From a virus: a DNA stretch of 64,000 bases. The notes under the pieces were generated by a model. That model ran no database searches. It saw only the letters and a program-made list of their open reading frames with translations, and was not told the origin of the DNA. This document shows, one piece after another, positions 1 to 64,000 of this stretch. The translations under genes and the position numbers were made by a program. The stretch covers positions 62,001-126,000 of IMG/VR virus record IMGVR_UViG_3300010158_000027, one strand, 5' to 3'. Position 1 is the first letter of the stretch. Each line of letters begins with the position of its first letter.

Positions 1-1
1 A

Positions 2-181
2 CTATCAGTTAAGTCTGAAATCGGAAGGCTTAGTGAAAGTAATTCACAATCGGACGCAGCGTTATCCATTATGGAAAACTATGAAGGGGCTAAGTTCATT
101 GGAAAAACGAATAAAGATAATTTAATATTTGTGATTGAAGATAAACAATACAAAGTAACACCAGCAGGAAGAATTTTATGA
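2..181 (+). CDS. 3' end of an unknown protein gene (cut by window edge)
   Basis: An open frame enters from the left edge and ends at TGA 179-181, giving 59 C-terminal residues ending in PAGRIL. No family is recognised. The stop overlaps the next gene's ATG in an ATGA arrangement (178-181), which suggests translational coupling and the same transcript as the terminase cluster downstream. Its start lies outside the window. Confidence 0.6.
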   Translation, partial: LSVKSEIGRLSESNSQSDAALSIMENYEGAKFIGKTNKDNLIFVIEDKQYKVTPAGRIL

Positions 182-597
182 TTTTAGTTTATGTAAACGA
201 GTTAGGACCAAACTATAAAGGCGATAATATATATGAATTTATATTTTCAGATTTAGATGATGTTTGGGGTGAGGATTGGGATTCGGAACCAGCAGCTGGA
301 AAACCGTTACCTCCTGAAATGAATTACATAAAAAAAGTTGGGGTTTTAAAGAACTCAGAAATTGAGTTAAACCTTATACAAAATTCAGATTTTTTTGGGG
401 TTTATGATGCAATTGATGGAGTTATATCGTTGGCGTGGGAAAGATCCGATAGTGATGATATATTAATACATAAAAGAAAACGATTAGTATTTCAATATGG
501 AGATAGTGTTGAAATAGTTGAGAATAAATTATACGAAAGAGATATCGTATTAAAATGGGAAAAAAACTTAGTACAAGATGAAACATATGAATCCTAA
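178..597 (+). CDS. hypothetical protein upstream of terminase
   Basis: A 139-residue acidic protein with no signal peptide, membrane segment or family that I recognise. It overlaps the preceding reading frame by the ATGA junction and the following gene by about 20 nt, so it sits in a tightly packed operon leading into the large terminase. Its position is where T4-like phages often keep packaging or head accessory genes, but nothing in the sequence assigns that role. The coding call rests on the full-length frame and the overlaps. Confidence 0.7.
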   Translation: MILVYVNELGPNYKGDNIYEFIFSDLDDVWGEDWDSEPAAGKPLPPEMNYIKKVGVLKNSEIELNLIQNSDFFGVYDAIDGVISLAWERSDSDDILIHKRKRLVFQYGDSVEIVENKLYERDIVLKWEKNLVQDETYES

Positions 598-1135
598 ATT
601 ATCAAAACTTCTTCATGAAGGTTTTTCAATTAATACACTTGAGTCGTTAAATGACTCTCAATTGAATGTTTTATACGAAAGAGTTAAAGGTTCAAAAAAA
701 GAAACAAAGGAGGAGGTAACTAAAACTACCACAACGACTTCATATAACCCACAAGAAGTCAAAGGTAAGACATTCTCTAAAACTGATGATGTTAATGTTA
801 CCATAAAACAAGATGGTTCTGTCGACGTAACTAAAGAAGGTGAGGTAACTGAAAAGGCAATATCCAAAAAACAACAAGAATTTTTTGGACTCGTTAGAGG
901 AATGCAAAAAGGAACTACACCAAAAAAAGGTAAAGCTGGTGAAGCGGCAAAAGAAATGAAAAAGAAAGATGTGAAAGATTTCGCATCAACAAAACACAAA
1001 GGGTTACCAACTAAAGTTAAAGAAAAGGATAACGTAAAAAAATTAGAGGAAAGTATTTTACGTTTAATCGAATCACACTTACCTCCCCACACAACTAAAG
1101 GGGAACTTTTAAGTGTGATAAATAAAAAAAAGTGA
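578..1135 (+). CDS. Lys-rich protein with a DUF3008-like segment
   Basis: A 185-residue, strongly basic and charged protein. Residues about 95-145 contain KKQQEFFGLVRGMQKG, then a Lys-rich stretch, then KDFASTKHKGLP. This pattern matches my memory of the small DUF3008-type proteins common in marine T4-like phages; their function is unknown. A Thr-rich stretch lies near residues 45-55. The gene ends 3 nt before the terminase start. It occupies the slot where a small terminase could be expected, but I see no small-terminase signature. A second in-frame ATG at 587 is an equally possible start. Confidence 0.65.
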   Translation: MKHMNPKLSKLLHEGFSINTLESLNDSQLNVLYERVKGSKKETKEEVTKTTTTTSYNPQEVKGKTFSKTDDVNVTIKQDGSVDVTKEGEVTEKAISKKQQEFFGLVRGMQKGTTPKKGKAGEAAKEMKKKDVKDFASTKHKGLPTKVKEKDNVKKLEESILRLIESHLPPHTTKGELLSVINKKK

Positions 1136-1138
1136 TGA

Positions 1139-2917
1139 ATGAGTCTTACAAGGGAGCAAGCATTATTAGAATACGCTAAATGTGTAAAAGATACCCCTTA
1201 CGCACTTAAAACTTATTTACAAACTTACGATAATACCCAATCACAATACGTACCCTTAGAGTTATTTAATGATCAAGTAACGTTAGTTAATGACTATGAT
1301 ACTTGTGAAGAGAATATCGCATTAAAATACAGACAAGCTGGAGTATCAACCGTAACGTCAGCATGGGCATCCAAAAGATTGGTATTCGCCAGTAAAAAGA
1401 AACCTGAAAAAATTCTAATCATTGCAAACAAAATGGATACCGCCCAAGAGATGGGAAATAAGGTTCGAGCGTTTGTTGATCAATGGCCAAAATGGTTGGG
1501 TGTTGGTTTTTCTGTAGAAAAAAACTCCCAGAGACATTTTAAACTAACTAACGGTTGTGAAGTAAAGGCGGTTGCAACATCTAAAGATGCTTTACGTGGA
1601 TATACCCCAACGATATTAATATTCGATGAGGCGGCATATATCAATGCCGATGAGGACTTTTGGTCAGCATGTATGGCTTCCCTATCTACAGGGGGTAAAG
1701 TTATCGTAATATCAACACCAAATGGATTTGATCCAATTTACTATTCAATTTATAGTCAAGCGGTAAAAGGAATGAACGACTTTAAGATTACAGAAATGTA
1801 TTGGTTTAGAGATCCGAGATATTCTAAAGATTTAAAACTAATTAAATGTAATGATATTATTCATTACATGCTAAATAGAGGTGATTACGTCGATTCTGAC
1901 ATTACATTAGATTATAGTAACATTAAAGTTAGTGATCGTGATTTTAAAGAAATAAAAAATAGAGTAGAAAACGAAGGATACAAAGCCTATAGTTCGTGGT
2001 TTGAGTCTATGGCTAAAAAGTTAAAATTCGATAAAAGAAAAATATCACAAGAGTTAGAGTGTAACTTTTTAGGATCTGGGGATAGTGTTATCCCTTCTGA
2101 AACTATGAAAAAAATAAAGGAAACTCACATTAAAGAACCTATAAACAAACATATGGGTGGGGCTCTTTGGCAATGGAAAGAACCGGTGGCTGGTCACAGA
2201 TATATTTTAGGGGCTGACGTTTCTCGTGGTGATAGTGAGGATTTTAGTACCTTATGTATTATTGATTTTGACGCTAGGGAACAGGTATTAGAATATATCG
2301 GTAAAATACCCCCCGATGTGTTGGCTGAAATTGCTTTTAAATGGGGAACTATGTATGGGGCTTTTATTGTTACAGATATCACTGGAGGTATGGGTGTTTC
2401 CACTTCAAGAAAACTACAAGAATTAGGATATAAGAATTTATACGTTGATGGGGTTAACCCTGCAGATAAATGGAAATGGGATCCAAAAAACCAAGATAAG
2501 ATTCCAGGAATTAACTTTAACTCAAAACGAGTTCTAATCGTTCAAGCATTAGAGGAGGCATTAAGATTTGATTTCTCCATGAGGTCCCAAAGATTATTTA
2601 ATGAACTAAATACTTTTGTGTATGTGAACGGTAGACCCGATCACCAAAAAGGGCAACACGATGATTTAATTATGGCAATAGCCATGGCAATATATGTCGG
2701 TGAAACCTCATTTGCACAATTAGAAAAAGCAACAGAACAAACAAAGACACTATTGGACTCTTGGACTACAGATAGTAATACGTTTGCTGACTCCCATCAA
2801 AATTTTAACCCCGGAATACCTGTTGATCCGTACGGTAGTTATGGACAACAAAGGAACGCCATAACTAAAAGCGACTATGAGCAGTATTTATGGTTATTCG
2901 GAAATAAAAGAGTTTAA
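1139..2917 (+). CDS. terL: terminase large subunit (T4 gp17-like)
   Basis: A 592-residue packaging motor ATPase and headful nuclease. The N-terminal ATPase has a Walker A variant YRQAGVST at 64-71, the Walker B segment ILIFDEAA at 159-166 and the coupling motif ISTPNG at 191-196. The C-terminal RNase H-like nuclease shows acidic residues in ILGADVSRGD (D360), FIVTDITGG (D413) and HDDLIMA near residue 505. Length fits the gp17 family. In infection it docks on the portal and pumps DNA into the prohead. Here it lies directly upstream of the portal gene; T4 has tail sheath and tube genes (18, 19) between the two. Confidence 0.97.
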   Translation: MSLTREQALLEYAKCVKDTPYALKTYLQTYDNTQSQYVPLELFNDQVTLVNDYDTCEENIALKYRQAGVSTVTSAWASKRLVFASKKKPEKILIIANKMDTAQEMGNKVRAFVDQWPKWLGVGFSVEKNSQRHFKLTNGCEVKAVATSKDALRGYTPTILIFDEAAYINADEDFWSACMASLSTGGKVIVISTPNGFDPIYYSIYSQAVKGMNDFKITEMYWFRDPRYSKDLKLIKCNDIIHYMLNRGDYVDSDITLDYSNIKVSDRDFKEIKNRVENEGYKAYSSWFESMAKKLKFDKRKISQELECNFLGSGDSVIPSETMKKIKETHIKEPINKHMGGALWQWKEPVAGHRYILGADVSRGDSEDFSTLCIIDFDAREQVLEYIGKIPPDVLAEIAFKWGTMYGAFIVTDITGGMGVSTSRKLQELGYKNLYVDGVNPADKWKWDPKNQDKIPGINFNSKRVLIVQALEEALRFDFSMRSQRLFNELNTFVYVNGRPDHQKGQHDDLIMAIAMAIYVGETSFAQLEKATEQTKTLLDSWTTDSNTFADSHQNFNPGIPVDPYGSYGQQRNAITKSDYEQYLWLFGNKRV

Positions 2918-2956
2918 TTTTATTATTTCCGCACTACTTTTAAAATAAAAACAATT

Positions 2957-5734
2957 ATGGCACAAGAGAAATTTACGGTTTGGCAAAGGTTAGGTAGAGT
3001 GTTTGGACCGAACGCAACTTTAGATCAACAATCACCCGTATTTAAATTTGATAAGAAAGAACTTTTAAAAACGACAGATAAGCAGGAATACGAGACTGAA
3101 AAACTGCAAGCTCAGCAAACCATGTATATCGGCAAGCAATGGCAAAAAGTCGAAAGCAATCTATACCAACAGGCGGTTTATTATGAACCAACACGGATGG
3201 CATCATATTATGATTACGAAAGTATGGAATATTGCATTGCAGGAGAAACTAAAATAGCGACTCCGAATGGTTTTATTACCATAAAAGAGTTGGCCGATAA
3301 GGGTAGGGATTATGAATTCATAACTTATGCTTATGATCATAATGAAAAAAAGGTGGTACCAGCAATGGCAAGAAATGCTCATTATACCCGTGATGAGATG
3401 ACATATAAAATTACTTTTGATGATGGGACTCACATTATTACGACTTGGGAACATCAATTAATGAAACGAGACGGTTCGTTTGAACGTGTTATGAATCTTA
3501 AATCAGGCGATTCTATGATGCCGTTTTATAGAAAATCATTTTATAATAATGAAAAATATAATTGGGTATACACATGTAATTCAAATGAAGGACATAATGG
3601 GTGGATTTCTGAACATAATATTATTGCTGAATGGTTTTATGATAAAAAAATAAATAAAGACGAAGAAGTTCATCACATAGATTTTAATGGTAAAAATAAT
3701 TTACCTGAAAATTTACAAATAATGAACATTTCTGAACATCGTTCTTACCACGCAAAACTCAATAATGAGAAATTGTGGTCAAACCCTGAATTTAGAGCAA
3801 AAATGTCAGAAGTTGCAAAAAGAAAAGGTAAGATGTCTTGGGGTGGTAAAAGGAGTGGCATTAATAATCCCGCTTATATTAAATTACCATTTGATAATAT
3901 TATTGAAAACGCTAGAAAATTTAAAGCATTAAAGAAAACTGCGGATTCATTAAATGTTTCTTACCGTAAATTACAACGAGAAATTATTAATTCAGGGTAT
4001 AAAGATTGGTCAACATTTTTGGATGCTTATGGGATTAAAAAATCACCCTATTCAACGGCAACAGCTAAAGGGGATAAAATAGTTGTTAACCATAAAATAG
4101 TTTCAATAGAACCTCATGGTGTGATACCTGTTTATGATTTAACAGTCCCTGGTTATAAAAACTTTGCAACAGATACCATATTCTCACATAATACTCCTGA
4201 AATTTCGGCAGCATTAGATATATATGCTGAAGAATCCACAACTCCCGACCAAGACGGACACATCATTAAAATTTATTCAGAATCAAAAAGAATAAAACAA
4301 GTCTTAACGGATTTATTTGTTTCCAAACTTGATATAAATACGAACTTACCCATGTGGACAAGAAACACATGTAAATTTGGTGATAATTTTATTTATTTAA
4401 AGTTAGACACTGAAAAAGGTGTGGTTGGTTGTCAACAATTACCAAATATCCAAATAGAGAGACTAGAGAGGGGTATGAGATTCCAACCCGATAAGTATTC
4501 TCAGGAAATGGAGAACGACGCATTAAAATTCGTTTGGAAAGAGAAGAACATGGAATTCAATACTTGGGAGGTTGGACACTTTAGATTATTGGGTGACGAT
4601 AGAAAATTACCATATGGTACATCTATGTTAGAAAAGGCAAGACGTATTTGGAAACAATTATTACTTTGTGAAGATGCGATGTTAATATATAGAGTTTCTA
4701 GAGCTCCCGAAAGACGGGTGTTTAAAGTATTCGTGGGTAACATGGACGATAAAGATGTTGATGCTTACGTACAAAGAGTTGCAAATAAATTTAAAAGAGA
4801 TCAGGTTGTTGATAATAAAACGGGTAATGTCGATATGAGATATAATCAATTGGCGGTTGATCAAGATTTCTTTATCCCTGTTCGTGATCCAGCAGCAACA
4901 AACCCTATCGAGACATTACCTGGAGCACAAAACTTAGCTGAAATTGCGGATATTGAATACATACAGAAAAAACTTGTAACCGCTCTAAGAATACCTAAAG
5001 CTTATTTAGGGTTTGAAGAGGCTATCGGAGGTGGTAATAATTTATCATTACTTGATATCCGTTTTGCTAGAACAATCAATAAAATTCAAAAATCAATGTT
5101 AGCTGAATTAAATAAAATAGCAATCATTCATTTATTTTTATTGGGGTTTGAGGATGAATTAACGAATTTTAGTTTAGGACTTAACAATCCATCTAAACAA
5201 GGTGAACTATTATCACTTGAGGTATGGAAAGAAAAGATATTACTTTACAAGGATGCGGTTGCTGAGATACCTAATTCAGTTGGCGCCGTATCAGCATCTT
5301 GGGGTAAGAAACATATTTTAGGTTTCTCTGATGAGGAGATTAAACTTGATATACAACAACAACGAATTGAAAGGGCGGTATCTGCAGAATTAACTAAAAC
5401 TGCTGAGGTAATAACTAAAACGGGGTTATTCGATAATATAGATAAACTTTATGGTACTAAGGTTGCTGCACCAGCACCCGAAGGTGCACCATCAGAAGAT
5501 GGGGGGGAACCATCCGAAATGGGAGGATTAACACCACCACCATCATCTGGACCTGAAGAACCGGCCCCACCACCTGAAATGGGGGGATTGACACCTGAAA
5601 GATTAGTGAGAAATGATTTAAATATGCTCTTAGAGGAAACATTAATAAACGGATCAGACTACATGGATTTATCTAAAGGTAGAGTTTCTTTAGGGTTAAT
5701 CGATGAAAAATTGAGACAAATGCTAGATAAGTAA
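2957..5734 (+). CDS. gp20: portal protein (T4 gp20-like) interrupted in frame by an intein
   Basis: A 925-residue reading frame that should yield a portal of about 605 residues after protein splicing. The dodecameric portal forms the packaging vertex and head-tail connector. N-extein residues 1-92 end in YYDYESMEY and the C-extein resumes at Thr413 with TPEISAALDIYAEES; joined they give the continuous YTPEISAALDIYAE typical of gp20 relatives. Downstream, segments such as WEVGHFRLLGD and LRIPKAYLGFEEA also match the family. The C-terminal 100 residues carry a Pro/Gly-rich PPP/EMGGLTP repeat. The intein is described separately. The start follows an A-rich leader ending AAAACAATT. Confidence 0.95.
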   Translation: MAQEKFTVWQRLGRVFGPNATLDQQSPVFKFDKKELLKTTDKQEYETEKLQAQQTMYIGKQWQKVESNLYQQAVYYEPTRMASYYDYESMEYCIAGETKIATPNGFITIKELADKGRDYEFITYAYDHNEKKVVPAMARNAHYTRDEMTYKITFDDGTHIITTWEHQLMKRDGSFERVMNLKSGDSMMPFYRKSFYNNEKYNWVYTCNSNEGHNGWISEHNIIAEWFYDKKINKDEEVHHIDFNGKNNLPENLQIMNISEHRSYHAKLNNEKLWSNPEFRAKMSEVAKRKGKMSWGGKRSGINNPAYIKLPFDNIIENARKFKALKKTADSLNVSYRKLQREIINSGYKDWSTFLDAYGIKKSPYSTATAKGDKIVVNHKIVSIEPHGVIPVYDLTVPGYKNFATDTIFSHNTPEISAALDIYAEESTTPDQDGHIIKIYSESKRIKQVLTDLFVSKLDINTNLPMWTRNTCKFGDNFIYLKLDTEKGVVGCQQLPNIQIERLERGMRFQPDKYSQEMENDALKFVWKEKNMEFNTWEVGHFRLLGDDRKLPYGTSMLEKARRIWKQLLLCEDAMLIYRVSRAPERRVFKVFVGNMDDKDVDAYVQRVANKFKRDQVVDNKTGNVDMRYNQLAVDQDFFIPVRDPAATNPIETLPGAQNLAEIADIEYIQKKLVTALRIPKAYLGFEEAIGGGNNLSLLDIRFARTINKIQKSMLAELNKIAIIHLFLLGFEDELTNFSLGLNNPSKQGELLSLEVWKEKILLYKDAVAEIPNSVGAVSASWGKKHILGFSDEEIKLDIQQQRIERAVSAELTKTAEVITKTGLFDNIDKLYGTKVAAPAPEGAPSEDGGEPSEMGGLTPPPSSGPEEPAPPPEMGGLTPERLVRNDLNMLLEETLINGSDYMDLSKGRVSLGLIDEKLRQMLDK
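3233..4192 (+). mobile_element. intein with HNH homing endonuclease domain inside the portal gene
   Basis: Codons 93-412 of the portal frame (320 residues). Splicing blocks visible: block A begins CIAGETKIATPNGFITI (Cys93 nucleophile); block B is DGTHIITTWEHQLM; block F is VYDLTVPGYKNFAT; block G is the terminal FSHN with penultimate His411 and terminal Asn412, followed by Thr413 as the +1 nucleophile. Between blocks B and F, residues about 236-270 hold an HNH-type nuclease (EEVHHIDFNGKNN, then LPENLQIM and SEHRSYHAKL). The element therefore combines self-splicing with a homing nuclease that would target intein-less portal genes. Confidence 0.93.
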
Positions 5735-5749
5735 TATTTATATATAAAA
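5735..5749 (+). promoter_or_regulatory. candidate phage late promoter box TATTTATA
   Basis: TATTTATA at 5735-5742 followed by TATAAAA, ending 11 nt before the ATG at 5754. It matches the box recurring upstream of many genes in this window. Confidence 0.5.
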
Positions 5750-5753
5750 CATT

Positions 5754-6482
5754 ATGAATACATTTGGTACAATTAAAACGAAAATAGAAAACGTAGCTGT
5801 AGAATTAGCGAAAGACAAATCCTTTAAAAGATTTATTTTTGAATTTAATGGATTGGTTTTAAACAATAAAGACATATCTGAGTTGTATTATATCTATGAT
5901 GATTTATCTTCAAATAGAGGTGTACCTGCGGATTTGGCTAATGATTATATAAACGAATCTATCGAGTATTCACAAATACTATTAGAGAGCCAAACAAAAA
6001 ACATTCGTAATTTAAATACTTGGATTAATGCTTGGGATAAATCTACGGATAACAATTACTCTAACATCGATAACGTAATTTACAATACTGGAATAAGAAA
6101 TTTAGAGTCTATTTTAGAATCTAAAAAATTAATTAAAAATACGTTAATTAAAGAGTCCACAAAACAAATAAAAGAGAGTAGTTTCCTACCTTTATCCTCA
6201 ATGGTGAAGATAGGGAATGATTCACTCAATAAAGAATTCTCAAACATAAGTGAATCGGATAAAAAGGAATTAAATTCAATACTATCTTTAAGTAGTGATG
6301 AGGTTAAAACTGAAATGAACTCACTTAAGGAATCAGTTATTAATAACCTAAAAACCAACTTAAATGAGTCCAAAGATGATTCATTGAACGATTCTATTGG
6401 TGATACAATTAAAAAAATTAACGATTCTAAAGTTGATCATTATAACCTATATAAATTAAGAAAATTATACAATGGGTTATGA
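5754..6482 (+). CDS. hypothetical head-cluster protein
   Basis: A 242-residue protein rich in Ser, Asn, Lys and Leu, largely helical in appearance, with repeated Glu-Ser segments in its second half (KESTKQIKESS, LNESKDDSLNDSIGD). No family is recognised. It lies between portal and prohead protease, the position of the small prohead-core genes 67 and 68 in T4, but it is larger than those and resemblance is positional only. Its stop overlaps the next start (ATGA at 6479-6482). Confidence 0.75.
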   Translation: MNTFGTIKTKIENVAVELAKDKSFKRFIFEFNGLVLNNKDISELYYIYDDLSSNRGVPADLANDYINESIEYSQILLESQTKNIRNLNTWINAWDKSTDNNYSNIDNVIYNTGIRNLESILESKKLIKNTLIKESTKQIKESSFLPLSSMVKIGNDSLNKEFSNISESDKKELNSILSLSSDEVKTEMNSLKESVINNLKTNLNESKDDSLNDSIGDTIKKINDSKVDHYNLYKLRKLYNGL

Positions 6483-6796
6483 GTGGGAAAAAGTACTTTT
6501 TTGGTTGGTCTAATATAAAAAAGGGGATAACTGAAATAATAAAAATCTATTCATTTAAATCGTCGTTTTTTTCCAAAAAGAGAATTGAGTCTGGAATTGC
6601 CTTTATGGTTGCCCAATGGGGAATGATATTTTTTTTAATTCATAAATACCCTGATTTAGGAATGACTGATATAGTTATGTGGGCATCAGTGGAATTCGCA
6701 ATCTCTGGGTATATCCTACATCAGATACAAAAAGAAAAAATCGTAGACGACACTAAGGACGATAGTAAGGACGAGAACCAGGAACCTACCGTATAA
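6479..6796 (+). CDS. small membrane protein, unknown
   Basis: A 105-residue protein with two likely transmembrane helices, SGIAFMVAQWGMIFFLIHKY (about residues 38-57) and DIVMWASVEFAISGYILHQI (about 64-83), then an acidic Asp/Lys tail. Translation is probably coupled to the preceding gene through an ATGA overlap. Two helices with a charged tail would suit a holin-like or inner-membrane accessory protein, but nothing specific supports either. Its 3' end overlaps the convergent lipoprotein gene by about 11 nt. Confidence 0.7.
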   Translation: MSGKKYFFGWSNIKKGITEIIKIYSFKSSFFSKKRIESGIAFMVAQWGMIFFLIHKYPDLGMTDIVMWASVEFAISGYILHQIQKEKIVDDTKDDSKDENQEPTV

Positions 6797-7001
6797 GATT
6801 TCTTTTAGTTTTAATATTTTTATATCTTTTATTACTTTTTACTTTTTTTCTACTACTTCTAATCTTTTGTTGGGTTGATCTACTTTTTTTATCGTACTTA
6901 ATCATTGTTTTATTTTGTTCGATTATATTTTGTTCGTGAACCGAATAAGTTTTACAAGAAGATAACAGCAAAACTATGATTAATATTTTAAACGTACTCA
7001 T
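6786..7001 (-). CDS. small basic lipoprotein on the opposite strand of the head cluster
   Basis: A 71-residue protein read against its neighbours. The chosen ATG at 7001 gives a signal sequence MSTFKILIIVLLLSSC with a lipobox (LSSC, Cys16). The mature part is very basic, rich in Lys, Arg and Ser. The longer frame starting at 7058 would put 19 polar residues before the signal and is less likely. Upstream on the minus strand lies the box TATTTATA at 7025-7032 followed by ATAAAAAGG, supporting its own transcription. A short phage lipoprotein could be an outer-membrane spanin component or a superinfection-exclusion factor; this is inference only. Confidence 0.65.
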   Translation of the reverse strand: MSTFKILIIVLLLSSCKTYSVHEQNIIEQNKTMIKYDKKSRSTQQKIRSSRKKVKSNKRYKNIKTKRNLIR

Positions 7002-7024
7002 TTTAATTTTTAATTCCTTTTTAT

Positions 7025-7032
7025 TATAAATA
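7025..7032 (-). promoter_or_regulatory. candidate late promoter box for the lipoprotein gene
   Basis: On the minus strand TATTTATA followed by ATAAAAA, 23 nt upstream of the ATG at 7001. Same box as upstream of many other genes here. Confidence 0.45.
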
Positions 7033-7051
7033 TAAGTTATTTTTTTAAATT

Positions 7052-7083
7052 TTGACAAGTAGGTAAAGTTTTTTTATATTTAA
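7052..7083 (+). promoter_or_regulatory. candidate early promoter TTGACA-N17-TATATTTAA
   Basis: TTGACA at 7052-7057 and TATATTTAA at 7075-7083 separated by exactly 17 nt, upstream of the gene at 7113. The same arrangement, including AGT right after TTGACA, precedes DNA polymerase at 59517. It also fits the Bacteroidota TTG / TAnnTTTg pattern for the housekeeping sigma factor. Confidence 0.6.
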
Positions 7084-7112
7084 ATAAACAATAAATTTTT
7101 AAGTTATGAAAA

Positions 7113-7562
7113 ATGAAAAAAGGGAAAACATCAAAATTAAACATTTTTGATGATGCTAAGTGCCATTATGGTACTGTGGACTCAAAAGAATTGAAATCAA
7201 TATATTTGGTACTACAAACATGGATTGAACCCATAGATGATTTTGAGAGGTGGGATAGAATAGTTGGTGAAATCAAAAGACAAATGTTACACACACTTTT
7301 AGAGGTTGTGGATAAAACCACATTCGAGAGAAAGCAAATTGTGGATTTAGATTTAAGGACAAGTGGGGTACAGAAGAATAAAAAAAGTTTTTTAAATTTA
7401 GAAATAACCTTATTTGTAAACGATAAATCCACCGACTTCAAATCCCCCCTATTACGAGGAAAAATTAAAAATATTTTACAATCAATTTACAGATATGATT
7501 TAAAAAACTCAAAGTATTTTATATTAAGTAAGACAAAATTGAAAGAAACGGTAACTATATAA
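7113..7562 (+). CDS. hypothetical protein with own early-type promoter
   Basis: A 149-residue basic soluble protein without recognised family. Motif-like stretches include LQTWIEPIDDFERWDRIVGEIKRQ. It has a strong host-type promoter just upstream, unlike its structural neighbours, so it may be expressed early. The ATG at 7113 is used because the nearby ATG at 7105 is out of frame. The next gene follows after 20 nt and has its own late-type box. Confidence 0.75.
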   Translation: MKKGKTSKLNIFDDAKCHYGTVDSKELKSIYLVLQTWIEPIDDFERWDRIVGEIKRQMLHTLLEVVDKTTFERKQIVDLDLRTSGVQKNKKSFLNLEITLFVNDKSTDFKSPLLRGKIKNILQSIYRYDLKNSKYFILSKTKLKETVTI

Positions 7563-7570
7563 TATTTATT
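7563..7570 (+). promoter_or_regulatory. candidate late promoter box upstream of prohead protease
   Basis: TATTTATT followed by ATTAAAA, ending 12 nt before the ATG at 7583; a one-base variant of the recurrent box. Confidence 0.4.
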
Positions 7571-7582
7571 ATTAAAAGAATT

Positions 7583-8293
7583 ATGAAAATATTAGGTCCG
7601 AACGATTTAGGTAAAGGTATTCTAGTTGAGTGGGATGCTGGAATTATTAGTCCAACAGAACATAGAAACAGCCAAGTTATAAAGGAATCTTATGGTGAAT
7701 TAGATCATTCTAAACCGTTTATATTCTACGCCACTTTACAAAAATACGGTGTACCAAATAGAAACGGAAGGGTTTATCCTGAAAAGATATTAAAAAGAGA
7801 AGCTGAAAGATATAAAGAAATGATAAATCGTGGGATGTCCATTTCTGAACTTAACCACCCCGAATCATCACTTATAGATTTAGATAGAGTTGCTCATTTA
7901 ATCACTGAAGTATGGTGGGAAGATAATGTATTGATGGGTAAGATAAAACTATTAACTACTCCGGGTTTCCATGAAAGAGGTATTGTTTCTTCTAAAGGTG
8001 ATATCGCAGCGAACATGATGAGACAGGGTGTAACTATGGGTGTTTCTTCTCGTGGCGTTGGTTCATTGGTGAAAAAAGGTGAACAAAATGAAGTTCAAGA
8101 TGATTTCGAATTGATTTGTTTTGATTTAGTTTCATCACCATCTACCCCTGGGGCGTATCTATATGTTAATAAAGATGATAGATCGAAGTATGAAGAAAAA
8201 CTTACAGAACACGAAAATATTGACAAAACACCTAATCCTTTAAATAAATCTGTTGACTTAATGAGAAGATTATCCGATTATTTGGATAAATAA
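7583..8293 (+). CDS. gp21: prohead core protease (T4 gp21-like)
   Basis: A 236-residue maturation protease that cleaves scaffold and capsid proteins inside the prohead before DNA filling. The fold family (herpes-protease-like S78/U9 peptidases) is indicated by GVPNRNGRVYP (56-66), the catalytic His motif SELNHP (His92), and the Ser motif MGVSSRGVG (Ser155 or Ser156), followed by DLVSSPSTPGAY. It sits directly before scaffold and capsid genes, as in T4 (21-22-23). Confidence 0.93.
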   Translation: MKILGPNDLGKGILVEWDAGIISPTEHRNSQVIKESYGELDHSKPFIFYATLQKYGVPNRNGRVYPEKILKREAERYKEMINRGMSISELNHPESSLIDLDRVAHLITEVWWEDNVLMGKIKLLTTPGFHERGIVSSKGDIAANMMRQGVTMGVSSRGVGSLVKKGEQNEVQDDFELICFDLVSSPSTPGAYLYVNKDDRSKYEEKLTEHENIDKTPNPLNKSVDLMRRLSDYLDK

Positions 8294-8305
8294 AAAATTT
8301 AAGAC

Positions 8306-8515
8306 ATGGATGAAAAGTATTTTGTAGCGAGAGTAACTACCGATATCGTAGATGAGACTACTGGAAAGGTAAAAAAAATTAGAGAAGAAAAATTAGTTAA
8401 AGCCTTCTCACCAACTGACGTCGAAGCTAAAGTGACGAAAGTTTATGAAACGTACACAATGGATTGGAGAATCACCGCAATTGTCGAAAGTAAGATAGAT
8501 GAAGTGATTGAATAA
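8306..8515 (+). CDS. small DUF4494-like protein
   Basis: A 69-residue protein, YFVARVTTDIVDE...EEKLVKAFSPTDVEAKV. The arrangement (N-terminal strand, a VKK segment, then KLV-AFS--DVEAKV) resembles the small DUF4494 proteins of Bacteroidota, as far as I remember that family; function unknown. It is placed between protease and scaffold and is followed immediately by a strong terminator. Confidence 0.7.
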   Translation: MDEKYFVARVTTDIVDETTGKVKKIREEKLVKAFSPTDVEAKVTKVYETYTMDWRITAIVESKIDEVIE

Positions 8516-8540
8516 TCTAAATTTTAACTAAAAAACTAAA

Positions 8541-8569
8541 AAGAATACCATACGGTATTCTTTTTTTTT
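8541..8569 (+). terminator. intrinsic terminator after the protease operon
   Basis: A perfect 9-bp stem AAGAATACC / GGTATTCTT (8541-8549, 8554-8562) with an ATAC loop, running into nine T residues (8561-8569). It ends the portal-protease transcript before the scaffold gene. Confidence 0.9.
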
Positions 8570-8622
8570 GTCCTAACAGTATTAAAAATAAACTTTTTTT
8601 AGGCTTTTTTATAACATCAACA

Positions 8623-8630
8623 TATTTATT
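8623..8630 (+). promoter_or_regulatory. possible late promoter box upstream of scaffold
   Basis: TATTTATT followed by TAAGAAATAAA in the gap between terminator and scaffold start; 35 nt from the ATG at 8666. Variant of the recurrent box, weaker match. Confidence 0.3.
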
Positions 8631-8665
8631 TAAGAAATAAACGATAAACGTATTAATTTTTATTA

Positions 8666-10153
8666 ATGTATACTGAAAATAACAAGTCAATAGTGGAGAC
8701 AGCTTTACTGCAAATTAAGGCAGTTGAGGACGCTATTAGTGAAAACGCAAAAGGAATACTTGCTTCAACGATGAAGGAAGAAATCAGTGAATTAGTTAGA
8801 GAATCACTAGTTGGTTCTAAAAAAACAAAATTACGTGAACAAGAAGAACAAGACCCTAATTTAGAGGTGGATGTAGAAGATGACGTTGACGTAGAAGACC
8901 CTGAAATGTCGGATGAGGAGGAACCTGAAACGGAACCTGAAGATCTAGAAACGGAACCTGAAGATGGTATGCCGTCTTTTGGTGATTTTAACTTATCAGA
9001 TGAAGGTGATAATCAAGAAATGCCTCCGTTAGATATGACTCAAGCACCAATTGGCGATGTACTTAAAGTATTTAGAGCAATGGGTGATGAAGACGGTATT
9101 ATTGTTGCTAAAGATAATGATGACATTTATCTTAAAGATGGTGACCATGAATACATTATTAGAACGGGAGCTGAAGAAACAAATACTCAAGAAATGATGG
9201 GAGACCAAATGAAAGAGGACGTTTTATATGAATTAGTTTTGGAAGACGAAGATGAAGATGGTGAGACTTTCGAATCCTATTTAGATGAAGAAGAAGAAAC
9301 TTATGAAAATGATTACGAAGAATTTAGAGAGTCGGCTAAAGTCGATGAACCTATGTTCGAAGATGAAGATGAAGATGAAACTGTTTACGAATTAGACGTT
9401 AACGAGATTGAATCTGTTATGGAAACTTTTAAAGCTAAAGGTATCGGAATGGGTAAAGCTGGAAACGGAATGAGTAAAGCTTCAGTAAACCTTAAAGGGT
9501 TTAAAGAAGATAAAAAATCAGGAGGTAGAGGAATCACAGGTAAAGGACCAAACTTCAAGTACCCTTCAATCAAACACGGAGTTACCGAAACAGACATGGA
9601 TGATGAGGAATTCAATGAGTGGGAAGAGGAAAGTAATGAGGGTATCGTGGATACTGAAACGACTGAATCGTCAAGAACCTTAGGTAAAGGAAGGTCTCAC
9701 GGACGTAATGGGTTACCTAAACCAAGAACATATTCATCACATGTAAGAAAAGAGTCAGTTGAGACAGAAATGAATCAGTTAAGAGAAAAAAATGATGAAT
9801 ATAAAAAAGCATTAGACTTCTTTAGAACAAAATTAAATGAGGTGGCGGTTTTCAATTCTAACTTAGCTTACTCAACAAGATTGTTTACTGAGCATTCTAC
9901 AACAAAACAAGAGAAAATAAATATACTTAGAAGATTCGATACTGTTGAATCTATTAAGGAATCTAAAAATCTTTACCAATCAATCAAAAAAGACTTAGAC
10001 GGAAAAGGTACAAGTGAAGTGGTTACTGAATCTATTCAGAATAAAGTAACTAGAACACCTCAAACCGGATCATCATCTAATTTGATTGAAAGTAAAACGT
10101 ACGAGAATCCTCAATTCATGAGAATGAAGGATTTAATGACAAAAATAAAATAA
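8666..10153 (+). CDS. gp22: prohead scaffold/core protein (T4 gp22-like)
   Basis: A 495-residue very acidic protein. After an N-terminal helical segment (residues 1-50) come long Glu/Asp-rich stretches (EEEPETEPEDLETEPED and similar), then a Gly/Lys-rich middle and a helical C-terminus. It lies between protease and capsid genes, the place of the gp22 scaffold, which forms the core around which gp23 assembles and is degraded by gp21. Identification is by position, acidity and helix content rather than by a sequence motif. Confidence 0.75.
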   Translation: MYTENNKSIVETALLQIKAVEDAISENAKGILASTMKEEISELVRESLVGSKKTKLREQEEQDPNLEVDVEDDVDVEDPEMSDEEEPETEPEDLETEPEDGMPSFGDFNLSDEGDNQEMPPLDMTQAPIGDVLKVFRAMGDEDGIIVAKDNDDIYLKDGDHEYIIRTGAEETNTQEMMGDQMKEDVLYELVLEDEDEDGETFESYLDEEEETYENDYEEFRESAKVDEPMFEDEDEDETVYELDVNEIESVMETFKAKGIGMGKAGNGMSKASVNLKGFKEDKKSGGRGITGKGPNFKYPSIKHGVTETDMDDEEFNEWEEESNEGIVDTETTESSRTLGKGRSHGRNGLPKPRTYSSHVRKESVETEMNQLREKNDEYKKALDFFRTKLNEVAVFNSNLAYSTRLFTEHSTTKQEKINILRRFDTVESIKESKNLYQSIKKDLDGKGTSEVVTESIQNKVTRTPQTGSSSNLIESKTYENPQFMRMKDLMTKIK

Positions 10154-10179
10154 AATAAACTCAATTAAAAAATAAAAAA

Positions 10180-11982
10180 ATGGGAGCATTATTAGAATCA
10201 GGTCTTGTTGGTAACATCGGGTTAAAACACCTTAAAGTTATCAAAGAAGATACAATTAACAAATGGGATCGTTTAGGATTCCTAGATGGTTTGAAAGGAC
10301 ACATCAAAGAAAACATGGCGCAATTATATGAAAATCAAGCGTCTCACTTAATAAATGAAGCATCATCTACAGATAGCTCAGGTTCATTCGAAACTGTAGT
10401 TTTTCCTATCGTTAGACGTGTATTCTCTAAATTGTTGGCTAACGATTTAGTATCTGTACAAGCAATGAACTTACCTATCGGTAAATTGTTCTACTTCGTA
10501 CCTAAAATTCAAGGATACCAAGCTGCAGGAACTAATGAAACTGCACATTACGGACCTATTGGAGCTGATGGTGGACCAACACAAGCTCAAGCTCAGGCTG
10601 GTTACGGTGCGAATGACAAAAACCTTTACGATAGATTTTATGAAGGTAATGAACCAGGATTAGATCCAGCAGGTCTTTTTGATTATTCAAAAGGTTCTTT
10701 CACAGCAATTACTTCAAGTAATGTTGGTACTGTTGCTTGGTCAAACGGTCAATTAGTTGCTTCAGGTTACGGAGCAAGTAATGAGTATAGAAAAGTACTT
10801 ATTGGAATGTCTGGATTCTCTAACGCAGGAGCTGGTAAATTAATCGGACCTGATGGTCAAGAAATGGATAACGAATCTTTCTTAACTGATTTAAGGGTTA
10901 ATGCGGTTTCAACAGGAGCGTTTTCTGGAATGGGTTCAGGTGATGTACTTTTTAGAGTTGTTACTCAAAAATATGGTAAAGGTATCGTACAATACGGAAC
11001 ACAAACAAACACTACTTGGTCTTCTACCGGTAACGGTGGAGCATACGATAACATCTGTTCTCAAGATGGTATCATTTATTTAGAAGTTGACTGTCAAGTT
11101 CCTTGTTCAGTTGGAGCTAACTCAATCGACGGATATTCAGGACTTACTACGTCAGTTGCTGGTACTGGCGCTGCTGGATCTCAATTTACTTGTACCTTCA
11201 AAAGATACAAAGAATTAGAATTTGAAGATCAAATTGGTGAAGTTTCTTTTGACCTTGAGTCAGTTACTGTATCTGTTACAGAAAGAAAATTAAGAGCACA
11301 ATGGTCTCCAGAATTAGCACAAGACGTTTCTGCATTCCACAACATCGATGCTGAAGCTGAATTAACGGCTTTATTGTCTGAACAAGTGGCTGCTGAGATT
11401 GACCGTGAGATTTTACGTGATTTACGTAAAGGTGCGGCTTGGACACTACGTTGGGATTACAACGGATGGAAAAGAGGTACTGCGGCTAACCCGTTAACTC
11501 AATACACACAAAAAGATTGGAATCAAACTTTGATTACTGCGATTAACCAAATTTCAGCACAAATCCACAAATCTACATTGAGAGGTGGAGCTAACTGGAT
11601 CGTAGTTTCTTCTGAGATTTCAGCTATCTTTGACGATTTAGAATACTTCCACGTATCTAACGCGTCTCCTGAACAAGACCAATATAACATGGGTATTGAA
11701 AGAGTTGGTACTCTTGCAGGACGTTACCAAGTGTTTAGAGACCCTTACTTCCCACCAAACACAATCTTGTTGGGTCACAAAGGAACTTCATTGTTAGATA
11801 CAGGGTACGTTTACGCACCATATGTACCGTTACAATTGACACCTACAATGTATAACCCATTCAACTTCACTCCGATTAAAGGAATTATGACGAGATACGC
11901 GAAAAAAATGGTAAACAACCGTTTCTATGGTAGAATTACTGTTGATGGTGTTCGTACATTTGACTTAAGAGAATTGAGATAA
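10180..11982 (+). CDS. gp23: major capsid protein (T4 gp23-like)
   Basis: A 600-residue HK97-fold capsid subunit. Family features include the N-terminal delta domain, FPIVRRVFSKLLANDLVSVQAMNLPIGKLFYF (about 76-107) and the C-terminal MTRYAKKMVNNRFYGRITV. A prohead-protease site of the (L/I)xE type is visible at INE/A, predicting cleavage after Glu60. A Ser/Gly-rich insertion of roughly 150 residues after position 170 looks like a surface domain. The start follows an A-rich leader without Shine-Dalgarno sequence. A strong terminator follows. Confidence 0.96.
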   Translation: MGALLESGLVGNIGLKHLKVIKEDTINKWDRLGFLDGLKGHIKENMAQLYENQASHLINEASSTDSSGSFETVVFPIVRRVFSKLLANDLVSVQAMNLPIGKLFYFVPKIQGYQAAGTNETAHYGPIGADGGPTQAQAQAGYGANDKNLYDRFYEGNEPGLDPAGLFDYSKGSFTAITSSNVGTVAWSNGQLVASGYGASNEYRKVLIGMSGFSNAGAGKLIGPDGQEMDNESFLTDLRVNAVSTGAFSGMGSGDVLFRVVTQKYGKGIVQYGTQTNTTWSSTGNGGAYDNICSQDGIIYLEVDCQVPCSVGANSIDGYSGLTTSVAGTGAAGSQFTCTFKRYKELEFEDQIGEVSFDLESVTVSVTERKLRAQWSPELAQDVSAFHNIDAEAELTALLSEQVAAEIDREILRDLRKGAAWTLRWDYNGWKRGTAANPLTQYTQKDWNQTLITAINQISAQIHKSTLRGGANWIVVSSEISAIFDDLEYFHVSNASPEQDQYNMGIERVGTLAGRYQVFRDPYFPPNTILLGHKGTSLLDTGYVYAPYVPLQLTPTMYNPFNFTPIKGIMTRYAKKMVNNRFYGRITVDGVRTFDLRELR

Positions 11983-12010
11983 TCAAAAATCTTACGATAA
12001 TAACACTAAA

Positions 12011-12035
12011 GGGACAAGAAATTGTCCCTTTTTTT
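12011..12035 (+). terminator. intrinsic terminator after major capsid gene
   Basis: Perfect 7-bp stem GGGACAA / TTGTCCC with a GAAA tetraloop (12011-12028), followed by seven T residues. Confidence 0.93.
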
Positions 12036-12081
12036 GGTTAAAGAAAAATGGTGAGTGGGTTAAAAATAAATGGGTTATAAA

Positions 12082-12113
12082 TTGACTTTTTATATATTTT
12101 TATTATATTTATA
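12082..12113 (+). promoter_or_regulatory. promoter of the homing endonuclease gene
   Basis: TTGACT at 12082-12087, 16 nt, then TATATTTATATAAAA from 12104. It combines the early-type TTGAC/TATATTTA arrangement with the TATTTATA box (12106-12113), which ends 13 nt before the ATG at 12127. This argues that translation starts at 12127, not at ATG 12070 inside the promoter. Confidence 0.6.
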
Positions 12114-12126
12114 TAAAATGTTCGTA

Positions 12127-13845
12127 ATGAAAACTAAATTAACTCCCGATAATATATTAACAATTATTGAATTATATCAGACTGAAATACCAAGTACTCA
12201 TAAATTAGCGGAAAAGTTTAAAGTTGGACATAAAAAAATTAATCAATTATTAAAAGAGAATAATATTCAGATTAATAAAAAAGGGGGGCAAACTCAAATG
12301 GGTAATAGTCTCGAGATAGAATCGACTAAGAGTAAAATGTATTCTACTTCAGAAACAAAAGAATTAGTCGCTCAATGTGTCAAAACAAATATCATTATAA
12401 AAGACCCAAATAATCTATCGGGTAAATTAACAAAACATATTATTGAATTATATGGAGATGTTTGGCTACCAGCAAACACCTACCAAAGAAAAAAATATGA
12501 ACACATTAATGGTAAAAAATGGTTTGAAGATTATTTTAAGATAATAGAGGTTAATAAATCAATAAATAGAACTTGTAAGTTGTGTGAATGGACAACTACT
12601 GATACATCCAATAAAACAGGTGGTTTTGAGAATCATTTAGTTAATAGTCATAATTTACCATTAAATGATTATTTATCTAAATTCCCCGAAGATATTATAT
12701 ATCACCCAACCCATTCTAAAAAATTAGAGTTAACAAAATTTTTATCAATTAATTCAAATTTTGTTACTTGTAATTTATGTGGTGAAAAAATGAAAAGTAT
12801 TTCTAACACACATTTAAAGAGTAAACATAATATTACAACATTAGAATATAAACTAAAATACCCAAACAATAAAATTGTATCAACCTCTGTTTCAAAAAAA
12901 CTAAGCGACTTAGTTAAAATTACTAATATTAATATGACACCTACATGGACATCAAAGGGTGAAACTGAGATTAAAGAGTTTATTGAGAGTCTTGGGTTCG
13001 TAACAAATAAAGGTAAAAACCGAAAAATATTAGACGGTAAAGAGATTGATTTAATAATTGAAGGGACTAATATATGTATTGAATATAATGGATTGTATTA
13101 TCATACGGAAAGTATGGGTAAAAATAGTTCCTATCATTTAAATAAAACAATTGATTGTAATCAGATTGGTTATAAACTATTTCACATTTTTGAAGATGAA
13201 TGGAAAACAAACGAAGAGTTGGTTAAAAGGAAATTGAAGCATTTATTAAACGTTAATGATGGGATTAGAATTGGTGGGAGAAACGTTAAAATACAAAGTA
13301 TTACTTCCGAAGATAAATCATTTTTTCTAAAAAATAATCACATTCAAGGATCGGACAAATCTAACATATCATACGGAGCGTACTATAATGATGAATTAGT
13401 TGGTGTTATGACATTTAATAATAAGAGAAACATGACTAAAACCGCCAATGGGGAATTTGAGTTAAGTAGATTCGCTACTAAACAGAATTATGTTATTAGT
13501 GGTTTGGCATCAAAAATATTAAAACGTTTCGTTAAAGACCATTCACCAACGAGTATTGTTAGTTTTGCAGATAGAAGATGGACAATAGATGGTGATAATA
13601 ACTTATACACTAATTTAGGGTTTACTTTAGTGTCCATTACAAAACCAACGTACTATTATTATAATTCTAAGGTTAGTCGGTATAAAAGATTTCACAAATT
13701 TGGTTTCGGTAAAAATAATCTTAAAAAAAGATTTCCAGAATTAGATTATACTAAGACAGAAAAAGTATTAACTACCGAGTTGGGATATGACAGAATATGG
13801 GATTGTGGACTATTTAAGTATCAATTATTCATAAATAATAACTAG
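12127..13845 (+). CDS. free-standing homing endonuclease, Vsr/EDxHD-like, with zinc-finger DNA-binding modules
   Basis: About 572 residues. The N-terminus has a helix-turn-helix (THKLAEKFKVGHKKINQLL). Two Cys/His modules follow: CKLCEWTT...HLVNSH and CNLCGEKM...HLKSKHNITTLEYKLKYP, the latter resembling MucR-type fingers. A PD-(D/E)XK-like nuclease core follows: GETEIKEFIESLGF, then GKEIDLIIEGTNICIEYNG, YYHTE and KLFHIFEDEW. The C-terminal 180 residues (GAYYNDELVGVMTF, FADRRWT) form a further domain often fused to such phage nucleases. Placed right after the capsid gene, it could mobilise itself and the adjoining adhesin genes into related phages. Confidence 0.85.
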   Translation: MKTKLTPDNILTIIELYQTEIPSTHKLAEKFKVGHKKINQLLKENNIQINKKGGQTQMGNSLEIESTKSKMYSTSETKELVAQCVKTNIIIKDPNNLSGKLTKHIIELYGDVWLPANTYQRKKYEHINGKKWFEDYFKIIEVNKSINRTCKLCEWTTTDTSNKTGGFENHLVNSHNLPLNDYLSKFPEDIIYHPTHSKKLELTKFLSINSNFVTCNLCGEKMKSISNTHLKSKHNITTLEYKLKYPNNKIVSTSVSKKLSDLVKITNINMTPTWTSKGETEIKEFIESLGFVTNKGKNRKILDGKEIDLIIEGTNICIEYNGLYYHTESMGKNSSYHLNKTIDCNQIGYKLFHIFEDEWKTNEELVKRKLKHLLNVNDGIRIGGRNVKIQSITSEDKSFFLKNNHIQGSDKSNISYGAYYNDELVGVMTFNNKRNMTKTANGEFELSRFATKQNYVISGLASKILKRFVKDHSPTSIVSFADRRWTIDGDNNLYTNLGFTLVSITKPTYYYYNSKVSRYKRFHKFGFGKNNLKKRFPELDYTKTEKVLTTELGYDRIWDCGLFKYQLFINNN

Positions 13846-13852
13846 AAAGGGG

Positions 13853-13917
13853 TATTTATACATTCATATAGTTTTTTCATTATATTATTGTTTTAATGCT
13901 GTATATTTATAGTAAAA
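13853..13917 (+). promoter_or_regulatory. two TATTTATA boxes upstream of the secreted-protein operon
   Basis: TATTTATA at 13853-13860 and again at 13904-13911, the second followed by GTAAAATAC and ending 14 nt before the ATG at 13926. The second fits the consensus TATTTATAnTAAAA exactly. Confidence 0.6.
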
Positions 13918-13925
13918 TACATGTC

Positions 13926-16900
13926 ATGAAAAAAATACTATTTATTATCACTTTTTTATGGGCATTTGGTTTGTCCCATTCACAAGTCTCAACCAACTAC
14001 ACGTTTTCAGAAACCACTGGAACGTATGTCGCAGTAACATTGGGTACTCAGTTAGTAACAACAACTGCTGGAGCAACCTCATATGATACCGACGGTAGTT
14101 ATATCACATTATCATCAGGAAATCAATTCACATTTAATGGAACTACGATCACATCTGTTAATATGACGGCTGATGGAGCTCTTTGGTTAAATCCTGGAAC
14201 TTCAACAACAGGAAATGCTGTTACTGGTTCCATAACTTCAACAGCGACAGCTACTGGTGTTATATGTCCATTGAATATGGATTTAAGAAGTACTTCAGTT
14301 GCTTCAACCGTATATGAAAGAAGATGGTATGATGATGGAACTGAAGATATTTTTCAATGGCAAAATTGTGCTAGATATTTGCAAACTACTGAGAAAATTT
14401 CATTCCAAATTCGTATTAATAAATCTACCGGTGTAATACGTGTGGTATATGGTGCTATGACTGTAACTACATCTGTTACGTATCAACCATATGTTGGTTT
14501 AAGGGGGAGCGCAAATACTGACTTTAATAATAGACAATTAAGTGCAACAGTACCAGATGCCAGCCCAAACTGGGGGGCACCTAGTGGTACGGGTGCCGGA
14601 GCATCAAACGCTAACACATGTAGATTCCTTAGTACAGCATCATGTTTCCCATCGTCTGGGTTAATATTCATATGGACACCAAAACCGGTTATAACACCAT
14701 CGGTTTCTACATTATCGGCGTTTTCATCATGTTCAGGTAGCGTGTCTAGTACCCAAAACTTCACAGTAACGGGGTCTAATATGTTAGCTGGTATAACAAT
14801 AACACCCCCAGTTGGGTTCGAAGTATCGACAAGTTCCACATTTGCAAGTAGTGTTGGTACAAGTTCATCATCGTTAGTGGTAGGTGCTTCTGGTACAATT
14901 GCGTCAACAACAATATATGTTAGATTACAATCTACAGCATCAACAGGAACACCATCAGGAAACATAACATTAGCTAGTACTAGTGCAACAACCATGAATG
15001 TCGCAGTATCAGGAAATGTAGGTGTTAATCTATCTGCTGTGGTTGTGTCATCAAGTACTACCCAATCAATATGTTTAGGTAGTAATGGAACATCTGTATC
15101 TGTCGCTGAAACGGGTGGTGGAACAATCACCGCAAGACAATGGGGTAGACGATCAATTTCGGGTGGAGCAATAACTAATGTCACAGGAACCTCATCTTCA
15201 TATACACCATTAGGTACGGATTTCACAACGGTTGGTACGTATTATTTAGTATGTACATCAACACCTACTTGTGGGTCAGCTACGGTTTCAAATGAAGTTA
15301 CAATCACAATAGTTGGTTCTCCATCAGCCCCCGGCATACCAACAACCAATTCACCACAATGTGTATCTCCTGGTGTAACGTTAACGGCAAATGGTTCGGC
15401 ACCGGCTGGAGAAACTTGGTATTGGCAAACAACAAGTACTGGAGTTGCAACCACAAGTTTTGCAAGTACATATGTTGTTACAACATCAGGAACTTATTAT
15501 ATAAGATCTCAATACACATCAGGTGGTTGCTGGGGAAGTGCGTCGTCAGCAGCAATTGTTATTAGTACTGTACCATCGGCTCCTTCATTAACATCACCAA
15601 CTACAGCGGCTACTGGGGTAAGTTTAACACCAACATTAACTTGGGGTGCAGTTGCTGGAGCTACAAGTTATGATGTGTATATCGGAACAACCTTACCTGG
15701 AAGTCCGACAGCAAACGTATTAACCAATTCATATACACCATCTACATTGGCGGCATCAACAGGACATTCATGGAAAGTGATCGCTAAAAATGCGTGTGGT
15801 TCAAGTGTTGCGTCGTCCACATATACATTTACAACAACATGTGCGTCAGTTGCGTTAACATATACACAATTATTTAATGCCGCTACTACACCTTCATGTT
15901 GGTCAACATCTATTGCTGCTGTTCAAACCGGAACTAAGATATCGTATGTTACATCTTCAACATATCTGACAGCGTCACCTCAAGAAGGGACATATTTTGT
16001 AAAATATTATTCATATAGTAATTCAAATGGTGGATCTGGATCGGAAGAAAGATTAATTACACCATCAATTGTTACTACAAGTACATCAAGTGTTGATGTT
16101 GAATTTTATTGGTTTCAAGATAACAGTGCGTCATATAATAGTGGGTCTTATTTAAATGAAGGTGTAACGGTTGAATGGTCAACTAACGGAACAACTTGGA
16201 CGACATCAACATTTTATCCGAGACACGTAAGTTCGGCTTCGGCTACGGGTGAATGGTCCAAAAAAACAATAACATTACCTTCGGGAGCTGGAAATATCGC
16301 AACTTTATATGTGGCGTTTAAATTCCATTCTGAATATGGTTATAATATGTATATAGATAATGTTGTGATTAAACCAACACCAAGTTGTGCTGAGCCCACT
16401 TCATTAACTTCTTCATCTATTACTTCTACAACATCAACAATTTCATGGACAGCATCATCGTCATCACCATCGGGTGGGTATGACTATTATTTATCTACTT
16501 CATCAACCGCACCAACTGGTAGTTCAACACCAACAGGATCCGTCGGTTCGGGTGTGGTAACAACTAATTTAAGTAGTTTAACTAACTCAACATTATATTA
16601 TTATTGGGTTCGTTCAAATTGTGGTAGTTCAACTTATTCAACATGGGCCGGATCATCATTTACTACTCTAATACCAAATGACAATAGTGGTGGTGCTATC
16701 GACTTAACAATAAATCCAAGCACTACCTGTACAACCACAACTACAGGCACTAGTATTGGCGCAACTCAAACATTGGCGGCACAATCATTATATGGTACAG
16801 CTGATGATGATGTATGGTATAAATTTACAGCAACAGCCGTTAATTTAACTATGACAGTTGCTCGAGGTACTATGGGTGATTTGGTTGTTGAGGGATATAA

Positions 16901-17888
16901 TAGCTCATTAGTGTCTATGGGTGTCGTTGATGCTACTACTGGAACTGAAACTATAAATTGGACGGTAACTGTTGGGAATGTATATTATATTAGAGTTTAT
17001 AGTTATAGTTCATTAAGTAGTACTCGAGGAACATTTACTATCTGTATAACAACACCAACTCAGCCCCCAGTAAATGATAACGCATCCGGAGCTATAACGT
17101 TAATCGTTAATAACCCATACATAACAGGAACTAATGACGGGGCAACCTCATCGTCAACCGCACCAACACCAACAGGTCCATCTTATTATGGTGGAGATGT
17201 TTGGTATAAAGTGGTTGTACCCTCTGGTGGAACTTTTCAAATCAGAACATCGGCATTGGTATTAACAGATATCGTTATAGAGATATATTCGGGTACATCT
17301 TCAGCATTAACATATATAACATACAATGATGATAGTTCATCAGTAAATTCAATGTCATATTTAGAGGTAACCGGTAGAACTGTAGGTGAAACAATATGGA
17401 TTAGAGTTTGGGACTATAGTGGGGACAATACTGGAACATTCCAAATTAGAGTATCAACACCAGTCTCGTTACCTATTAGTTTAATATCATTTACGGGTCA
17501 CAATACGGTTGATGGTAATTCGTTGGAATGGAAAACAGCGTCTGAAGTTAACAGTGATTATTTCACATTGTCAAGGGGACTATATAGAGATGGTTCTGTC
17601 GAATGGTTAGAGTTACAATTTGTTAATGGTGCTGGTAATTCAAATATTATTAACACATACGGGTATTTCGATTTAGACTACCCAAACGATATAAATTATT
17701 ACCAATTAACTCAAACAGATTATGACGGTAATTCGGTAACATATGATATGATTTCTATCGATAATAGAATAAATAGTAAAATAATATCATCTATGGTAAA
17801 TTTACTTGGACAAGAGGTAAATGAAAACTATAGGGGAATTGTGGTTGTAACATACACAGATGGTTCTGTGGAAAAAATAATGAAATGA
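13926..17888 (+). CDS. large secreted adhesin-like protein with type IX secretion (type A) C-terminal domain
   Basis: About 1320 residues, Thr/Ser/Gly-rich. The start at 13926 gives a Sec signal peptide ([15 protein letters not shown], cleavage near SHSQ) and lies 14 nt after a late-type box; the longer frame from 13896 would begin inside the promoter. Approximate domains: flavobacterial N-terminal module 20-255; Ig-like segments 255-540; fibronectin III 551-636 ([15 protein letters not shown]); a MAM/cleaved-adhesin-like domain 641-818; fibronectin III 821-913; two prepeptidase C-terminal-like domains 916-1176 ([18 protein letters not shown]). The last 140 residues read [40 protein letters not shown], then NLLGQEV...[11 protein letters not shown]...K, the pattern of type A sorting domains. 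It should be exported by the host type IX system and anchored or released at the cell surface. Confidence 0.87.
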
Positions 17889-19171
17889 AAAAATTAATAA
17901 TAGTATTATCCTTTATTTTAAATTCAATATTAACCCTTGCTCAACCATCAAACGATGATTGTAGTGGAGCTCAGAATCTAGGAACATTACCAACACCCTC
18001 GGCATGTCCAAGTGGTGTTGGTTCTTTTGTTAATGTGGTGGGTACCACAATAAACGCAACCTCACCATCTCCTTATACCTATTTATTGGGTTGTCAAACG
18101 GGTGGTAATCAACCTGCACCTGCATTAGATGTATGGTATAAATTCGTCGCTTCAGGTACTCAAGTTAATATAAATATAACACCAGGATCAGCTCCCGTTT
18201 TACAAAGTCCATCAATAACATTATGGATCGGAACAAATTGTTCAACTCTTTCAGGGGTTAACTGTGATAATAATGGAACGGTTGCTGGTAATAATAGTGT
18301 AACTTTCCAACCATTAATTCCTGGAACAACATACTACATACAAGTTAGTGGAATGACTTCAGGTGGGTCAGGTAATTTTAACATGTCCGTTAATAGTACA
18401 AACGATTGTAATAATTGTTTACAAACGTCAAGTCTTACATCAATACCATCACCCACAAATGGAGCGTTTTTACCAAATCAGTCCGTATCTTTTTCTTATA
18501 CAATAACTACATACACACAAGTATCCGCCAATTGGTTACATGGAGTTATTCCAACATTTGGTAATGGGTGGGATTTATCAACACTAGTGAATGTTGCTGC
18601 TATCTCATGTTCGGGTAGTGGTACGTGGATTTGGTATAATAGTAATACTAGTACCGCAACTGGTACTACCACAGGACCTGGGTTTTACTATAATTATCCT
18701 GGTGGAACTGCCGGTAATAACTACGGTGATAATAACTCTTCTGGAGCATGTACTTGGACATTTTTCTGGGCAATTAAAACAAAACCAAACTGCACGTCGG
18801 GAACTAACTTAAACATTTCCATTAATACAACCGCTGATGGTGAGACTGGGTCTTGGACAAGCGTTGCTTGTTTGGGGGATCCTAATTATAGTTTTGGTGC
18901 TGTTTTAAATTGTTGTACCACTACAGCAACTTTCACAAACCCCACTTGTAATAATGGTACTAATGGAACGGCAACTGCTGTACCGAACGGAATCGCACCT
19001 TATACATATTCATGGAATACATCACCAATTCAAACAACACAAACAGCAACAAATCTACCATCAGGTACGTACACAGTTACAGTAACAGACGCATCTGGAT
19101 GTGTATCAACAGCGACAGTAACGATCATAAATCCAAGTCCAATAGTTGTTGGCAACATAATACATAATTAA
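17885..19171 (+). CDS. secreted protein with SprB repeat
   Basis: 428 residues with a Sec signal peptide ([22 protein letters not shown]). Residues 25-175 form a prepeptidase-like domain ([11 protein letters not shown]...[11 protein letters not shown]...YYIQVSG). Residues 343-415 are an SprB repeat ([18 protein letters not shown], then [16 protein letters not shown]), the module repeated in the gliding adhesin SprB of Flavobacterium. No type IX sorting domain is present; the protein ends GNIIHN. Its ATG overlaps the previous stop (ATGA at 17885-17888), so it is translationally coupled to the large adhesin gene. Confidence 0.85.
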
Positions 19172-19183
19172 AAATAAAAAGTC

Positions 19184-19747
19184 ATGAAAAAATTATTAAT
19201 CTTAGCTCTATCATTAATATCCTTAGTCGGATATTCTCAATCAACAGTAAATCCTGACACAGTTTGTTATCAAACAAATGGATCAACATACACGGTACCA
19301 TCTTTAGGTGCTGGGTATACGTATACATGGACAATCGCTTCACCTGGTGTGATAACTGCAGGACAAACAACGAATTCAATAGTTGTGGATTGGTCGACAG
19401 CATCTCCTGGTTTAATAAACAGTGGTGTAAGTGTTGTTGCTTCAAGTGCTAGTGGATGTTTAAGTACTCCCGTAACATTAAATGTTTTAATATACCAAGT
19501 ACTTCCAACGATTACCCCTATCGGGCCTTTCTGTACTGGCGCTGCTTGTGTTACTTTAGTTGGAACACCAATTGGTGGTGTATTTACAGGTACTGGGGTT
19601 GTCGGTAATCAATTTTGTCCTGTCACATCAGGTGTAGGAACATTTACATTAACTTATACTGTTACATCGTCTGGTTGTACGTTCACAACAACTACATCAG
19701 TTACGGTAACACCAATTCTAACACTATCTCCGATACAACATAATTAA
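19184..19747 (+). CDS. small secreted PKD-like protein
   Basis: 187 residues with a Sec signal peptide (MKKLLILALSLISLVGYSQ). Residues 22-110 look like a flavobacterial PKD-like domain (YTYTWTIASPGVITAGQ, then IVVDWSTASPG and SASGCLSTP). A second beta-rich segment follows (GTFTLTYTVTSSGCTFT). It ends SPIQHN, resembling the HN end of the preceding protein. It lies 12 nt after that gene and 1 nt before the next. It lacks a type IX sorting domain. Confidence 0.82.
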   Translation: MKKLLILALSLISLVGYSQSTVNPDTVCYQTNGSTYTVPSLGAGYTYTWTIASPGVITAGQTTNSIVVDWSTASPGLINSGVSVVASSASGCLSTPVTLNVLIYQVLPTITPIGPFCTGAACVTLVGTPIGGVFTGTGVVGNQFCPVTSGVGTFTLTYTVTSSGCTFTTTTSVTVTPILTLSPIQHN

Positions 19748-19748
19748 A

Positions 19749-20321
19749 ATGAAATTAATTTTAACAATATTATTTTTAACAGGTTTCTTCACATATTCTC
19801 AACAAGTCATTGAGATATGTGAGGGAGAATCTGTGTCTTATACATATTCGATTAATTCACAAATACCTATGAATTTTGATTGGGTAGTTAATGGCGATCA
19901 CTATTTGGTGGATGAGTTAACTATGGATTGGTCGGTTGCTGGGACATATGATATATCAGTAACAGGTTATTCCGTTAACGGAGATTGTCCATCTGATACC
20001 CAAAACTATAATGTTGTTGTTATTTTTTGTGAAGAAATGGTGTATTGGGTTCCTAATACATTTACACCAGACGATGATGAACATAATCAATATTTCTATC
20101 CTGTAATAACGGATGGTATTGATATTAATGATTTTACCTTTTTGATTTTTAATAGGTGGGGTGAGGTTATATGGGAATCTCATGATACCTCAGCTAAATG
20201 GGATGGGTATTATAAGGGAAAAAAATGTCAAGATGGGGTTTATATATGGAAGATGGTGTTTGGTATTAGTAGTAGTGATAAGAGAATCGATACACACGGA
20301 CATTTAAATATATTAAGATAA
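19749..20321 (+). CDS. short secreted protein ending in a type IX secretion type B (gliding-associated) C-terminal domain
   Basis: 190 residues with a Sec signal peptide (MKLILTILFLTGFFTYSQ). Residues 20-90 form one PKD-like domain. Residues about 98-190 match the gliding-motility-associated C-terminal domain: VPNTFTPDDDEHNQYFYP, then FLIFNRWGEVIWES, WDGYYKGKKCQDGVYIWKM and GHLNILR at the end. In host proteins this domain terminates very large adhesins; here it is fused to only one small domain. It is the last gene of the operon and would be secreted by the host type IX system. Confidence 0.9.
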   Translation: MKLILTILFLTGFFTYSQQVIEICEGESVSYTYSINSQIPMNFDWVVNGDHYLVDELTMDWSVAGTYDISVTGYSVNGDCPSDTQNYNVVVIFCEEMVYWVPNTFTPDDDEHNQYFYPVITDGIDINDFTFLIFNRWGEVIWESHDTSAKWDGYYKGKKCQDGVYIWKMVFGISSSDKRIDTHGHLNILR

Positions 20322-20352
20322 AATTAATGTGTGAGTTTTCCTAACCGACACA

Positions 20353-20360
20353 TATTTATA
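20353..20360 (+). promoter_or_regulatory. TATTTATA box upstream of HNH gene
   Basis: TATTTATA within the palindromic CATATTTATATG, ending 3 nt before the ATG at 20364. The spacing is shorter than at other sites, so its use as a promoter is less certain. Confidence 0.3.
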
Positions 20361-20363
20361 TGT

Positions 20364-20717
20364 ATGGAAAAGAAAAATAAGGTTGGTGGCGGTGGAAATA
20401 GACTAGCATACGAAAATGGACTTCTTAAATATATTAAATCTATTAGATTAACAAATGATGAAGTTTTTGTTGAAAACTCAACATACGCAAGACACCACAT
20501 TAAAAGACGAATAATTGAAGAGAATCTAGTTGATTACAAGTGTGATGAATGTGGTAATGTGGGTAGTTGGAATAATAAACCACTACCGTTGATTTTAGAC
20601 CACATAAATGGTATAAATAACGATAATAGGTTGGAAAATCTAAGATTTGTTTGTAGTAACTGCGATTCTCAATTACCAACCTATAAAAATAGGAGAGGTA
20701 GTAAAGGAAAAAAGTGA
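20364..20717 (+). CDS. HNH endonuclease
   Basis: 117 residues. Two Cys pairs (CDEC and CSNC) bracket the nuclease motif LILDHINGINNDNRLENLRFVC, a zinc-supported HNH fold. The N-terminal basic part (ARHHIKRRIIEENL) probably contacts DNA. It is a free-standing homing-type nuclease between the adhesin operon and the tRNA genes. The ATG at 20364 is preferred; a longer frame from 20331 adds eleven residues that overlap the TATTTATA box. Confidence 0.85.
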   Translation: MEKKNKVGGGGNRLAYENGLLKYIKSIRLTNDEVFVENSTYARHHIKRRIIEENLVDYKCDECGNVGSWNNKPLPLILDHINGINNDNRLENLRFVCSNCDSQLPTYKNRRGSKGKK

Positions 20718-20758
20718 TTGGGGGATGAAATTAATAGTCTGGTTTTATAAAACTAGGA

Positions 20759-20773
20759 TATTTATATAAACAA
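20759..20773 (+). promoter_or_regulatory. TATTTATA box upstream of the tRNA genes
   Basis: TATTTATA (20759-20766) followed by TAAACAA, ending 14 nt before the mature 5' end of tRNA-Ser. Because no protein is made here, this site supports a transcriptional role for the box. Confidence 0.55.
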
Positions 20774-20780
20774 TAACTTC

Positions 20781-20867
20781 GGAGAGTTGTCAGAGCCTGG
20801 TTTATCGAGACAGACTTGAAATCTGTTGTACTGAAAGGTACCGTAGGTTCGAATCCTACACTCTCCG
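20781..20867 (+). tRNA. tRNA-Ser (UGA)
   Basis: 87 nt with a 7-bp acceptor stem GGAGAGT / ACTCTCC and discriminator G, anticodon loop CTTGAAA (anticodon TGA), a long variable arm as expected of serine tRNAs, and the T-loop GGTTCGAATCC. No encoded CCA. Confidence 0.95.
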
Positions 20868-20885
20868 CTGAAGTACATCTAAATT

Positions 20886-20959
20886 GGGGGATTAGCTCAG
20901 CTGGCTAGAGCACCTGCCTTGCACGCAGGGGGTCAACGGTTCGACTCCGTTATCCTCCA
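20886..20959 (+). tRNA. tRNA-Ala (UGC)
   Basis: 74 nt. Acceptor stem GGGGGAT / ATCCTCC (one G-T pair) with discriminator A, D-arm GCTCAGCTGGCTAGAGC, anticodon loop CTTGCAC (anticodon TGC), T-arm CGGTTCGACTCCG. No encoded CCA. It follows tRNA-Ser by 18 nt, presumably in one transcript. Confidence 0.95.
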
Positions 20960-20990
20960 CTTTTAACCTTAAAAAGGATATTTATTACAT

Positions 20991-21716
20991 ATGATTGATG
21001 ATATTATAAGAAAAGCAATAAGGGAAGCAACATCTACGTCAGGGTCTGGTAGGGGTTCATACATCGCGCCCCTAACTAACGGCATTCGTAAATTTAAAGA
21101 TATCGATAATCAACCGTTCACCATACAGGTATCCAAATACGATTCACCATTTTTAGAATATGATAGTTACGATGGGTCAATGTCGACACCAAAAAAACAA
21201 ATCAAAAAAATAGAAAAACAGGCAGAAAAAATTACCAATTATATTACAAACCATCCTTACGCAACATTTAGTGATGATGACGGTAATGTTATAAATCAAA
21301 CGCCAGGTAAAGGTAAAAAATTCGTACCAATTAATGAGTGGGTTGATTTAAATAGTATTAATTTAAATGAGGATTTAGGTGTTTGGTTTGGTACTAAGAA
21401 AAAACCGAAGGGGTCTAAACAACCAAAAGGGCCGTGGGTTAATATATGTAGAAAAGTCGATGGTAAACATCCCCCTTGTGGTAGGTCAGAAACGGATAGT
21501 GGTGGATACCCTAAATGTCGAGCTGCCGGTGTTGCAGGAAAAATGTCTGACTCAGAAAAAAAATCAGCATGTCAACAAAAAAGAAGTGCAGAGAAAAAAG
21601 ATACACAAACAGGAAAGGGACAAAAACCTGTAATGACCCATTACGAACCAAAAAAGAAAAAGACTCAAAATGAGTCTTTAGAAATGATTGTTAGAAATAT
21701 TTTAAATAGTTTTTAA
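20991..21716 (+). CDS. Cys-containing phage protein (DUF5872-like C-terminal region)
   Basis: 241 residues. The N-terminal 120 residues are basic and unassigned. Residues about 150-215 contain WVNICRKVDGKHPPCGRSE, GGYPKCRAAGVAGKMS and KKSACQQKRSAEKK, a Cys/Lys-rich module that I associate with DUF5872-type phage proteins; its function is unknown. TATTTATT lies 4 nt before the ATG. The stop overlaps the stop of the convergent gene at 21713. Confidence 0.7.
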   Translation: MIDDIIRKAIREATSTSGSGRGSYIAPLTNGIRKFKDIDNQPFTIQVSKYDSPFLEYDSYDGSMSTPKKQIKKIEKQAEKITNYITNHPYATFSDDDGNVINQTPGKGKKFVPINEWVDLNSINLNEDLGVWFGTKKKPKGSKQPKGPWVNICRKVDGKHPPCGRSETDSGGYPKCRAAGVAGKMSDSEKKSACQQKRSAEKKDTQTGKGQKPVMTHYEPKKKKTQNESLEMIVRNILNSF

Positions 21717-22174
21717 CAGTAAGCTCCCGAACAATGTCTTTTACCGTCTAACCCTTTAATTTTTCCTTTACAGACTTGTACAGCGTGTCCATTTGAATAA
21801 GCTGAGGGCCAAACATCATATTTAGCTTTAGCCGATGCGATACCTCTCGAACAAAGTTTAGTTCCCACTTTCTTTTTACCCTCCTTAACCATATCTTTAT
21901 CATCAATATCCATTGATAATTCCATACCGTCTTTCTTGGTTTCATTCATTAAAAAATCAAATACTTGATCCATATTGTTTTTTGATTCAGAAATATGATC
22001 TTGAGCCCAATCATGACCATTGTCTAAGATTTTTTCAACCATACTTTCATCTAAATCTAAAAGTAAATCACACTGTCTTCTCATTTGTTCTAAATTAGAA
22101 AAAAACATATATCTGGATGATCCGTCATGTTCTTCTTTTAAAACTTTTTTAATTATTTTTGATAAATTGTCCAT
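21713..22174 (-). CDS. Cys-containing phage protein related in type to its convergent neighbour
   Basis: 153 residues. The N-terminal 100 residues are acidic and helical (MDNLSKIIKKVLKEEHDG...LLLDLDESMVEKIL). The C-terminal 50 residues are GTKLCSRGIASAKAKYDVW, SAYSNGHAVQVCKGKIKGL and HCSGAYC, a small Cys-containing domain seen in phage and bacterial proteins of unknown function. Last gene of the leftward structural block; it starts 1 nt after the preceding gene. Confidence 0.7.
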   Translation of the reverse strand: MDNLSKIIKKVLKEEHDGSSRYMFFSNLEQMRRQCDLLLDLDESMVEKILDNGHDWAQDHISESKNNMDQVFDFLMNETKKDGMELSMDIDDKDMVKEGKKKVGTKLCSRGIASAKAKYDVWPSAYSNGHAVQVCKGKIKGLDGKRHCSGAYC

Positions 22175-22175
22175 A

Positions 22176-23657
22176 TTATTTCTTGTTTACTATTTGGAAT
22201 TTTAATTCCCTTTTATACGTATCAACATTTCTATCCGTGTTAACTTTAATATCTATAAAATATTCATTAGGTATTTTATCTTTAGTGTCAAAAATAAAAT
22301 AATACCCATCAGATGTCTTATTTATCTGTGTCCAATCTTGGACTTGGACTTCAGTTTTACCACCCTCCTTAACGTAAATTCTGTAATATGCCTCAACTTT
22401 GTTTAAGAGTTGATTTGATGTATAGGCTTCTTTAATTGTTACATTAACTTTTCTAATGTCAGTATTGAGTATTTTTTCATCTTGTTTTATTCCGTCAAAA
22501 CTAAAACCATATATCTTAGGTTTAGAGTTTGTTGTACCGATTTGAAAGTTACCTCCCGTTTCTAAAAGTGCGAATTCGTTTTCAACATCACTAATAACTG
22601 TTCCGTTAATAGTTAAACCTTTCCAAGTGTCGTAATATAAACAAGGTACCAATGTTGAGGTTAATCCACTTACGTTAACCTTATAAACCCCCTTAGTTAC
22701 TAAACACGTTGATAGTGATGTGTATCCAGTTAAGACATTACCATTCATATCACTTATGTCGACAGTAGGTGGTGTATCTAAATTAATTGGGTTTCCGTTA
22801 TCAAACGCATATAAATAAAGATTATTATCGTTTCCTGCGTAAAATGAATTTCTATCGTCAAGTATTAAATCATCATATGATGTTTCTAAAAATGGTTCAT
22901 AAAAAGTTTGGGTGTGGGGTGAGAAAAATCCGACAGAGTAATTTTCAGTTAATCCTGATATGTTCTCAACTTGTGGGTAATATGCGACTCCCCATCCCGT
23001 CACTCCAGTAATCGAACCATCCAATACTCCGTTAATTTCGTTTGTCATATTAAATTCAATATCCTCATCTCCGAATTCAAAATGTTGTATATCAACTATA
23101 GTTAATGCCGAGTAATTAACGCCACTACCCGTTAACGTATTGTCGTTTTCATATATTCCATTTGTTGACCACCCACTAATAGTTGTTCTTTCAAACCAAT
23201 TTGTTGGTCTTTGTGAGAATGATCTATCATTAAGATTTGTAACCCCAAAATCAGTATAATCATACCCAACACCACTATCCCAAATTTGTGGGACTCCGGT
23301 TGATCCGGAAGTGTTAGGGATTCTAAATAATAATAAATCAAATGAGATAGCTCGTCTTCTACCTTGTGAGGTTTTATCATTAATAAGTTCGTTATCGAAA
23401 AACGAAGTATTCGTCATTCTAAGGGTGTGAGTTAAACCCGAATAACCATAACAATCTGTTGATATGGTACCACCGCTAATTTTATCTTGTAACCCATCTA
23501 AATCAACATTAAAAATGTAACGACTGTAACCCAATGGTATTGCGACATTATCGACCCTACCATAAAATAATTCAACAATGGGATTTCTACTCGTATTGGT
23601 ATACGAATTATAAATTAACGTGTTTGATTTGTTAAAATATGATTTGTGAATAGACAT
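22176..23657 (-). CDS. virion structural protein (tail/baseplate type)
   Basis: 493 residues, beta-rich with abundant Asn, Gly, Thr and Tyr. No signal peptide or enzymatic motif. Composition and position next to a gp5-like baseplate gene suggest a baseplate or tail-tip protein. The C-terminal 110 residues (VNVTIKEAYTSNQLLNKVEAYYRI...) look like an Ig-like domain. The late-type box TATTTATAATAAAAA lies 14 nt upstream of the start on the minus strand. Confidence 0.6.
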   Translation of the reverse strand: MSIHKSYFNKSNTLIYNSYTNTSRNPIVELFYGRVDNVAIPLGYSRYIFNVDLDGLQDKISGGTISTDCYGYSGLTHTLRMTNTSFFDNELINDKTSQGRRRAISFDLLLFRIPNTSGSTGVPQIWDSGVGYDYTDFGVTNLNDRSFSQRPTNWFERTTISGWSTNGIYENDNTLTGSGVNYSALTIVDIQHFEFGDEDIEFNMTNEINGVLDGSITGVTGWGVAYYPQVENISGLTENYSVGFFSPHTQTFYEPFLETSYDDLILDDRNSFYAGNDNNLYLYAFDNGNPINLDTPPTVDISDMNGNVLTGYTSLSTCLVTKGVYKVNVSGLTSTLVPCLYYDTWKGLTINGTVISDVENEFALLETGGNFQIGTTNSKPKIYGFSFDGIKQDEKILNTDIRKVNVTIKEAYTSNQLLNKVEAYYRIYVKEGGKTEVQVQDWTQINKTSDGYYFIFDTKDKIPNEYFIDIKVNTDRNVDTYKRELKFQIVNKK

Positions 23658-23671
23658 TAAAGTATTTTTAT

Positions 23672-23679
23672 TATAAATA
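23672..23679 (-). promoter_or_regulatory. late promoter box for the 22176-23657 gene
   Basis: On the minus strand TATTTATA followed by ATAAAAATAC, 14 nt before the ATG at 23657; fits TATTTATAnTAAAA. Confidence 0.55.
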
Positions 23680-23680
23680 C

Positions 23681-25258
23681 TTAGTTAATCCGAATATTAC
23701 CATTTAACACTTTGATATATGCTTCTTGCATTTTTTTAAGTACGTCATCAGTTGAAATTCCAGACCCTCGACTTATTGGGCTTGGGGGTAACATTGGGTA
23801 TGGGTGATCGTGAGTAATTAAAAAATTAACAATAATTTGTAATAGTTCCATCAATTCTTCCCCCCTAACCATCGAAGACGTGTTAGGTTCAATTACGTCC
23901 GTAAAGGTATTGCCCGTTATACCGTATATGGATTCGTCCAATACTATACTATCTTTGCCGGGTATTGATGTTTTATGACTTAAAAGGTAAAGTTGATCAG
24001 CTCCAAGAGTTGCTACGGTATTATCCGATTTTTCAAATTTAACTGGAACTATAACTTCATTCACCTCATCATATGGTAGTGGAGTTTTAAATCCCTTATA
24101 TACCGAACCATAACCTGGAGTTAAATCGGTTGGTGTAACCATAACCTCATTAATCAAACGAGACATATTTTCAACGGAGACTAAATCGATATTCCCCGAA
24201 AGGTCCGTTAACACGTTTCTAATTTGTTCATTTGGTCGATAATAAAAAGGAAATTGACTGTCTTTTTGTATATCACATATTTTTGTTGGGTCGGAATGAA
24301 ATTGTTTAATTACCCCCACTATGGTTTTTTTAAAATCATCAAAAGATAGTGCCTGTACGTTTAAATTATAAACAATCCCATACGAACTTTGCCCTGTTAA
24401 TGTGGTATCATAATCAAAAAACCCAACTTGAGTTTCATATGAGTTGGTCGTTGGTAACTGTATAATTCTTATACCCCCACTAAATATCCCAACACTTGAA
24501 TTCATTGTTGTACAATAATACTCAATTAAATATTTTAATTGGTCCTTTCTATCTACTAATTTTTTAAAGGATTCGGGTTCACCAAATTTTTGTATTTTAT
24601 CTAATTTAGAGAGCTGTAAAAACGCTCTGTTATTATTAACTGCCGGTACCTCACCTCTTTGAGCTTCTTTATGTTTTCCAGCCCTTAAAAGGATATCGTC
24701 TTTTTTAACTATTATATCGGCAGTATCTCGACCCTTTATTGCTATATCCATTGGTTCCGCAAATACCCCACGTTTGTATGGGTCTTTATATGTGCCGCCC
24801 GTGTTTTTAATGTTTGGTATACTTTGTAATGAATTATCATGCCCATCATCTAAACCACTTTTAGATGATCTATAATCTTCTTCTAAAATTGTCATTGGTG
24901 ATGAAAACGGACCAACCATATAGAATTTATTTCTACCTGTTGTTCTTTTTCTGTCGAAATATAAAATCATAACCCTTTCCGTTGGTTTGGGTACTTGATT
25001 TATAAAATAAGGTAAGAAGGGTAAAAACACAAATGGGTCTTTTGGTGACCACGGACCGTCCTTTTCTGACGTACTGTCGGGATTAAATCCATTTTTTATC
25101 GCTGACTTTTCAACCTGATCGACATTTTTTACTAATGGTTTAACCCTAACTCTTCCTATCATTAATGGGTCTTCATTATCCACACATACGCCCCAATAAA
25201 AATTTTGGGTCATATCTTGTGAAAATGAATCTACTTGTAGTATTTCGCCTTTAGACAT
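23681..25258 (-). CDS. baseplate hub/spike protein with N-terminal OB-fold (gp5/VgrG-like)
   Basis: 525 residues. The N-terminus FYWGVCVDNEDPLMIGRVRVKPL (about 20-42) is the typical start of the gp5/VgrG OB-fold, which sits at the baseplate centre. A beta-helix-like DDILLRAGKHKE motif occurs near residue 190, and THDHPYPMLPPSP occurs near the end. I see no lysozyme domain, unlike T4 gp5. It is the best baseplate assignment in this leftward block. Confidence 0.65.
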   Translation of the reverse strand: MSKGEILQVDSFSQDMTQNFYWGVCVDNEDPLMIGRVRVKPLVKNVDQVEKSAIKNGFNPDSTSEKDGPWSPKDPFVFLPFLPYFINQVPKPTERVMILYFDRKRTTGRNKFYMVGPFSSPMTILEEDYRSSKSGLDDGHDNSLQSIPNIKNTGGTYKDPYKRGVFAEPMDIAIKGRDTADIIVKKDDILLRAGKHKEAQRGEVPAVNNNRAFLQLSKLDKIQKFGEPESFKKLVDRKDQLKYLIEYYCTTMNSSVGIFSGGIRIIQLPTTNSYETQVGFFDYDTTLTGQSSYGIVYNLNVQALSFDDFKKTIVGVIKQFHSDPTKICDIQKDSQFPFYYRPNEQIRNVLTDLSGNIDLVSVENMSRLINEVMVTPTDLTPGYGSVYKGFKTPLPYDEVNEVIVPVKFEKSDNTVATLGADQLYLLSHKTSIPGKDSIVLDESIYGITGNTFTDVIEPNTSSMVRGEELMELLQIIVNFLITHDHPYPMLPPSPISRGSGISTDDVLKKMQEAYIKVLNGNIRIN

Positions 25259-25454
25259 TGCTTGTTCTCTTATTTATTTCTTCTAATATTTTATTATAAC
25301 TGTTTTCTGTGGATTCTAAATGGTATGTTAATTTTAATAATAAGTCTTTTGTTTTTTCAAAATCATTTTTTAAAAAATCCAATGTATTAACCAAATCTTT
25401 ATTTGATTTATTTCTATAGTCTTTAAGTATTTCTAAAATTTCTTCGTTTTTCAT
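25251..25454 (-). CDS. small coiled-coil protein
   Basis: 67 residues from the ATG at 25454 (MKNEEILEILKDYR...), almost wholly helical with heptad-like Leu spacing. A longer version starting at 25472 would overlap the upstream gene by 17 nt. It lies between two structural genes and overlaps the next start by 8 nt. Possibly a chaperone or connector of baseplate assembly; unassigned. Confidence 0.6.
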   Translation of the reverse strand: MKNEEILEILKDYRNKSNKDLVNTLDFLKNDFEKTKDLLLKLTYHLESTENSYNKILEEINKRTSNV

Positions 25455-25455
25455 T

Positions 25456-27447
25456 TTAATAAGATTTACCATATGATTTAACAGGTTTAGTTATTCCTGG
25501 ACCAGCGCCTAATGGTGGTACAAACACGGTTAAAGGTGGAATATATACCTCAGTTTTTCCGTTTTCAGCCTGTTCTTTAGTTTGTCCCTTCATCATCCCT
25601 AACATGGCAGCATTCATTAAGTTCTGCGACCCATCAGCGTTGGCGTCGGTAGGTAACCCCGATTTTTGTAAATTCTCAATTGTATTTGAAAAAGCACGGG
25701 TATCTGACACTCCACCTAAAAATTTAGCGCCAGCAAGCACAAACATGGGTAACCCTAACCCTAATTGACTTAATCCTAAATTTAATAACTTTAAAAGTTC
25801 ATCAATAATACTTTTACAGTTTCTATAATCGATTACAGCCTCACCTACCATCAGTAATATATAAATTATTGAGGCGTACATTGACAACTGTTTACTCTTA
25901 GCTTCTTTAACGATGTCTAATAAAATGGACTCAACTAAATGGGATATATTTTTTTTTATCAATGAAAAAATCTCATCAATAAAAAGTGAAATCATTCTTC
26001 TACCGAAGTTTACGATAAATTTTTTAAATTTTTTAAAGAACTCGGTAATATCCTCAAAGAACGCATCTAAAAACACTCCACCATTTTTGATGGACGCTTT
26101 AATCATAATCATAAATCCTAACATTACTTTTGGTGAAAGTATCGATTTTACTAGTAACATCGGTAAATTAGTTAACACTTCAGACAATACCGCACCATTT
26201 ATGTTAACGTCGGGACCCAATAAATTACTCCATCTTGGATCGTTAGACATACTATCAATACCATTAAAAAATAAATTTACCTTTGCCGCTGCCTTATGTT
26301 CGCTTATCACATCATTAAGTGTTTGTATTGTTGCTAATACGTTTAAGGGTAAGTTAATGGTATCACAATCCTCAAAGGTGATTAACCCATTTACTGTCTT
26401 CTCACATTTTTCTTCAATCTCCCTTAGTTCTTGTGGACTTATATCGAAAAATGAATCATCAATTAAATCTAAATCACTAAACTTCGCCGATCCGGATATA
26501 TCAATTTTTTTTGATGGGTCAGAACATAACCCCATAATTCTTTTCATAAAACGGATAAATGTTTCGATACCCGTTAAATCGTCTAGTGGTTTATTCATTG
26601 CGAACTCGAGAGACCCGAATAATTGTGATAAAATTGTTTGTATTAATGAATCCAAAGAAAAAACCTCGATACTACTAAAATAATCCCTTAAAAAGTCACT
26701 AACCTTTGTTTTACCACTCGGTTGGTTTAATAGAGTTATTTTAAAAAAGTCGTCATACTCCGTTAAACTGGTTACTGGGTCAACATAATTATCAACATAT
26801 TGTATATTCATTAACTGAGAACCTGAGGCTCCGATATATGACTGTCCGTATTGTGATTGAAAGGACTGACTAGAAACTAATCTTGAATACAGCTCTCTAT
26901 TCATTGAGTATGGTATTTGCCCATTTGGCGTGGTTTCAGATTCATAATAAAACTTACCGTTTTCATCCTCAAACGATACTTGTAATATTTTAAATAAATC
27001 AATATGTTTTAACTTAACGTATATATCTACGTCAACCATATTTTCATATGATTGTTCTTCAGAACACCCTATAGTCGTTATGATTTCGTCTATAAGTATT
27101 TCAGATATCTTATTTTTAGTGTTCTCAACTGCCATCATAAAAATAGTACCTAACTGATTAAAAGTTTGTGAGCTTTGTTTGGTATTACTTTGTAGTGTGG
27201 ACTTATATAACCCTAATAACTGATCAAATATCCCTGTTGTGTTATTTTTTCTTTTATTTTGTGATTTTGAATTTTTTTCTTTTAACTCTTTAACTTGTTT
27301 TGTTGTCTCACTTTTTTTCTTATCTATTTTTTCGCGTGACGACACCTTCTGTTTTTTTTTCTCCAGATCTTGATTCTCAACAACTGTTTGAAGTGCTGCG
27401 ACTTTGCCTTTTACTTTTTCGAATCCATCTTCATTATCTATACCCAT
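25456..27447 (-). CDS. large virion-associated protein, unknown
   Basis: 663 residues. The N-terminal 70 residues are Lys-rich coiled coil. The centre has mixed folds with a CSDPSKK segment. Residues about 420-590 contain several hydrophobic helices (LPMLLVKSILSPKVMLGFM, YASIIYILLMVGEAVI). The C-terminal 35 residues are Pro/Gly-rich (YIPPLTVFVPPLGAGPG). The hydrophobic helices could indicate a protein that inserts in membranes during DNA ejection, but this is inference. It is co-oriented with the baseplate genes. Confidence 0.6.
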   Translation of the reverse strand: MGIDNEDGFEKVKGKVAALQTVVENQDLEKKKQKVSSREKIDKKKSETTKQVKELKEKNSKSQNKRKNNTTGIFDQLLGLYKSTLQSNTKQSSQTFNQLGTIFMMAVENTKNKISEILIDEIITTIGCSEEQSYENMVDVDIYVKLKHIDLFKILQVSFEDENGKFYYESETTPNGQIPYSMNRELYSRLVSSQSFQSQYGQSYIGASGSQLMNIQYVDNYVDPVTSLTEYDDFFKITLLNQPSGKTKVSDFLRDYFSSIEVFSLDSLIQTILSQLFGSLEFAMNKPLDDLTGIETFIRFMKRIMGLCSDPSKKIDISGSAKFSDLDLIDDSFFDISPQELREIEEKCEKTVNGLITFEDCDTINLPLNVLATIQTLNDVISEHKAAAKVNLFFNGIDSMSNDPRWSNLLGPDVNINGAVLSEVLTNLPMLLVKSILSPKVMLGFMIMIKASIKNGGVFLDAFFEDITEFFKKFKKFIVNFGRRMISLFIDEIFSLIKKNISHLVESILLDIVKEAKSKQLSMYASIIYILLMVGEAVIDYRNCKSIIDELLKLLNLGLSQLGLGLPMFVLAGAKFLGGVSDTRAFSNTIENLQKSGLPTDANADGSQNLMNAAMLGMMKGQTKEQAENGKTEVYIPPLTVFVPPLGAGPGITKPVKSYGKSY

Positions 27448-27455
27448 AAGTAAAA

Positions 27456-27821
27456 TTATAATTTATAATTTTTATCGCCTGATTCTGTGTCTTTTTTAAT
27501 TAAACTTTGTAATAAATCATCATCCATATCTGACAAATTAAAACTCTCATCTTTAGATGACGATTGTTTTTCCCAAATGGTTGATTGTAATTTAGAAAGT
27601 GTTAATTTTTTTTCTATAGTGTCATTAACTATTTTTTGTTGTTCTTTAATGACTGGACCGATCAGTGTCATGTCCTCAGGGTCTTTTAGCATGGCTAACA
27701 TCTTATTTTGAATTCTAAGAGCTGTCGCCCTTTGTTCTACCAATTCATTATATATTTCCTGCATTAAAGACAATACGGAATCTTTATTTAATGAAATTTC
27801 TTTTTTTCTTGATCTACTCAT
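27456..27821 (-). CDS. small helical protein, unknown
   Basis: 121 residues, helical with a coiled-coil middle (LMQEIYNELVEQRATALRI...KLTLSKLQSTIWEKQ) and an acidic tail. It lies between the late sigma factor and the large virion-associated gene. TATTTATT lies immediately upstream on the minus strand (27826-27833). No family recognised. Confidence 0.65.
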   Translation of the reverse strand: MSRSRKKEISLNKDSVLSLMQEIYNELVEQRATALRIQNKMLAMLKDPEDMTLIGPVIKEQQKIVNDTIEKKLTLSKLQSTIWEKQSSSKDESFNLSDMDDDLLQSLIKKDTESGDKNYKL

Positions 27822-27842
27822 AATAAATAAATATTTGAGAAT

Positions 27843-28589
27843 TTAATATTCGTTATTTATTTTTCTTATAGTTTCTAAATACAGTGTCTTATATTTTTTA
27901 AGATATATCCTGATTTCCTTTGTATTGAGATTTGTCATTTCTCTTATCGCTAAGAGTACGATATTTTTGTTAAATTTATTATTATCGTTACCTATAAAAA
28001 TATTACCGTAGTTTTCAAATAATTCGATCAATGCGTTCCCTAATTTGAATTCATTATCATTTAACTTTGTCCCATCTACGTAGTTTTTTAAGTCCGTTAA
28101 AAAAATGTCTATTATTTTTTGAGCGTCCATTTTTTCAAACTCTATGTAGTATATCATATCAGGACGATTCTCTAAAGTTGCCGAAATGTCTTCGTATGAA
28201 ATTTTTCTATTTGTGTCTTTTTGATCCTTTTGTATTTGACCCATTAAATAGTTCTTACAAATGGTACCGAAATACGAATATGCTTTCTTATTTTTAGCGG
28301 GTTTAAACTTATCTACCTTTGTCATAAGAAATGAATGTGTGTCAGCATGAACATCAACATATTCCATATTTTTTCTGTAGAGTTTATATCTTCGTATGAT
28401 AGATTCTATCATCTTATCTAGCGGCTCTTTAAGAAATTTATTATAAATCTCTTCTTTTTCTTCGTAAGATTCGGCAGTGATATATCTTTTCACTGCCTCC
28501 TCCTCACGAACATCAAAGTAATTGGTTTTGTTTTTTTTTACTTCCTTTTGCGTTTCACTATCTTGAGTATCTTTTACATCTAAAATCAT
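27843..28589 (-). CDS. gp55: late-transcription sigma factor (T4 gp55-like)
   Basis: 248 residues. Residues about 50-125 contain LDKMIESIIRRYKLYRK, HSFLMTKVDKF and KKAYSYFGTICKNYLMGQI, the conserved core of gp55-type sigma factors in T4-like phages, equivalent to a reduced sigma region 2. It would redirect host RNA polymerase to late promoters; in T4 these are TATAAATA boxes. This phage instead shows a recurrent sense-strand TATTTATAnTAAAA box, a reasonable target. The helical C-terminal half is longer than in T4 gp55 (185 residues). It overlaps the preceding gene by 1 nt. Confidence 0.85.
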   Translation of the reverse strand: MILDVKDTQDSETQKEVKKNKTNYFDVREEEAVKRYITAESYEEKEEIYNKFLKEPLDKMIESIIRRYKLYRKNMEYVDVHADTHSFLMTKVDKFKPAKNKKAYSYFGTICKNYLMGQIQKDQKDTNRKISYEDISATLENRPDMIYYIEFEKMDAQKIIDIFLTDLKNYVDGTKLNDNEFKLGNALIELFENYGNIFIGNDNNKFNKNIVLLAIREMTNLNTKEIRIYLKKYKTLYLETIRKINNEY

Positions 28590-29401
28590 TAAACGTTTTG
28601 TAGTTCATATTTTATATTTCTATCAGATGTGAAGAAATGTTCTTTTTTTGCTGACTCTAACCAAAACGTAACCTCGTCATCTGAGATTTTTTCTTCACCA
28701 AATTTATAATTCCAAAAAATAGAACCTTCTCTCATATTGGTGTGTTTGTACCCAATTCTCGGTATTGTCATAATTTTAACAGAATTATATGTCAATCTAA
28801 GTAAGAATTCATATACAAATGTTAATTTGATTGATGGTTTAAATCCTCCGTTATCTTCGTACACTGATTTTTTTATAACTATTCCACTTGATTGGAAATT
28901 TTGGTATGTCAATAAAACGTCATTTGTTAAGTATCCTATCTCACTATTCAAACTAACTGCGAATGTCGCCTCATTAGTGAATCCAGCAAATACTCCTTTA
29001 TCGTCAGTATCAACAACCAAAGGTAGGAACGATTCAACTTCAGGATATGCTTCAATAAATCGATTCACATTTTTAAACCAAATAGATGAATATTCGTCAT
29101 CAAATTCTAAAATTGATACCCACTTACTTTTTGCGTTTTTAACACCAAAATTAACCTGAGTTGCGAAATCTTTATCCCCCGTGTTTTCTACTATGTTAAC
29201 ATCCAACCCTTCGAAATCGTAAGTAGATAAATAGTTTTTAAGTGTCTCCTCACCAGTATGAACAATAACCAACTCATTAATACCTACCGTTTGGTTCTGT
29301 ACCGATTTAATCGATCTCTCAAATAATTCTTCAAATGATCTGTGTTTAGCTGAATCAATCGGTAATATAACCGATACGTCTAATTTTAATTTCTCCTCCA
29401 T
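28589..29401 (-). CDS. glycosyltransferase family 2-like (GT-A fold)
   Basis: 270 residues. N-terminal VSVILPIDSAKHRSFEELFERSIKSVQNQT and NELVIVHTG form the nucleotide-sugar-binding half. The metal-binding acidic motif is SILEFDDEYS near residue 100. A later acceptor region includes GGFKPSIKLTFVYEFLLRL. It would transfer a sugar to an unknown acceptor in the cytoplasm. It is the first of a long leftward series of sugar-transfer genes and is 1 nt from the next. Confidence 0.8.
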   Translation of the reverse strand: MEEKLKLDVSVILPIDSAKHRSFEELFERSIKSVQNQTVGINELVIVHTGEETLKNYLSTYDFEGLDVNIVENTGDKDFATQVNFGVKNAKSKWVSILEFDDEYSSIWFKNVNRFIEAYPEVESFLPLVVDTDDKGVFAGFTNEATFAVSLNSEIGYLTNDVLLTYQNFQSSGIVIKKSVYEDNGGFKPSIKLTFVYEFLLRLTYNSVKIMTIPRIGYKHTNMREGSIFWNYKFGEEKISDDEVTFWLESAKKEHFFTSDRNIKYELQNV

Positions 29402-29402
29402 A

Positions 29403-30467
29403 TTAGTTTTCTTCTGTTATTTTTAGTTTATCTAGTTGTTCTGAGAATAATTTATGTCTTATTTCAAAATACTCCCCAAATGTTAATAGTACTTCATCTT
29501 TAAATTTTTCCTCGTCTCTATATTTTGAAGATGTAGTTTCCATTTCAACATATAAATCATCATTTATGTTATCCTCTAACCAGTTTTGAGTAAAATTCGC
29601 AACCACATCAACGATATCATTTATTTCTTGAGTCCATACACCGTTAGTGTCGCTCATCCATTCAGGTCTTAGTGCTGGTATTTTACCAATTACTGGTGTA
29701 CCGCACGACATTGACTCTAATGGGAAAGTACCGAATCCTGATTCATAATCAACCCAAACTGAAAGATATGTTTCTTTTAAAAATTTAGCAAAATCATCTT
29801 GTTTAATCCCTCTCATATCTCTAAAAGTAATCCATCTATATTGTGGGTATTTTAAGTAAAAAGTTTTAATAATTTTTGCAGTATCTCTCGGTTCTCTAGT
29901 GTGGATAGAAATGATAGGTTTAGATGGTTTCTCTTTTTTACTAAACACACTTGGTAATGTTGGTTGGATAATGTCCAAACTAACCCCTTTCATTACATCA
30001 GAAATGTATTTTTTCTGAGGTTCTGACGTTGTTATACATTTTAAGAACCCATATTGTGACCAAGATAATCCAGGAGGTAACGTTTCTAACATGTGATCAT
30101 ATGCTTGACATAAAACAATTTTACCACAAGGGAAGTTTTTAATCTGATCCATAACGTGACCGTAAACTTCTGGAATTACAATTAAATCTTCTGGTGAGAT
30201 TGCTAAATTTTGTCCTTCGATTGATTGGTGGGGTAAATCCATATATGTCTCATCTAACCAATCAGACACTCCTTTGTAATCATTACTCTCATGAATAATA
30301 ATCGGATTGTATCCATTATTTTTTAGTTTTAATGCGATATCATAGATGTATCTAACACCAGCCTTTGGGTTACCTTTAGTGTCCTGCACCAAGAAATAAA
30401 CCCTAGCGTTTTTATCCTCTAAGTTTTTTAGGGACTGCTCAATCTTTTCAATTTTTTCTAATTCCAT
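29403..30467 (-). CDS. GT-B glycosyltransferase (family 4-like)
   Basis: 354 residues. The N-terminal half has KAGVRYIYDIALKLKNNGY, the usual acceptor-side Rossmann start. The C-terminal half has PIISIHTREPRD, and SGFGTFPLESMSCGTPVIG (about 243-261), which is the EX7E-type donor-binding motif of GT4 enzymes. Part of the leftward glycosyltransferase run. The acceptor cannot be told from sequence. Confidence 0.85.
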   Translation of the reverse strand: MELEKIEKIEQSLKNLEDKNARVYFLVQDTKGNPKAGVRYIYDIALKLKNNGYNPIIIHESNDYKGVSDWLDETYMDLPHQSIEGQNLAISPEDLIVIPEVYGHVMDQIKNFPCGKIVLCQAYDHMLETLPPGLSWSQYGFLKCITTSEPQKKYISDVMKGVSLDIIQPTLPSVFSKKEKPSKPIISIHTREPRDTAKIIKTFYLKYPQYRWITFRDMRGIKQDDFAKFLKETYLSVWVDYESGFGTFPLESMSCGTPVIGKIPALRPEWMSDTNGVWTQEINDIVDVVANFTQNWLEDNINDDLYVEMETTSSKYRDEEKFKDEVLLTFGEYFEIRHKLFSEQLDKLKITEEN

Positions 30468-30470
30468 TTT

Positions 30471-30755
30471 TTAAAGTGTTTTTAATATGTTGTTTATTAA
30501 TAGTGTATTGAATGCAATTTTAAAAGGTATTGTTAAATTCTTCGATGCGTGCATACCCAAACCTTCATCGAGTTCCTCCCTTTCAGTTAAAATCACCTCA
30601 ACTAATGTTTTAAATGATTCGTATCTTGTTACACTTATTTGTTGATCACCCGGTTCGGGAGTTCCCGAAAACGGTAATATTGATTTTTCGTAACTAACCT
30701 GTCTTTCAAGTTCATTTATGTCCAAATAGTAATTCTCGCCTAAAAATTTTAACAT
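30471..30755 (-). CDS. hypothetical protein
   Basis: 94 residues with no recognised domain: an acidic N-terminal half and a helical C-terminus ending FNTLLINNILKTL. It overlaps the upstream gene by 7 nt and is 3 nt from the glycosyltransferase downstream, so it belongs to the same operon. Confidence 0.65.
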   Translation of the reverse strand: MLKFLGENYYLDINELERQVSYEKSILPFSGTPEPGDQQISVTRYESFKTLVEVILTEREELDEGLGMHASKNLTIPFKIAFNTLLINNILKTL

Positions 30756-31399
30756 ACGTTTAATTTTTGTAATACTTCGTCAAACTCTTCTAATGTATCA
30801 ATTACATAATCACAGTCAACATTTTTATTATATATTGTCGTATATTTCACAACAATTTTATCGTTTGGTTTATTTAATAGTAAGCTAGGGTTTGATGTAA
30901 GTAAAATGTCAATTTCATTCCACATTGAATTAATTGTAGAATTTGAGTAAAATTTTACCTTTTCTAACTGACATCCGAATTTTGATAGGAAAAAAAGTGA
31001 TGCGGGTTTTGATTTACCCATTTCATCTGATACGATTAAGAGTTCATTATTATCCCTATATTTTGTATATATTTCGTTAAGTTGATTAAAGGTGAAGGTT
31101 TCTGTTGATCCCGCATGTCCAAATAATTCCATGGCAAAATCCTCATACATAAAAGAGTATAATTCGTTGTCATCAATAAATTTAAAATGTTCCATTAAGT
31201 TAAGTGACGTAACATCACTTAAAATTTTATATTCGATTTGTTCGGGGGTTGGTATTGCCTCAGTATTACCCGATAAGTCGAGTTCAAAAGTTTTACCATC
31301 AAATTCTGACTCTTCAATCTTGTGTTTTTCATACACTTGCGTGAACTTACTAATGGTGTCTCGTAACACTCCATTAATTTCAATCCCTATTCTCTTCAT
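30749..31399 (-). CDS. HAD-like protein with altered catalytic motif
   Basis: 216 residues. The first strand reads MKRIGIEINGVLRDT, in the position of HAD motif I (DxDGT/V), but the two Asp residues are replaced by Glu and Asn. A possible motif III Lys lies in GKSKPASLFFL and a motif IV-like DILLTSNPSLL follows. The fold is probably HAD-like, as in phage nucleotidase-type proteins, but the missing nucleophile Asp argues against ordinary phosphatase activity. It overlaps PhoH by 20 nt. Confidence 0.6.
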   Translation of the reverse strand: MKRIGIEINGVLRDTISKFTQVYEKHKIEESEFDGKTFELDLSGNTEAIPTPEQIEYKILSDVTSLNLMEHFKFIDDNELYSFMYEDFAMELFGHAGSTETFTFNQLNEIYTKYRDNNELLIVSDEMGKSKPASLFFLSKFGCQLEKVKFYSNSTINSMWNEIDILLTSNPSLLLNKPNDKIVVKYTTIYNKNVDCDYVIDTLEEFDEVLQKLNVC

Positions 31400-32117
31400 A
31401 TTTTTTTAAGATTTTACTAATTAGGGGGTTTCTCACAATATCATCATCACCAAACTCAAACACACCGACATCGTGAACGTCTTTAAACTTTTGTGTTGCG
31501 TCGTATAATCCTGACTGTCTTTTATCTTTATATCTATCCGTTTGTTCGATGTCACCCGATATGAAAAATTTACTATTGAATCCGATTCTTGTTAGTAATA
31601 GTTTCATCTGGTTTGGACTCGAGTTTTGGGATTCCTCAAAAATTAAAATTGTATTGTCAATATTCATTCCTCTCATGTAGGCCAAAGCGAATACTTCAAT
31701 AATTTCACCTTCTTTTAGTTTTTCTCTTGCGTCTTTACCGATAATCTTATTAAGTAGGTAGTACGATGGAAAAATGTATGGATCTAATTTTTCTTCCAAA
31801 TTACCAGGTAGCGAACCTAATTTTTCTTCCGCCTCAACTGCCGGTCTAACAATAACCAACTTTTCGTAATGGTTGGTTGTATCCATTAATAAATCCACGG
31901 CTGCTTTCATTGCTATGTACGATTTACCGACACCTGCAGGTCCTGAACAGATAGTAATTTGGTTATTTTTTAATAAATTATAATACTCTTCTTGGTTCGT
32001 AGTTAAGAATTTGTTTTTTTGTTTTTTCTTAATGATTGAATTAATGAAGTCCTTTTTTGAGAATGGTTTAGATTCTGGTTCGTCATTTTGGGGTTGAATT
32101 GGTTTTCTTCTCGTCAT
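31380..32117 (-). CDS. phoH: PhoH-like ATPase
   Basis: 245 residues. Walker A is GPAGVGKS (59-66), Walker B lies in NTILIFEESQNSS near residue 155, and the family segments KLVIVRPAVEAEEKLGSLPG and YKDKRQSGLYDA are present. PhoH proteins are common in T4-like phages; the biochemical role is unclear (RNA helicase or nucleotide metabolism proposals exist). The first 40 residues are a basic, probably disordered extension. Confidence 0.93.
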   Translation of the reverse strand: MTRRKPIQPQNDEPESKPFSKKDFINSIIKKKQKNKFLTTNQEEYYNLLKNNQITICSGPAGVGKSYIAMKAAVDLLMDTTNHYEKLVIVRPAVEAEEKLGSLPGNLEEKLDPYIFPSYYLLNKIIGKDAREKLKEGEIIEVFALAYMRGMNIDNTILIFEESQNSSPNQMKLLLTRIGFNSKFFISGDIEQTDRYKDKRQSGLYDATQKFKDVHDVGVFEFGDDDIVRNPLISKILKKYEENRD

Positions 32118-32118
32118 A

Positions 32119-32216
32119 TTATTTTTTTAAAAAGATATGGTTTTTTTCAAAATATTCAATAGTTTTTTTAATACCATCGTAGCGTGTGGCAAATTTAAAG
32201 TTAGGTAAATAACGTT
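32119..32216 (-). pseudogene. C-terminal remnant of an SDR-type nucleotide-sugar epimerase
   Basis: Between PhoH and the sugar isomerase-like gene the minus strand carries a start-less frame of 33 residues ending at TAA 32119-32121: YLPNFKFATRYDGIKKTIEYFEKNH in outline. The G-I-x-x-T-I-x-Y-F pattern is the usual C-terminal end of NAD-dependent epimerases/dehydratases. It has no Met and is cut by a stop at 32221-32223. It looks like the tail of an older gene whose front was replaced by the AT-rich sugar cassette. Confidence 0.6.
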
Positions 32217-32981
32217 TTATTTATAAATTTCATAAAATTTATTAACAGAATTCAAAATATTTTCACATTTAATAACTTCATAAGTTATTATTTTATTGTA
32301 GTTTAACTTTTTAATATGATTAGAAAATTTAATATGAAAATCAAAATTTTTAATCATATCTAATTTATTTTCAGATATATGAATATGGTTAATATGTGAG
32401 TAATATTTTTCAAAATCAATTATTGGGTCAGAATTTTCTAAAATAATATTATGAGTATCAATCATAGTTTTTACATTATTTAGATTATTTTTAGTGATGA
32501 ATTCAACAATTTCAGATATTGTAAAAAAATATTCGCCTCCATATATTTTTGAATTTGGTTCTATTGAAATTTGTATTCCCGTTCCTTCCAAAATATGGTC
32601 TAATTCTTTAAAGGCTTTAGACAGATATTCTTCCCATCCTTCATATTTTTTTCTAAGTCCTGGCGACCCAAAAACTAAAATTTTTGAGGTCAATAATTTA
32701 GAAATTTTTATTAATCTTTTAAAGTGATTAATAAAAATATCATCATCCTTTATACCGTCACATTTGACACCGTAGAATAATGACTGTAATGATTGTATTG
32801 TAATATCTTTAGAGTTTAATATTTTCTTATATTTAATTATCTCATCATCAGATAAGTTTTCCCAAGAAGTTAGTTTTGTTAATACCCCTTCAATATTAAA
32901 AATACCTATTTTTTTTATTTCATCGAATATTATTTCAGATTCTTCATTATCCCACGCAAAATTACTTAATGACAAGTTCAT
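32217..32981 (-). CDS. sugar phosphate isomerase/epimerase-like TIM-barrel protein
   Basis: 254 residues of the xylose-isomerase-like TIM-barrel type. Metal-ligand positions are suggested by QISIEPNSKIYGGEYFF (Glu), VKTMIDTHNI (Asp, His), HINHIHISE (His) and IITYEVIK (Glu). Such enzymes isomerise or epimerise keto sugars or related polyols. It is encoded with an SDR and an FAD oxidoreductase, so it probably helps make a specialised sugar. The gene is much more AT-rich than those left of 32.1 kb. It overlaps the SDR gene by 20 nt. Confidence 0.75.
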   Translation of the reverse strand: MNLSLSNFAWDNEESEIIFDEIKKIGIFNIEGVLTKLTSWENLSDDEIIKYKKILNSKDITIQSLQSLFYGVKCDGIKDDDIFINHFKRLIKISKLLTSKILVFGSPGLRKKYEGWEEYLSKAFKELDHILEGTGIQISIEPNSKIYGGEYFFTISEIVEFITKNNLNNVKTMIDTHNIILENSDPIIDFEKYYSHINHIHISENKLDMIKNFDFHIKFSNHIKKLNYNKIITYEVIKCENILNSVNKFYEIYK

Positions 32982-33729
32982 TTATTAATTCTTTAATTTC
33001 TGTTAATATAATTTCTTTCGTGTAAGAATAATCATTTTTTGAGAATTTTGTAGTGAAATCATAAACGATTTTATTTTCCGAAAAACTAACTTTATCCGTT
33101 AAAGACGGAAATAACTTTATTATTTCGGATGAATGTATAGGTTCAGGAAATAAATTAAAAATTGTATTATTAGGGTATAATTTTGAATACTCTATAATAT
33201 CATTAGATAACTTATTTAAGTTATACCATTGATACGTAGAATTAGAATTTATTAGTTCAATATTATTACTGTTAATCAAATCAAATAATATATTTTTTTT
33301 TATTTTATTATTAAAAAGGGATGGTAAACGAAAAATTTTTAAATCGTCAGTTTTTATAAACTCCTTAATTAAAACCTCAAATAGATATCTATTATTTCCA
33401 TAACTTAAATCCCGTATTATTGGTGTTGTGTCCTCATTTGATTTTAATTGAGCATTACTATACACATCAATAGTTGATATTAGAATAACTTTAGAAAATT
33501 TCTTATCTTTAATTAAATTAATAATATTTAACATATTTTCAAAATCCCCTGTTGGGTTTTTATTAACTAACCATTTAGTGGCGGGTAAGCAAGTTAAGTA
33601 TAGTTCCGAACCGTCTTCCACAATTTTTGGGAAATCTATTAAATTAGAACTATTAAATGTTAAATCAAAATTAATTGTTTCACACAAAGTTGTTCCCACT
33701 AAACCGGTATTACCTATTATTATTTTCAT
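32962..33729 (-). CDS. SDR-family nucleotide-sugar epimerase/dehydratase-like protein
   Basis: 255 residues with an N-terminal Rossmann start IIIGNTGLVGTTL (GxxGxxG variant). VILISTIDVYSN corresponds to the catalytic Ser strand and YGNNRYLFEVLIKEF to the YxxxK region. The protein is shorter than typical UDP-sugar epimerases (about 310-340). It overlaps genes on both sides. It likely modifies a sugar or sugar nucleotide used by neighbouring transferases. Extremely AT-rich: in 33241-33300 only 7 of 60 bases are G or C. Confidence 0.75.
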   Translation of the reverse strand: MKIIIGNTGLVGTTLCETINFDLTFNSSNLIDFPKIVEDGSELYLTCLPATKWLVNKNPTGDFENMLNIINLIKDKKFSKVILISTIDVYSNAQLKSNEDTTPIIRDLSYGNNRYLFEVLIKEFIKTDDLKIFRLPSLFNNKIKKNILFDLINSNNIELINSNSTYQWYNLNKLSNDIIEYSKLYPNNTIFNLFPEPIHSSEIIKLFPSLTDKVSFSENKIVYDFTTKFSKNDYSYTKEIILTEIKELINELVIK

Positions 33730-34721
33730 TAAATTAAAAATTGTATTTTTTGTTTTATGTAATCCTCAATCAAATAAATACCCTGTATTTTACCCGTAAA
33801 ACAATTAATTAAATTACCATTCTCACTAATGATGGGTGACCTATTGTCAGATAAATCATCGATTTTTGATTTTGTTGATAAAAAATATGTGTTAAATCTA
33901 AAATCATTTGTAAAATTATTATAATACTTTGTAATTCTATCCTCAATTAAAACTTGTTTTTTCTTAACAATAGTGGTGTCAAAATTTTCAATAAAAGTAT
34001 TTAATTTTTTTACCGAATTAAATTTTTTTATAGGGGTATGTTCGACATCAGTAACAGTATAATCATTATTTTTATAAGGGTAAATCGAGAACAGTTTACC
34101 GTCTACTAAAGTTAACGCATCAAAGTTAGTTGAATTTATTTTTTCGTAAATTAATGTTAGGGTTAATTCGTAAAATGATCTATCTTTATCATTATATCTT
34201 ATATGATTATTAGTACAATTTATGACTAAATCATATTCTTTTTGAAGTTTTTTAATTTTTGTTTTGTCAATATTTTTATTAATTAATAAATGGTGTAATT
34301 CTTTATTAAAGAATAAATTAGCTTTCTTAAAATCAATAAACCTTTCTTTAGTATTAACACAACCTTCAATTCTGTTTAAATCCGTAATTATGGTTTCAAT
34401 CTCATATTTATGAAAAATCTCTTGGAATGTTCCATAATCAATTGTTGAATCGTTAATAGGGATACAATATAAATTTTTTTTAAGTTCTTTAGTTAGAAAT
34501 GAATAATCTTCCATAAACCTATCAAAAGTCGTTAGACATAAATTTCTAGTTTTTAGGTTTCTTGAGTAATGAAACCCAAGATGTAATCTATTTTGATTAT
34601 TATACGAAGTTTCCTTAAATAATTCAATGTTCTTATCGTATATGGTAATGTTATGTGAATCTTTTAATTTATGAGATAAATGGCACCCCACCCATCCACC
34701 ACCAATTATTGCGATATTCAT
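33729..34721 (-). CDS. FAD-dependent oxidoreductase
   Basis: 330 residues. The N-terminal dinucleotide-binding motif is IAIIGGGWVGCHLSHKL (GxGxxG) ending in the acidic ITIYDK. A second FAD-contact segment NRLHLGFHYSRN follows; the C-terminal NCFTGKIQGIYLIEDYI closes the FAD domain. Resembles D-amino-acid-oxidase-type or UDP-galactopyranose-mutase-type flavoproteins in layout, but the substrate cannot be named. Within the sugar cassette, a role in making an unusual sugar is plausible. It abuts the SDR gene at 1 nt overlap. Confidence 0.8.
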   Translation of the reverse strand: MNIAIIGGGWVGCHLSHKLKDSHNITIYDKNIELFKETSYNNQNRLHLGFHYSRNLKTRNLCLTTFDRFMEDYSFLTKELKKNLYCIPINDSTIDYGTFQEIFHKYEIETIITDLNRIEGCVNTKERFIDFKKANLFFNKELHHLLINKNIDKTKIKKLQKEYDLVINCTNNHIRYNDKDRSFYELTLTLIYEKINSTNFDALTLVDGKLFSIYPYKNNDYTVTDVEHTPIKKFNSVKKLNTFIENFDTTIVKKKQVLIEDRITKYYNNFTNDFRFNTYFLSTKSKIDDLSDNRSPIISENGNLINCFTGKIQGIYLIEDYIKQKIQFLI

Positions 34722-34726
34722 AGTTA

Positions 34727-35428
34727 TTAGTATTTTATTGTTTTATAATTATCCATATCTATTGGTGTATGATTTCTAAAATGATAAATTCTAAATAGAC
34801 TATCGTCAATAGTAACTTCATTACCGTAATTAATTTGTTGATAGTCAATATGTGGTACCTTAAATTCGGTTGAAACAATGTTGTCATTTTTCATAAAATG
34901 ATGAGCATCGACACAACTAATAAAGTTTTTAGGTTTAATTATTGATTTACCTCTATATTTGTATTCGGAATTATATCTCTGTTCATCAGTCCAAACAAGG
35001 TTTGATTGTCCTAAAATTAATTTAGATTCATCGAACCCACCCTTAAAGTCCCAAGAATTAATATATAGACATTCACTATTTAGTGATTCTAAAAATACCT
35101 TAAAGTTATTATCTTTTTGCGGAAAAATAAATTCATCTACCTCAATAAAGCAAATCCAATCTAATTCAGAATAATTTTTTAAAGTAAAATCATACATCTT
35201 ATGGCTACGTTTAATCCATGAATTGACTATGTGGGTAGGTTCTACTTCTGAAGTTAAATAAATTTCGATATCAATATTTTTAATAATGGATAATATTAAG
35301 TGTGAATCATCAGTACAGTCGTCTAAAAAAATGATGAATTTATTAATGCCTAAATTATTATGATATGTAACCCATTCAACTAATCGACTACCTTGATTTT
35401 TAGTCATTGTGGCTAAACCTATATTCAT
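34727..35428 (-). CDS. glycosyltransferase (GT2/GT92-like)
   Basis: 233 residues. The N-terminus IGLATMTKNQGSRLVEWVTYHNNLGINKFIIF and FLDDCTDDS is typical of GT92-like/Glyco_tranf_2_4 enzymes. The metal-binding motif ICFIEVDEFIFP lies near residue 95. It ends LFRIYHFRN, usual for this group. The acceptor is unknown. Confidence 0.8.
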   Translation of the reverse strand: MNIGLATMTKNQGSRLVEWVTYHNNLGINKFIIFLDDCTDDSHLILSIIKNIDIEIYLTSEVEPTHIVNSWIKRSHKMYDFTLKNYSELDWICFIEVDEFIFPQKDNNFKVFLESLNSECLYINSWDFKGGFDESKLILGQSNLVWTDEQRYNSEYKYRGKSIIKPKNFISCVDAHHFMKNDNIVSTEFKVPHIDYQQINYGNEVTIDDSLFRIYHFRNHTPIDMDNYKTIKY

Positions 35429-35429
35429 A

Positions 35430-36119
35430 TTACTTATCTGTTAAATATTTATACACTAAATTAGAATATGTAATATCTAAATCATTTACTCTAACTTTGA
35501 TTCTTATATGTGTATTATTATTTATGTCTTCATTTGTGAAATTAGAGTTTTCATTAACAATATCAAATCTATTAATATTACCATAATTAGGTTGGATACC
35601 GTTTAATTTATTCAATACAAAACCAATAAAAATATCATCCGTCCAAGTTTCATTTAAGATATCTTTATTATCTAAAATTAGGTTAACTGATTTTGTATTT
35701 AATAAAATTCCAGCACCAGAACAAAAATAATAATCTTGATAATTCCCTACTAATCCATCGTAAACATATTTCCTATCTTTTGATATTTGTGAACAATACT
35801 CATAAAATTTATCAAAATTCATAATAGTTGAAAGATTAGTTTTAAATACTAAATCAAAATTATTTTGACTAAAATATTCAAGACCACTAATTACTTTTAA
35901 TAATAAAGCATACCAATAATCTTCAACACACTTAGTAATTAAATTATTACCTTGGATTTGATACTCTTCAGATATTTCATTATCTGAGTATAGAAATTTA
36001 AACTCAACATTAAACTTAGAAGTGTTTATATTTGAGATTTGATCATCCCAAATTCTCTTAAAGTTAGTAAAACATTCATCTTTAGTTTTATGAGACATTA
36101 TTAAAATTAATATTTTCAT
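35430..36119 (-). CDS. putative glycosyltransferase (fringe/galactosyltransferase-like)
   Basis: 229 residues. The order KILILIMSHKTKDEC, then FDLVFKTNLSTIMNFDKFYEYC, then YFCSGAGILLNTKSVNLI, then TWTDDIFIGFVLNKLN resembles beta-3-type glycosyltransferases, where DLVFK-N corresponds to the DxD strand and WTDDIFIG to the E/D-D-V catalytic segment. The first acidic motif is altered (KTN). AT-rich member of the cassette. Assignment is moderate. Confidence 0.6.
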   Translation of the reverse strand: MKILILIMSHKTKDECFTNFKRIWDDQISNINTSKFNVEFKFLYSDNEISEEYQIQGNNLITKCVEDYWYALLLKVISGLEYFSQNNFDLVFKTNLSTIMNFDKFYEYCSQISKDRKYVYDGLVGNYQDYYFCSGAGILLNTKSVNLILDNKDILNETWTDDIFIGFVLNKLNGIQPNYGNINRFDIVNENSNFTNEDINNNTHIRIKVRVNDLDITYSNLVYKYLTDK

Positions 36120-36122
36120 ATT

Positions 36123-36758
36123 TTATTTCAAATAATTATTTAGAACCCATATACTATCAGATTGTAAAGTCCCATCTGAGCAATATTGAAAATATATTTG
36201 AGTATAATTATGTTCAATTAAGAATTTAGCGACATCATCATAAAGTTTTTGACCTTCCCAAACTTCACGATGTTCACACTCTAAATGGAACGATTTGATT
36301 TTATTTAACTCATTCCCAAAACTACTTAAAACTTCAATAGTTAAACCCTCAACATCCACTTTACAGATATCAACGTCTTTGTTTATGTTACTTAATAATT
36401 GTTTACCTGTTATAGTTTTTACTTTAATTATATTTGTTTTTGATTCATACCAATCATCATTACGGTTAATTAATGAGCTAGTCCCAACGTCATTAGGGTC
36501 GGAACTAATAACTTGGTAAAAATCATGTTCAGTTTCCACATTAAAAATCGCATTTGGAATAATATTAAAATTAGGGTAGGACTTTTCTATAACCTTAATT
36601 TGGTTTGGGTTAGGCTCTACAACCCAAACATTTTCATTATTAAGTTGAAAATAGTTCATCAACTCGTTAGCATCATTACCATCCCTAGACCCTATTTCTA
36701 AAATTATTTGGGCAGATATTTTAGTTTTTTCAATAATATTATTGTAATAATTTTTCAT
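36123..36758 (-). CDS. FkbM-family methyltransferase
   Basis: 211 residues. SAM-binding motif I is QIILEIGSRDGNDA; VWVVEPNPNQIKVIE corresponds to motif II; VDICKVDVEGLTIEVLSSF is the FkbM signature (K-D-V-E-G). FkbM enzymes O-methylate sugars or polyketide parts. Here it probably caps or modifies a glycan built by the neighbouring transferases. Confidence 0.88.
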   Translation of the reverse strand: MKNYYNNIIEKTKISAQIILEIGSRDGNDANELMNYFQLNNENVWVVEPNPNQIKVIEKSYPNFNIIPNAIFNVETEHDFYQVISSDPNDVGTSSLINRNDDWYESKTNIIKVKTITGKQLLSNINKDVDICKVDVEGLTIEVLSSFGNELNKIKSFHLECEHREVWEGQKLYDDVAKFLIEHNYTQIYFQYCSDGTLQSDSIWVLNNYLK

Positions 36759-37484
36759 TTAGTTTAGATAGTTTATTAATTTATTTATTTCTTCAGAATA
36801 TTGAGTATAGGGTCTTAAAGAGTGGGAATCGATATAATACCCTTCAGACACTTTAAATGGGTCATAATGCCATAATCCCCTATCTATTCGTTTACATAAC
36901 ATTTCGGACCAACCTCTTTTTAGTAAAACCGCATTATTAGTACGTGAATTGAATTCATTCACTTTTTCAAATAAATATTTTTGATCAGTAGACCACCCTT
37001 GATTTCTATTTTTCATTAAAAGAGCGAAGGACTCCCAATTTAAATCCAATTTTAGAATATTTTTAAAAGATTCACTATGTGATGAAACATAACACATAGG
37101 GTATTCATTATTGGATAAACATTCTGGATGATCGGAAGAGTATATAACAATATTATTTTTAGTTAAATGATCAGCACAATCCTCAAAATATTTAACAGAG
37201 AGTGGTATCATATCAATATCACTAATTAAACAATAACCATTTAACATTTTTGGTAAAAACAATCTAACTATCTGCGATTGTAATCCAGTATCGACACCAT
37301 TAACCGATTTAAATTTTTTAACTATACCATATTCGGATTCTTGAAATTCAGATTCTTCATCACTAATTAAACCTAAAACTGGTGTTATATTAAATTTTTC
37401 TTTCCAAACTTTTGATACTATCGGCCAAAAATCTAAATAATATGGGGATTCATTTGAGGACACTATTACGTAATCAATTTTCAT
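36759..37484 (-). CDS. putative GT-A glycosyltransferase
   Basis: 241 residues. N-terminal DYVIVSSNESPYYLDFWPIV, then CLISDIDMIPLSV near residue 95 carrying the DxD metal site, and a C-terminal GLWHYDPFKVSEGYYID. The DxD followed by MIP and the length suggest a GT-A transferase of the type seen in phage and capsule loci. The late-type box TATTTATATAAAA lies 7 nt upstream of the start. Confidence 0.7.
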   Translation of the reverse strand: MKIDYVIVSSNESPYYLDFWPIVSKVWKEKFNITPVLGLISDEESEFQESEYGIVKKFKSVNGVDTGLQSQIVRLFLPKMLNGYCLISDIDMIPLSVKYFEDCADHLTKNNIVIYSSDHPECLSNNEYPMCYVSSHSESFKNILKLDLNWESFALLMKNRNQGWSTDQKYLFEKVNEFNSRTNNAVLLKRGWSEMLCKRIDRGLWHYDPFKVSEGYYIDSHSLRPYTQYSEEINKLINYLN

Positions 37485-37491
37485 AGTTTTA

Positions 37492-37499
37492 TATAAATA
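37492..37499 (-). promoter_or_regulatory. candidate late promoter box inside the glycosyltransferase region
   Basis: Minus-strand TATTTATA followed by TAAAAC, 7 nt before the ATG at 37484, in the 23-nt gap after the GT2 gene. Confidence 0.45.
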
Positions 37500-37507
37500 A
37501 TTTATGT

Positions 37508-38167
37508 TTAGTGTTGAGCGATATAATCATCTTTATATGATTTATAACTATTTAATTCATAATCAAGTAATGGCTCATCAATAAAATAACATATATATCC
37601 CAAATTGGTAATTCTTAACCACGTATCGTAATCTTCAATACCTCTTAAATGATATGATTCTGATATTAAATTCACCTCATTTAACAAATCTTTAGACACT
37701 AAAACCGATGAATTAATAATTAAATTGTGTTTTTTTAGTAATTCATAATTAAATTCATATATATTATCAGGATTTTTTTGATTCCAAACATCAATATACT
37801 TACCTTTAGCGTATAACTGATCTTCATAATATGATTCGGTACAAATAAATTTATATTTATCAGTTAAAGACATTTGTTTTTCTAACTTTTCAGACTTCCA
37901 AGTATCATCATCATCTAAAAATGCTATCCAATCACCAAGGGATTGTTTTATTCCATAATTTCTAACAATAGATGGTAAACCACTACGTTTATCTAATTTA
38001 AAGTATCTAATATTGGTTCTTGTTTCTAATTCATCGTATCTAATGTCATCCGAACAATCATTAATTACTATTATTTCAAAATCAGTATAAGTTTGGTTTA
38101 GAACTGAATTTATTGATCTTTGTACCAAGTCGAATCTATTATATGTTGGTATTATAACGCTTACCAT
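37508..38167 (-). CDS. family 2 glycosyltransferase
   Basis: 219 residues, classical GT2: VSVIIPTYNRFDLVQRSINSVLNQTY at the N-terminus, EIIVINDCSDD, then WIAFLDDDDTWKSEKL with the DXD near residue 90, and RGIEDYDTWLRI as the catalytic-base region. Length corresponds to the catalytic domain alone. No membrane helix. Confidence 0.92.
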   Translation of the reverse strand: MVSVIIPTYNRFDLVQRSINSVLNQTYTDFEIIVINDCSDDIRYDELETRTNIRYFKLDKRSGLPSIVRNYGIKQSLGDWIAFLDDDDTWKSEKLEKQMSLTDKYKFICTESYYEDQLYAKGKYIDVWNQKNPDNIYEFNYELLKKHNLIINSSVLVSKDLLNEVNLISESYHLRGIEDYDTWLRITNLGYICYFIDEPLLDYELNSYKSYKDDYIAQH

Positions 38168-38180
38168 ATCCTTTATTTTT

Positions 38181-38324
38181 TTACATTACCAGTTTATAAT
38201 GATAATTGATGGGATTATCATTTTTGTCTATTCTTCCCCCCATAAAACTACCATCTTTTCTCTTAACGGGGAATGGTATTTTTTCATGAAGGAAGACGTC
38301 TTCTTGTTGTTGGCTATAATACAT
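38181..38324 (-). CDS. 47-residue small protein, possibly a truncated gene
   Basis: A complete short frame ATG 38324 to TAA 38181. It begins MYYSQQQEDVFLHEKIPF, resembling the YSQ..ED start seen at the N-terminus of FkbM-type and related sugar-locus proteins, then GSFMGGRIDKNDNP. It starts 2 nt after the stop of the upstream transferase, consistent with translation in the same operon. It may be a real small protein or the front fragment of a lost gene at a cassette boundary. Confidence 0.5.
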   Translation of the reverse strand: MYYSQQQEDVFLHEKIPFPVKRKDGSFMGGRIDKNDNPINYHYKLVM

Positions 38325-38326
38325 AA

Positions 38327-38974
38327 TTATAAATGGTTTGTGTGTTCAGGGTATAGCATTTCATCATTTTCATTAAATGCTTGTCCCACGAATGTTTTAT
38401 ATTCCCTCTCCGTTGGGAACGGTGTGTGTTCAAAGAACTCATCATGAACCACACAATTAAGTTTTACTATCGGATAAATCTTTTCTCTCAAAAAGTTTTG
38501 ATCTACTTGCCAAAAATCTCCCTTGACGTATTCGTCAATTAGTTGTTTCATTTCCTTTATGGTTCCTTTTTTTGATCCCCACATTCCCCCTAAAATTTCA
38601 GTTCCATGAGCTGGATGATCCCTCATAATATGAAATCCTTTATCTGAATTTAACCATTCATCGACAGCATATTTCTCTCTTAAGTTTACCCTTGAGTCGC
38701 AGTCTCTAACAATCACCACATCAACATCATCATCAGACGAGGGATAGAATCTCCAAAACATTCCGTCCCAATCACCCTCAACTCCCATATTAATTAGTTC
38801 AACATTATCAAACTCTTTTAATTTTTCTATGGTACTTTCTAACGTGGATGTTCCGTAATAATATCTACACACCCAATCAGGGTAAACATCTTTTGCCAAT
38901 TCAGCATTTCTAATTGCCCCTACATTATAAACGGGATTATCCCCCCATAAAGAGAATGATATTATTTTTTTCAT
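38327..38974 (-). CDS. putative glycosyltransferase with RDCDSR motif
   Basis: 215 residues. MKKIISFSLWGDNPVYNVGAIRNAELAK at the N-terminus and DVVIVRDCDSRVNLREK (DxD) near residue 95, then HIMRDHPAHG and ILGGMWGSKKG. This combination is known to me from glycosyltransferase-like proteins of viruses and bacterial surface-sugar loci. It overlaps the next gene upstream by 4 nt. Confidence 0.7.
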   Translation of the reverse strand: MKKIISFSLWGDNPVYNVGAIRNAELAKDVYPDWVCRYYYGTSTLESTIEKLKEFDNVELINMGVEGDWDGMFWRFYPSSDDDVDVVIVRDCDSRVNLREKYAVDEWLNSDKGFHIMRDHPAHGTEILGGMWGSKKGTIKEMKQLIDEYVKGDFWQVDQNFLREKIYPIVKLNCVVHDEFFEHTPFPTEREYKTFVGQAFNENDEMLYPEHTNHL

Positions 38975-39639
38975 AAATAAAAATTATTTGATTGTCTTGT
39001 TTGGTAAACATTGTTATCATGATGCCAATCCTTAACATTATTATTATGAACGTGGTCAGGTGATCCATATCCCCAATCAGGGTGTTCGTGTTTTATTATT
39101 ACAGTATCAATATAAACTTGTTTATTTAATAGATTACCCACCACCATAAATTCATTGTCTGACCAACAGGATTTATAATCAGGATGGTAAATGTAGTTAA
39201 ATCTTTTGTAGTATTCTCTTCCTAAAATACAAAGGGTGTTTAATCTATTTCCTTGGAATCCATCATTAAACCATAAAACTCCGTCCGTATCTGGGTAATT
39301 AAATGTCATGTTATCTCTTATAATGTCGTCGTAACCTTTAATTTGTGGTATCATATCATCAGATGCCAGTAATACAATATCCCACTCGTACTCCAACTCA
39401 TTTAAATCCCTATTTACAGCATCAATTTTAGATAACGAACTGCCCACAACCACTTTTGTGTTTTTATACTCATTAAGTTGGGTTATTACCTCATCTGTAT
39501 TCATTTCATCATCGTCAGCATCAATAGAAATCAAAAAAAACGTATTGTCAATATTGTTACAATACTCATGATATTTATTTAGTGTTGAAAAAAACATCTC
39601 TTTCCTTCCCCTAGTCGGGAACTTAATAAGTAATTTCAT
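38971..39639 (-). CDS. putative GT-A glycosyltransferase
   Basis: 222 residues: LLIKFPTRGRKEMFFSTLNKY, FFLISIDADDDEM, then IVLLASDDMIPQIKGYD (acidic metal-binding segment) and SCWSDNEFMVVGNLLNKQVYI. The GT2-like order of motifs supports a sugar transferase. Overlaps both neighbours by 4 nt, so it is translationally coupled with them. Confidence 0.7.
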   Translation of the reverse strand: MKLLIKFPTRGRKEMFFSTLNKYHEYCNNIDNTFFLISIDADDDEMNTDEVITQLNEYKNTKVVVGSSLSKIDAVNRDLNELEYEWDIVLLASDDMIPQIKGYDDIIRDNMTFNYPDTDGVLWFNDGFQGNRLNTLCILGREYYKRFNYIYHPDYKSCWSDNEFMVVGNLLNKQVYIDTVIIKHEHPDWGYGSPDHVHNNNVKDWHHDNNVYQTRQSNNFYL

Positions 39640-41276
39640 TCGTTTATAATTTTAATATATTCCTCTTTTATTTTTTTTGCAACCTCCTCTGAATTAAATC
39701 TATTAATGTCAGATGGAATGTCAACTCTCTCTTTATTTAATATTTCCCCACTTTCATTAACGTTATAAATCCATCCGGGTTTTCCACACATCCAACCCTC
39801 AATGGTCGTTCTACCCAAGAGAATTCCCGCAGTCTCGGAACAGTTTTTAACGAACGTGCCCACCTTATTGGTTGCGTTATGGTATTTAACGTGTTGGTTA
39901 GATAACAAATCATTTAAATAATTCGATTTGTTTTCACCCACCAACCACAATTCCTTATTAATCGACTTGGAGTAATCAACTAGATCTCGTATTGAGTCTT
40001 CTCTTAAATAATCAATCGTCCCAACAAATAGGACATACCCGTCGTCTTTGGTGTTTTTAATGTTAAACTTTTTAGAATCTATTGGGTTATAAATGATTTC
40101 CGTCTTATCTTTTGGTATTTCAAAATTATCTATAATGTGTTTTTGTATTTCAGGTCGAATGCAAATATACTTTTTAATTGTTTCATTAAGTACTGGATTC
40201 TCAAGTTCAATCACTTCAGAATGTATGGTAGAAATCTTGTCTACGTTTGGATACATTTGACACATTTGATTGGTTACGGGTGTATGTTGTGTGTGGATAA
40301 TATCGAAGTCAACTTCACCCACCTTATACATCATGTTCGGTTGTGACGGTGTAACACCTTGTGGAGTATTGAATCCCCACTTCCCATCACCCAATTTATA
40401 TCCTGGAGCTGAACTAAAAGGTAAAACCTTTATCCCTTGTTTCTGAGCTAATTTGGATAGTTCCCCATCAATATCTGAAAGTACCGTAACATCACAATTT
40501 AAGTTTTTAAGTCCCCTTGCCAATTCATACACATACATTTCTGATCCGGTGTAGGTTTTAAAAAACAAACAAGACAACAATACTTTTAATGGTGATTCTA
40601 AAGTTAGATTTCTGTTAACTTTAACTGGTAAAACGTCTTTGTATTTTTCAGCAAATACTTCTCTATTTTTTTCCCATTGTTCGTTTGTCTGACCAATTGA
40701 TTTATGTGTGACTCTAACATCATACATAACCCCAATTTTAACTCCCTCAATAAAATTCCTAAAAGAAAAATCAACATCATAAAAGTGAAACCCTCCGATG
40801 TCTTGATTAAAATTTTGTTTAATCTTTTTTTTATTTATTACGATAAACAATCCATCCACCAAAACGACACTATCCAATTGGTTACCTAAATTGTTTGAGT
40901 ATTTGGATTCCCATTTTTTGCCTTCGTGTTCGTGATTGACGATACCTTTCATCTTTGAAAAATCTTCCCACCATCTGCCAGATTTTGGCATGTTTGTGGT
41001 TCCAGCTAACCCTAAAATTCCGTATTCATCGTTTCTTTTAAAATGGTTAATGATTTTTTGACCCCAATTTTTTGAATCGAAATATATATCATCATGCAGT
41101 AGCACTACGATATCGTTTGTGGATTGGTCTAAAATCCTATTATAAATTTCAGTTAAAGAGTATTCACCATTGTTTTCAAATGGAATAACTTCGGGAGACG
41201 GAACCCCCGAAGTTTTTGTTAACATTTTAATAAAATCGTTATCAATATGTCTTGTTGAGAATCCTATCGTTATCAT
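39636..41276 (-). CDS. two-domain glycosyltransferase (GT-A plus GT-B)
   Basis: 546 residues. Residues 1-215 form a GT-A type domain: MITIGFSTRH, then DIVVLLHDDIYF (acidic motif), GILGLAGTTNMP and GGFHFYDVDFSFR. Residues 230-546 form a GT-B domain: LKVLLSCLFFKTYTGSEMYVYELARGL, IIHTQHTP, YVLFVGTIDYLREDSI and LLGRTTIEGWMCGKPGWIY (EX-type donor site). Two transferases in one chain suggest two successive sugar additions. Overlaps neighbours by 4 nt on both sides. Confidence 0.82.
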   Translation of the reverse strand: MITIGFSTRHIDNDFIKMLTKTSGVPSPEVIPFENNGEYSLTEIYNRILDQSTNDIVVLLHDDIYFDSKNWGQKIINHFKRNDEYGILGLAGTTNMPKSGRWWEDFSKMKGIVNHEHEGKKWESKYSNNLGNQLDSVVLVDGLFIVINKKKIKQNFNQDIGGFHFYDVDFSFRNFIEGVKIGVMYDVRVTHKSIGQTNEQWEKNREVFAEKYKDVLPVKVNRNLTLESPLKVLLSCLFFKTYTGSEMYVYELARGLKNLNCDVTVLSDIDGELSKLAQKQGIKVLPFSSAPGYKLGDGKWGFNTPQGVTPSQPNMMYKVGEVDFDIIHTQHTPVTNQMCQMYPNVDKISTIHSEVIELENPVLNETIKKYICIRPEIQKHIIDNFEIPKDKTEIIYNPIDSKKFNIKNTKDDGYVLFVGTIDYLREDSIRDLVDYSKSINKELWLVGENKSNYLNDLLSNQHVKYHNATNKVGTFVKNCSETAGILLGRTTIEGWMCGKPGWIYNVNESGEILNKERVDIPSDINRFNSEEVAKKIKEEYIKIINE

Positions 41277-41884
41277 AAACCAGTACTTCCAAAAGCATTA
41301 TCGTTTCTATCTTTTTCATCAATGTCGTCAACTTTAATCAAATCAACCCACTTGCCACATAAAACGGGACACAGAACCGCTTGAGCGATTTTTTGTCCTT
41401 TTTCTATTTTAATCCTTTCGTTTGTTGTGTTAAAAATAATGACTTTAATTTCATTTATATACCCACTATCCACCGTTCCTGGAGAATTTAAAACCATTAA
41501 TCCTTGATTTAATGCCAACCCACTTTTACTTCTGACTTGTATTTCGTACCCTAATGGAATATCAAATCTTAACCCTGTAGGTATTAGTTTTCTGTTATTT
41601 GCTTGCACCCAAACCTCCTCCGTTGATCTTAAATCAAATCCAGAATCGGACTCGTATGCATATTCTGGGTTCTGATTCTCACTGTCATTAATATATTTTA
41701 CAGGAACTTTTTGATCGACAATAGAATCTACCGGTTGATTAAATTGGTTCTCAATGTCATTAACATCAATACCCATTGAATCTAACATCGACTGAGGATC
41801 GGACATATCAATATTACTTAATTTGCCTTGTAATTCCTTAAGCATTTTCATGCTGTCCCTCATGTCTTTTATTTTTTCAAACAT
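41273..41884 (-). CDS. dut: dUTPase with N-terminal extension
   Basis: 203 residues. All five trimeric dUTPase motifs are seen: DSGFDLRS (80-87), RSKSGLA (118-124), LNSPGTVDSGYINEIKV (132-148), GQKIAQAVL (163-171) and the C-terminal P-loop-like NAFGSTGL (196-203). It hydrolyses dUTP to dUMP, keeping uracil out of phage DNA and feeding thymidylate synthesis. An extra helical segment of about 55 residues precedes the core (MFEKIKDMRDSMKML). Confidence 0.95.
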   Translation of the reverse strand: MFEKIKDMRDSMKMLKELQGKLSNIDMSDPQSMLDSMGIDVNDIENQFNQPVDSIVDQKVPVKYINDSENQNPEYAYESDSGFDLRSTEEVWVQANNRKLIPTGLRFDIPLGYEIQVRSKSGLALNQGLMVLNSPGTVDSGYINEIKVIIFNTTNERIKIEKGQKIAQAVLCPVLCGKWVDLIKVDDIDEKDRNDNAFGSTGL

Positions 41885-42600
41885 TATTTTAAATTTTTAA
41901 GTTTAGTTATAAAATCAATTAACACTTTCACATCTTTCTCGCAATATTCAGAGATTTCTTGTAATTTCTGCTCCTCCCAATACGCACTATGTACGTTTGC
42001 TCCAGTCACTTCACCATCTTTCGGTGTGTCGATTCCCATTGATGAACAAACTAAATCTAATGATCCGATGGCGGTGTATGATCCATATTGCCAAATATCT
42101 TTGGTGTCAATTGCTTTAACCTCCCATGGCTTCGTATCGTACGATGGTAGTATCTTAGACGGTAAAATACCGTTTATTATCATCCTTTTTGCCAACATGG
42201 GTATGTCAAAATTCTTTAAGTTATGCCCACATAGATAAAAATCTAATTTGTGACATCTATCTAAGAGTGATCTCACCTGTAATAAAAGTTCCTTTTCATC
42301 ATCCCCCGAAAAGGTTTGCTTTTTAATCTCTCCGTTTTCCATAACAAATGCCATGGATACACAAATAATTTTTGCAAACTCAGGAACAAGTGCCGCACGT
42401 TTTTTAAAGATAAAATCTTTAAGTTCAGTACGAGGACTCAATACCTCGTCTTCAGGGAAACGTTTTAAAAACCAATCAAAATACTTATGGTATTGTTCGG
42501 CGATGTGGGGACTAAATCTTTCACAAGACTCTAAGTCAGGACAACCACCAACGGTTTCAATATCTAAAAACAGAATTTTGGTAATGGGTATATTAATCAT
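41884..42600 (-). CDS. 3'-5' exonuclease, PolB-exonuclease-like
   Basis: 238 residues. ExoI is KILFLDIETVGG (Asp and Glu), ExoII is FYLCGHNLKNFDIPMLAKR, and the last motif is ISEYCEKDVKVLIDFI (YxxxD). The arrangement matches the predicted 3'-5' exonuclease family related to the PolB exonuclease domain. It probably acts on single-stranded DNA or RNA in replication or repair. It overlaps the adjacent genes by 1-4 nt. Confidence 0.88.
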   Translation of the reverse strand: MINIPITKILFLDIETVGGCPDLESCERFSPHIAEQYHKYFDWFLKRFPEDEVLSPRTELKDFIFKKRAALVPEFAKIICVSMAFVMENGEIKKQTFSGDDEKELLLQVRSLLDRCHKLDFYLCGHNLKNFDIPMLAKRMIINGILPSKILPSYDTKPWEVKAIDTKDIWQYGSYTAIGSLDLVCSSMGIDTPKDGEVTGANVHSAYWEEQKLQEISEYCEKDVKVLIDFITKLKNLK

Positions 42601-43814
42601 TTTACTAAGGATTTGTATAGAATTGCTCTATCGTTTGTTACTTTATTTAAATCATATGTGTCTTTAACTGTTTCATAAAGACGTTGTCCCAAGTCGTATG
42701 CGAAATTAGGGTTGTCAATTAATTTTTTCATATATTTCGACCAATCACTGTGGTTTCTTGCTTCATCCACCAAAAGAGCATTACCATCAGTAAATTCACC
42801 ATTTTTTAATGAGTGTTTTAAATCAATCGTGTAAGGACCAATGTTTGATGCGATGATTGCCTTTTTGTAGAATCCCGCCTCAATTACTTTAAGTTGTGAT
42901 TTAACTCTATTGAATATGTGATTTTTAATCGGAGCCAAAGATACGTCAAATAATCTATAATTCGTAGCGTAACTTGTTACAGGTTTAGTCCATACTCGAT
43001 TATAAAACGGTGAACTATCTGAAACATACTCCTCCTCTTTAAATTTCATAAGGAAGTCTTTATGTTTCGGATCAACCATATCATAATTATTTGTAAAAAT
43101 CTCCTCGTATTTCGCCCATACAGTTTCATCGGGGTTAATCGGTCTCTGTTTTTGTTCTCCCGTTTGTTGGTTAATTTCCGTAACGGTACCACGAGTATCA
43201 AACCCACAAAGAGACATACTGAATTTATCTTTATATGGTTTTAATTTAGATATAGTTCCGTCTAATAATTTTAAATCATGTAAATGTGACGATCCACCTA
43301 ACCATCCGAAACGTAATCTATCTGATGGTATTGTCTCTGCCATGAACTGAGGTTCTTTAGGGTTGATGGCATTAGGTAAAACAAAAACATTTTTGTTAAA
43401 CTTCATCATCTCATCAGCAAACACCGTAGTTGTTGTTGTCACACATGACGCAACTTTTAAATTCTCAATAATTTTTTTATGTAAATTATTTTGAATCACC
43501 AATTGGTGTACAGGATGTTCCTTAGTCGGCAACCAATAGTCATCTAAGTCCATGATTGTTACTATCCCAAGAGCGTTAAGTCTTTGGATTAAACCCACTG
43601 AATTGTCGTACTCATGTCCTATCGTTCTATGGAAATGGACGATGTCATATTGTTTCCAATAGTTAATGTCGTTTACTCTTGGTTCGTAGTCAATGTCTAC
43701 GTGAAAGTCATCGCTGTGGTTATTTTGTAAACACACGTGCGGATCAATAGAGCGAAATTTTCCACAGCCGGTACGGTCGCTAGGGGTTACTAAAACCCTA
43801 ATTTTTTTTGACAT
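42597..43814 (-). CDS. GT-B glycosyltransferase
   Basis: 405 residues. N-terminal KIRVLVTPSDRTGCGKFRSIDPH, then YDIVHFHRTIG, a central RLRFGWLGGSSHLHDL typical of the start of the donor domain, and a C-terminal LKVIEAGFYKKAIIASNIGPY (E...G...AII) in the donor-binding position. Likely sugar transferase of the GT4 type. Its first 17 nt overlap the stop end of a homing nuclease remnant. Confidence 0.8.
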   Translation of the reverse strand: MSKKIRVLVTPSDRTGCGKFRSIDPHVCLQNNHSDDFHVDIDYEPRVNDINYWKQYDIVHFHRTIGHEYDNSVGLIQRLNALGIVTIMDLDDYWLPTKEHPVHQLVIQNNLHKKIIENLKVASCVTTTTTVFADEMMKFNKNVFVLPNAINPKEPQFMAETIPSDRLRFGWLGGSSHLHDLKLLDGTISKLKPYKDKFSMSLCGFDTRGTVTEINQQTGEQKQRPINPDETVWAKYEEIFTNNYDMVDPKHKDFLMKFKEEEYVSDSSPFYNRVWTKPVTSYATNYRLFDVSLAPIKNHIFNRVKSQLKVIEAGFYKKAIIASNIGPYTIDLKHSLKNGEFTDGNALLVDEARNHSDWSKYMKKLIDNPNFAYDLGQRLYETVKDTYDLNKVTNDRAILYKSLVK

Positions 43815-44010
43815 ATTTTTTTATAATTTGGTTTATTAATTTTGGGTTTTGGTTATAATCATATTCCCATAATACTTCTAAAGTATAACCATTTCTTTTT
43901 ATTAAGTCAATTTTAATATTGTCACGTTCCCATATTTCTTTTGCTGTTTTTTTCTTTATTTTATGGTAAATAAAAAATCCACCCTTTTGAGGTGGATTAA
44001 CATTATAAGT
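43798..44010 (-). pseudogene. C-terminal remnant of a Vsr-like homing endonuclease
   Basis: A 70-codon minus-strand frame without Met, open from 44010 to TAG 43798-43800. It contains KKTAKEIWERDNIKIDLI, KRNGYTLEVLWEYDY and NPKLINQIIKKY. The KTAxEIWxRD-xxK-NGYxxxxxWExDY pattern is the usual C-terminal end of Vsr/EDxHD-type phage homing nucleases. The N-terminal nuclease half is absent. It overlaps the following glycosyltransferase start by 17 nt and contains the terminator of the upstream gene. Confidence 0.65.
43971..43998 (-). terminator. intrinsic terminator (leftward) after the 44019 gene
   Basis: Reading the minus strand, AATCCACC and GGTGGATT form a perfect 8-bp stem around a 7-nt loop, followed by TTTTTTA. 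It separates the 46.5-44.0 kb operon from the genes further left. Confidence 0.85.
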
Positions 44011-44018
44011 TTAAAATA

Positions 44019-44663
44019 TTATTTTTCTAATTTTTTAATTTTTGTAACCTTACCAATGAACAAGTGTTGTCCGACTTTAAACTGTATCACTTCGTTGGCT
44101 TCTTGTGTTGACTCGACTAACATTCCCGCATCTTTTAGTTCTTCTCTAACAACATCTCTAACCGTATCTCTAACAACATCTCTAATCATAGTTTTGATTT
44201 CGTTCATGTTTATATTTTGTGTTTGTTGTTTTTCTGTTACGACATTAGTTTGTTCATTAACTACCCTATCTTTATTATCTAAAGATTTGTTTGGGTTTAA
44301 ATTCATTAGTCTCTGTGCTCCTTGTATTACTTCTTCTGAAATTCCAGCAGAACCACCAGCGACACTTGGTTGTACAATTGGTTGATCGATCATTAACCTT
44401 TTAATCTCATCGGGTAATTTTGAACTTCGAATTCTACCTTCATCCAATGGTTGTGTTGGATCAGAAACCGTCCTTGTTTGTTCGTTTTCGGGTAAATATT
44501 CCGAAGGTAAATTATACGATGCGTTTACAGGTGAAAAATCTTCAACTATTGGCATGTTTATTTTTCTAGTGTCTAAACCTGAAGTGGATTTAATTTGTTC
44601 CGATCTCTCCATTATTTTTTTAGACACTGCTAGTCTTTGCATTAAATCTTCAGCTCCTACCAT
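44019..44663 (-). CDS. conserved-looking phage protein, unknown
   Basis: 214 residues. Mostly low-complexity polar sequence, then a helical segment MIRDVVRDTVRDVVREELKD (about 157-176) and a C-terminal VIQFKVGQHLFIGKVTKIKKLEK that looks like a small beta domain. A possible trimeric coiled coil plus head suggests a virion or assembly protein. No family assigned. Last gene before the terminator. Confidence 0.65.
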   Translation of the reverse strand: MVGAEDLMQRLAVSKKIMERSEQIKSTSGLDTRKINMPIVEDFSPVNASYNLPSEYLPENEQTRTVSDPTQPLDEGRIRSSKLPDEIKRLMIDQPIVQPSVAGGSAGISEEVIQGAQRLMNLNPNKSLDNKDRVVNEQTNVVTEKQQTQNINMNEIKTMIRDVVRDTVRDVVREELKDAGMLVESTQEANEVIQFKVGQHLFIGKVTKIKKLEK

Positions 44664-44664
44664 A

Positions 44665-45072
44665 TTACGTTATATTATTATCATTATTATTATCAAATTT
44701 AGCGTTAACTATAACACTCTCCATTGACTTATCGCCATTAGGGTTGTAGTTCGGTCTCATTTCATAAAATTTATCTAATGTGTCTTTAAAAGTAAAGATT
44801 TTATCTAATCTAAAAAATCTCCATCCCGGTAAAACATTCCCTTCGTTACTTGACGACCAAGATGCCCCCTCAACTTCCCACGCCCTAAGTACTAAGTTGC
44901 CTCTTTTACTATAACCCAAACAGAGTGGTTCGATTAATCTATACCCTTTACCCCCATTATCATTACCGTCGTAATAAATCATTACAATTTTTTTTTGTTT
45001 AATTGCCGATTGCACATCGTCAATAGATGCGATTTCGGTAATTATGGTTTTTAAACTCCGTAAAAGTTTCAT
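44665..45072 (-). CDS. WYL-domain-like protein
   Basis: 135 residues. DDVQSAIKQKKIVMIYYDG, then RLIEPLCLGYSKRGNLVLRAWEVEG and WRFFRLDKI follow the order of WYL domains (ligand- or nucleic-acid-sensing SH3-like folds), here without the usual N-terminal helix-turn-helix. It is therefore not a standard WYL transcription factor. Regulatory function is only a guess. It overlaps the next gene by 4 nt. Confidence 0.6.
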   Translation of the reverse strand: MKLLRSLKTIITEIASIDDVQSAIKQKKIVMIYYDGNDNGGKGYRLIEPLCLGYSKRGNLVLRAWEVEGASWSSSNEGNVLPGWRFFRLDKIFTFKDTLDKFYEMRPNYNPNGDKSMESVIVNAKFDNNNDNNIT

Positions 45073-45362
45073 TTAACGTTATAATATGGGTTATTTGTTG
45101 AGTATTTATTAACTTTTAACTCTTCTTTTCTAAATGCGATATCATCACTGGTACCCGCTTTATTATTGTAAATATCTAAATCCCCTCCAGTACCTCTACC
45201 TATCTTATCTCCCGTTGCCAAAGCATCAGGATGGACAGTCGAATATGGGTCGGTAGGTTTAAAATCATTTCTTGGGAATAACCTTTGTCTTTGTTCGTCA
45301 GCGACTTTAGTCAGCATGTTGTCAGGTTGAGTAAAATCTAATTTGTCAGATTGTATTGCCAT
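45069..45362 (-). CDS. hypothetical protein
   Basis: 97 residues, polar, apparently mostly disordered (DFTQPDNMLTKVADEQRQRLF..., then GRGTGGDLDIYNNKAG). It overlaps both neighbours (4 and 17 nt) and belongs to the same operon. No family recognised. Confidence 0.6.
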   Translation of the reverse strand: MAIQSDKLDFTQPDNMLTKVADEQRQRLFPRNDFKPTDPYSTVHPDALATGDKIGRGTGGDLDIYNNKAGTSDDIAFRKEELKVNKYSTNNPYYNVK

Positions 45363-45816
45363 TTTGAGATGTGTAATTTATTAGTTTATTTATTTTTTTA
45401 ATTGATTGTTCGACTTTTAACTTATCTGCCGTACTTACGTGTGTGTCTGACAAGTTGTCAGTATTTTTTCCATGTCGATGTAAATACTGGTTTTCCATTC
45501 CTGTGTCTTTTTTAAGTTTTTTACTTGTTTCGTCGTCACCTCTCCATACTCGTAAAACCTCATCACACCATTTTTTCATTCTATCACCACCGTTTAATAT
45601 AAATGGTGCGTCCTCTTTATTACCACCATAACTATCAAACCAATTTTTAATTCGTTTTATTTGTTGGTATGTAATGTGATCTGAACCGGTTAGTTCTTTA
45701 TTTCTATTAAACCCTTCGGTGTTACTATTCGCATCAACCGAAGAAAAACATTTTTTAAGATGATTTATTAACTCTTCGGGTAACTTAGCCTTTCTATCGT
45801 ATAAGTTACTGTTCAT
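45346..45816 (-). CDS. hypothetical protein
   Basis: 156 residues. LPEELINHLKKCFSSVD, ITYQQIKRIKNWFDSYGG and MKKWCDEVLRVWR suggest a helical soluble fold; I recall similar proteins in other T4-like phages but cannot name a function. Overlaps neighbouring genes by 11-17 nt. Confidence 0.65.
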   Translation of the reverse strand: MNSNLYDRKAKLPEELINHLKKCFSSVDANSNTEGFNRNKELTGSDHITYQQIKRIKNWFDSYGGNKEDAPFILNGGDRMKKWCDEVLRVWRGDDETSKKLKKDTGMENQYLHRHGKNTDNLSDTHVSTADKLKVEQSIKKINKLINYTSQNGNTI

Positions 45817-46549
45817 CGTTTAATAGTCTTATTATGTCTTGCGTTGATAAACCATTTTGGCTTGCCATCGTTTTTATTTGTTTTAAATTTCTTTTTAATA
45901 GAGATTTGATAACCTCATTATTTTTGTGGTCTTTAGGTTGCTTATCCAAAATGATATCCTCATCTATTTCTTCACTCTCATCCAATCCCTTCTCTTTTAA
46001 AATTAACCTATCAATAAAATTATTTTTATCTTTTATTTTTTTAGGTACTTTTTTATGTAGGTTAGGTTTTTTACCTTGTTGTAATGTCCTTTCTTCTGCG
46101 GAATCTTTATCCAATCCCAACTCATCTTTATAGTATTTTACGGTGTCTTTGTAACCCATAAATTTAGTAGCTTCAAATCCAAAGGCATCCTCCATATCTT
46201 CCTCTGCAACCACACCTTCACCGTAATATCCGTACCACCCTCTTAATAGTGGATCTCTTGGATTTCTAGCCATCCCAACGGTTTTATCCATAGTTGTTGA
46301 TCCTTTAACGGTAGATGCCGGATCTAATATCGGAATGTCAGATGAATTCCATGTTCCGTCAAGTCCAACTAATTCCGTAACCTCCTCCTCATTTCCTTCT
46401 TTTTTTGTTTTTGATTTAAAAATTTCATGACTTTTACATGGCATATATTTTCTATTACCATCTTCATTGTGATAGTGTGATCCACTACAGTTTAAAGTTT
46501 TGGCAACCCTTTCGGCTCTTTCCTTTGTAGAATATTTATATGATTTCAT
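45806..46549 (-). CDS. conserved-looking phage protein
   Basis: 247 residues. The N-terminus (YSTKERAERVAKTLNCSG, HYHNEDGNRKYMPCKSHEIF) holds Cys and His residues that could bind a metal. The middle is acidic; the C-terminal 40 residues are helical. First gene of the leftward operon ending at 44019, with the box TATTTATAGGTAAAA 13 nt upstream of its ATG. Function unknown. Confidence 0.65.
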   Translation of the reverse strand: MKSYKYSTKERAERVAKTLNCSGSHYHNEDGNRKYMPCKSHEIFKSKTKKEGNEEEVTELVGLDGTWNSSDIPILDPASTVKGSTTMDKTVGMARNPRDPLLRGWYGYYGEGVVAEEDMEDAFGFEATKFMGYKDTVKYYKDELGLDKDSAEERTLQQGKKPNLHKKVPKKIKDKNNFIDRLILKEKGLDESEEIDEDIILDKQPKDHKNNEVIKSLLKRNLKQIKTMASQNGLSTQDIIRLLNDEQ

Positions 46550-46562
46550 ATCCGCTTTTACC

Positions 46563-46590
46563 TATAAATACTGCGAACAAACTATTTATC
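46563..46590. promoter_or_regulatory. divergent pair of late promoter boxes
   Basis: Minus strand: TATTTATA (46563-46570) then GGTAAAA, 13 nt before the ATG at 46549. Plus strand: TATTTATC (46583-46590) then ATAAAAAAA, 11 nt before the ATG at 46602. The two boxes face away from each other in a 52-nt gap. Confidence 0.6.
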
Positions 46591-46601
46591 ATAAAAAAAG
46601 A

Positions 46602-49271
46602 ATGCCGAGCCAAAACATAAATTCATATTATTACCCAAAATATCGAACAAAATTAAACTATGGACATTATTTTGATCTTACCTTGGCTTCTGACGAAAGA
46701 GGATACGATGAGGAGGTGGTGTTCTCAAATAAGTTAATCGGGGAGGATGACGGTAATAGGTTACCTATATTTATAGATTTAAACAACACATTAACAACTA
46801 CCCAACCCTTTATTAATTTTGGTGATTATATTTCAGGTAACACTTTAGTATCTAAAAATTATTATAATCCAAACAGTTTAGATTTAACTTGTTTAACGGC
46901 ATATACAAGTACATGTGATATTGGGCTTGTGGGAACCGATAATGGATTATATACCGAACTAACGGGTCAACCGTTACAATATACTATGGGTGTAGATGAT
47001 ACCCATAAATTCGATCCTCATTATAGAGACAGACGATTTAAAATGCATCCAGTGACGGGATATACTCAACCACCTAATGTTGTTTTTTCGGGTCGACCAA
47101 AAGATTCTATTTATAACATGGTTTATAAATCTGATCCGGTTATCGGTTATTACCAAGAACTTTATGGTGGATTCTATCAGGGGTTTTATAAATTAAACGG
47201 ATATGATTATGAAGTTTTTCCTGAGAGAATAAATAAGGGGTGGTCGGTAGAGATGGTTTTAAAACCGAGAACCAACGATGAATATTTTATTAACAACTCA
47301 ACTGAAGAATATTTAAACAACAAATACCCAAATAATAGTGGAACTTTCTTTTATTTTGGTACAAGAGCTGAAAACAAATTTTACCATAATGCTGAGGGTT
47401 CACCAAGTTCCGATAGTGGATATACAAGAAATACTGAAGATTTAACTTGTTTATCATCTTGTGCTTGTACCAACACTGGGGTCACAAACGCCAATTGTGT
47501 TGATATATATCCAAGTAGTGGGTTCACTACCATACATAATGTTGGGTGTAATTGTGGATGTGCTAGTACTGAGCGAGTACCGTTTCCTGAGACTAATCCA
47601 ATGTTCGATGTTTTATCAAACGCACTTTCGTTTAGATTTAATGGTTGTTCGGAGAATCCAAGTATCGGGGTTAAATATATTAAAATTACTGGATCATGTG
47701 TAACCACCGGAACATGTGAAACAACGGGAACCACATTCCAAACGGGATATACGATAACTGAAGTGTTTTCGGATCCAATCTACGACATATGTGGAATTGA
47801 GTGTGGTGATCTTATACCTGATAGATGGGTTATGATTAGTGCGGTTTTTGAGAGATATCGCACCATAGAGGATTGTGATTTACAAAATCTGGGGGGATTA
47901 AACGATATGCGAACGGTAACTACCCAATCATCTTTAGATGGTAATTCATATAGACTAATCAGTCCACCCCAAACACATACAGGATCAATTCTCGAACCTG
48001 AAATCCACAAAATTAATTTTAAAACTAAATGGTTCGATGATTTAAAATATAGATTGGGAACTTTAAAACTATACGTAAACGGTTATCTGTTTATGATAAT
48101 TGAAGATTTTGAAGAGGTTATCCCAAGAGAATTAAATACAGAAAAAGAAAAACAAGTCGGGGTTCCGTTTAACATTTCTTTTGGTGGGGGAACGCAAGGA
48201 TTACATGATCATTTAATTTTTTCAGGGTGTTCACAACCTAACGGACCATACACACAAGATCCCGAGTTATTTCCAAATAATATATTAAGTGGAACAACAT
48301 TGAGTGGGTTATCAACAAATATTTTACTGGAAGAGAATTTTGGTGGAACATTTATGGGGGGGATATCTCAATTTAGAATGTATACCGAACCGTTGGATTT
48401 TACGCAGATACAACACAATACTAGAATATTAAAAGATAAATTCGGTTTATTTGATTATTATTGCCCATCATGTTATGACGGTTATATAGTATTAAACATT
48501 CATACTGTTATTAACGTATATAGTGGTAGTATCATTTCAAATATTACTGTTAATAATGATTTCCCAGTACCTTCAGATACGACTGTTGGGTATGATGTTA
48601 CCTTAAACGTAATAAGTGGATCACCAATCAATCTTAAAGGTGAAATCATCATACCTAAAGGTCAGATGACAGCATCTAAATTAATAACGATAGACGACTC
48701 GTACGGTAGATTGGTTAATGATGCGATAATAAAACCTCCATTTGTTACTATGGGTAATAATAATATTAGAGTTAATCACGTAATAGAAAGGGATATGATA
48801 ATATACGAATCTCCAGTATTACCTAAACCAACACCAATACCTACGGCAACACCTACGTCGACACCAACAACAACACCGACAGGTACTTTAACATCGACAC
48901 CAACAATGACACCTACACCAACGCCGACACCGACTCCGATGTTAGGGGTTGCGTATTATGGTAAAATTAATAAGAAAAATATTAACCAAACTGATGTTGG
49001 GTTATTGGATGAATTGTTAACGAACGATATATTATCAACACACATAAATTATGTGGATGAACAAGGTTATTGTTATTTATTAATTCCAGAAACATTTACT
49101 CAACCTGAAACATTTAGAGACAGTGAAGAGGGTTGTGATGGATTTATTATTCCGTTTATTCAGACGGAAACTTTAAATATTTCTGACGATTTCGGAAATG
49201 TGATTATTTATTATGTATATAGATCATTTGTGTCCACTTATTCAAGTGTGGATGTATGGGTTTGTAATTAA
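46602..49271 (+). CDS. large virion adhesin/tail fibre-type protein with Pro-Thr linker
   Basis: 889 residues from the ATG at 46602, which is 11 nt after the promoter box; the frame runs back to 46500 but that part overlaps the divergent gene. Residues 1-640 are beta-rich with a Cys-rich segment (CSCACTN region, about 285-330) and a concanavalin/LamG-like part (WSVEMVLKPR, YRLGTLKLYVNGYLFMIIEDF, GGISQFRMYTEPL). Residues about 740-780 are a Pro-Thr repeat linker. A C-terminal domain of about 100 residues follows. No signal peptide, so a virion fibre or adhesin is more likely than a secreted protein. Confidence 0.7.
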   Translation: MPSQNINSYYYPKYRTKLNYGHYFDLTLASDERGYDEEVVFSNKLIGEDDGNRLPIFIDLNNTLTTTQPFINFGDYISGNTLVSKNYYNPNSLDLTCLTAYTSTCDIGLVGTDNGLYTELTGQPLQYTMGVDDTHKFDPHYRDRRFKMHPVTGYTQPPNVVFSGRPKDSIYNMVYKSDPVIGYYQELYGGFYQGFYKLNGYDYEVFPERINKGWSVEMVLKPRTNDEYFINNSTEEYLNNKYPNNSGTFFYFGTRAENKFYHNAEGSPSSDSGYTRNTEDLTCLSSCACTNTGVTNANCVDIYPSSGFTTIHNVGCNCGCASTERVPFPETNPMFDVLSNALSFRFNGCSENPSIGVKYIKITGSCVTTGTCETTGTTFQTGYTITEVFSDPIYDICGIECGDLIPDRWVMISAVFERYRTIEDCDLQNLGGLNDMRTVTTQSSLDGNSYRLISPPQTHTGSILEPEIHKINFKTKWFDDLKYRLGTLKLYVNGYLFMIIEDFEEVIPRELNTEKEKQVGVPFNISFGGGTQGLHDHLIFSGCSQPNGPYTQDPELFPNNILSGTTLSGLSTNILLEENFGGTFMGGISQFRMYTEPLDFTQIQHNTRILKDKFGLFDYYCPSCYDGYIVLNIHTVINVYSGSIISNITVNNDFPVPSDTTVGYDVTLNVISGSPINLKGEIIIPKGQMTASKLITIDDSYGRLVNDAIIKPPFVTMGNNNIRVNHVIERDMIIYESPVLPKPTPIPTATPTSTPTTTPTGTLTSTPTMTPTPTPTPTPMLGVAYYGKINKKNINQTDVGLLDELLTNDILSTHINYVDEQGYCYLLIPETFTQPETFRDSEEGCDGFIIPFIQTETLNISDDFGNVIIYYVYRSFVSTYSSVDVWVCN

Positions 49272-49284
49272 AATTTATATGTGA

Positions 49285-49779
49285 ATGGTAAAATTTAACA
49301 CTAGTGGTGGAATTGGCGTAATGGGCTTTATTAGTCCAATGGACTCTAGGGACACATATGCGGTTGTTGACCCATTATATGGTATTGACGGGTTAAGAAA
49401 CGTTGACACATTAGACGATTTAAACGAGATTCCTGAGGACAGACGACGTTCGGGGATGATTGTCGGTGTTAGTGGTGGTACCGTATATTATAAATTAAAA
49501 GATGTAGAGTGGATAGGTGAAATTATTGATTGGATTGAAATCGATTTCACAAAAATAACACATGTAGATAAGGAATCACCAATTGGATTAATCGACGGAA
49601 TTAATAATACTTTTGAATTATTATATGACCCAATACCAAATTCCGAACATTTATATTTAAATGGATTATTAAACGATTCGGGGGTAGATGAGGACTATTT
49701 AATCGATGGTAAAGTAATTTATTTCTCAATTCCTCCAGATATTGGTATGAAAATTAAGTGCAGTTACAGAACTTTTTAA
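49285..49779 (+). CDS. small tail-fibre-associated protein sharing the fibre C-terminal domain
   Basis: 164 residues. The C-terminal 70 residues (NNTFELLYDP, EHLYLNGLLNDSG, DYLIDGKVIYFSIPP) resemble the last 65 residues of the long fibre at 50336 (YLNGLL, DYTMNGNDVEFSIAP). It follows the adhesin gene after 13 nt. Probably part of the host-recognition apparatus. Confidence 0.65.
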   Translation: MVKFNTSGGIGVMGFISPMDSRDTYAVVDPLYGIDGLRNVDTLDDLNEIPEDRRRSGMIVGVSGGTVYYKLKDVEWIGEIIDWIEIDFTKITHVDKESPIGLIDGINNTFELLYDPIPNSEHLYLNGLLNDSGVDEDYLIDGKVIYFSIPPDIGMKIKCSYRTF

Positions 49780-49800
49780 GGTAGCCCACTATTTAATAGT

Positions 49801-50076
49801 ATGGGAGAATCCAGTGACATAAAAAAAATAGAGACAAAAATGGAAGACAGTAAAACATATATCACATCAGACTTATACTTAACAGCCTACTTAAAGGTTA
49901 AAGGACATAAATATTCAGTGGATAGAGTTAAATCAAAATCAAATTTTGTTTTTGAAAAGTCGTCCGATTTATTATCCGACGTAAACGATTATTTATCGGA
50001 GTCTGGATCTTGTGAACCCTTAATCTATACAAACGCAATTAAGAACTTAAAAAATCTATTATATAATAATCGATAA
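49801..50076 (+). CDS. small DUF5659-like protein
   Basis: 91 residues: TYITSDLYLTAYLKVKGHKY followed by NFVFEKSSDL and a helical end. The TSDLYLAAYLK-GH start fits small DUF5659-type proteins as I remember them; function unknown. Last gene before a 259-nt non-coding gap. Confidence 0.65.
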   Translation: MGESSDIKKIETKMEDSKTYITSDLYLTAYLKVKGHKYSVDRVKSKSNFVFEKSSDLLSDVNDYLSESGSCEPLIYTNAIKNLKNLLYNNR

Positions 50077-50091
50077 TTTTTTTTATCGATT
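50068..50091 (+). terminator. weak candidate terminator
   Basis: A 9-bp stem AATCGATAA / TTATCGATT with a T6 loop directly at the end of the 49801 gene. The T-run after the stem is short (TTTGGG), so termination may be partial. Confidence 0.35.
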
Positions 50092-50335
50092 TTGGGCTTT
50101 TGCGAAAGTTCATGATATTTATATAAAAATGATTTTACCGTTTGGTAAAACGATTACTATTTATATTTAAAAATCTTATTTAAAATCCTTATTTACAACC
50201 CTTATTTGTATTCCGTGAGATCGCACGAATATTTTTTTCATGCCCTCTAAGTCCATTATTTATATTTATCATTCAAGGATTTTTCCTACTCGTGTAAAGT
50301 TCACATAATAAATAAATAATTAAAAACAAATTTTT
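50092..50335 (+). promoter_or_regulatory. long regulatory gap before the fibre gene with three TATTTATA boxes and a hairpin
   Basis: Non-coding. TATTTATA occurs at 50116-50123, 50158-50165 and 50257-50264, with TATTTATC at 50263-50270. An inverted repeat TTTTACC-GTTT-GGTAAAA lies at 50133-50150. A 13-bp direct repeat occupies 50175-50213. It also holds a possible 13-codon leader frame from ATG 50129. The gap ends in an A-rich leader before ATG 50336. It is the richest cluster of promoter-like boxes in the window, suiting strong late fibre expression. Confidence 0.45.
50175..50213 (+). repeat. three 13-bp direct repeats
   Basis: CTTATTT recurs at 50175, 50088+100 (50188) and 50201, exactly 13 nt apart, with partly conserved flanks (CTTATTTAAAATC, CTTATTTACAACC, CTTATTTGTATTC). 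Iteron-like; could be a protein-binding site. Confidence 0.6.
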
Positions 50336-53300
50336 ATGTCAAATACTAAAATTGTCTTAAATAGACAGTCCGATTTAATATTGGACAATGCGGAAATTAC
50401 ATCACCAGTTGGTATCGTCTTAGCTGACATCGCTGGAGCTACTGATGCAATATCTGCTGAAGAATCATTAAGAATAGCTGGTGTTGAACAAGTAACTCAA
50501 CTGGTAAAAACGGAACAAGATACTCGCGTCGCTGCTGTATCTACTGAAGAGTCTGCTCGTATCGCTGGTGATGCTAACCTTCAAAACCAAATCGACAATG
50601 TACTATCTAATGTTGATGGTGCTGCTTTGGATTCATTAACTGAAATCGTTGGAGCATTCCAATCTGCTGATGATGACTTGAATGGTGCTATCACACTTTT
50701 AGCTAACACTGCAAGTTCTGCATTGTCAACTGAAGTTGAAGCTCGTATCTCTGATGTTGATGCTGAACAAGCAAGAGCTGAATCAGCTGAAGCTGTATTG
50801 ACTGCTGATTTATCTGCTGAAGTTTCTCGTGCAATGGCTGCTGAAGACGCAATGGATAATAGATACTCTACAGAAATCTCTAATGAAGAGTATGCACGTA
50901 TCGCTGCTATAAACGCAGAAGAATCTGCTCGTATCGCTGCTGTTGATGCTGAACAAGCAAGAGCAATGGATGCTGAAGCTAGTTTATTCGATTCTATCCT
51001 TTCTGAAGAAGGTAGAGCAATGGATGCTGAAGCTAGTTTAGCTACATTTATCGCTGCTGAACACAGTGAACACATCGCAAACGAATTATCTATCGTTACG
51101 GCAATGGATGCTGCTGATTCAGCTGAAGCATCTGCTCGTATCGCTGGTGATGCATCTTTAACTGCTGATTTGTCTGCTGAAGTTGCTGCTCGTGGAACTG
51201 CTGTTGATGCTGAAGAATCTGCAAGAATTGAACAATTTAAGTTTTTAGATTATAAACATAACGTACGTGAATCTGAATTGACTTCTGATTTATCAAGTGA
51301 AGTTGCTGCTAGAGGAAATGCTATCGATAATGAAGCATCTGCAAGAATCGATGGTGACCAATCACTACAAAACCAAATTGATTTCATCACAGACAACACT
51401 GATGCTGCTGCAATTGATTCATTAACTGAAATCGTTGCTGCTTTCCAAAGTGCTGACGGAGAAATCAATGGTGCAATTACTACATTAGCTGATGCTGCTG
51501 GAGCTAACTTGTCAACTGAAGTTGCTCGTGCTACAAGTGCTGAAGGTGTATTAACTGCTGATTTATCTTCTGAAGTTGCTGCAAGAGAAGCTGCTGTTTC
51601 TATGGAAGAAGCTGCTCGTATTGCTGATGTTGATGCTGAAGAGTCAAGAGCTATCGCTGCTGAAGGTGTATTAACTGCCGATTTATCTACTGAAGTTGCT
51701 GCTCGTATCGCTGATGTTGATGCTGAAGAGTCTCGTGCTATTGCTGCTGATGAGTCAATCGCTGCTGGTTTATTTGATGAAATCGTTGATAGAGCTGCTG
51801 CGGTTTCTACTGAAACATCTGCACGTATTGCTGACGTTGATGCTGAAGAATCTCGTGCTATTGCTGCTGAAGGTGTATTAACTGCCGATTTATCTGCTGA
51901 AGCATCTACTAGATATGCTAACGATTACAAATTGACATCTGATTTAAATTCAGAAATCACAAACAGAGGAAATGCTGTTGATGCTGAAGCGTCTTACAGA
52001 GTTGCTGGAGATTTATCTCTACAAAACCAAATTGACTTCATCACAGAAAACATCGACCCAGTTGCTATCGATTCATTAACTGAAATCGTTGCTGCTTTCC
52101 AAACTGCTGATGGTGATATTAACGGAGCAATTACTACATTAGCTGATGCTGCTGCTGCTGGTTTATCAACTGAGGTTGAAAGAGCTACAAGTGCTGAAGG
52201 TGTATTAACTGCTGATTTGTCTACTGAAGTTGCGGCTCGTATTGCTGATGTTGATGCTGAAGAATCTGCTCGTATCGCTGCTGTAAATGCTGAAGCGTCT
52301 ACTGCTAGAGCTGCTGAAGGTGTATTAACTGCTGATTTATCAAGTGAAGTATCTGCAAGAATCGCTGACGTTGATGCTGAAGAAGCAAGAGCAATGTCTG
52401 CTGAGTTAGTTTTAACAAACGATTTATCTGCTGAAGTTTCTAACAGAATAGCTGATGTTGATGCTGAAGAATCAAGAGCTACTGCTGCTGAAGCGGTATT
52501 GACTGCTGATTTATCAAGTGAAATGTCTGCACGTATTGCTGACGTTGATGCTGAAGAAGCAAGTAGAGTTAAAGCTGATGCATTTATTACTAAAGAATTA
52601 TCTTCTGAAGTTTCTAACAGAGGAACTGCTGTAACTGCTGAAGCATCTTACCGTGTTTCAGGTGATTTGTCACTTCAAAACCAAATTGACTTCATTACAT
52701 CTAACGTTGATGCTGCGGCAATCGATTCATTAACTGAAATCGTTTCTGCATTCCAATCTGCTGATGGTGATATCAACAACGCAATCACTACATTAGCTGA
52801 TGCTGCTGGTGCTAACTTGTCAACTGAAGTTGCAAGAGCTGAAAGTGCTGAAGGTGTATTGACTGCTGATTTATCAAGTGAAGTATCTGCTCGTTTAGCT
52901 CAAATCCAATCAGTGGGTAATGATATTGATGATGAAAAAGCATCAAGACAAGCCGCTGTTTCTGCTGAAGTATCTGCTCGTATCTCTGATGTTGATGCTG
53001 AAGAATCAAGAGCTATCGCTGCTGAAGGTGTTTTAACATCAGATTTATCTTCTGAAGTTGCTAACAGAGAAGCTGCAATATCTGCTGAAGAATCAATGAG
53101 AGTTGAAGCTGATGCATCTATCGCTGCTGAATTGTCTTCTGACATTGCTGGATTAGCTGATGTTGATGGAACAACTATCGTTCTTAACGGTGGTACTAAC
53201 CAAATCGAATTAGCTGACGAAGTTGCTGCTGGTGCTGGTGGAAATAGAACGTTCTTAGGTGAAATCGATATCGAAACAATCTTGAAAGTAGGTGGTGTTG

Positions 53301-53719
53301 ATGTAATGGCTGAAATTAGTTCAGAAATTGCAAGAGCTGAAGCTGCTGAAGCGTCTATCGCTGAAGAATTGTCTACTGAAGTATCTTACTTAATCGCTAA
53401 CACAGATTTAGGTTCAATTGACTCATTCGCTGAGATGGTTGATACATTAAACTCTGAAATATCTCGTGCTGAAAGTGCTGAAGTTAGTATGACTGCGGAT
53501 TTCGTAAATATCTACGCTAAACACGTTGGAATCGAAGCTCCAAATGGTACTAAAACACTTTTCGTTCTTGGTACTCCAGTTAGAACAGGTTCAGAATTAG
53601 TATACTTGAATGGTTTGTTATTGACTCCATCTGAAGATTATACTATGAATGGAAATGATGTTGAATTCTCTATCGCTCCTGCAGCAACTGATACAATCAG
53701 TGCTTACGGTGTATGTTAA
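50336..53719 (+). CDS. long coiled-coil tail fibre protein
   Basis: 1127 residues, dominated by Ala/Glu/Ser/Asp heptad-like sequence with endless variants of TADLSSEVAARIADVDAEES, expected to form a trimeric coiled-coil shaft. Four larger units start SLQNQIDFIT and continue IDSLTEIVAAFQSADG and ITTLADAAGANLSTEV, at about residues 82, 344, 562 and 781 (spacings about 262, 218 and 219). Residues 925-1060 are a non-repetitive collar. The last 65 residues (TKTLFVLGTP, YLNGLLLTPSEDY) form a tip domain also found in the 49285 protein. The gene has its own long upstream regulatory gap and a strong terminator. Confidence 0.85.
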   Translation: MSNTKIVLNRQSDLILDNAEITSPVGIVLADIAGATDAISAEESLRIAGVEQVTQLVKTEQDTRVAAVSTEESARIAGDANLQNQIDNVLSNVDGAALDSLTEIVGAFQSADDDLNGAITLLANTASSALSTEVEARISDVDAEQARAESAEAVLTADLSAEVSRAMAAEDAMDNRYSTEISNEEYARIAAINAEESARIAAVDAEQARAMDAEASLFDSILSEEGRAMDAEASLATFIAAEHSEHIANELSIVTAMDAADSAEASARIAGDASLTADLSAEVAARGTAVDAEESARIEQFKFLDYKHNVRESELTSDLSSEVAARGNAIDNEASARIDGDQSLQNQIDFITDNTDAAAIDSLTEIVAAFQSADGEINGAITTLADAAGANLSTEVARATSAEGVLTADLSSEVAAREAAVSMEEAARIADVDAEESRAIAAEGVLTADLSTEVAARIADVDAEESRAIAADESIAAGLFDEIVDRAAAVSTETSARIADVDAEESRAIAAEGVLTADLSAEASTRYANDYKLTSDLNSEITNRGNAVDAEASYRVAGDLSLQNQIDFITENIDPVAIDSLTEIVAAFQTADGDINGAITTLADAAAAGLSTEVERATSAEGVLTADLSTEVAARIADVDAEESARIAAVNAEASTARAAEGVLTADLSSEVSARIADVDAEEARAMSAELVLTNDLSAEVSNRIADVDAEESRATAAEAVLTADLSSEMSARIADVDAEEASRVKADAFITKELSSEVSNRGTAVTAEASYRVSGDLSLQNQIDFITSNVDAAAIDSLTEIVSAFQSADGDINNAITTLADAAGANLSTEVARAESAEGVLTADLSSEVSARLAQIQSVGNDIDDEKASRQAAVSAEVSARISDVDAEESRAIAAEGVLTSDLSSEVANREAAISAEESMRVEADASIAAELSSDIAGLADVDGTTIVLNGGTNQIELADEVAAGAGGNRTFLGEIDIETILKVGGVDVMAEISSEIARAEAAEASIAEELSTEVSYLIANTDLGSIDSFAEMVDTLNSEISRAESAEVSMTADFVNIYAKHVGIEAPNGTKTLFVLGTPVRTGSELVYLNGLLLTPSEDYTMNGNDVEFSIAPAATDTISAYGVC

Positions 53720-53744
53720 TTCATCATTAAAATAATGAAACGCA

Positions 53745-53776
53745 AATGGGGGAGGTTTACCTCCCCTATTGTGTTT
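53745..53776 (+). terminator. intrinsic terminator after the fibre gene
   Basis: GGGGAGG / CCTCCCC stem with a TTTA loop, extended by flanking A-T pairs to about 11 bp (53745-53770), followed by GTGTTTTT. Confidence 0.88.
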
Positions 53777-53811
53777 TTATAATAAACAATTAAAAATTAA
53801 AAAATTAAAAA
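53777..53811 (+). promoter_or_regulatory. A/T-only leader (repeat 1 of 3)
   Basis: AATAAACAATTAAAAATTAA and further A-rich sequence directly before ATG 53812. Near-copies precede 54257 and 55764. Probably an unstructured, Shine-Dalgarno-free ribosome entry leader. Confidence 0.5.
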
Positions 53812-54225
53812 ATGACACAGAATAAACTTAGAGTGAAAGGTGTTAATAGTGGTGGTGGAACATATCCATCTATGTTATATAACATTGACGCAATTAATGA
53901 TGGTCCATTCCAATTCAATCATATTCGTTATGATGCAAATCAACCTCAAATCTTAACTAACGTATTACAAATTAGTACCATGGGTAGAAATGGTGATAAC
54001 TTTGATTTATTACAAATCATCCAAACCAATCAATTAATTCGAATTACACAAGAAGGTAATCCATCAATTTACCAACAATTCCGAGTTATGGGTGGAGGTC
54101 AGATTACGAAAGGAACGAATGGTGTTTCACCTATATCACCATATATTACATACCCAGTAGCATTTGATGTATTCACTATATCGGATTTTCCACATGATAT
54201 ACCAGTAATCGTTACTGTAGTATAA
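53812..54225 (+). CDS. small fibre-associated protein, unknown
   Basis: 137 residues, beta-rich. It begins MTQNKLRVKGVNSGGGTYP; the KLRVKGV heptapeptide is also at the C-terminus of both following leucine-rich-repeat proteins. It lies in the fibre block and has the same leader as those two genes, so it is likely co-regulated with them. No fold recognised. Confidence 0.7.
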   Translation: MTQNKLRVKGVNSGGGTYPSMLYNIDAINDGPFQFNHIRYDANQPQILTNVLQISTMGRNGDNFDLLQIIQTNQLIRITQEGNPSIYQQFRVMGGGQITKGTNGVSPISPYITYPVAFDVFTISDFPHDIPVIVTVV

Positions 54226-54256
54226 ATAAACAATTAAAAATAAAAAATAAAAAATT
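54226..54256 (+). promoter_or_regulatory. A/T-only leader (repeat 2 of 3)
   Basis: AATAAACAATTAAAAATAAA plus A-rich run before ATG 54257, nearly the same as the leaders of 53812 and 55764. Confidence 0.5.
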
Positions 54257-55732
54257 ATGGCAACATTCATAACATCCAAATCAGTTGGACAAACAATCAA
54301 CATTTGGGTTCAAACATCAACTGGATTTTGGAAATATAATCACGATGGAAGTGATTCAAGTGTATTTGACCAAGATGATGGTTGGGCAAACAATATACCA
54401 GTTATAAACGCAAACGGTGAATTCACAATTATATCATGTTTATCTGATGGTACAGTTAGTGGAGATATAACTCAGTTGAATTTAGAAAATAACCAATTAA
54501 CATCATTTGACGGAACTGGTTTAGAGAGTTTAACTAATTTATATTTACCTAGTAATCAATTAACATCATTGGATGGATTTATTTTTCCAACAAGTTTAAC
54601 TACTTTTATTTTAGCAAATAACCTCTTTACATCATTTGATGGAACTGGATTAAGTGGTCTACGTCTTTTGAATTTAACTGATAACCAATTAACATCATTT
54701 GACGGAACTGGTTTAACAAGTTTATTTGAGTTGTATTTAGAAAATAACCAATTAACATCAATTGATGTGACTGGTTTATCTAGTTTACTACGTTTGCGTT
54801 TACAAAATAACCAATTCACATCAATTGATGTGACTGGTTTATCTAGTTTAGTCGGTTTGAATTTAAATCAGAACCAATTAACATCATTTGATGGAACTGG
54901 TTTATCTAGTTTACTTGAATTGAGTTTAGATAATAACCAATTCACATCAATTGATGTGACTGGTTTATCTAGTTTAACTTGGTTGGGTTTACAACAAAAC
55001 CAATTAACATCATTTGATGGAACTGGTTTATCCGGTTTACTTCAATTATATTTATCTAGTAACCTTTTAACTTCATTTGATGGAACTGAGTTAGTGAGTT
55101 TAACACGATTGGGGTTAAGTATTAACCAATTAACATCATTTGACGGAACTGGTTTAGTGAGTTTAACTTGGTTAGACTTAAATAGTAACCAATTAACATC
55201 ATTTGATGGGACAGATTTAACAAATTTAACTGAGTTGTCTTTAGGTGTTAACCAATTAACATCATTAGATGGGTTTATTTTACCAACAAGTTTAATTAAT
55301 TTGGATTTAAACAATAACCAATTAACATCATTTGATGGTAATGGACTATCTAGTTTACATGTTTTAAATATTAATAGCAACCAATTAACATCATTTGACG
55401 GAACTGGTTTAGTGAGTTTAACTCAATTGTATTTATCTAATAACCTTTTAACATCACTTGATGTTACTGATTTAGTGAGTTTAGTTGGTTTGTATTTAAC
55501 TGATCTTAAAATAGGTAGTAATCCAATTACACCGTTATCAAACAATCAAATCATACATCAACTTAACCAACATAATGTACAATATGGTCAATTTTATTCA
55601 AATGGTGGTAGAACATCTGCAGGCGATGCTGATTATGATAACTTAGTAAGTTTAGGTTGGAATTTCTATGGTTTAGATTTAATCATTGTTGGAAGTGGTA
55701 AACTAAGAGTAAAAGGTGTAACAACTATTTAA
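54257..55732 (+). CDS. leucine-rich-repeat protein, 16 repeats
   Basis: 491 residues. Residues 1-75 form an N-terminal module (MATFITSKSVGQTINIWVQ, TGFWKYNHDGSDSSV). About 16 tandem 21-residue leucine-rich repeats follow, of the type NQLTSFDGTGLSSLTELYL, with two PTSL-type variants. The last 80 residues include a second module (SAGDADYDNLVSLGWNFYG) and end GLDLIIVGSGKLRVKGVTTI. No signal peptide. LRR solenoids bind proteins or glycans, so with the fibre gene upstream this is a candidate receptor-binding or virion-decorating protein. Confidence 0.85.
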   Translation: MATFITSKSVGQTINIWVQTSTGFWKYNHDGSDSSVFDQDDGWANNIPVINANGEFTIISCLSDGTVSGDITQLNLENNQLTSFDGTGLESLTNLYLPSNQLTSLDGFIFPTSLTTFILANNLFTSFDGTGLSGLRLLNLTDNQLTSFDGTGLTSLFELYLENNQLTSIDVTGLSSLLRLRLQNNQFTSIDVTGLSSLVGLNLNQNQLTSFDGTGLSSLLELSLDNNQFTSIDVTGLSSLTWLGLQQNQLTSFDGTGLSGLLQLYLSSNLLTSFDGTELVSLTRLGLSINQLTSFDGTGLVSLTWLDLNSNQLTSFDGTDLTNLTELSLGVNQLTSLDGFILPTSLINLDLNNNQLTSFDGNGLSSLHVLNINSNQLTSFDGTGLVSLTQLYLSNNLLTSLDVTDLVSLVGLYLTDLKIGSNPITPLSNNQIIHQLNQHNVQYGQFYSNGGRTSAGDADYDNLVSLGWNFYGLDLIIVGSGKLRVKGVTTI

Positions 55733-55763
55733 AATAAACAATTAAAAATTAAATAAAAAAATT
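55733..55763 (+). promoter_or_regulatory. A/T-only leader (repeat 3 of 3)
   Basis: AATAAACAATTAAAAATTAA followed by ATAAAAAAATT before ATG 55764; near-copy of the leaders at 53777 and 54226. Confidence 0.5.
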
Positions 55764-56660
55764 ATGGCAACATTCATAACATCCAAAGCAGTTGGAGAAT
55801 CAATCAACATTTATGTTCAAACATCAACTGGATTTTGGAAATATAATCACGATGGAAGTGATTCAAGTGTAAAGGCAAATGGTTGGGTAGAATATATACC
55901 AGTAGCGAACATAAACGGTGAATTCACAATCATTTCATGTGATTCAGATGGTACAGTTAGTGGTGATATAACTAATTTACATTTAAATGATAACCAATTA
56001 ACATCATTTGACGGAACTGGTTTATCTAGTTTAAATATTTTGAATTTAAATAGTAACCAACTAACATCATTTGACGGAACTGGTTTATCTAGTTTAACTG
56101 ATTTGAATTTATATAATAACCCATTAACATCATTTGATGGAACTGGTTTATCTAGTTTAACTGAGTTGAATTTACGTAATAACCAATTAACATCATTTGA
56201 CGGAACTGGTTTATCCAGTTTAACTACTTTGAATTTAAGTGGACCTAGAGGTGGTGGTGGGACACTAACCTCAGTTAGTAACCTTCCATCAAGTTTAATT
56301 AATTTAAATTTACAAAGTAACCAATTAACATCATTTGATGGAACTGGTTTATCTAGTTTAACTCATTTATATTTATCTAGTAACCAATTAACATCATTTG
56401 ACGGAACTGGTTTATCTAGTTTAACTTATTTGTATTTATTTGGTAATCCAATAAACCAATCATCCGTAAACAATCAAATCCTAAATCAACTTAATCAAAA
56501 TGGATTATCTGGTGGTTATTTTGAATCTAACAATGGTAGAACATCGGCAAGTAACACTGATTATGATAACTTAATAAGTTTAGGTTGGAGTTTTAATGGT
56601 TTAGATTTAATCATTGTTGGAAGTGGTAAACTAAGAGTTAAAGGTGTAACAACTATTTAA
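55764..56660 (+). CDS. leucine-rich-repeat protein, shorter paralogue
   Basis: 298 residues, tandem paralogue of the preceding gene. The N-terminal module (MATFITSKAVGESINIYVQ, TGFWKYNHDGSDSSV) and the C-terminal GLDLIIVGSGKLRVKGVTTI are almost the same as in its neighbour. Only about seven repeats are present, one interrupted by SGPRGGGGTLTSVSNLPSS. The repeats are much more uniform (NQLTSFDGTGLSSLT), which suggests recent copying or gene conversion. Followed by a terminator. Confidence 0.85.
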   Translation: MATFITSKAVGESINIYVQTSTGFWKYNHDGSDSSVKANGWVEYIPVANINGEFTIISCDSDGTVSGDITNLHLNDNQLTSFDGTGLSSLNILNLNSNQLTSFDGTGLSSLTDLNLYNNPLTSFDGTGLSSLTELNLRNNQLTSFDGTGLSSLTTLNLSGPRGGGGTLTSVSNLPSSLINLNLQSNQLTSFDGTGLSSLTHLYLSSNQLTSFDGTGLSSLTYLYLFGNPINQSSVNNQILNQLNQNGLSGGYFESNNGRTSASNTDYDNLISLGWSFNGLDLIIVGSGKLRVKGVTTI

Positions 56661-56689
56661 AATAAATACTCAAATTAACACAACAAAAG

Positions 56690-56716
56690 AAGGGACTCAA
56701 ATCGAGTCCCTTTTTT
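56690..56716. terminator. terminator between the LRR gene and the convergent gene
   Basis: AAGGGACTC / GAGTCCCTT, 9-bp stem with AAATC loop (56690-56712), followed by TTTTTT on the plus strand. The minus strand also has a T-rich run, so it may serve both directions. Confidence 0.88.
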
Positions 56717-56735
56717 ATATTATAAAAATCATATT

Positions 56736-57935
56736 TCATTTTAAGTTTTTATACAAATTTGTTTTCGGATTATATTCCAAACCATCATTACCCCCATTAA
56801 ACAAGTTATGAATTAATTTATCATATGTTTTAACCAATTTCATATTATCCGCATGATATCTCATCAATACCTTATCGTTACGTTCATTATACGAGTCAAT
56901 ATTCTTATCATGCTCAGTTAATATGTAATCCAATTGTTTAGCACCATCAACGGTATCTGAACCTTCATAGTAATAACCCAAATCTTTACACATCGGAGCG
57001 TTATGTAATACTGGATATCCCATATACGCAGCATCCAAATAAATGTAATTTAATGGATTTAATATTTGATGACAGATTAATACGTCAATATGTTGGGTTA
57101 ATATAAATGCTGTTTGATATCTACTTTCGGATGTTATTTTATTGTCTTTAAATAAATCAAAAGTCCTAATCATTCCCATGAACTCCTTGTGTTTAGCAAC
57201 TTTCTCGGAATTGGTTAACATTAATTTATCTATATGTTCTTTACCTATATCTCCACGATACGATTCTTCGGCAATCATTGCTGGTATAAGACAAAATTTA
57301 ACCATGTTAAGGTTCGGTTCCATCACACCCAATCGTTTCTTTTCTTTACCGATGTTGTATCGATAATCTTTTTTAAATGAACCCTTTTTAAATCCTTTTT
57401 CAATATCAACAAGAGCCTCTAGTAGATATTGGTGATGCCATATGAAAGGGACGATAAACGCTTTAGACCGATATAGTGTATGATAATAACCACAATTAGT
57501 TTCATGTTGTTGAGGTATATACCATATTTCATCATATGCTTCATCGAATTGATAAACTTTTTTCTCATCTTCTTTAAACAGGATGTTTTCAGCACTTAGA
57601 ATATAATTGTTACCACATTTGTATGCAATTATTTTTTTATTCGGTTTTGATTTAAACTTCTCAATTTCAGATTTATTAATCTGAGCTCCCATAACGATTA
57701 ACAAATCCATGTCTTCGTAATGGTCTTTAAAGTTGCAAATGTTAACATCGGTTAAATAACTTGGTTTAGTCGACCAATCAACATCGATTGTGTTTAATAA
57801 AGTTATTTCATATTTCTCATTCGAGTTTTTTAACAACTTAGTTAACATCAATATGTTTTGTTTAATTCCGTTTGTCCAAATCGACTCTTTATTATCTTTT
57901 AGACCGAGTGTAATTCCAATTTTTAAATTTTTCAT
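56736..57935 (-). CDS. DUF2827-type glycosyltransferase-like protein
   Basis: 399 residues. KIGITLGLKDNKESIWTNGIKQNILMLTKLL at the N-terminus and MDLLIVMGAQINKSEI, then HIDVLICHQILNPLNYIYLDAAYMGYPVLHNAP in the donor-domain position, agree with the DUF2827 family of GT-B-like proteins as I remember it. It is an isolated member of the sugar-transfer set of this phage, next to the fibre genes. It overlaps the J-domain gene by 4 nt. Confidence 0.75.
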   Translation of the reverse strand: MKNLKIGITLGLKDNKESIWTNGIKQNILMLTKLLKNSNEKYEITLLNTIDVDWSTKPSYLTDVNICNFKDHYEDMDLLIVMGAQINKSEIEKFKSKPNKKIIAYKCGNNYILSAENILFKEDEKKVYQFDEAYDEIWYIPQQHETNCGYYHTLYRSKAFIVPFIWHHQYLLEALVDIEKGFKKGSFKKDYRYNIGKEKKRLGVMEPNLNMVKFCLIPAMIAEESYRGDIGKEHIDKLMLTNSEKVAKHKEFMGMIRTFDLFKDNKITSESRYQTAFILTQHIDVLICHQILNPLNYIYLDAAYMGYPVLHNAPMCKDLGYYYEGSDTVDGAKQLDYILTEHDKNIDSYNERNDKVLMRYHADNMKLVKTYDKLIHNLFNGGNDGLEYNPKTNLYKNLK

Positions 57936-58507
57936 TTTGTTATATTTACGTGTTTGTTTATAAATTTTAATACTACTTCATCTTTTATTTCTTGCGTCGG
58001 AGCATGTACCCACAACCATAGAAATGATGTCTCTAAGTCCGACATCTCTTTTCGTTTTAATAAAATAACCTCCATTATGTTTTCCACATCTTCACCTTCC
58101 AATTCGACATCGATATTTAACTCAACACATATCATATATAACTCAAGTAGGTTGTTATCTGCATATGATTCCTTGGCTTTAATATATGTGTCTAACATTT
58201 CTTCAGAATCTATTTTATCAGGATGCGTAACTTTTACGATGTCCCTATAGATTTTTTTCATCTTACGTTTGGTGTGATCATTGACGTTTTTAATTTTGGG
58301 TTCCTTTTCTACCTTATCTTTAGGTTCGGTAGGTATTTCAGGTTCAGGTGACGACACACCCAACTCTTTTTTCTTATCCTCTATCGATTTTAAAAACTCA
58401 CTACGGTTATCTCCAATCACTTCTCTTTTATATTCGTCATCAATCAACAAGAAATTATATTCCTGTAGTAGTTTTTTAATCTCTAATTTTTTTATTTTAT
58501 CACTCAT
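57932..58507 (-). CDS. J-domain-like (DnaJ-like) protein
   Basis: 191 residues. KRKMKKIYRDIVKVTHPDKID (about 81-101) carries the diagnostic HPD tripeptide after a basic helix II, followed by a helix III with YIKAKESYADNN. The N-terminal 80 residues are charged with a Pro/Glu linker. J-domains stimulate Hsp70 (DnaK). The phage copy might recruit host DnaK for assembly of its long fibres or for replication; that is inference. It is first in a two-gene leftward operon. Confidence 0.75.
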   Translation of the reverse strand: MSDKIKKLEIKKLLQEYNFLLIDDEYKREVIGDNRSEFLKSIEDKKKELGVSSPEPEIPTEPKDKVEKEPKIKNVNDHTKRKMKKIYRDIVKVTHPDKIDSEEMLDTYIKAKESYADNNLLELYMICVELNIDVELEGEDVENIMEVILLKRKEMSDLETSFLWLWVHAPTQEIKDEVVLKFINKHVNITK

Positions 58508-58543
58508 CCACCAATGGTGTTTTTAAATTTATCGTCCTGATAC

Positions 58544-58574
58544 TATAAATATTAGAGATAGCCGGATATTTATA
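58544..58574. promoter_or_regulatory. divergent pair of late promoter boxes
   Basis: Minus strand: TATTTATAGTA (box at 58544-58551), 36 nt from ATG 58507. Plus strand: TATTTATAGTAAAAA (box at 58567-58574), 13 nt from ATG 58588. Each box is read toward its own gene. Confidence 0.6.
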
Positions 58575-58587
58575 GTAAAAAGGTGTT

Positions 58588-58779
58588 ATGAAAGTATTAT
58601 TACATATATTCCATTTGGTTCCGATTATCGGGCTTGGAATTTTAGGGTTTCTTTATCCAGGGTGGTATCAAGATGGTTACTTAAACGACTGGTACCCTAG
58701 AATTGGGGCGTTCGTATCGATTTACGGTGGGTTTATCGGATCATTAATATGGTATATACAAAATTTCAAGAACTTATGA
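58588..58779 (+). CDS. small membrane protein
   Basis: 63 residues with two hydrophobic segments, LLHIFHLVPIIGLGILGFLY and AFVSIYGGFIGSLIWYI, separated by a short polar loop. No family recognised. A purine-rich AAAAAGG precedes the ATG. It overlaps the next gene's start (ATGA at 58776-58779). Confidence 0.65.
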   Translation: MKVLLHIFHLVPIIGLGILGFLYPGWYQDGYLNDWYPRIGAFVSIYGGFIGSLIWYIQNFKNL

Positions 58780-59162
58780 TGGTGTTTATCGGATTGTTTT
58801 GTTTCATATTGGCTGGTGTTTTTGAAGGAATAATGGATACATTACAATTTCACTTTTCTAGTTCGTCGTTTTTTCATTTTAAAAATAAACTTTTTTGGAA
58901 TCCAGAGATTTCTTGGAAAAATAAATATAAAGATGGTGACCCAATGGGTGGACCTAAATTCCCGTTCTCAACGAATCTATTAGTGGGGATTACCGATGGA
59001 TGGCATCTATTTAAATTGTTAAGGACATTTTTTATCTTCGCTGGAGTATTTTTTATTTTTATCCCCTGTCAAACAACAATGATATGTTTAATGTATGTAT
59101 TTATATCTAGAATATTATACGGAGCGGCATTTAGTTTATCTTACGATTATTTATTTAAATAA
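58776..59162 (+). CDS. membrane protein, unknown
   Basis: 128 residues from the ATG overlapping the previous stop. Hydrophobic segments: MMVFIGLFCFILAGVFEGIM at the start, FFIFAGVFFIFIPC and a C-terminal MYVFISRILYGAAF. The polar middle has DPMGGPKFPFSTN. Translationally coupled to the 63-residue membrane gene, so the two may act together. A longer frame from 58749 would overlap the upstream gene and is less likely. Confidence 0.65.
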   Translation: MMVFIGLFCFILAGVFEGIMDTLQFHFSSSSFFHFKNKLFWNPEISWKNKYKDGDPMGGPKFPFSTNLLVGITDGWHLFKLLRTFFIFAGVFFIFIPCQTTMICLMYVFISRILYGAAFSLSYDYLFK

Positions 59163-59166
59163 CATT

Positions 59167-59520
59167 ATGGAATTTTTTATAGCAAAGGACTCATCATTAC
59201 CCATTTTAAAAATGGATGTTGTTAAAGACGGTAGAACTGACTCGTCAAAAAACTTCTATGACAGTATGGTGAATTCAAAAGTTAGGTTTTCAATGAAAAA
59301 CGAAGAAAACGGAATACAAAAAATCTTCATGCAAGACGCCATTTTTGTTCGAAAAACAAAATCGAACCCCGATTCCAATAATGAATATTATGTGGTGTAT
59401 AAATGGAAAAATAGGGACACCAAAACAAAAGGTAGATACATCGGTGAGTTTTTGGTGGTATTAGAAAGTGGTGAGTTAATTTCACCCATCCGAGAGAATC
59501 TTTACATAAATATTGTTTGA
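59167..59520 (+). CDS. hypothetical small virion-type protein
   Basis: 117 residues starting MEFFIAKDSSLPILKMDVV. The pattern FFIAK-S-LP-LKM, SMKNEENGIQKI, then YVVYKWKNRDTKTKGRYIGEF and LISPIRENLYINI resembles small immunoglobulin-like phage proteins that I have seen in marine T4-like phages and BppU-like baseplate domains. Function unknown. The start at 59167 is preferred to one at 59095 that overlaps the membrane gene. Confidence 0.65.
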   Translation: MEFFIAKDSSLPILKMDVVKDGRTDSSKNFYDSMVNSKVRFSMKNEENGIQKIFMQDAIFVRKTKSNPDSNNEYYVVYKWKNRDTKTKGRYIGEFLVVLESGELISPIRENLYINIV

Positions 59521-59548
59521 CAAGTGTAATTTTTACATGTATATTTAA
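59517..59548 (+). promoter_or_regulatory. early promoter upstream of DNA polymerase
   Basis: TTGACA (59517-59522), 17 nt, TATATTTAA (59540-59548). Same layout as at 7052-7083. The -35-like element overlaps the stop codon of the preceding gene. Confidence 0.65.
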
Positions 59549-59560
59549 GACGAAGGTAAA

Positions 59561-59578
59561 TGTCACCCTTATGTGACA
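59561..59578 (+). promoter_or_regulatory. hairpin at the polymerase translation start region
   Basis: TGTCAC-CCTTAT-GTGACA: a 6-bp stem with a 6-nt loop, located 13 nt after the -10-like element and so near the 5' end of the polymerase mRNA. It encloses the possible GTG start at 59573 and lies 30 nt before ATG 59609. Possibly a translational operator. Confidence 0.45.
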
Positions 59579-59608
59579 GCTAATACACCAAACTTAAAAA
59601 ATACGAAT

Positions 59609-62509
59609 ATGGTTGAGCAAGAAGAAATTGTAAGCTTTTTACATGGCGAAGACGATGAAAAATACATTGTCGCATTAGAATACGATTATAGATCGGATAA
59701 AATATTTAAAGTAATCCAAGACCCAATCAAGGGTAAGCTTTTGAGAATGGACACGTTTACCCCATTCGCATGGGTTGGCGATTTAAAAGAGAAAAACTTT
59801 TATAAGGGTAGCAAGGAATTCCAAAAAAAGGCAATGTCTGAAAACGGCATCATCATAGAAAAATTATTGGATCACGGAGACGAAAGACTAAAAAATGGAT
59901 TAACGTTTTTAGTAAAAACCACAAAATCATATTCAAATCTTGTAAACTTTTTTAAAGGTGGAGGTTTAGATCCGTGGGATAGAGAGAATTCAGACGCAAT
60001 TACAATACTATCTCCTGTTGAACAATACCTAATACAAAAAAATAAAAGACTTTTTAAAGGGTTCGATGAGTATGATGAAATACATAGATTCGTATTCGAT
60101 ATTGAAACCACAGGGTTAGATCCAAAAACAAGCAAGATGTTTTTAATTGGGATGAAAGACAATCGTGGTTTTATAAAATTGTTGTCGGCACAAAATGAAG
60201 AGGAGGAAAGACAAATGATTATCGAATTTTTTGAGACTATCGATAAACTAAAACCTTCACTTGTGGGTGGGTACAACTCGGCATTTTTCGATTTCCCATA
60301 CATTCTAAAACGTGCGGAAATATTAAAACTAAACATTAAAAAAATCGCAAAGACTTTAAACCCTGACTACTCTTTAAAACAAAAAGATGGGATGTTAAAG
60401 TTGGCAAATGAAATGGAACCATACGTTCAAACACAAATGTGGGGTTACAACATTATCGATATTGCTCACGCAGTTCGTAGAGCACAAGCAATCAATTCAG
60501 ACATTAAAAGTTGGTCGTTAAAGTACATCACCAAGTTTATTGAAGCAGAAAGAGAGAATCGTGTGTATGTGGATGGAGATAAGATTGGTAAAATTTATTT
60601 TGACAATGAAGAGTATTGGATGAATAAAGAAAACGGTAACTACAAAAAAGTTGGGTTTAACGAAAAAATAGATGACATTTGTTCAAGAAGAGATGACATT
60701 TACACCAAAACAACTGGATCAAAAATCATTGAGGGGTATCTCGACGACGATTTATATGAAACTATGGTTGTTGATGAACAGTTTAATCAAGCGAACTTTT
60801 TGCTTTCAAAATTAGTACCCACAACCTATGAACGATTATCAACAATGGGTACGGCAACGTTATGGAAGATGATTATGTGTGCTTGGTCGTATAAAAACAA
60901 TTTGGCGCTACCGAGAAAAAAAGAGAAACGTAAATTCACGGGGGGACTTTCTCGTTTGGTTCAGGTTGGGTATTCGAGAAACGTTTTAAAGCTCGATTAC
61001 TCGTCACTTTACCCATCAATCCAATTGGTTCACGATATATTTCCAGCATGTGATGTAACGGGGGCGATGAAAAGTATGTTAAAGTATTTCCGTGATACTC
61101 GTATTAAATACAAAAACTTGGCTGAAGAGTATAAAACAATAGACATGAAGGCGTCCATTTCGTACAATAGAAAGCAATTACCAATTAAAATATTTATCAA
61201 CGCATTTTTTGGTTCGTTGTCAGCTCCACATGTATTTCCGTGGGGGGATATCGATATGGGTGAACAAATCACATGTACGGGTAGACAATATCTTCGTCAG
61301 ATGATTATGTACTTTACGAATCGGGGGTATGTTCCATTGGTAATGGATACGGATGGTGTGAATTTTGAAACTCCACCAGATAGAGAATCATACACATATG
61401 TAGGGAAGGGACTAAACGAATTGGTGGTTGAGGGTAAAGAGTATACGGGTTCGGCAGCTGACGTTGCGGAATATAATGACTTGTTTATGAGAGATGAAAT
61501 GGGGCTCGATATCGACGGTGTGTGGCCGGCAACCATTAACGTGGCACGTAAAAACTACGCATTACTTACTGACAAGGGTAAAGTAAAACTTACAGGTAAC
61601 TCCATTAAATCTAAAAAACTTCAAACCTATGTTGCGGAATTTTTGGATAAAGGACTTAGAATGTTACTCGACGGTAAGGGTGGTGAATTTTTAGATTTTT
61701 ACTACGAGTACGTTAGTAAAATCTACAATAAAGAAATCCCACTATCTAAGATGGCAAACAAGGCGAGAGTAAAACAATCTGTTAGTGATTATAAAATTCA
61801 CGTCACAAAAACGACAAGATCTGGAAGTTTAATGTCAAGACAAGCTCACATGGAACTTTTAATTAATTTAGGTAAAAATCCTGGTTTAGGGGATACCATC
61901 TTTTATGTTAACAACGGTGAAAAAAAATCACATGGTGATGTGCAAAGAAAGACGACTAAAATGACTAAAAAACAAATAGACGACTACATGACTATTCACG
62001 GAGCGGTTCCTGTGGGAATGTTATCAAAAAGTGAAATTATTTTAAATTGTTATTTGATTGATGAAAAAGAAATAGAAAACAATCCCGACTTATTGGGGGA
62101 TTATAACGTACCAAGATATTTGGCAGCATTTAATAAAAGGATCGAACCATTACTTGTAGTTTATTCTCCTGAAATAAGAAAGGACATTTTAATTGAGGAT
62201 CCAAAAGACCAACCGATATTCACTAAATCACAAACTGAATTAGGTAGAGGATTCCCAATGAAAGAAAAAGATCAGGACATGATAGATGAGGTATTAACTT
62301 TATCGGACATGGAGATTAATTTTTGGCAAACTGTCGGAATCGATCCTTATTATATGTATATAGATGATACCATCAACTTAGTCGATATTGGGAGGGTTAA
62401 CCATAATAGAGAATTAATGAATAAGGTGACTAAAGTTGCGAAGGTAGATTCCGACGAATATTATGAGTTCGACGTAGATGGGGATTTAATTTCTTTAATA
62501 CACGATTAA
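59609..62509 (+). CDS. gp43: family B DNA polymerase (T4 gp43-like)
   Basis: 966 residues from ATG 59609; a GTG at 59573 would add 12 residues. It is the replicative polymerase with proofreading. ExoI is VFDIETTGL (about 162-170) and ExoII is GGYNSAFFDFPYI (about 219). The polymerase motifs are A LKLDYSSLYPSI (about 459), B KIFINAFFGSLSAP (about 527) and C MDTDGVNFE (about 578, with catalytic DTD). All catalytic acidic residues are present and no intein or split is seen. Its own early-type promoter and a hairpin lie upstream. Confidence 0.96.
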   Translation: MVEQEEIVSFLHGEDDEKYIVALEYDYRSDKIFKVIQDPIKGKLLRMDTFTPFAWVGDLKEKNFYKGSKEFQKKAMSENGIIIEKLLDHGDERLKNGLTFLVKTTKSYSNLVNFFKGGGLDPWDRENSDAITILSPVEQYLIQKNKRLFKGFDEYDEIHRFVFDIETTGLDPKTSKMFLIGMKDNRGFIKLLSAQNEEEERQMIIEFFETIDKLKPSLVGGYNSAFFDFPYILKRAEILKLNIKKIAKTLNPDYSLKQKDGMLKLANEMEPYVQTQMWGYNIIDIAHAVRRAQAINSDIKSWSLKYITKFIEAERENRVYVDGDKIGKIYFDNEEYWMNKENGNYKKVGFNEKIDDICSRRDDIYTKTTGSKIIEGYLDDDLYETMVVDEQFNQANFLLSKLVPTTYERLSTMGTATLWKMIMCAWSYKNNLALPRKKEKRKFTGGLSRLVQVGYSRNVLKLDYSSLYPSIQLVHDIFPACDVTGAMKSMLKYFRDTRIKYKNLAEEYKTIDMKASISYNRKQLPIKIFINAFFGSLSAPHVFPWGDIDMGEQITCTGRQYLRQMIMYFTNRGYVPLVMDTDGVNFETPPDRESYTYVGKGLNELVVEGKEYTGSAADVAEYNDLFMRDEMGLDIDGVWPATINVARKNYALLTDKGKVKLTGNSIKSKKLQTYVAEFLDKGLRMLLDGKGGEFLDFYYEYVSKIYNKEIPLSKMANKARVKQSVSDYKIHVTKTTRSGSLMSRQAHMELLINLGKNPGLGDTIFYVNNGEKKSHGDVQRKTTKMTKKQIDDYMTIHGAVPVGMLSKSEIILNCYLIDEKEIENNPDLLGDYNVPRYLAAFNKRIEPLLVVYSPEIRKDILIEDPKDQPIFTKSQTELGRGFPMKEKDQDMIDEVLTLSDMEINFWQTVGIDPYYMYIDDTINLVDIGRVNHNRELMNKVTKVAKVDSDEYYEFDVDGDLISLIHD

Positions 62510-62838
62510 GAGTCCTTCATACCATCAGAAGAAAGTATATACCAAAAGGATCCTATGAACATAAATTCAACACAGGATCCTTTTGTTAATTCTACCTCAT
62601 TAAATTCCTCATCTATTAATTCCTTTGATTTAACTAAAACGTTTGTTAATGCTTTAATTACTATGTGATCGGTACTTGTTGAGTCCAAATAGATAGTACA
62701 ATTGTCAATACCCTTAATAATTAACGCATATTCGCCGTTAGTAGTATACGACTCATTAGTTACAATTGCGGATTCAGAGGTTTCAACCTCATGCCCGTTA
62801 ATGATCCTTTTAGATGGGATTGATCTAAATATTGCCAT
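62506..62838 (-). CDS. small phage protein, unknown
   Basis: 110 residues, beta-rich: MAIFRSIPSKRIINGHEVE, YALIIKGIDNCTIYLDSTSTDHIVIKAL, GSCVEFMFIGSFWYILSSDG. The layout (repeated strands ending FWYI-S) resembles small capsid-decoration or beta-barrel virion proteins, without certainty. Its stop overlaps the polymerase stop by 4 nt. It starts 6 nt after the neck-like gene. Confidence 0.65.
   Translation of the reverse strand: MAIFRSIPSKRIINGHEVETSESAIVTNESYTTNGEYALIIKGIDNCTIYLDSTSTDHIVIKALTNVLVKSKELIDEEFNEVELTKGSCVEFMFIGSFWYILSSDGMKDS
62543..62585 (+). terminator. candidate terminator for polymerase inside the antisense gene
   Basis: A perfect 11-bp inverted repeat CAAAAGGATCC / GGATCCTTTTG (62543-62553, 62575-62585) with a 21-nt loop, 34 nt after the polymerase stop. 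The T-run is part of the stem and continues TTAATT. It lies within the coding part of the convergent 62506-62838 gene. Confidence 0.5.
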
Positions 62839-62844
62839 AAAAAG

Positions 62845-63963
62845 TTATATGATGTTATACGGACTTTGGAATGCCCTAAATTTCAATAGTTTATTAAGGT
62901 TTTCGGCTTGTAATGCCTTTTGTTCCATTTGTTTTTCGGGTCTTAACCTTTCTAATCTGAGCCTTAGTTCTTCAGTTAGTGATACTTTTTCATCTTTCGC
63001 TTCAGTTTGTAATGTGGTATATTCTAAAGTTAATTCAGAATCGGGAGTTTTTAAGTTACCGCTATATTTACCCCTAACTCTTGCCAAGGCTTCTTTACAA
63101 TATGCAGTAAACCACCTTCTAACCCAAGTTTGTCCTGGTGAATTCAATTCGTCCCATTTCATCTCATCAATAGGGACATCGGATGGTAGTCGCACAATGT
63201 CTGGATTTTTTGCCAAACAATCAGCTCTATCGTTTGTTTCATAATACCAATACCATACTTTATATCCTTTATTTTTCATATTTCCAAAATCGAATTTACC
63301 ACCAGGGGTATTCATTAAATGGATTGCTTTTTTTCCTTCAGGTAGCGCAGTAATTCTATACGTTAACTCGCCGGTGATAATCCTTCGTTTCATGCTGATA
63401 TCCGACATCCTTAAAAGGATATCAAATGCTGGTGTCACAAAATAGTTTCCTGAAGTTCCCATTTGTGAGAACCCAGCACCACCACCAAGTCCAACACCAC
63501 CTGCTCCACCAAAACCACCCATGAATGGGTCGAAATATGCAGCATCCAATTCAGAACGACTGAACCATAACAATTCGTTAATTTCTCTACCTGCCGGCAC
63601 CTCGTATATTTGTTGATTGGGTATTAAATCGATATAATCCTTTTTTAATACGTAATCACCACCCGTTTGTAGTCCGACGATTTTAGAATATGCGTAGGTA
63701 TATTGGGTTTCCCAATCCATACTTCTGGTGGTTAAAGCCCTTGTTAATGATTGCTCATCTAAATTTAAACCATATAGAGACGACCACTGACTTTCAATTA
63801 GCCAGTCATTAACATATTGAGCATAATCTTGGATGGACATTTCTAAAAGGGAGTCCATCATTTCGTCCTCTATTTCGACAGAACGTAAAGGGGCACCCAA
63901 AAGATGTTTAATTCTTTTATATAATTTACTTCTTTCAGGTTCTTGGATTATTATAGTAGACAT
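62845..63963 (-). CDS. neck/head-completion protein (T4 gp13-like, tentative)
   Basis: 372 residues. The N-terminus RSKLYKRIKHLLGAPLRSVEIEDEMMDSLLEMSIQDYAQY (about 12-51) has the look of T4-type neck proteins, where a LG-P-hxxhxhxDexhxxhhxxsh pattern opens the protein. A Gly-rich loop (FMGGFGGAGGVGLGGGAGF, about 142-160) interrupts the middle. The last 60 residues are charged helix. Such proteins close the filled head and join the tail. The late-type box TATTTATATTAAAAA is 14 nt upstream. Confidence 0.6.
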   Translation of the reverse strand: MSTIIIQEPERSKLYKRIKHLLGAPLRSVEIEDEMMDSLLEMSIQDYAQYVNDWLIESQWSSLYGLNLDEQSLTRALTTRSMDWETQYTYAYSKIVGLQTGGDYVLKKDYIDLIPNQQIYEVPAGREINELLWFSRSELDAAYFDPFMGGFGGAGGVGLGGGAGFSQMGTSGNYFVTPAFDILLRMSDISMKRRIITGELTYRITALPEGKKAIHLMNTPGGKFDFGNMKNKGYKVWYWYYETNDRADCLAKNPDIVRLPSDVPIDEMKWDELNSPGQTWVRRWFTAYCKEALARVRGKYSGNLKTPDSELTLEYTTLQTEAKDEKVSLTEELRLRLERLRPEKQMEQKALQAENLNKLLKFRAFQSPYNII

Positions 63964-63977
63964 AAAGATATTTTTAA

Positions 63978-63985
63978 TATAAATA
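63978..63985 (-). promoter_or_regulatory. late promoter box for the neck-like gene
   Basis: Minus-strand TATTTATA followed by TTAAAAA, 14 nt before the ATG at 63963; fits the consensus. Confidence 0.55.
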
Positions 63986-64000
63986 TCATCTACCTTTAAA

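Follow-up and report, generated by a model that had tools for sequence, protein, structure and literature searches.

A four-gene operon downstream of gp23

We analyzed a window of 64,000 nucleotides (bases 62001-126000 of a 281,269-base viral record) that contains four consecutive open reading frames (ORFs) on the plus strand: P1 (13926-17888), P2 (17885-19171), P3 (19184-19747), and P4 (19749-20321). P1 and P2 overlap by 4 nt, and gaps of 12 nt and 1 nt separate P2 from P3 and P3 from P4, in agreement with a preliminary description of four tightly spaced genes at 13926-20321. Upstream on the same strand lie the gene for the major capsid protein gp23 (10180-11982; Pfam Gp23, 3.7e-71; phrog_138) and, between it and the operon, a homing endonuclease gene (12070-13845; phrog_3339, 2e-85). 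A short distance downstream, past the operon and an HNH gene, are tRNA-Ser and tRNA-Ala genes (20781-20960). In G272, G281, G293, and G294, ORFs of 138 to 147 aa match a short portion of Gp23 and may be capsid pieces that were split or duplicated.

All four products begin with a predicted Sec signal peptide, as had been proposed. Our signal-peptide heuristic flagged about a dozen of the 327 ORFs in the record, P1 to P4 among them, and placed the signal peptides, all on the plus strand, at 13926-13982 (P1), 17885-17941 (P2), 19184-19237 (P3; MKKLLILALSLISLVGYS, followed by Q), and 19749-19799 (P4; MKLILTILFLTGFFTYS, followed by Q). They are of the Bacteroidota type, and in each protein the predicted cleavage site precedes Q. 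The signal peptides, the Gp23 match, and the type B sorting domain of P4 back the earlier suggestion of a T4-like phage with cargo for Sec and the type IX secretion system (T9SS). Judged from its homologs, the virus is probably a large T4-like virus of Bacteroidota.

The motif TATTTATA lies on the plus strand at 13904-13911, 14 nt 5' of the P1 ATG, with a second copy at 13853-13860. Of the 282 ORFs in the record, 49 have this motif near their starts, compared with 5.7 expected, and it is probably a promoter element of the phage. Because of this enrichment and its position upstream of P1, the operon is probably under the phage's own promoter type. We took 13926 as the start of P1; the start at 13896 chosen by the ORF caller is an extension that runs through the promoter-like motif.

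Homologs of each of P1 to P4 are found in other viral contigs. A search for the same operon in related phages had been suggested as a check, and in two contigs (L001 and L002) the four genes follow gp23 in the same order, with 79-97% identity. Such recurrence shows that the operon is no chance arrangement. In a 229-kb sibling (G016) whose gp23 is 77% identical, the slot is occupied by a different set of five signal-peptide genes. Two of these encode curated type A domains, one in a subtilisin with SprB (TIGR04183, 1.8e-10) and the other in an SprB protein (TIGR04183, 1.5e-9); of the remaining three, one has SprB only and two have a short tail. One P1-like signal-peptide gene occupies the slot in each of L021, L039, and L009, and no signal-peptide gene was found in the slot of G011 (L037). 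Since its contents differ among these phages, the gp23 slot is a variable site for secreted cargo. Two histidine-kinase-like genes (L103:9090-10865 and 10862-12277) directly follow a T9SS cargo gene in G016, and secreted subtilisins (Peptidase_S8) are encoded by phages at L065:12015-14066 and L101:12301-14583, the former with a curated T9SS type A domain.

Domains of the four products

P1 is a predicted secreted protein of 1320 aa with GBD_T9SS_assoc-like and fn3-like regions and a short type A-like C terminus. The preliminary description had assigned it a type A sorting domain, and the curated Pfam and NCBIfam models gave no match to Por_Secre_tail or TIGR04183. Its last 140 aa (17466-17885, plus strand; alignments A1 and A5; model pLDDT, 88) form a conserved C-terminal module common to secreted proteins of the Crocinitomicaceae/Flavobacteriales, which recurs at the very C terminus of proteins from Fluviicola, Brumimicrobium, and other Flavobacteriales. 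With a profile of this tail, 44 of 55 matches ended no more than 6 aa from the C terminus, and 33 of these 44 had a signal peptide. In other Bacteroidota, a canonical type A domain comes after the fn3-like domain seen in P1. A profile comparison of the P1 tail with canonical C-terminal domains (CTDs) gave a weak match (40%; E, 3e-4), and a Foldseek search of the model against the PDB returned fn3/Ig-like matches alone, none with an E value below 1e-3.

The P1 C terminus shows putative CTD motifs B, D, and E at the spacing of the short CTDs of Prevotella intermedia, which have been shown to be cleaved and are reported for that species alone (PMC11969387). Both have a short B-D spacing, whereas the signal of P1 sits behind a different, fn3-like domain. 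We take P1 to be further T9SS cargo with a short type A-like signal, one whose homology to canonical domains is weak. The earlier assignment thus finds no backing in the curated models but is consistent with the short-CTD motif pattern and with a position that matches the type A site of homologs. Short type A-like tails appear to be common in Flavobacteriales proteins (L129-L146), where Pfam and NCBIfam miss them. P1-type tails suggest that short T9SS signals overlooked by curated models exist outside Prevotella.

P2 (17885-19171) ends in GNIIHN, with the terminal IIHN encoded at 19157-19168, and P3 (19184-19747) ends in LSPIQHN, with IQHN encoded at 19733-19744, all on the plus strand. P3 contains a PKD_6 domain that scored above the cutoff (5.6e-9; alignment A6). 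P4 (19749-20321) consists of a PKD-like domain and a type B T9SS sorting domain, the CHU_C core of which spans aa 101-175 (20049-20273, plus strand; profile A2). The type B domain claimed for P4 passed the curated cutoffs of both Pfam CHU_C (3.4e-13; 50 bits, cutoff 27) and NCBIfam TIGR04131 (7e-10; 38.9 bits, cutoff 35). The other modules first listed for the operon fared unevenly. PKD was upheld by P3, but the fn3 matches in the operon products fell below the Pfam cutoffs, the SprB repeat (PF13573) was called by Pfam in the homologs L118 and L119 and not in P2, and no prepeptidase domain was reported. A structure model of P2 built from four sequences reached a pLDDT of 45 and was not used.

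A split three-gene module and its fused relatives

Judged by sequence, P2, P3, and P4 are a conserved three-gene viral module, A-B-C, that the preliminary description overlooked: three adjacent signal-peptide genes, of which A and B end in I-x-H-[ND] and lack a sorting domain, and C carries CHU_C. A scan with the P4 family identified 391 viral stretches encoding a relative of the type B domain. In 55 of the loci read (32 of them non-redundant), C is encoded on its own, as a protein of about 187 aa, immediately downstream of B, and A precedes B. In a larger set, all 53 non-redundant B proteins end in I-x-H-[ND]. A nearby upstream gene is present in 51 of these 53 modules; 49 of the 51 end in the same motif and one in VSHN, and the sole untailed gene (L100) is an unrelated ORF. 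As background, 8 of 5431 ORFs ended in I-x-H-[ND] without a signal peptide.

The last tail residue is the same in A and B in 48 of 49 pairs (46 N/N and 2 D/D, with 1 N/D). The A proteins have bodies of 193 to 632 aa with differing domains, and among the 759 columns of their alignment, none is invariant except those of the tail I and H. Because the tail codons vary synonymously among modules, selection acts on the protein sequence of the tail. The tail might have been a translation-start artifact of an overlapping next gene, but we rejected this, since the A-B gaps vary and the codons vary synonymously. That it is a mere linker left by gene fission is weakened by its presence on unrelated A bodies.

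At 27 of the scanned viral loci, one long secreted chain combines B and C homology, most of these chains being 729-839 aa, and huge phages (385-642 kb) encode proteins in which an A-like part is joined to SprB repeats and a type B domain. No tailed ORF was found in 32 fused viral B-C loci. A Gp23 gene is present in several large contigs with the split module or its fused form. On the chromosome of a Fluviicola relative, A, B, and C are collinear within one 1880-aa adhesin (L246:4912-10554, minus strand), to the start of which P2 is 58% identical over 420 aa; B-like repeats are 41% and C is 34% identical. This gene lies among housekeeping genes and has cinA- and lpxA-like genes next to it. The fused forms count as Rosetta-stone evidence for the proposed split adhesin. 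We did not find B on its own in 396 Bacteroidota genomes, in frames of 733 aa or longer, or in 60 Fluviicola-family genomes, among the frames listed (339 aa or longer), so the split appears to be a viral trait as far as sampled. A secreted protein of 119-148 aa precedes the A-type adhesin in bacteria (L216-L225) and in two huge phages (L098:14002-14370 and L119:9645-10004). Because this small gene precedes the adhesin in bacteria and phages alike, capture of a two-gene host operon is suggested.

Collinearity with one bacterial adhesin, together with a P2 that is shorter than its homologs in L118 and L119, might point to a captured host adhesin in decay, its broken-gene fragments having no joint function. 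We regard this as highly improbable, as the three-way split, the signal peptides, and the tails are kept in 53 divergent modules and B proteins have a median identity of 61% across modules with no internal stop codons.

Probably, the tails either take the place of covalent links or act as a new sorting tag. Under the second alternative, a host factor would read the tails as a C-terminal sorting or processing signal, and A and B would be exported or attached alone rather than docked. The same tail on unrelated A and B bodies and the matching final residue of the pairs would suit such a tag. However, the tail is present only where the protein is split, and among the bacterial loci read, the exact motif was found on one signal-peptide protein only (L193), so that no bacterial user of the tag is known. 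We consider a separate tag unlikely.

The location of the genes bears on another alternative, that the products are virion structural proteins, such as head decorations or fibers, that merely look secreted. The operon adjoins gp23, fused relatives in L004-L006 have tail tube/sheath-like genes as neighbors, and P2 weakly matches a PHROG called virion structural protein. Even so, four signal peptides and a T9SS domain would remove the proteins from the cytoplasm, where virions are assembled, and other copies are far from recognizable structural genes, which makes a virion role improbable. In other phages, the split module was found elsewhere than the gp23 slot; for this reason, and because the slot is empty in G011, we rejected a tie of the operon to that single position.

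Proposed export and relation to known systems

Taken together, the sequence evidence leads us to propose, with a probability of roughly 60%, that P2-P3-P4 are a phage-specific split version of a host T9SS adhesin, that P1 is further T9SS cargo, and that the infected host exports them through Sec and the T9SS. The wide divergence of B and C from the 1880-aa bacterial protein counts against this reading, as do the lack of a sorting domain on A and B, which would still have to cross the outer membrane, and the purely metagenomic origin of the split relatives. In the mechanism that we envisage, A, B, and C would each cross the inner membrane through Sec by their own signal peptides and would then be linked head to tail, either in the periplasm or on the cell surface, with the I-x-H-[ND] tails in place of the peptide links of the fused relatives. 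The type B domain of C would then carry the assembly through the host T9SS, and before lysis infected cells would display or release an adhesin chosen by the phage. A would be a variable, exchangeable outer piece and B and C a constant base. A more specific version, in which the adhesin is self-assembling and multi-subunit, its tag is read by the subunits or by a host export factor, A is exchangeable, and the phage thereby reprograms the infected cell's surface while the cell is alive, is tentative, with the odds somewhat against it.

Type B proteins bind PorP/SprF, which are PorP-like anchors (PMC9143113). PorP/SprF was not found in 12 records of viral contigs or in 2 huge phages, compared with 15 and 21 matches in two bacterial controls; a search for SprA gave no match in the phages and equally none in the bacterial controls and is uninformative. 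Since type B proteins bind such anchors and the phages are without them, the phage protein would have to use, or contend for, an anchor of the host, unless it is released. In three large phages, moreover, proteins of about 108 to 116 aa consist of a signal peptide and CHU_C with almost no passenger (L101:9913-10248, L209:7508-7858, and L210:6837-7217), and gldD and gldG mutants of Flavobacterium johnsoniae are more resistant to phages (PMC5682007). The minimal CHU_C proteins, the absent anchors, and the mutant phenotype favor, but do not prove, an effect on the surface of the infected cell. The same three observations would also fit a decoy, in which phage substrates load the host T9SS or its PorP/SprF anchors, renewal of T9SS-dependent receptors stops, and superinfection fails as a result. 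The large, conserved A and B bodies would be superfluous for jamming, and short CHU_C frames are rare yet present in bacteria; we find this explanation doubtful. For the split adhesin, the most likely use, weakly supported as yet, would be an altered surface of the infected cell, either because T9SS-dependent receptors are masked or displaced or through adhesion. The outcomes first suggested, namely blocking of rival phages, clumping of infected cells, altered gliding, and coating of virions, are candidates only.

If this is correct, many large phages, as the 391 viral stretches with a type B relative suggest, use the host T9SS in infection, a use so far mentioned only incidentally. The split module could explain phage control of receptor access or cell contacts, and it offers a defined four-residue tag that can be tested, with the fused phage and bacterial versions as a natural one-chain control.

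The preliminary description knew of no phage system of this kind. T9SS cargo encoded by phages is in fact on record for Cryophage (Bellas et al. 2020; PMC7468147) and near crAss-BACON genes (2019; PMC6949934), but the split module was absent from the literature as far as we searched. PHROGs yielded no family specific to A, B, or C, a weak SprB-region match for P2 apart, and Pfam has nothing for A. No INPHARED record has the split module; fused or partial relatives alone appear there, in uncultured phage records. The relatives of the split module are all metagenomic, and within the scope of these searches, the module is previously undescribed.

Cryophage likewise has T9SS cargo proteins, which differ between phage variants and bear sorting domains, with a proposed use of the host T9SS, but the domains are of type A and on single genes (endoglucanase, GH39, and PA14), and no type B domain, tandem operon, or tailed split module is described (PMC7468147). 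In crAss-BACON cluster 2, T9SS sorting domains likewise lie near the phage head gene section, but the repeats are BACON repeats and no A-B-C module is described (PMC6949934). The Flavobacterium SprB-type gliding adhesins share with the phage module a signal peptide, a repeat/PKD body, and a type B CTD, and SprB repeats are also present in the relatives L118, L119, L103, and G016; the phage version, unlike these adhesins, is split into three chains, and no SprF/PorP partner was found for it. The Fluviicola-family adhesin is a single polypeptide with an adjoining 122-aa secreted partner and no I-x-H-N tails, whereas the phage version is split and tailed. The C terminus of the Aureispira grappling hook protein GhpA (PDB 9flp) matches the P4 family profile A2 (E, 5.3e-12), but GhpA is a single protein of 5898 aa, in contrast to the three chains of the phage module.

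Follow-up and report, generated by a model that had tools for sequence, protein, structure and literature searches.

We find that three adjacent genes of a virus, termed B, C and D, almost certainly form a conserved split module, in which three chains with one signal peptide each stand where a single sorted protein could be expected. The genes are located in a DNA stretch of 64,000 nucleotides (the window), which covers positions 62001-126000 of a 281-kb virus record and encodes a T4-type major capsid protein at 10180-11982 (PF07068). The module is widespread among phages and also found in bacterial chromosomes, i.e., it is not a local oddity. As an explanation, we lean slightly towards a split T9SS substrate whose pieces, docked to each other via C-terminal tags, would leave the cell on D by means of the host machinery; the docking, the co-secretion and the benefit for the phage are steps that we infer.

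All window features given in the following are on the plus strand. Gene B (17885..19171) encodes 428 aa with a signal peptide (residues 1-19; 17885..17941), two N-terminal domains, an SprB-like repeat (residues 345-428) and the C-terminal tag GNIIHN (19151..19168). Gene C (19184..19747; 187 aa) combines a signal peptide (residues 1-18; 19184..19237), a PKD-like domain, a second Ig-like domain and the C-terminal tag SPIQHN (19727..19744). Gene D (19749..20321; 190 aa) consists of a signal peptide (residues 1-17; 19749..19799), a PKD-like domain and a type B sorting domain (CHU_C; residues 101-190; 20049..20318) that ends in GHLNILR. A previous, sequence-only reading of the window had proposed three adjacent open reading frames with individual signal peptides, which is borne out when judged by rule: the N-termini of B, C and D all show a basic n-region, a hydrophobic core and a Bacteroidota-type cleavage end, and the same rule is passed by 63/65 relatives of B, 66/66 of C and 61/62 of D.

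The same reading had assigned a type B sorting domain to D only, and this holds as well. D matches both PF13585 (CHU_C/type B; E 3.4e-13, 50 bits) and TIGR04131 (38.9 bits) above the respective curated cut-offs of 27 and 35, and the motifs PN.FTP, RWG, W.G and the terminal G.[VIL].[IL][IVL][RK] are invariant among 32 D relatives. For B and C, no CHU_C, TIGR04131 or TIGR04183 match is obtained up to E 1, i.e., both are without a C-terminal sorting domain of their own. Judging from these profiles, D is very probably a T9SS type B substrate, and it is from its sorting domain that we infer T9SS export of the trio. The PKD-like domain claimed for C could be confirmed (PKD_6, PF19408; E 5.6e-9, 36.7 bits, cut-off 25), while the SprB repeat claimed for B stands in part: it is not called by Pfam, which reports no confident domain in B at all, but residues 345-428 are 44-68% identical to repeats in a CHU_C protein (1670 aa) of another phage. 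The first 422 residues of B match the N-terminus of the same protein (67%). The AlphaFold2 model of C is mostly beta (pLDDT 90.5), with a mean pLDDT of 82 and no strand in the last seven residues; a Foldseek search with this model yields only weak matches to tandem Ig-like and cadherin structures.

A fourth secreted-looking gene, A (13926..17888; 1320 aa from its likely start), adjoins the trio and had not been part of the earlier claim. It shares an ATGA overlap with B, is without tag and also accompanies the trio in L002. The C-terminus of protein A resembles a T9SS type A sorting domain, though its 13 bits are below the cut-off of 23.

Next, we studied how often the split recurs. A search with C identified 109 relatives in viral contigs, 80 of which were retrieved and analysed. 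In 79/80 contigs, C is a complete stand-alone open reading frame with its own signal peptide; the remaining one is cut by the contig end. A B-type frame almost always precedes C and a D-type frame directly follows it, where the exceptions are contig ends and L078, in which no B is found directly upstream of C. Duplicate removal leaves 66 distinct trios from about 80 viral contigs, which are to be read as different sequences rather than independent lineages, some loci coming from sister samples. In other phages, the homologues thus recur as a trio instead of as unrelated single genes. It is also not a single-chain giant adhesin of the SprB type, since each of the three frames has its own start, stop and signal peptide throughout the 66 distinct trios. 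Among the records of the phage collection, C had a match in one uncultured huge phage and D in three that are likewise uncultured; named isolates gave none.

The sequence-only reading had allowed for frameshifts or sequencing errors at the stops. In the window, B and C do share a frame, with two in-frame TAA between them, such that an error, a decaying pseudogene or a single protein made by stop-codon readthrough could be imagined. The passage from C to D is a frame change. Spacing is mostly -1 base between C and D and 1-19 bases between B and C, and the trios differ in their junction frames (29/24/12 for B-C and 6/3/52 for C-D), which excludes a fused product by readthrough in general. Furthermore, stops, starts and signal peptides are kept in the 66 distinct trios, and the trio proteins of the window are 91-97% identical to those of L002 with a dN/dS of 0.10-0.19 (capsid protein: 77%). 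Together, these observations rule out error, decay and readthrough, to which we assign next to no probability.

Beside missing a sorting domain, B and C share their ending. The sequence-only reading had noted that both terminate in HN, with CATAATTAA around the stop. The stops are real, and the ending common to both proteins is I-x-H-N. Among the relatives, B ends in G[PNASV][IV]xHN in 64/64 sequences (G, H and N in 64/64, I in 63/64; in another relative set, HN is counted in 61/62), and C ends in [STQ]PI[QS]HN in 61/61 complete sequences, with P, I, H and N in every one of them. The codons vary. All four His-Asn codon pairs are represented, which implies that selection acts on the protein and rules out a DNA-level or translational-coupling cause of CATAATTAAAA. 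Coupling is also contradicted by two tagged proteins of L078 whose genes are not immediately followed by a tagged or CHU_C gene.

The tag is retained on B proteins of four make-ups: some consist of a single domain (about 200 aa), some are longer and have a repeat, as in the window, some are glycine-rich and have a repeat (PF12810 in L063), and those of L027 and L040 are a further type with repeat. In L078, two more secreted-looking proteins are tagged (2312-3466 and 9130-10497; GPIQHN and SSISHN); one extra tagged protein of this contig lies directly after D and features PKD and Ig_7 domains.

We also assessed how exclusive the motif is. Within 35 phage records (about 3.6 Mb) and two bacterial genomes (1.3 and 1.7 Mb), the only open reading frames of at least 50 aa that end in I-x-H-N are B, C and the two extra secreted L078 proteins. 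All 37 other matches of I-x-H-N-stop in the phage records end frames of at most 49 aa, and for the bacterial genomes, where 30/31 matches were examined, the only real frames with this end are B and C of each. The shared HN end is thus a nearly exclusive C-terminal motif. A use as a genome-wide secretome signal is unsupported, given that only B and C are tagged in the two bacterial genomes; the same applies to the 35 phage records, with the exception of L078.

The earlier suggestion to see whether concatenating the three proteins gives a collinear alignment, made there for host adhesins, is answered positively by comparison with single phage proteins. Single-chain forms in LR745206 (L009), L004 and L005 cover D completely, C almost completely and B at its end. 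Aligning the concatenated mature B-C-D of the window with L009 yields a local score of 926, while 50 shuffled queries reach at most 129. In L009 and L005 the C|D junction is gapless, in L004 five additional residues coincide with it, and at the B|C junction the fused forms are short of a few residues. In general, the fused phage CHU_C proteins (LR745206, LR756502, IMG/VR L004-L007, L095 and L096) resemble the trio in their domains and domain order, and L005 also in its genomic slot, but differ from it in being one chain with one signal peptide and without internal tag.

This comparison bears on the role of the tail. If the tail were the secretion signal itself, B and C would each be exported by the T9SS or another outer-membrane route that reads their last residues directly, i.e., neither would have to ride on D. 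Such reading would go along with the position of the motif at the very end, with its conservation up to the last residue and with its restriction to signal-peptide proteins without sorting domain, as well as with the tagged L078 protein found 4.5 kb away from C and D. Nevertheless, the tag always occurs where C and D are encoded too, the T9SS signals known so far take the form of folded domains, about 80-100 residues in length, and the tail replaces the linker of the fused protein, which is a better fit to docking. We consider direct reading rather unlikely, while the tail is probably a docking element.

Whether the fused or the split form came first was addressed with a tree of 37 C-type sequences, which is unrooted and contains several long branches. 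The fused phage forms make up one clade (94/88), and phage and bacterial sequences are separated with 98/97. Since the bacterial and most of the phage members are split and have common tags while the fused forms are one clade, fusion looks derived in this sequence set, i.e., the split appears to be older than the fused phage forms. The idea of a giant adhesin divided into parts, put forward in the sequence-only reading, is thereby retained with respect to the collinearity with fused forms, but its direction is probably wrong for these phages. Two side observations concern the surroundings of fused genes. At L009 12570-18262 (a 634-kb phage record), the neighbours of the fused gene are what we take by eye to be elongation factor G-like and aminoacyl-tRNA synthetase-like proteins. 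Phage proteins with type A-like C-termini are encoded near cassettes or fused genes at L095 6185-7873, L096 13243-14661 and L078 5308-6216, such that the T9SS use by phages may exceed type B.

With regard to genomic position, the fused gene of L005 is located between a tail-tube gene and a gene of 123 aa, followed by a baseplate-hub gene. The split trio comes right after the same tube gene in 22/80 contigs and, where the contig continues, before the same 123-aa and hub genes; in the four contigs compared, identity of the neighbouring tube, 123-aa and hub proteins is 69-93%. The main rival explanation for phages is based on this slot, namely that the trio is part of the virion, e.g., a tail-associated adhesin, whose signal peptides are unused or serve assembly at the membrane. 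The fused form in the same slot and the one weak PHROG match of B, which is to a virion protein (E 2.4e-6), agree with it; C and D are without PHROG match. On the other hand, almost every B, C and D has a signal peptide and D has its CHU_C domain, the neighbours in most contigs are not tail genes, and the same trio is found in bacterial chromosomes away from phage genes. A virion role is judged improbable.

To cover bacteria, we scanned GTDB contigs and subsequently 395 genomes of the order of Flavobacteriales bacterium TMED123. Seven genomes of this order (L200-L206) harbour the trio at one chromosomal site with the order guaA-like gene, LysM-type protein, larger CHU_C gene (in some), B, C and D, which is followed by lolA-like and ftsK-like genes in 5/7 genomes. 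Here, LysM and CHU_C were assigned by Pfam, while the guaA-like, lolA-like and ftsK-like genes are presumed from recognition of their sequence. The site is constant although the lengths of B and C differ greatly among the genomes. A more distant version of the trio, with ends H-D or H-E, is encoded by contigs labelled Bacteroidales and Acetofilamentum (two). Other matches of the C profile are mostly inside giant single-chain adhesins.

Within a bacterial operon, the tags of B and C are alike: INHY is found with IQHF, II[ST]N or IV[ST]N with II[FY]N, and HN with HN. Such resemblance per operon is expected if sites of like kind read both tags. The bacterial tags are also informative about a covalent alternative, in which the chains are rejoined after export by transpeptidation at the terminal Asn in an intein-like or ligase-like manner. 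HN is the last residue pair of inteins as well, and the mature C and D meet gaplessly relative to the fused L009 and L005. However, neither a Hint nor a ligase domain is present in the trio, and the final residue of bacterial tags is Y, F, D or E rather than N, so that chemistry at Asn is excluded in these. A split intein or asparagine ligation was rejected on these grounds, and covalent rejoining in general is highly improbable.

An L-type lectin domain is present in one of the bacterial B proteins (PF18483, 164.7 bits), such that, as far as its sequence tells, B is plausibly the binding part. This domain also bears on whether B and C reach the surface at all. Both are without sorting domain and could stay in the periplasm instead of crossing the outer membrane, with D alone exported and the tail acting in stability, in retention or in the inhibition of a periplasmic host protein. 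Adhesin-type domains such as the lectin speak against this, and the collinear fused proteins end in a type B domain, so that at least in these the B and C parts must travel together. Low odds are given to periplasmic retention, whereas joint export of B and C on D, as suggested in the sequence-only reading, is slightly favoured.

For such joint export, we propose the following course. B, C and D would each cross the inner membrane by their own signal peptide and fold in the periplasm. There, the free tail of B would dock on C and that of C on D, where the simplest docking site would be the PKD-like domain that begins both C and D. The resulting non-covalent B-C-D chain would then leave through the host T9SS translocon, together with a host shuttle of the PorP/SprF type, by virtue of the sorting domain of D. 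That is, B would act as exchangeable business end, C as coupler and D as export handle and anchor. A tethered B-C-D AlphaFold2 model (L047; two in-frame TAA read as Gln) is poor, with a pLDDT of 62.5, a pTM of 0.41 and a disordered C tail, and is neutral with respect to docking.

Type B substrates exit the translocon on PorP/SprF-like carriers and remain bound to them at the surface (PMC9143113, PMC12618676, PMC10994853). We found no PorP/SprF in 9 phage records and 2-7 each in 5 trio-bearing bacterial genomes; since the phage records are without them, a host shuttle would be needed for the export of D. When compared with T9SS type B substrates that use PorP/SprF shuttles (SprB, PG1035, Fjoh_3952; PMC9143113, PMC12618676), D is alike in its Sec-type signal peptide, its type B CTD and the preceding PKD-like domains. 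The described substrates are single chains, in contrast to the trio with its two partner chains that have a shared tag and no CTD, and with phages that have no shuttle. SprC and SprD of the sprB operon are candidates for known partners. Cryophage is reported to encode proteins for export by the host T9SS as well, but its cargo consists of single enzymes or PA14 proteins with type A sorting domains and no multi-chain substrate (PMC7468147). In the open-licence literature searched, neither a multi-chain T9SS substrate nor the present tag is described.

Joining of surface subunits by a terminal peptide is the working principle of donor-strand assembly in chaperone-usher pili, and tails are also recognised by PDZ-type domains. 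The trio would be alike in that separately exported beta-sandwich subunits are possibly joined by a terminal peptide. The likeness concerns this principle only and no homology is claimed; no usher, chaperone or PDZ domain is seen.

For the phage, the outcome would be a virus-made adhesin placed on the infected cell late in infection. Late expression is suggested by the 22 contigs in which the trio lies among tail genes. Huge phages are known to code for proteins with a predicted cell-surface location (PMC7162821). Late surface display could mask receptors or aggregate cells. Our preferred use is receptor masking, put forward tentatively and with considerable doubt. With so many viral contigs carrying the trio, it seems that infected Bacteroidota are given a virus-made surface, and superinfection exclusion as well as receptor masking become testable questions.

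In the current understanding, a T9SS substrate is one chain with its own sorting domain at the end. From a three-chain substrate that is conserved and has a nearly exclusive terminal tag, it follows that recruitment of cargo in trans is feasible; the predicted T9SS secretome would then extend to proteins that have no sorting domain. In the general form of this idea, a short free C-terminal peptide (about [G/S]-P-I-x-H-N) would be a docking address that couples proteins without T9SS sorting domain via the adaptor C to the carrier D for surface export, such that Bacteroidota and their phages both swap surface cargo without gene fusion; we consider the chances of this to be evenly balanced. If so, a small tag for surface display would be on offer. 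Further cases can be searched for by combining a signal peptide and an I-x-H-N end with a nearby CHU_C gene.

Finally, two observations refer to the window itself. When window positions 13813-20321 are compared with L002, the block A-B-C-D shows 90-94% DNA identity, while the capsid gene shows 79% and the downstream genes 65-75%. The block boundary is exactly at the stop of D, and the window flanks are HNH endonuclease genes (12070-13845 and 20331-20717). Block identity, exact end and HNH flanks together suggest a recent exchange as a cassette. The T4 late-promoter core TATAAATA occurs 27 times in the whole window compared with 15.5 expected, which is above all 100 shuffles.
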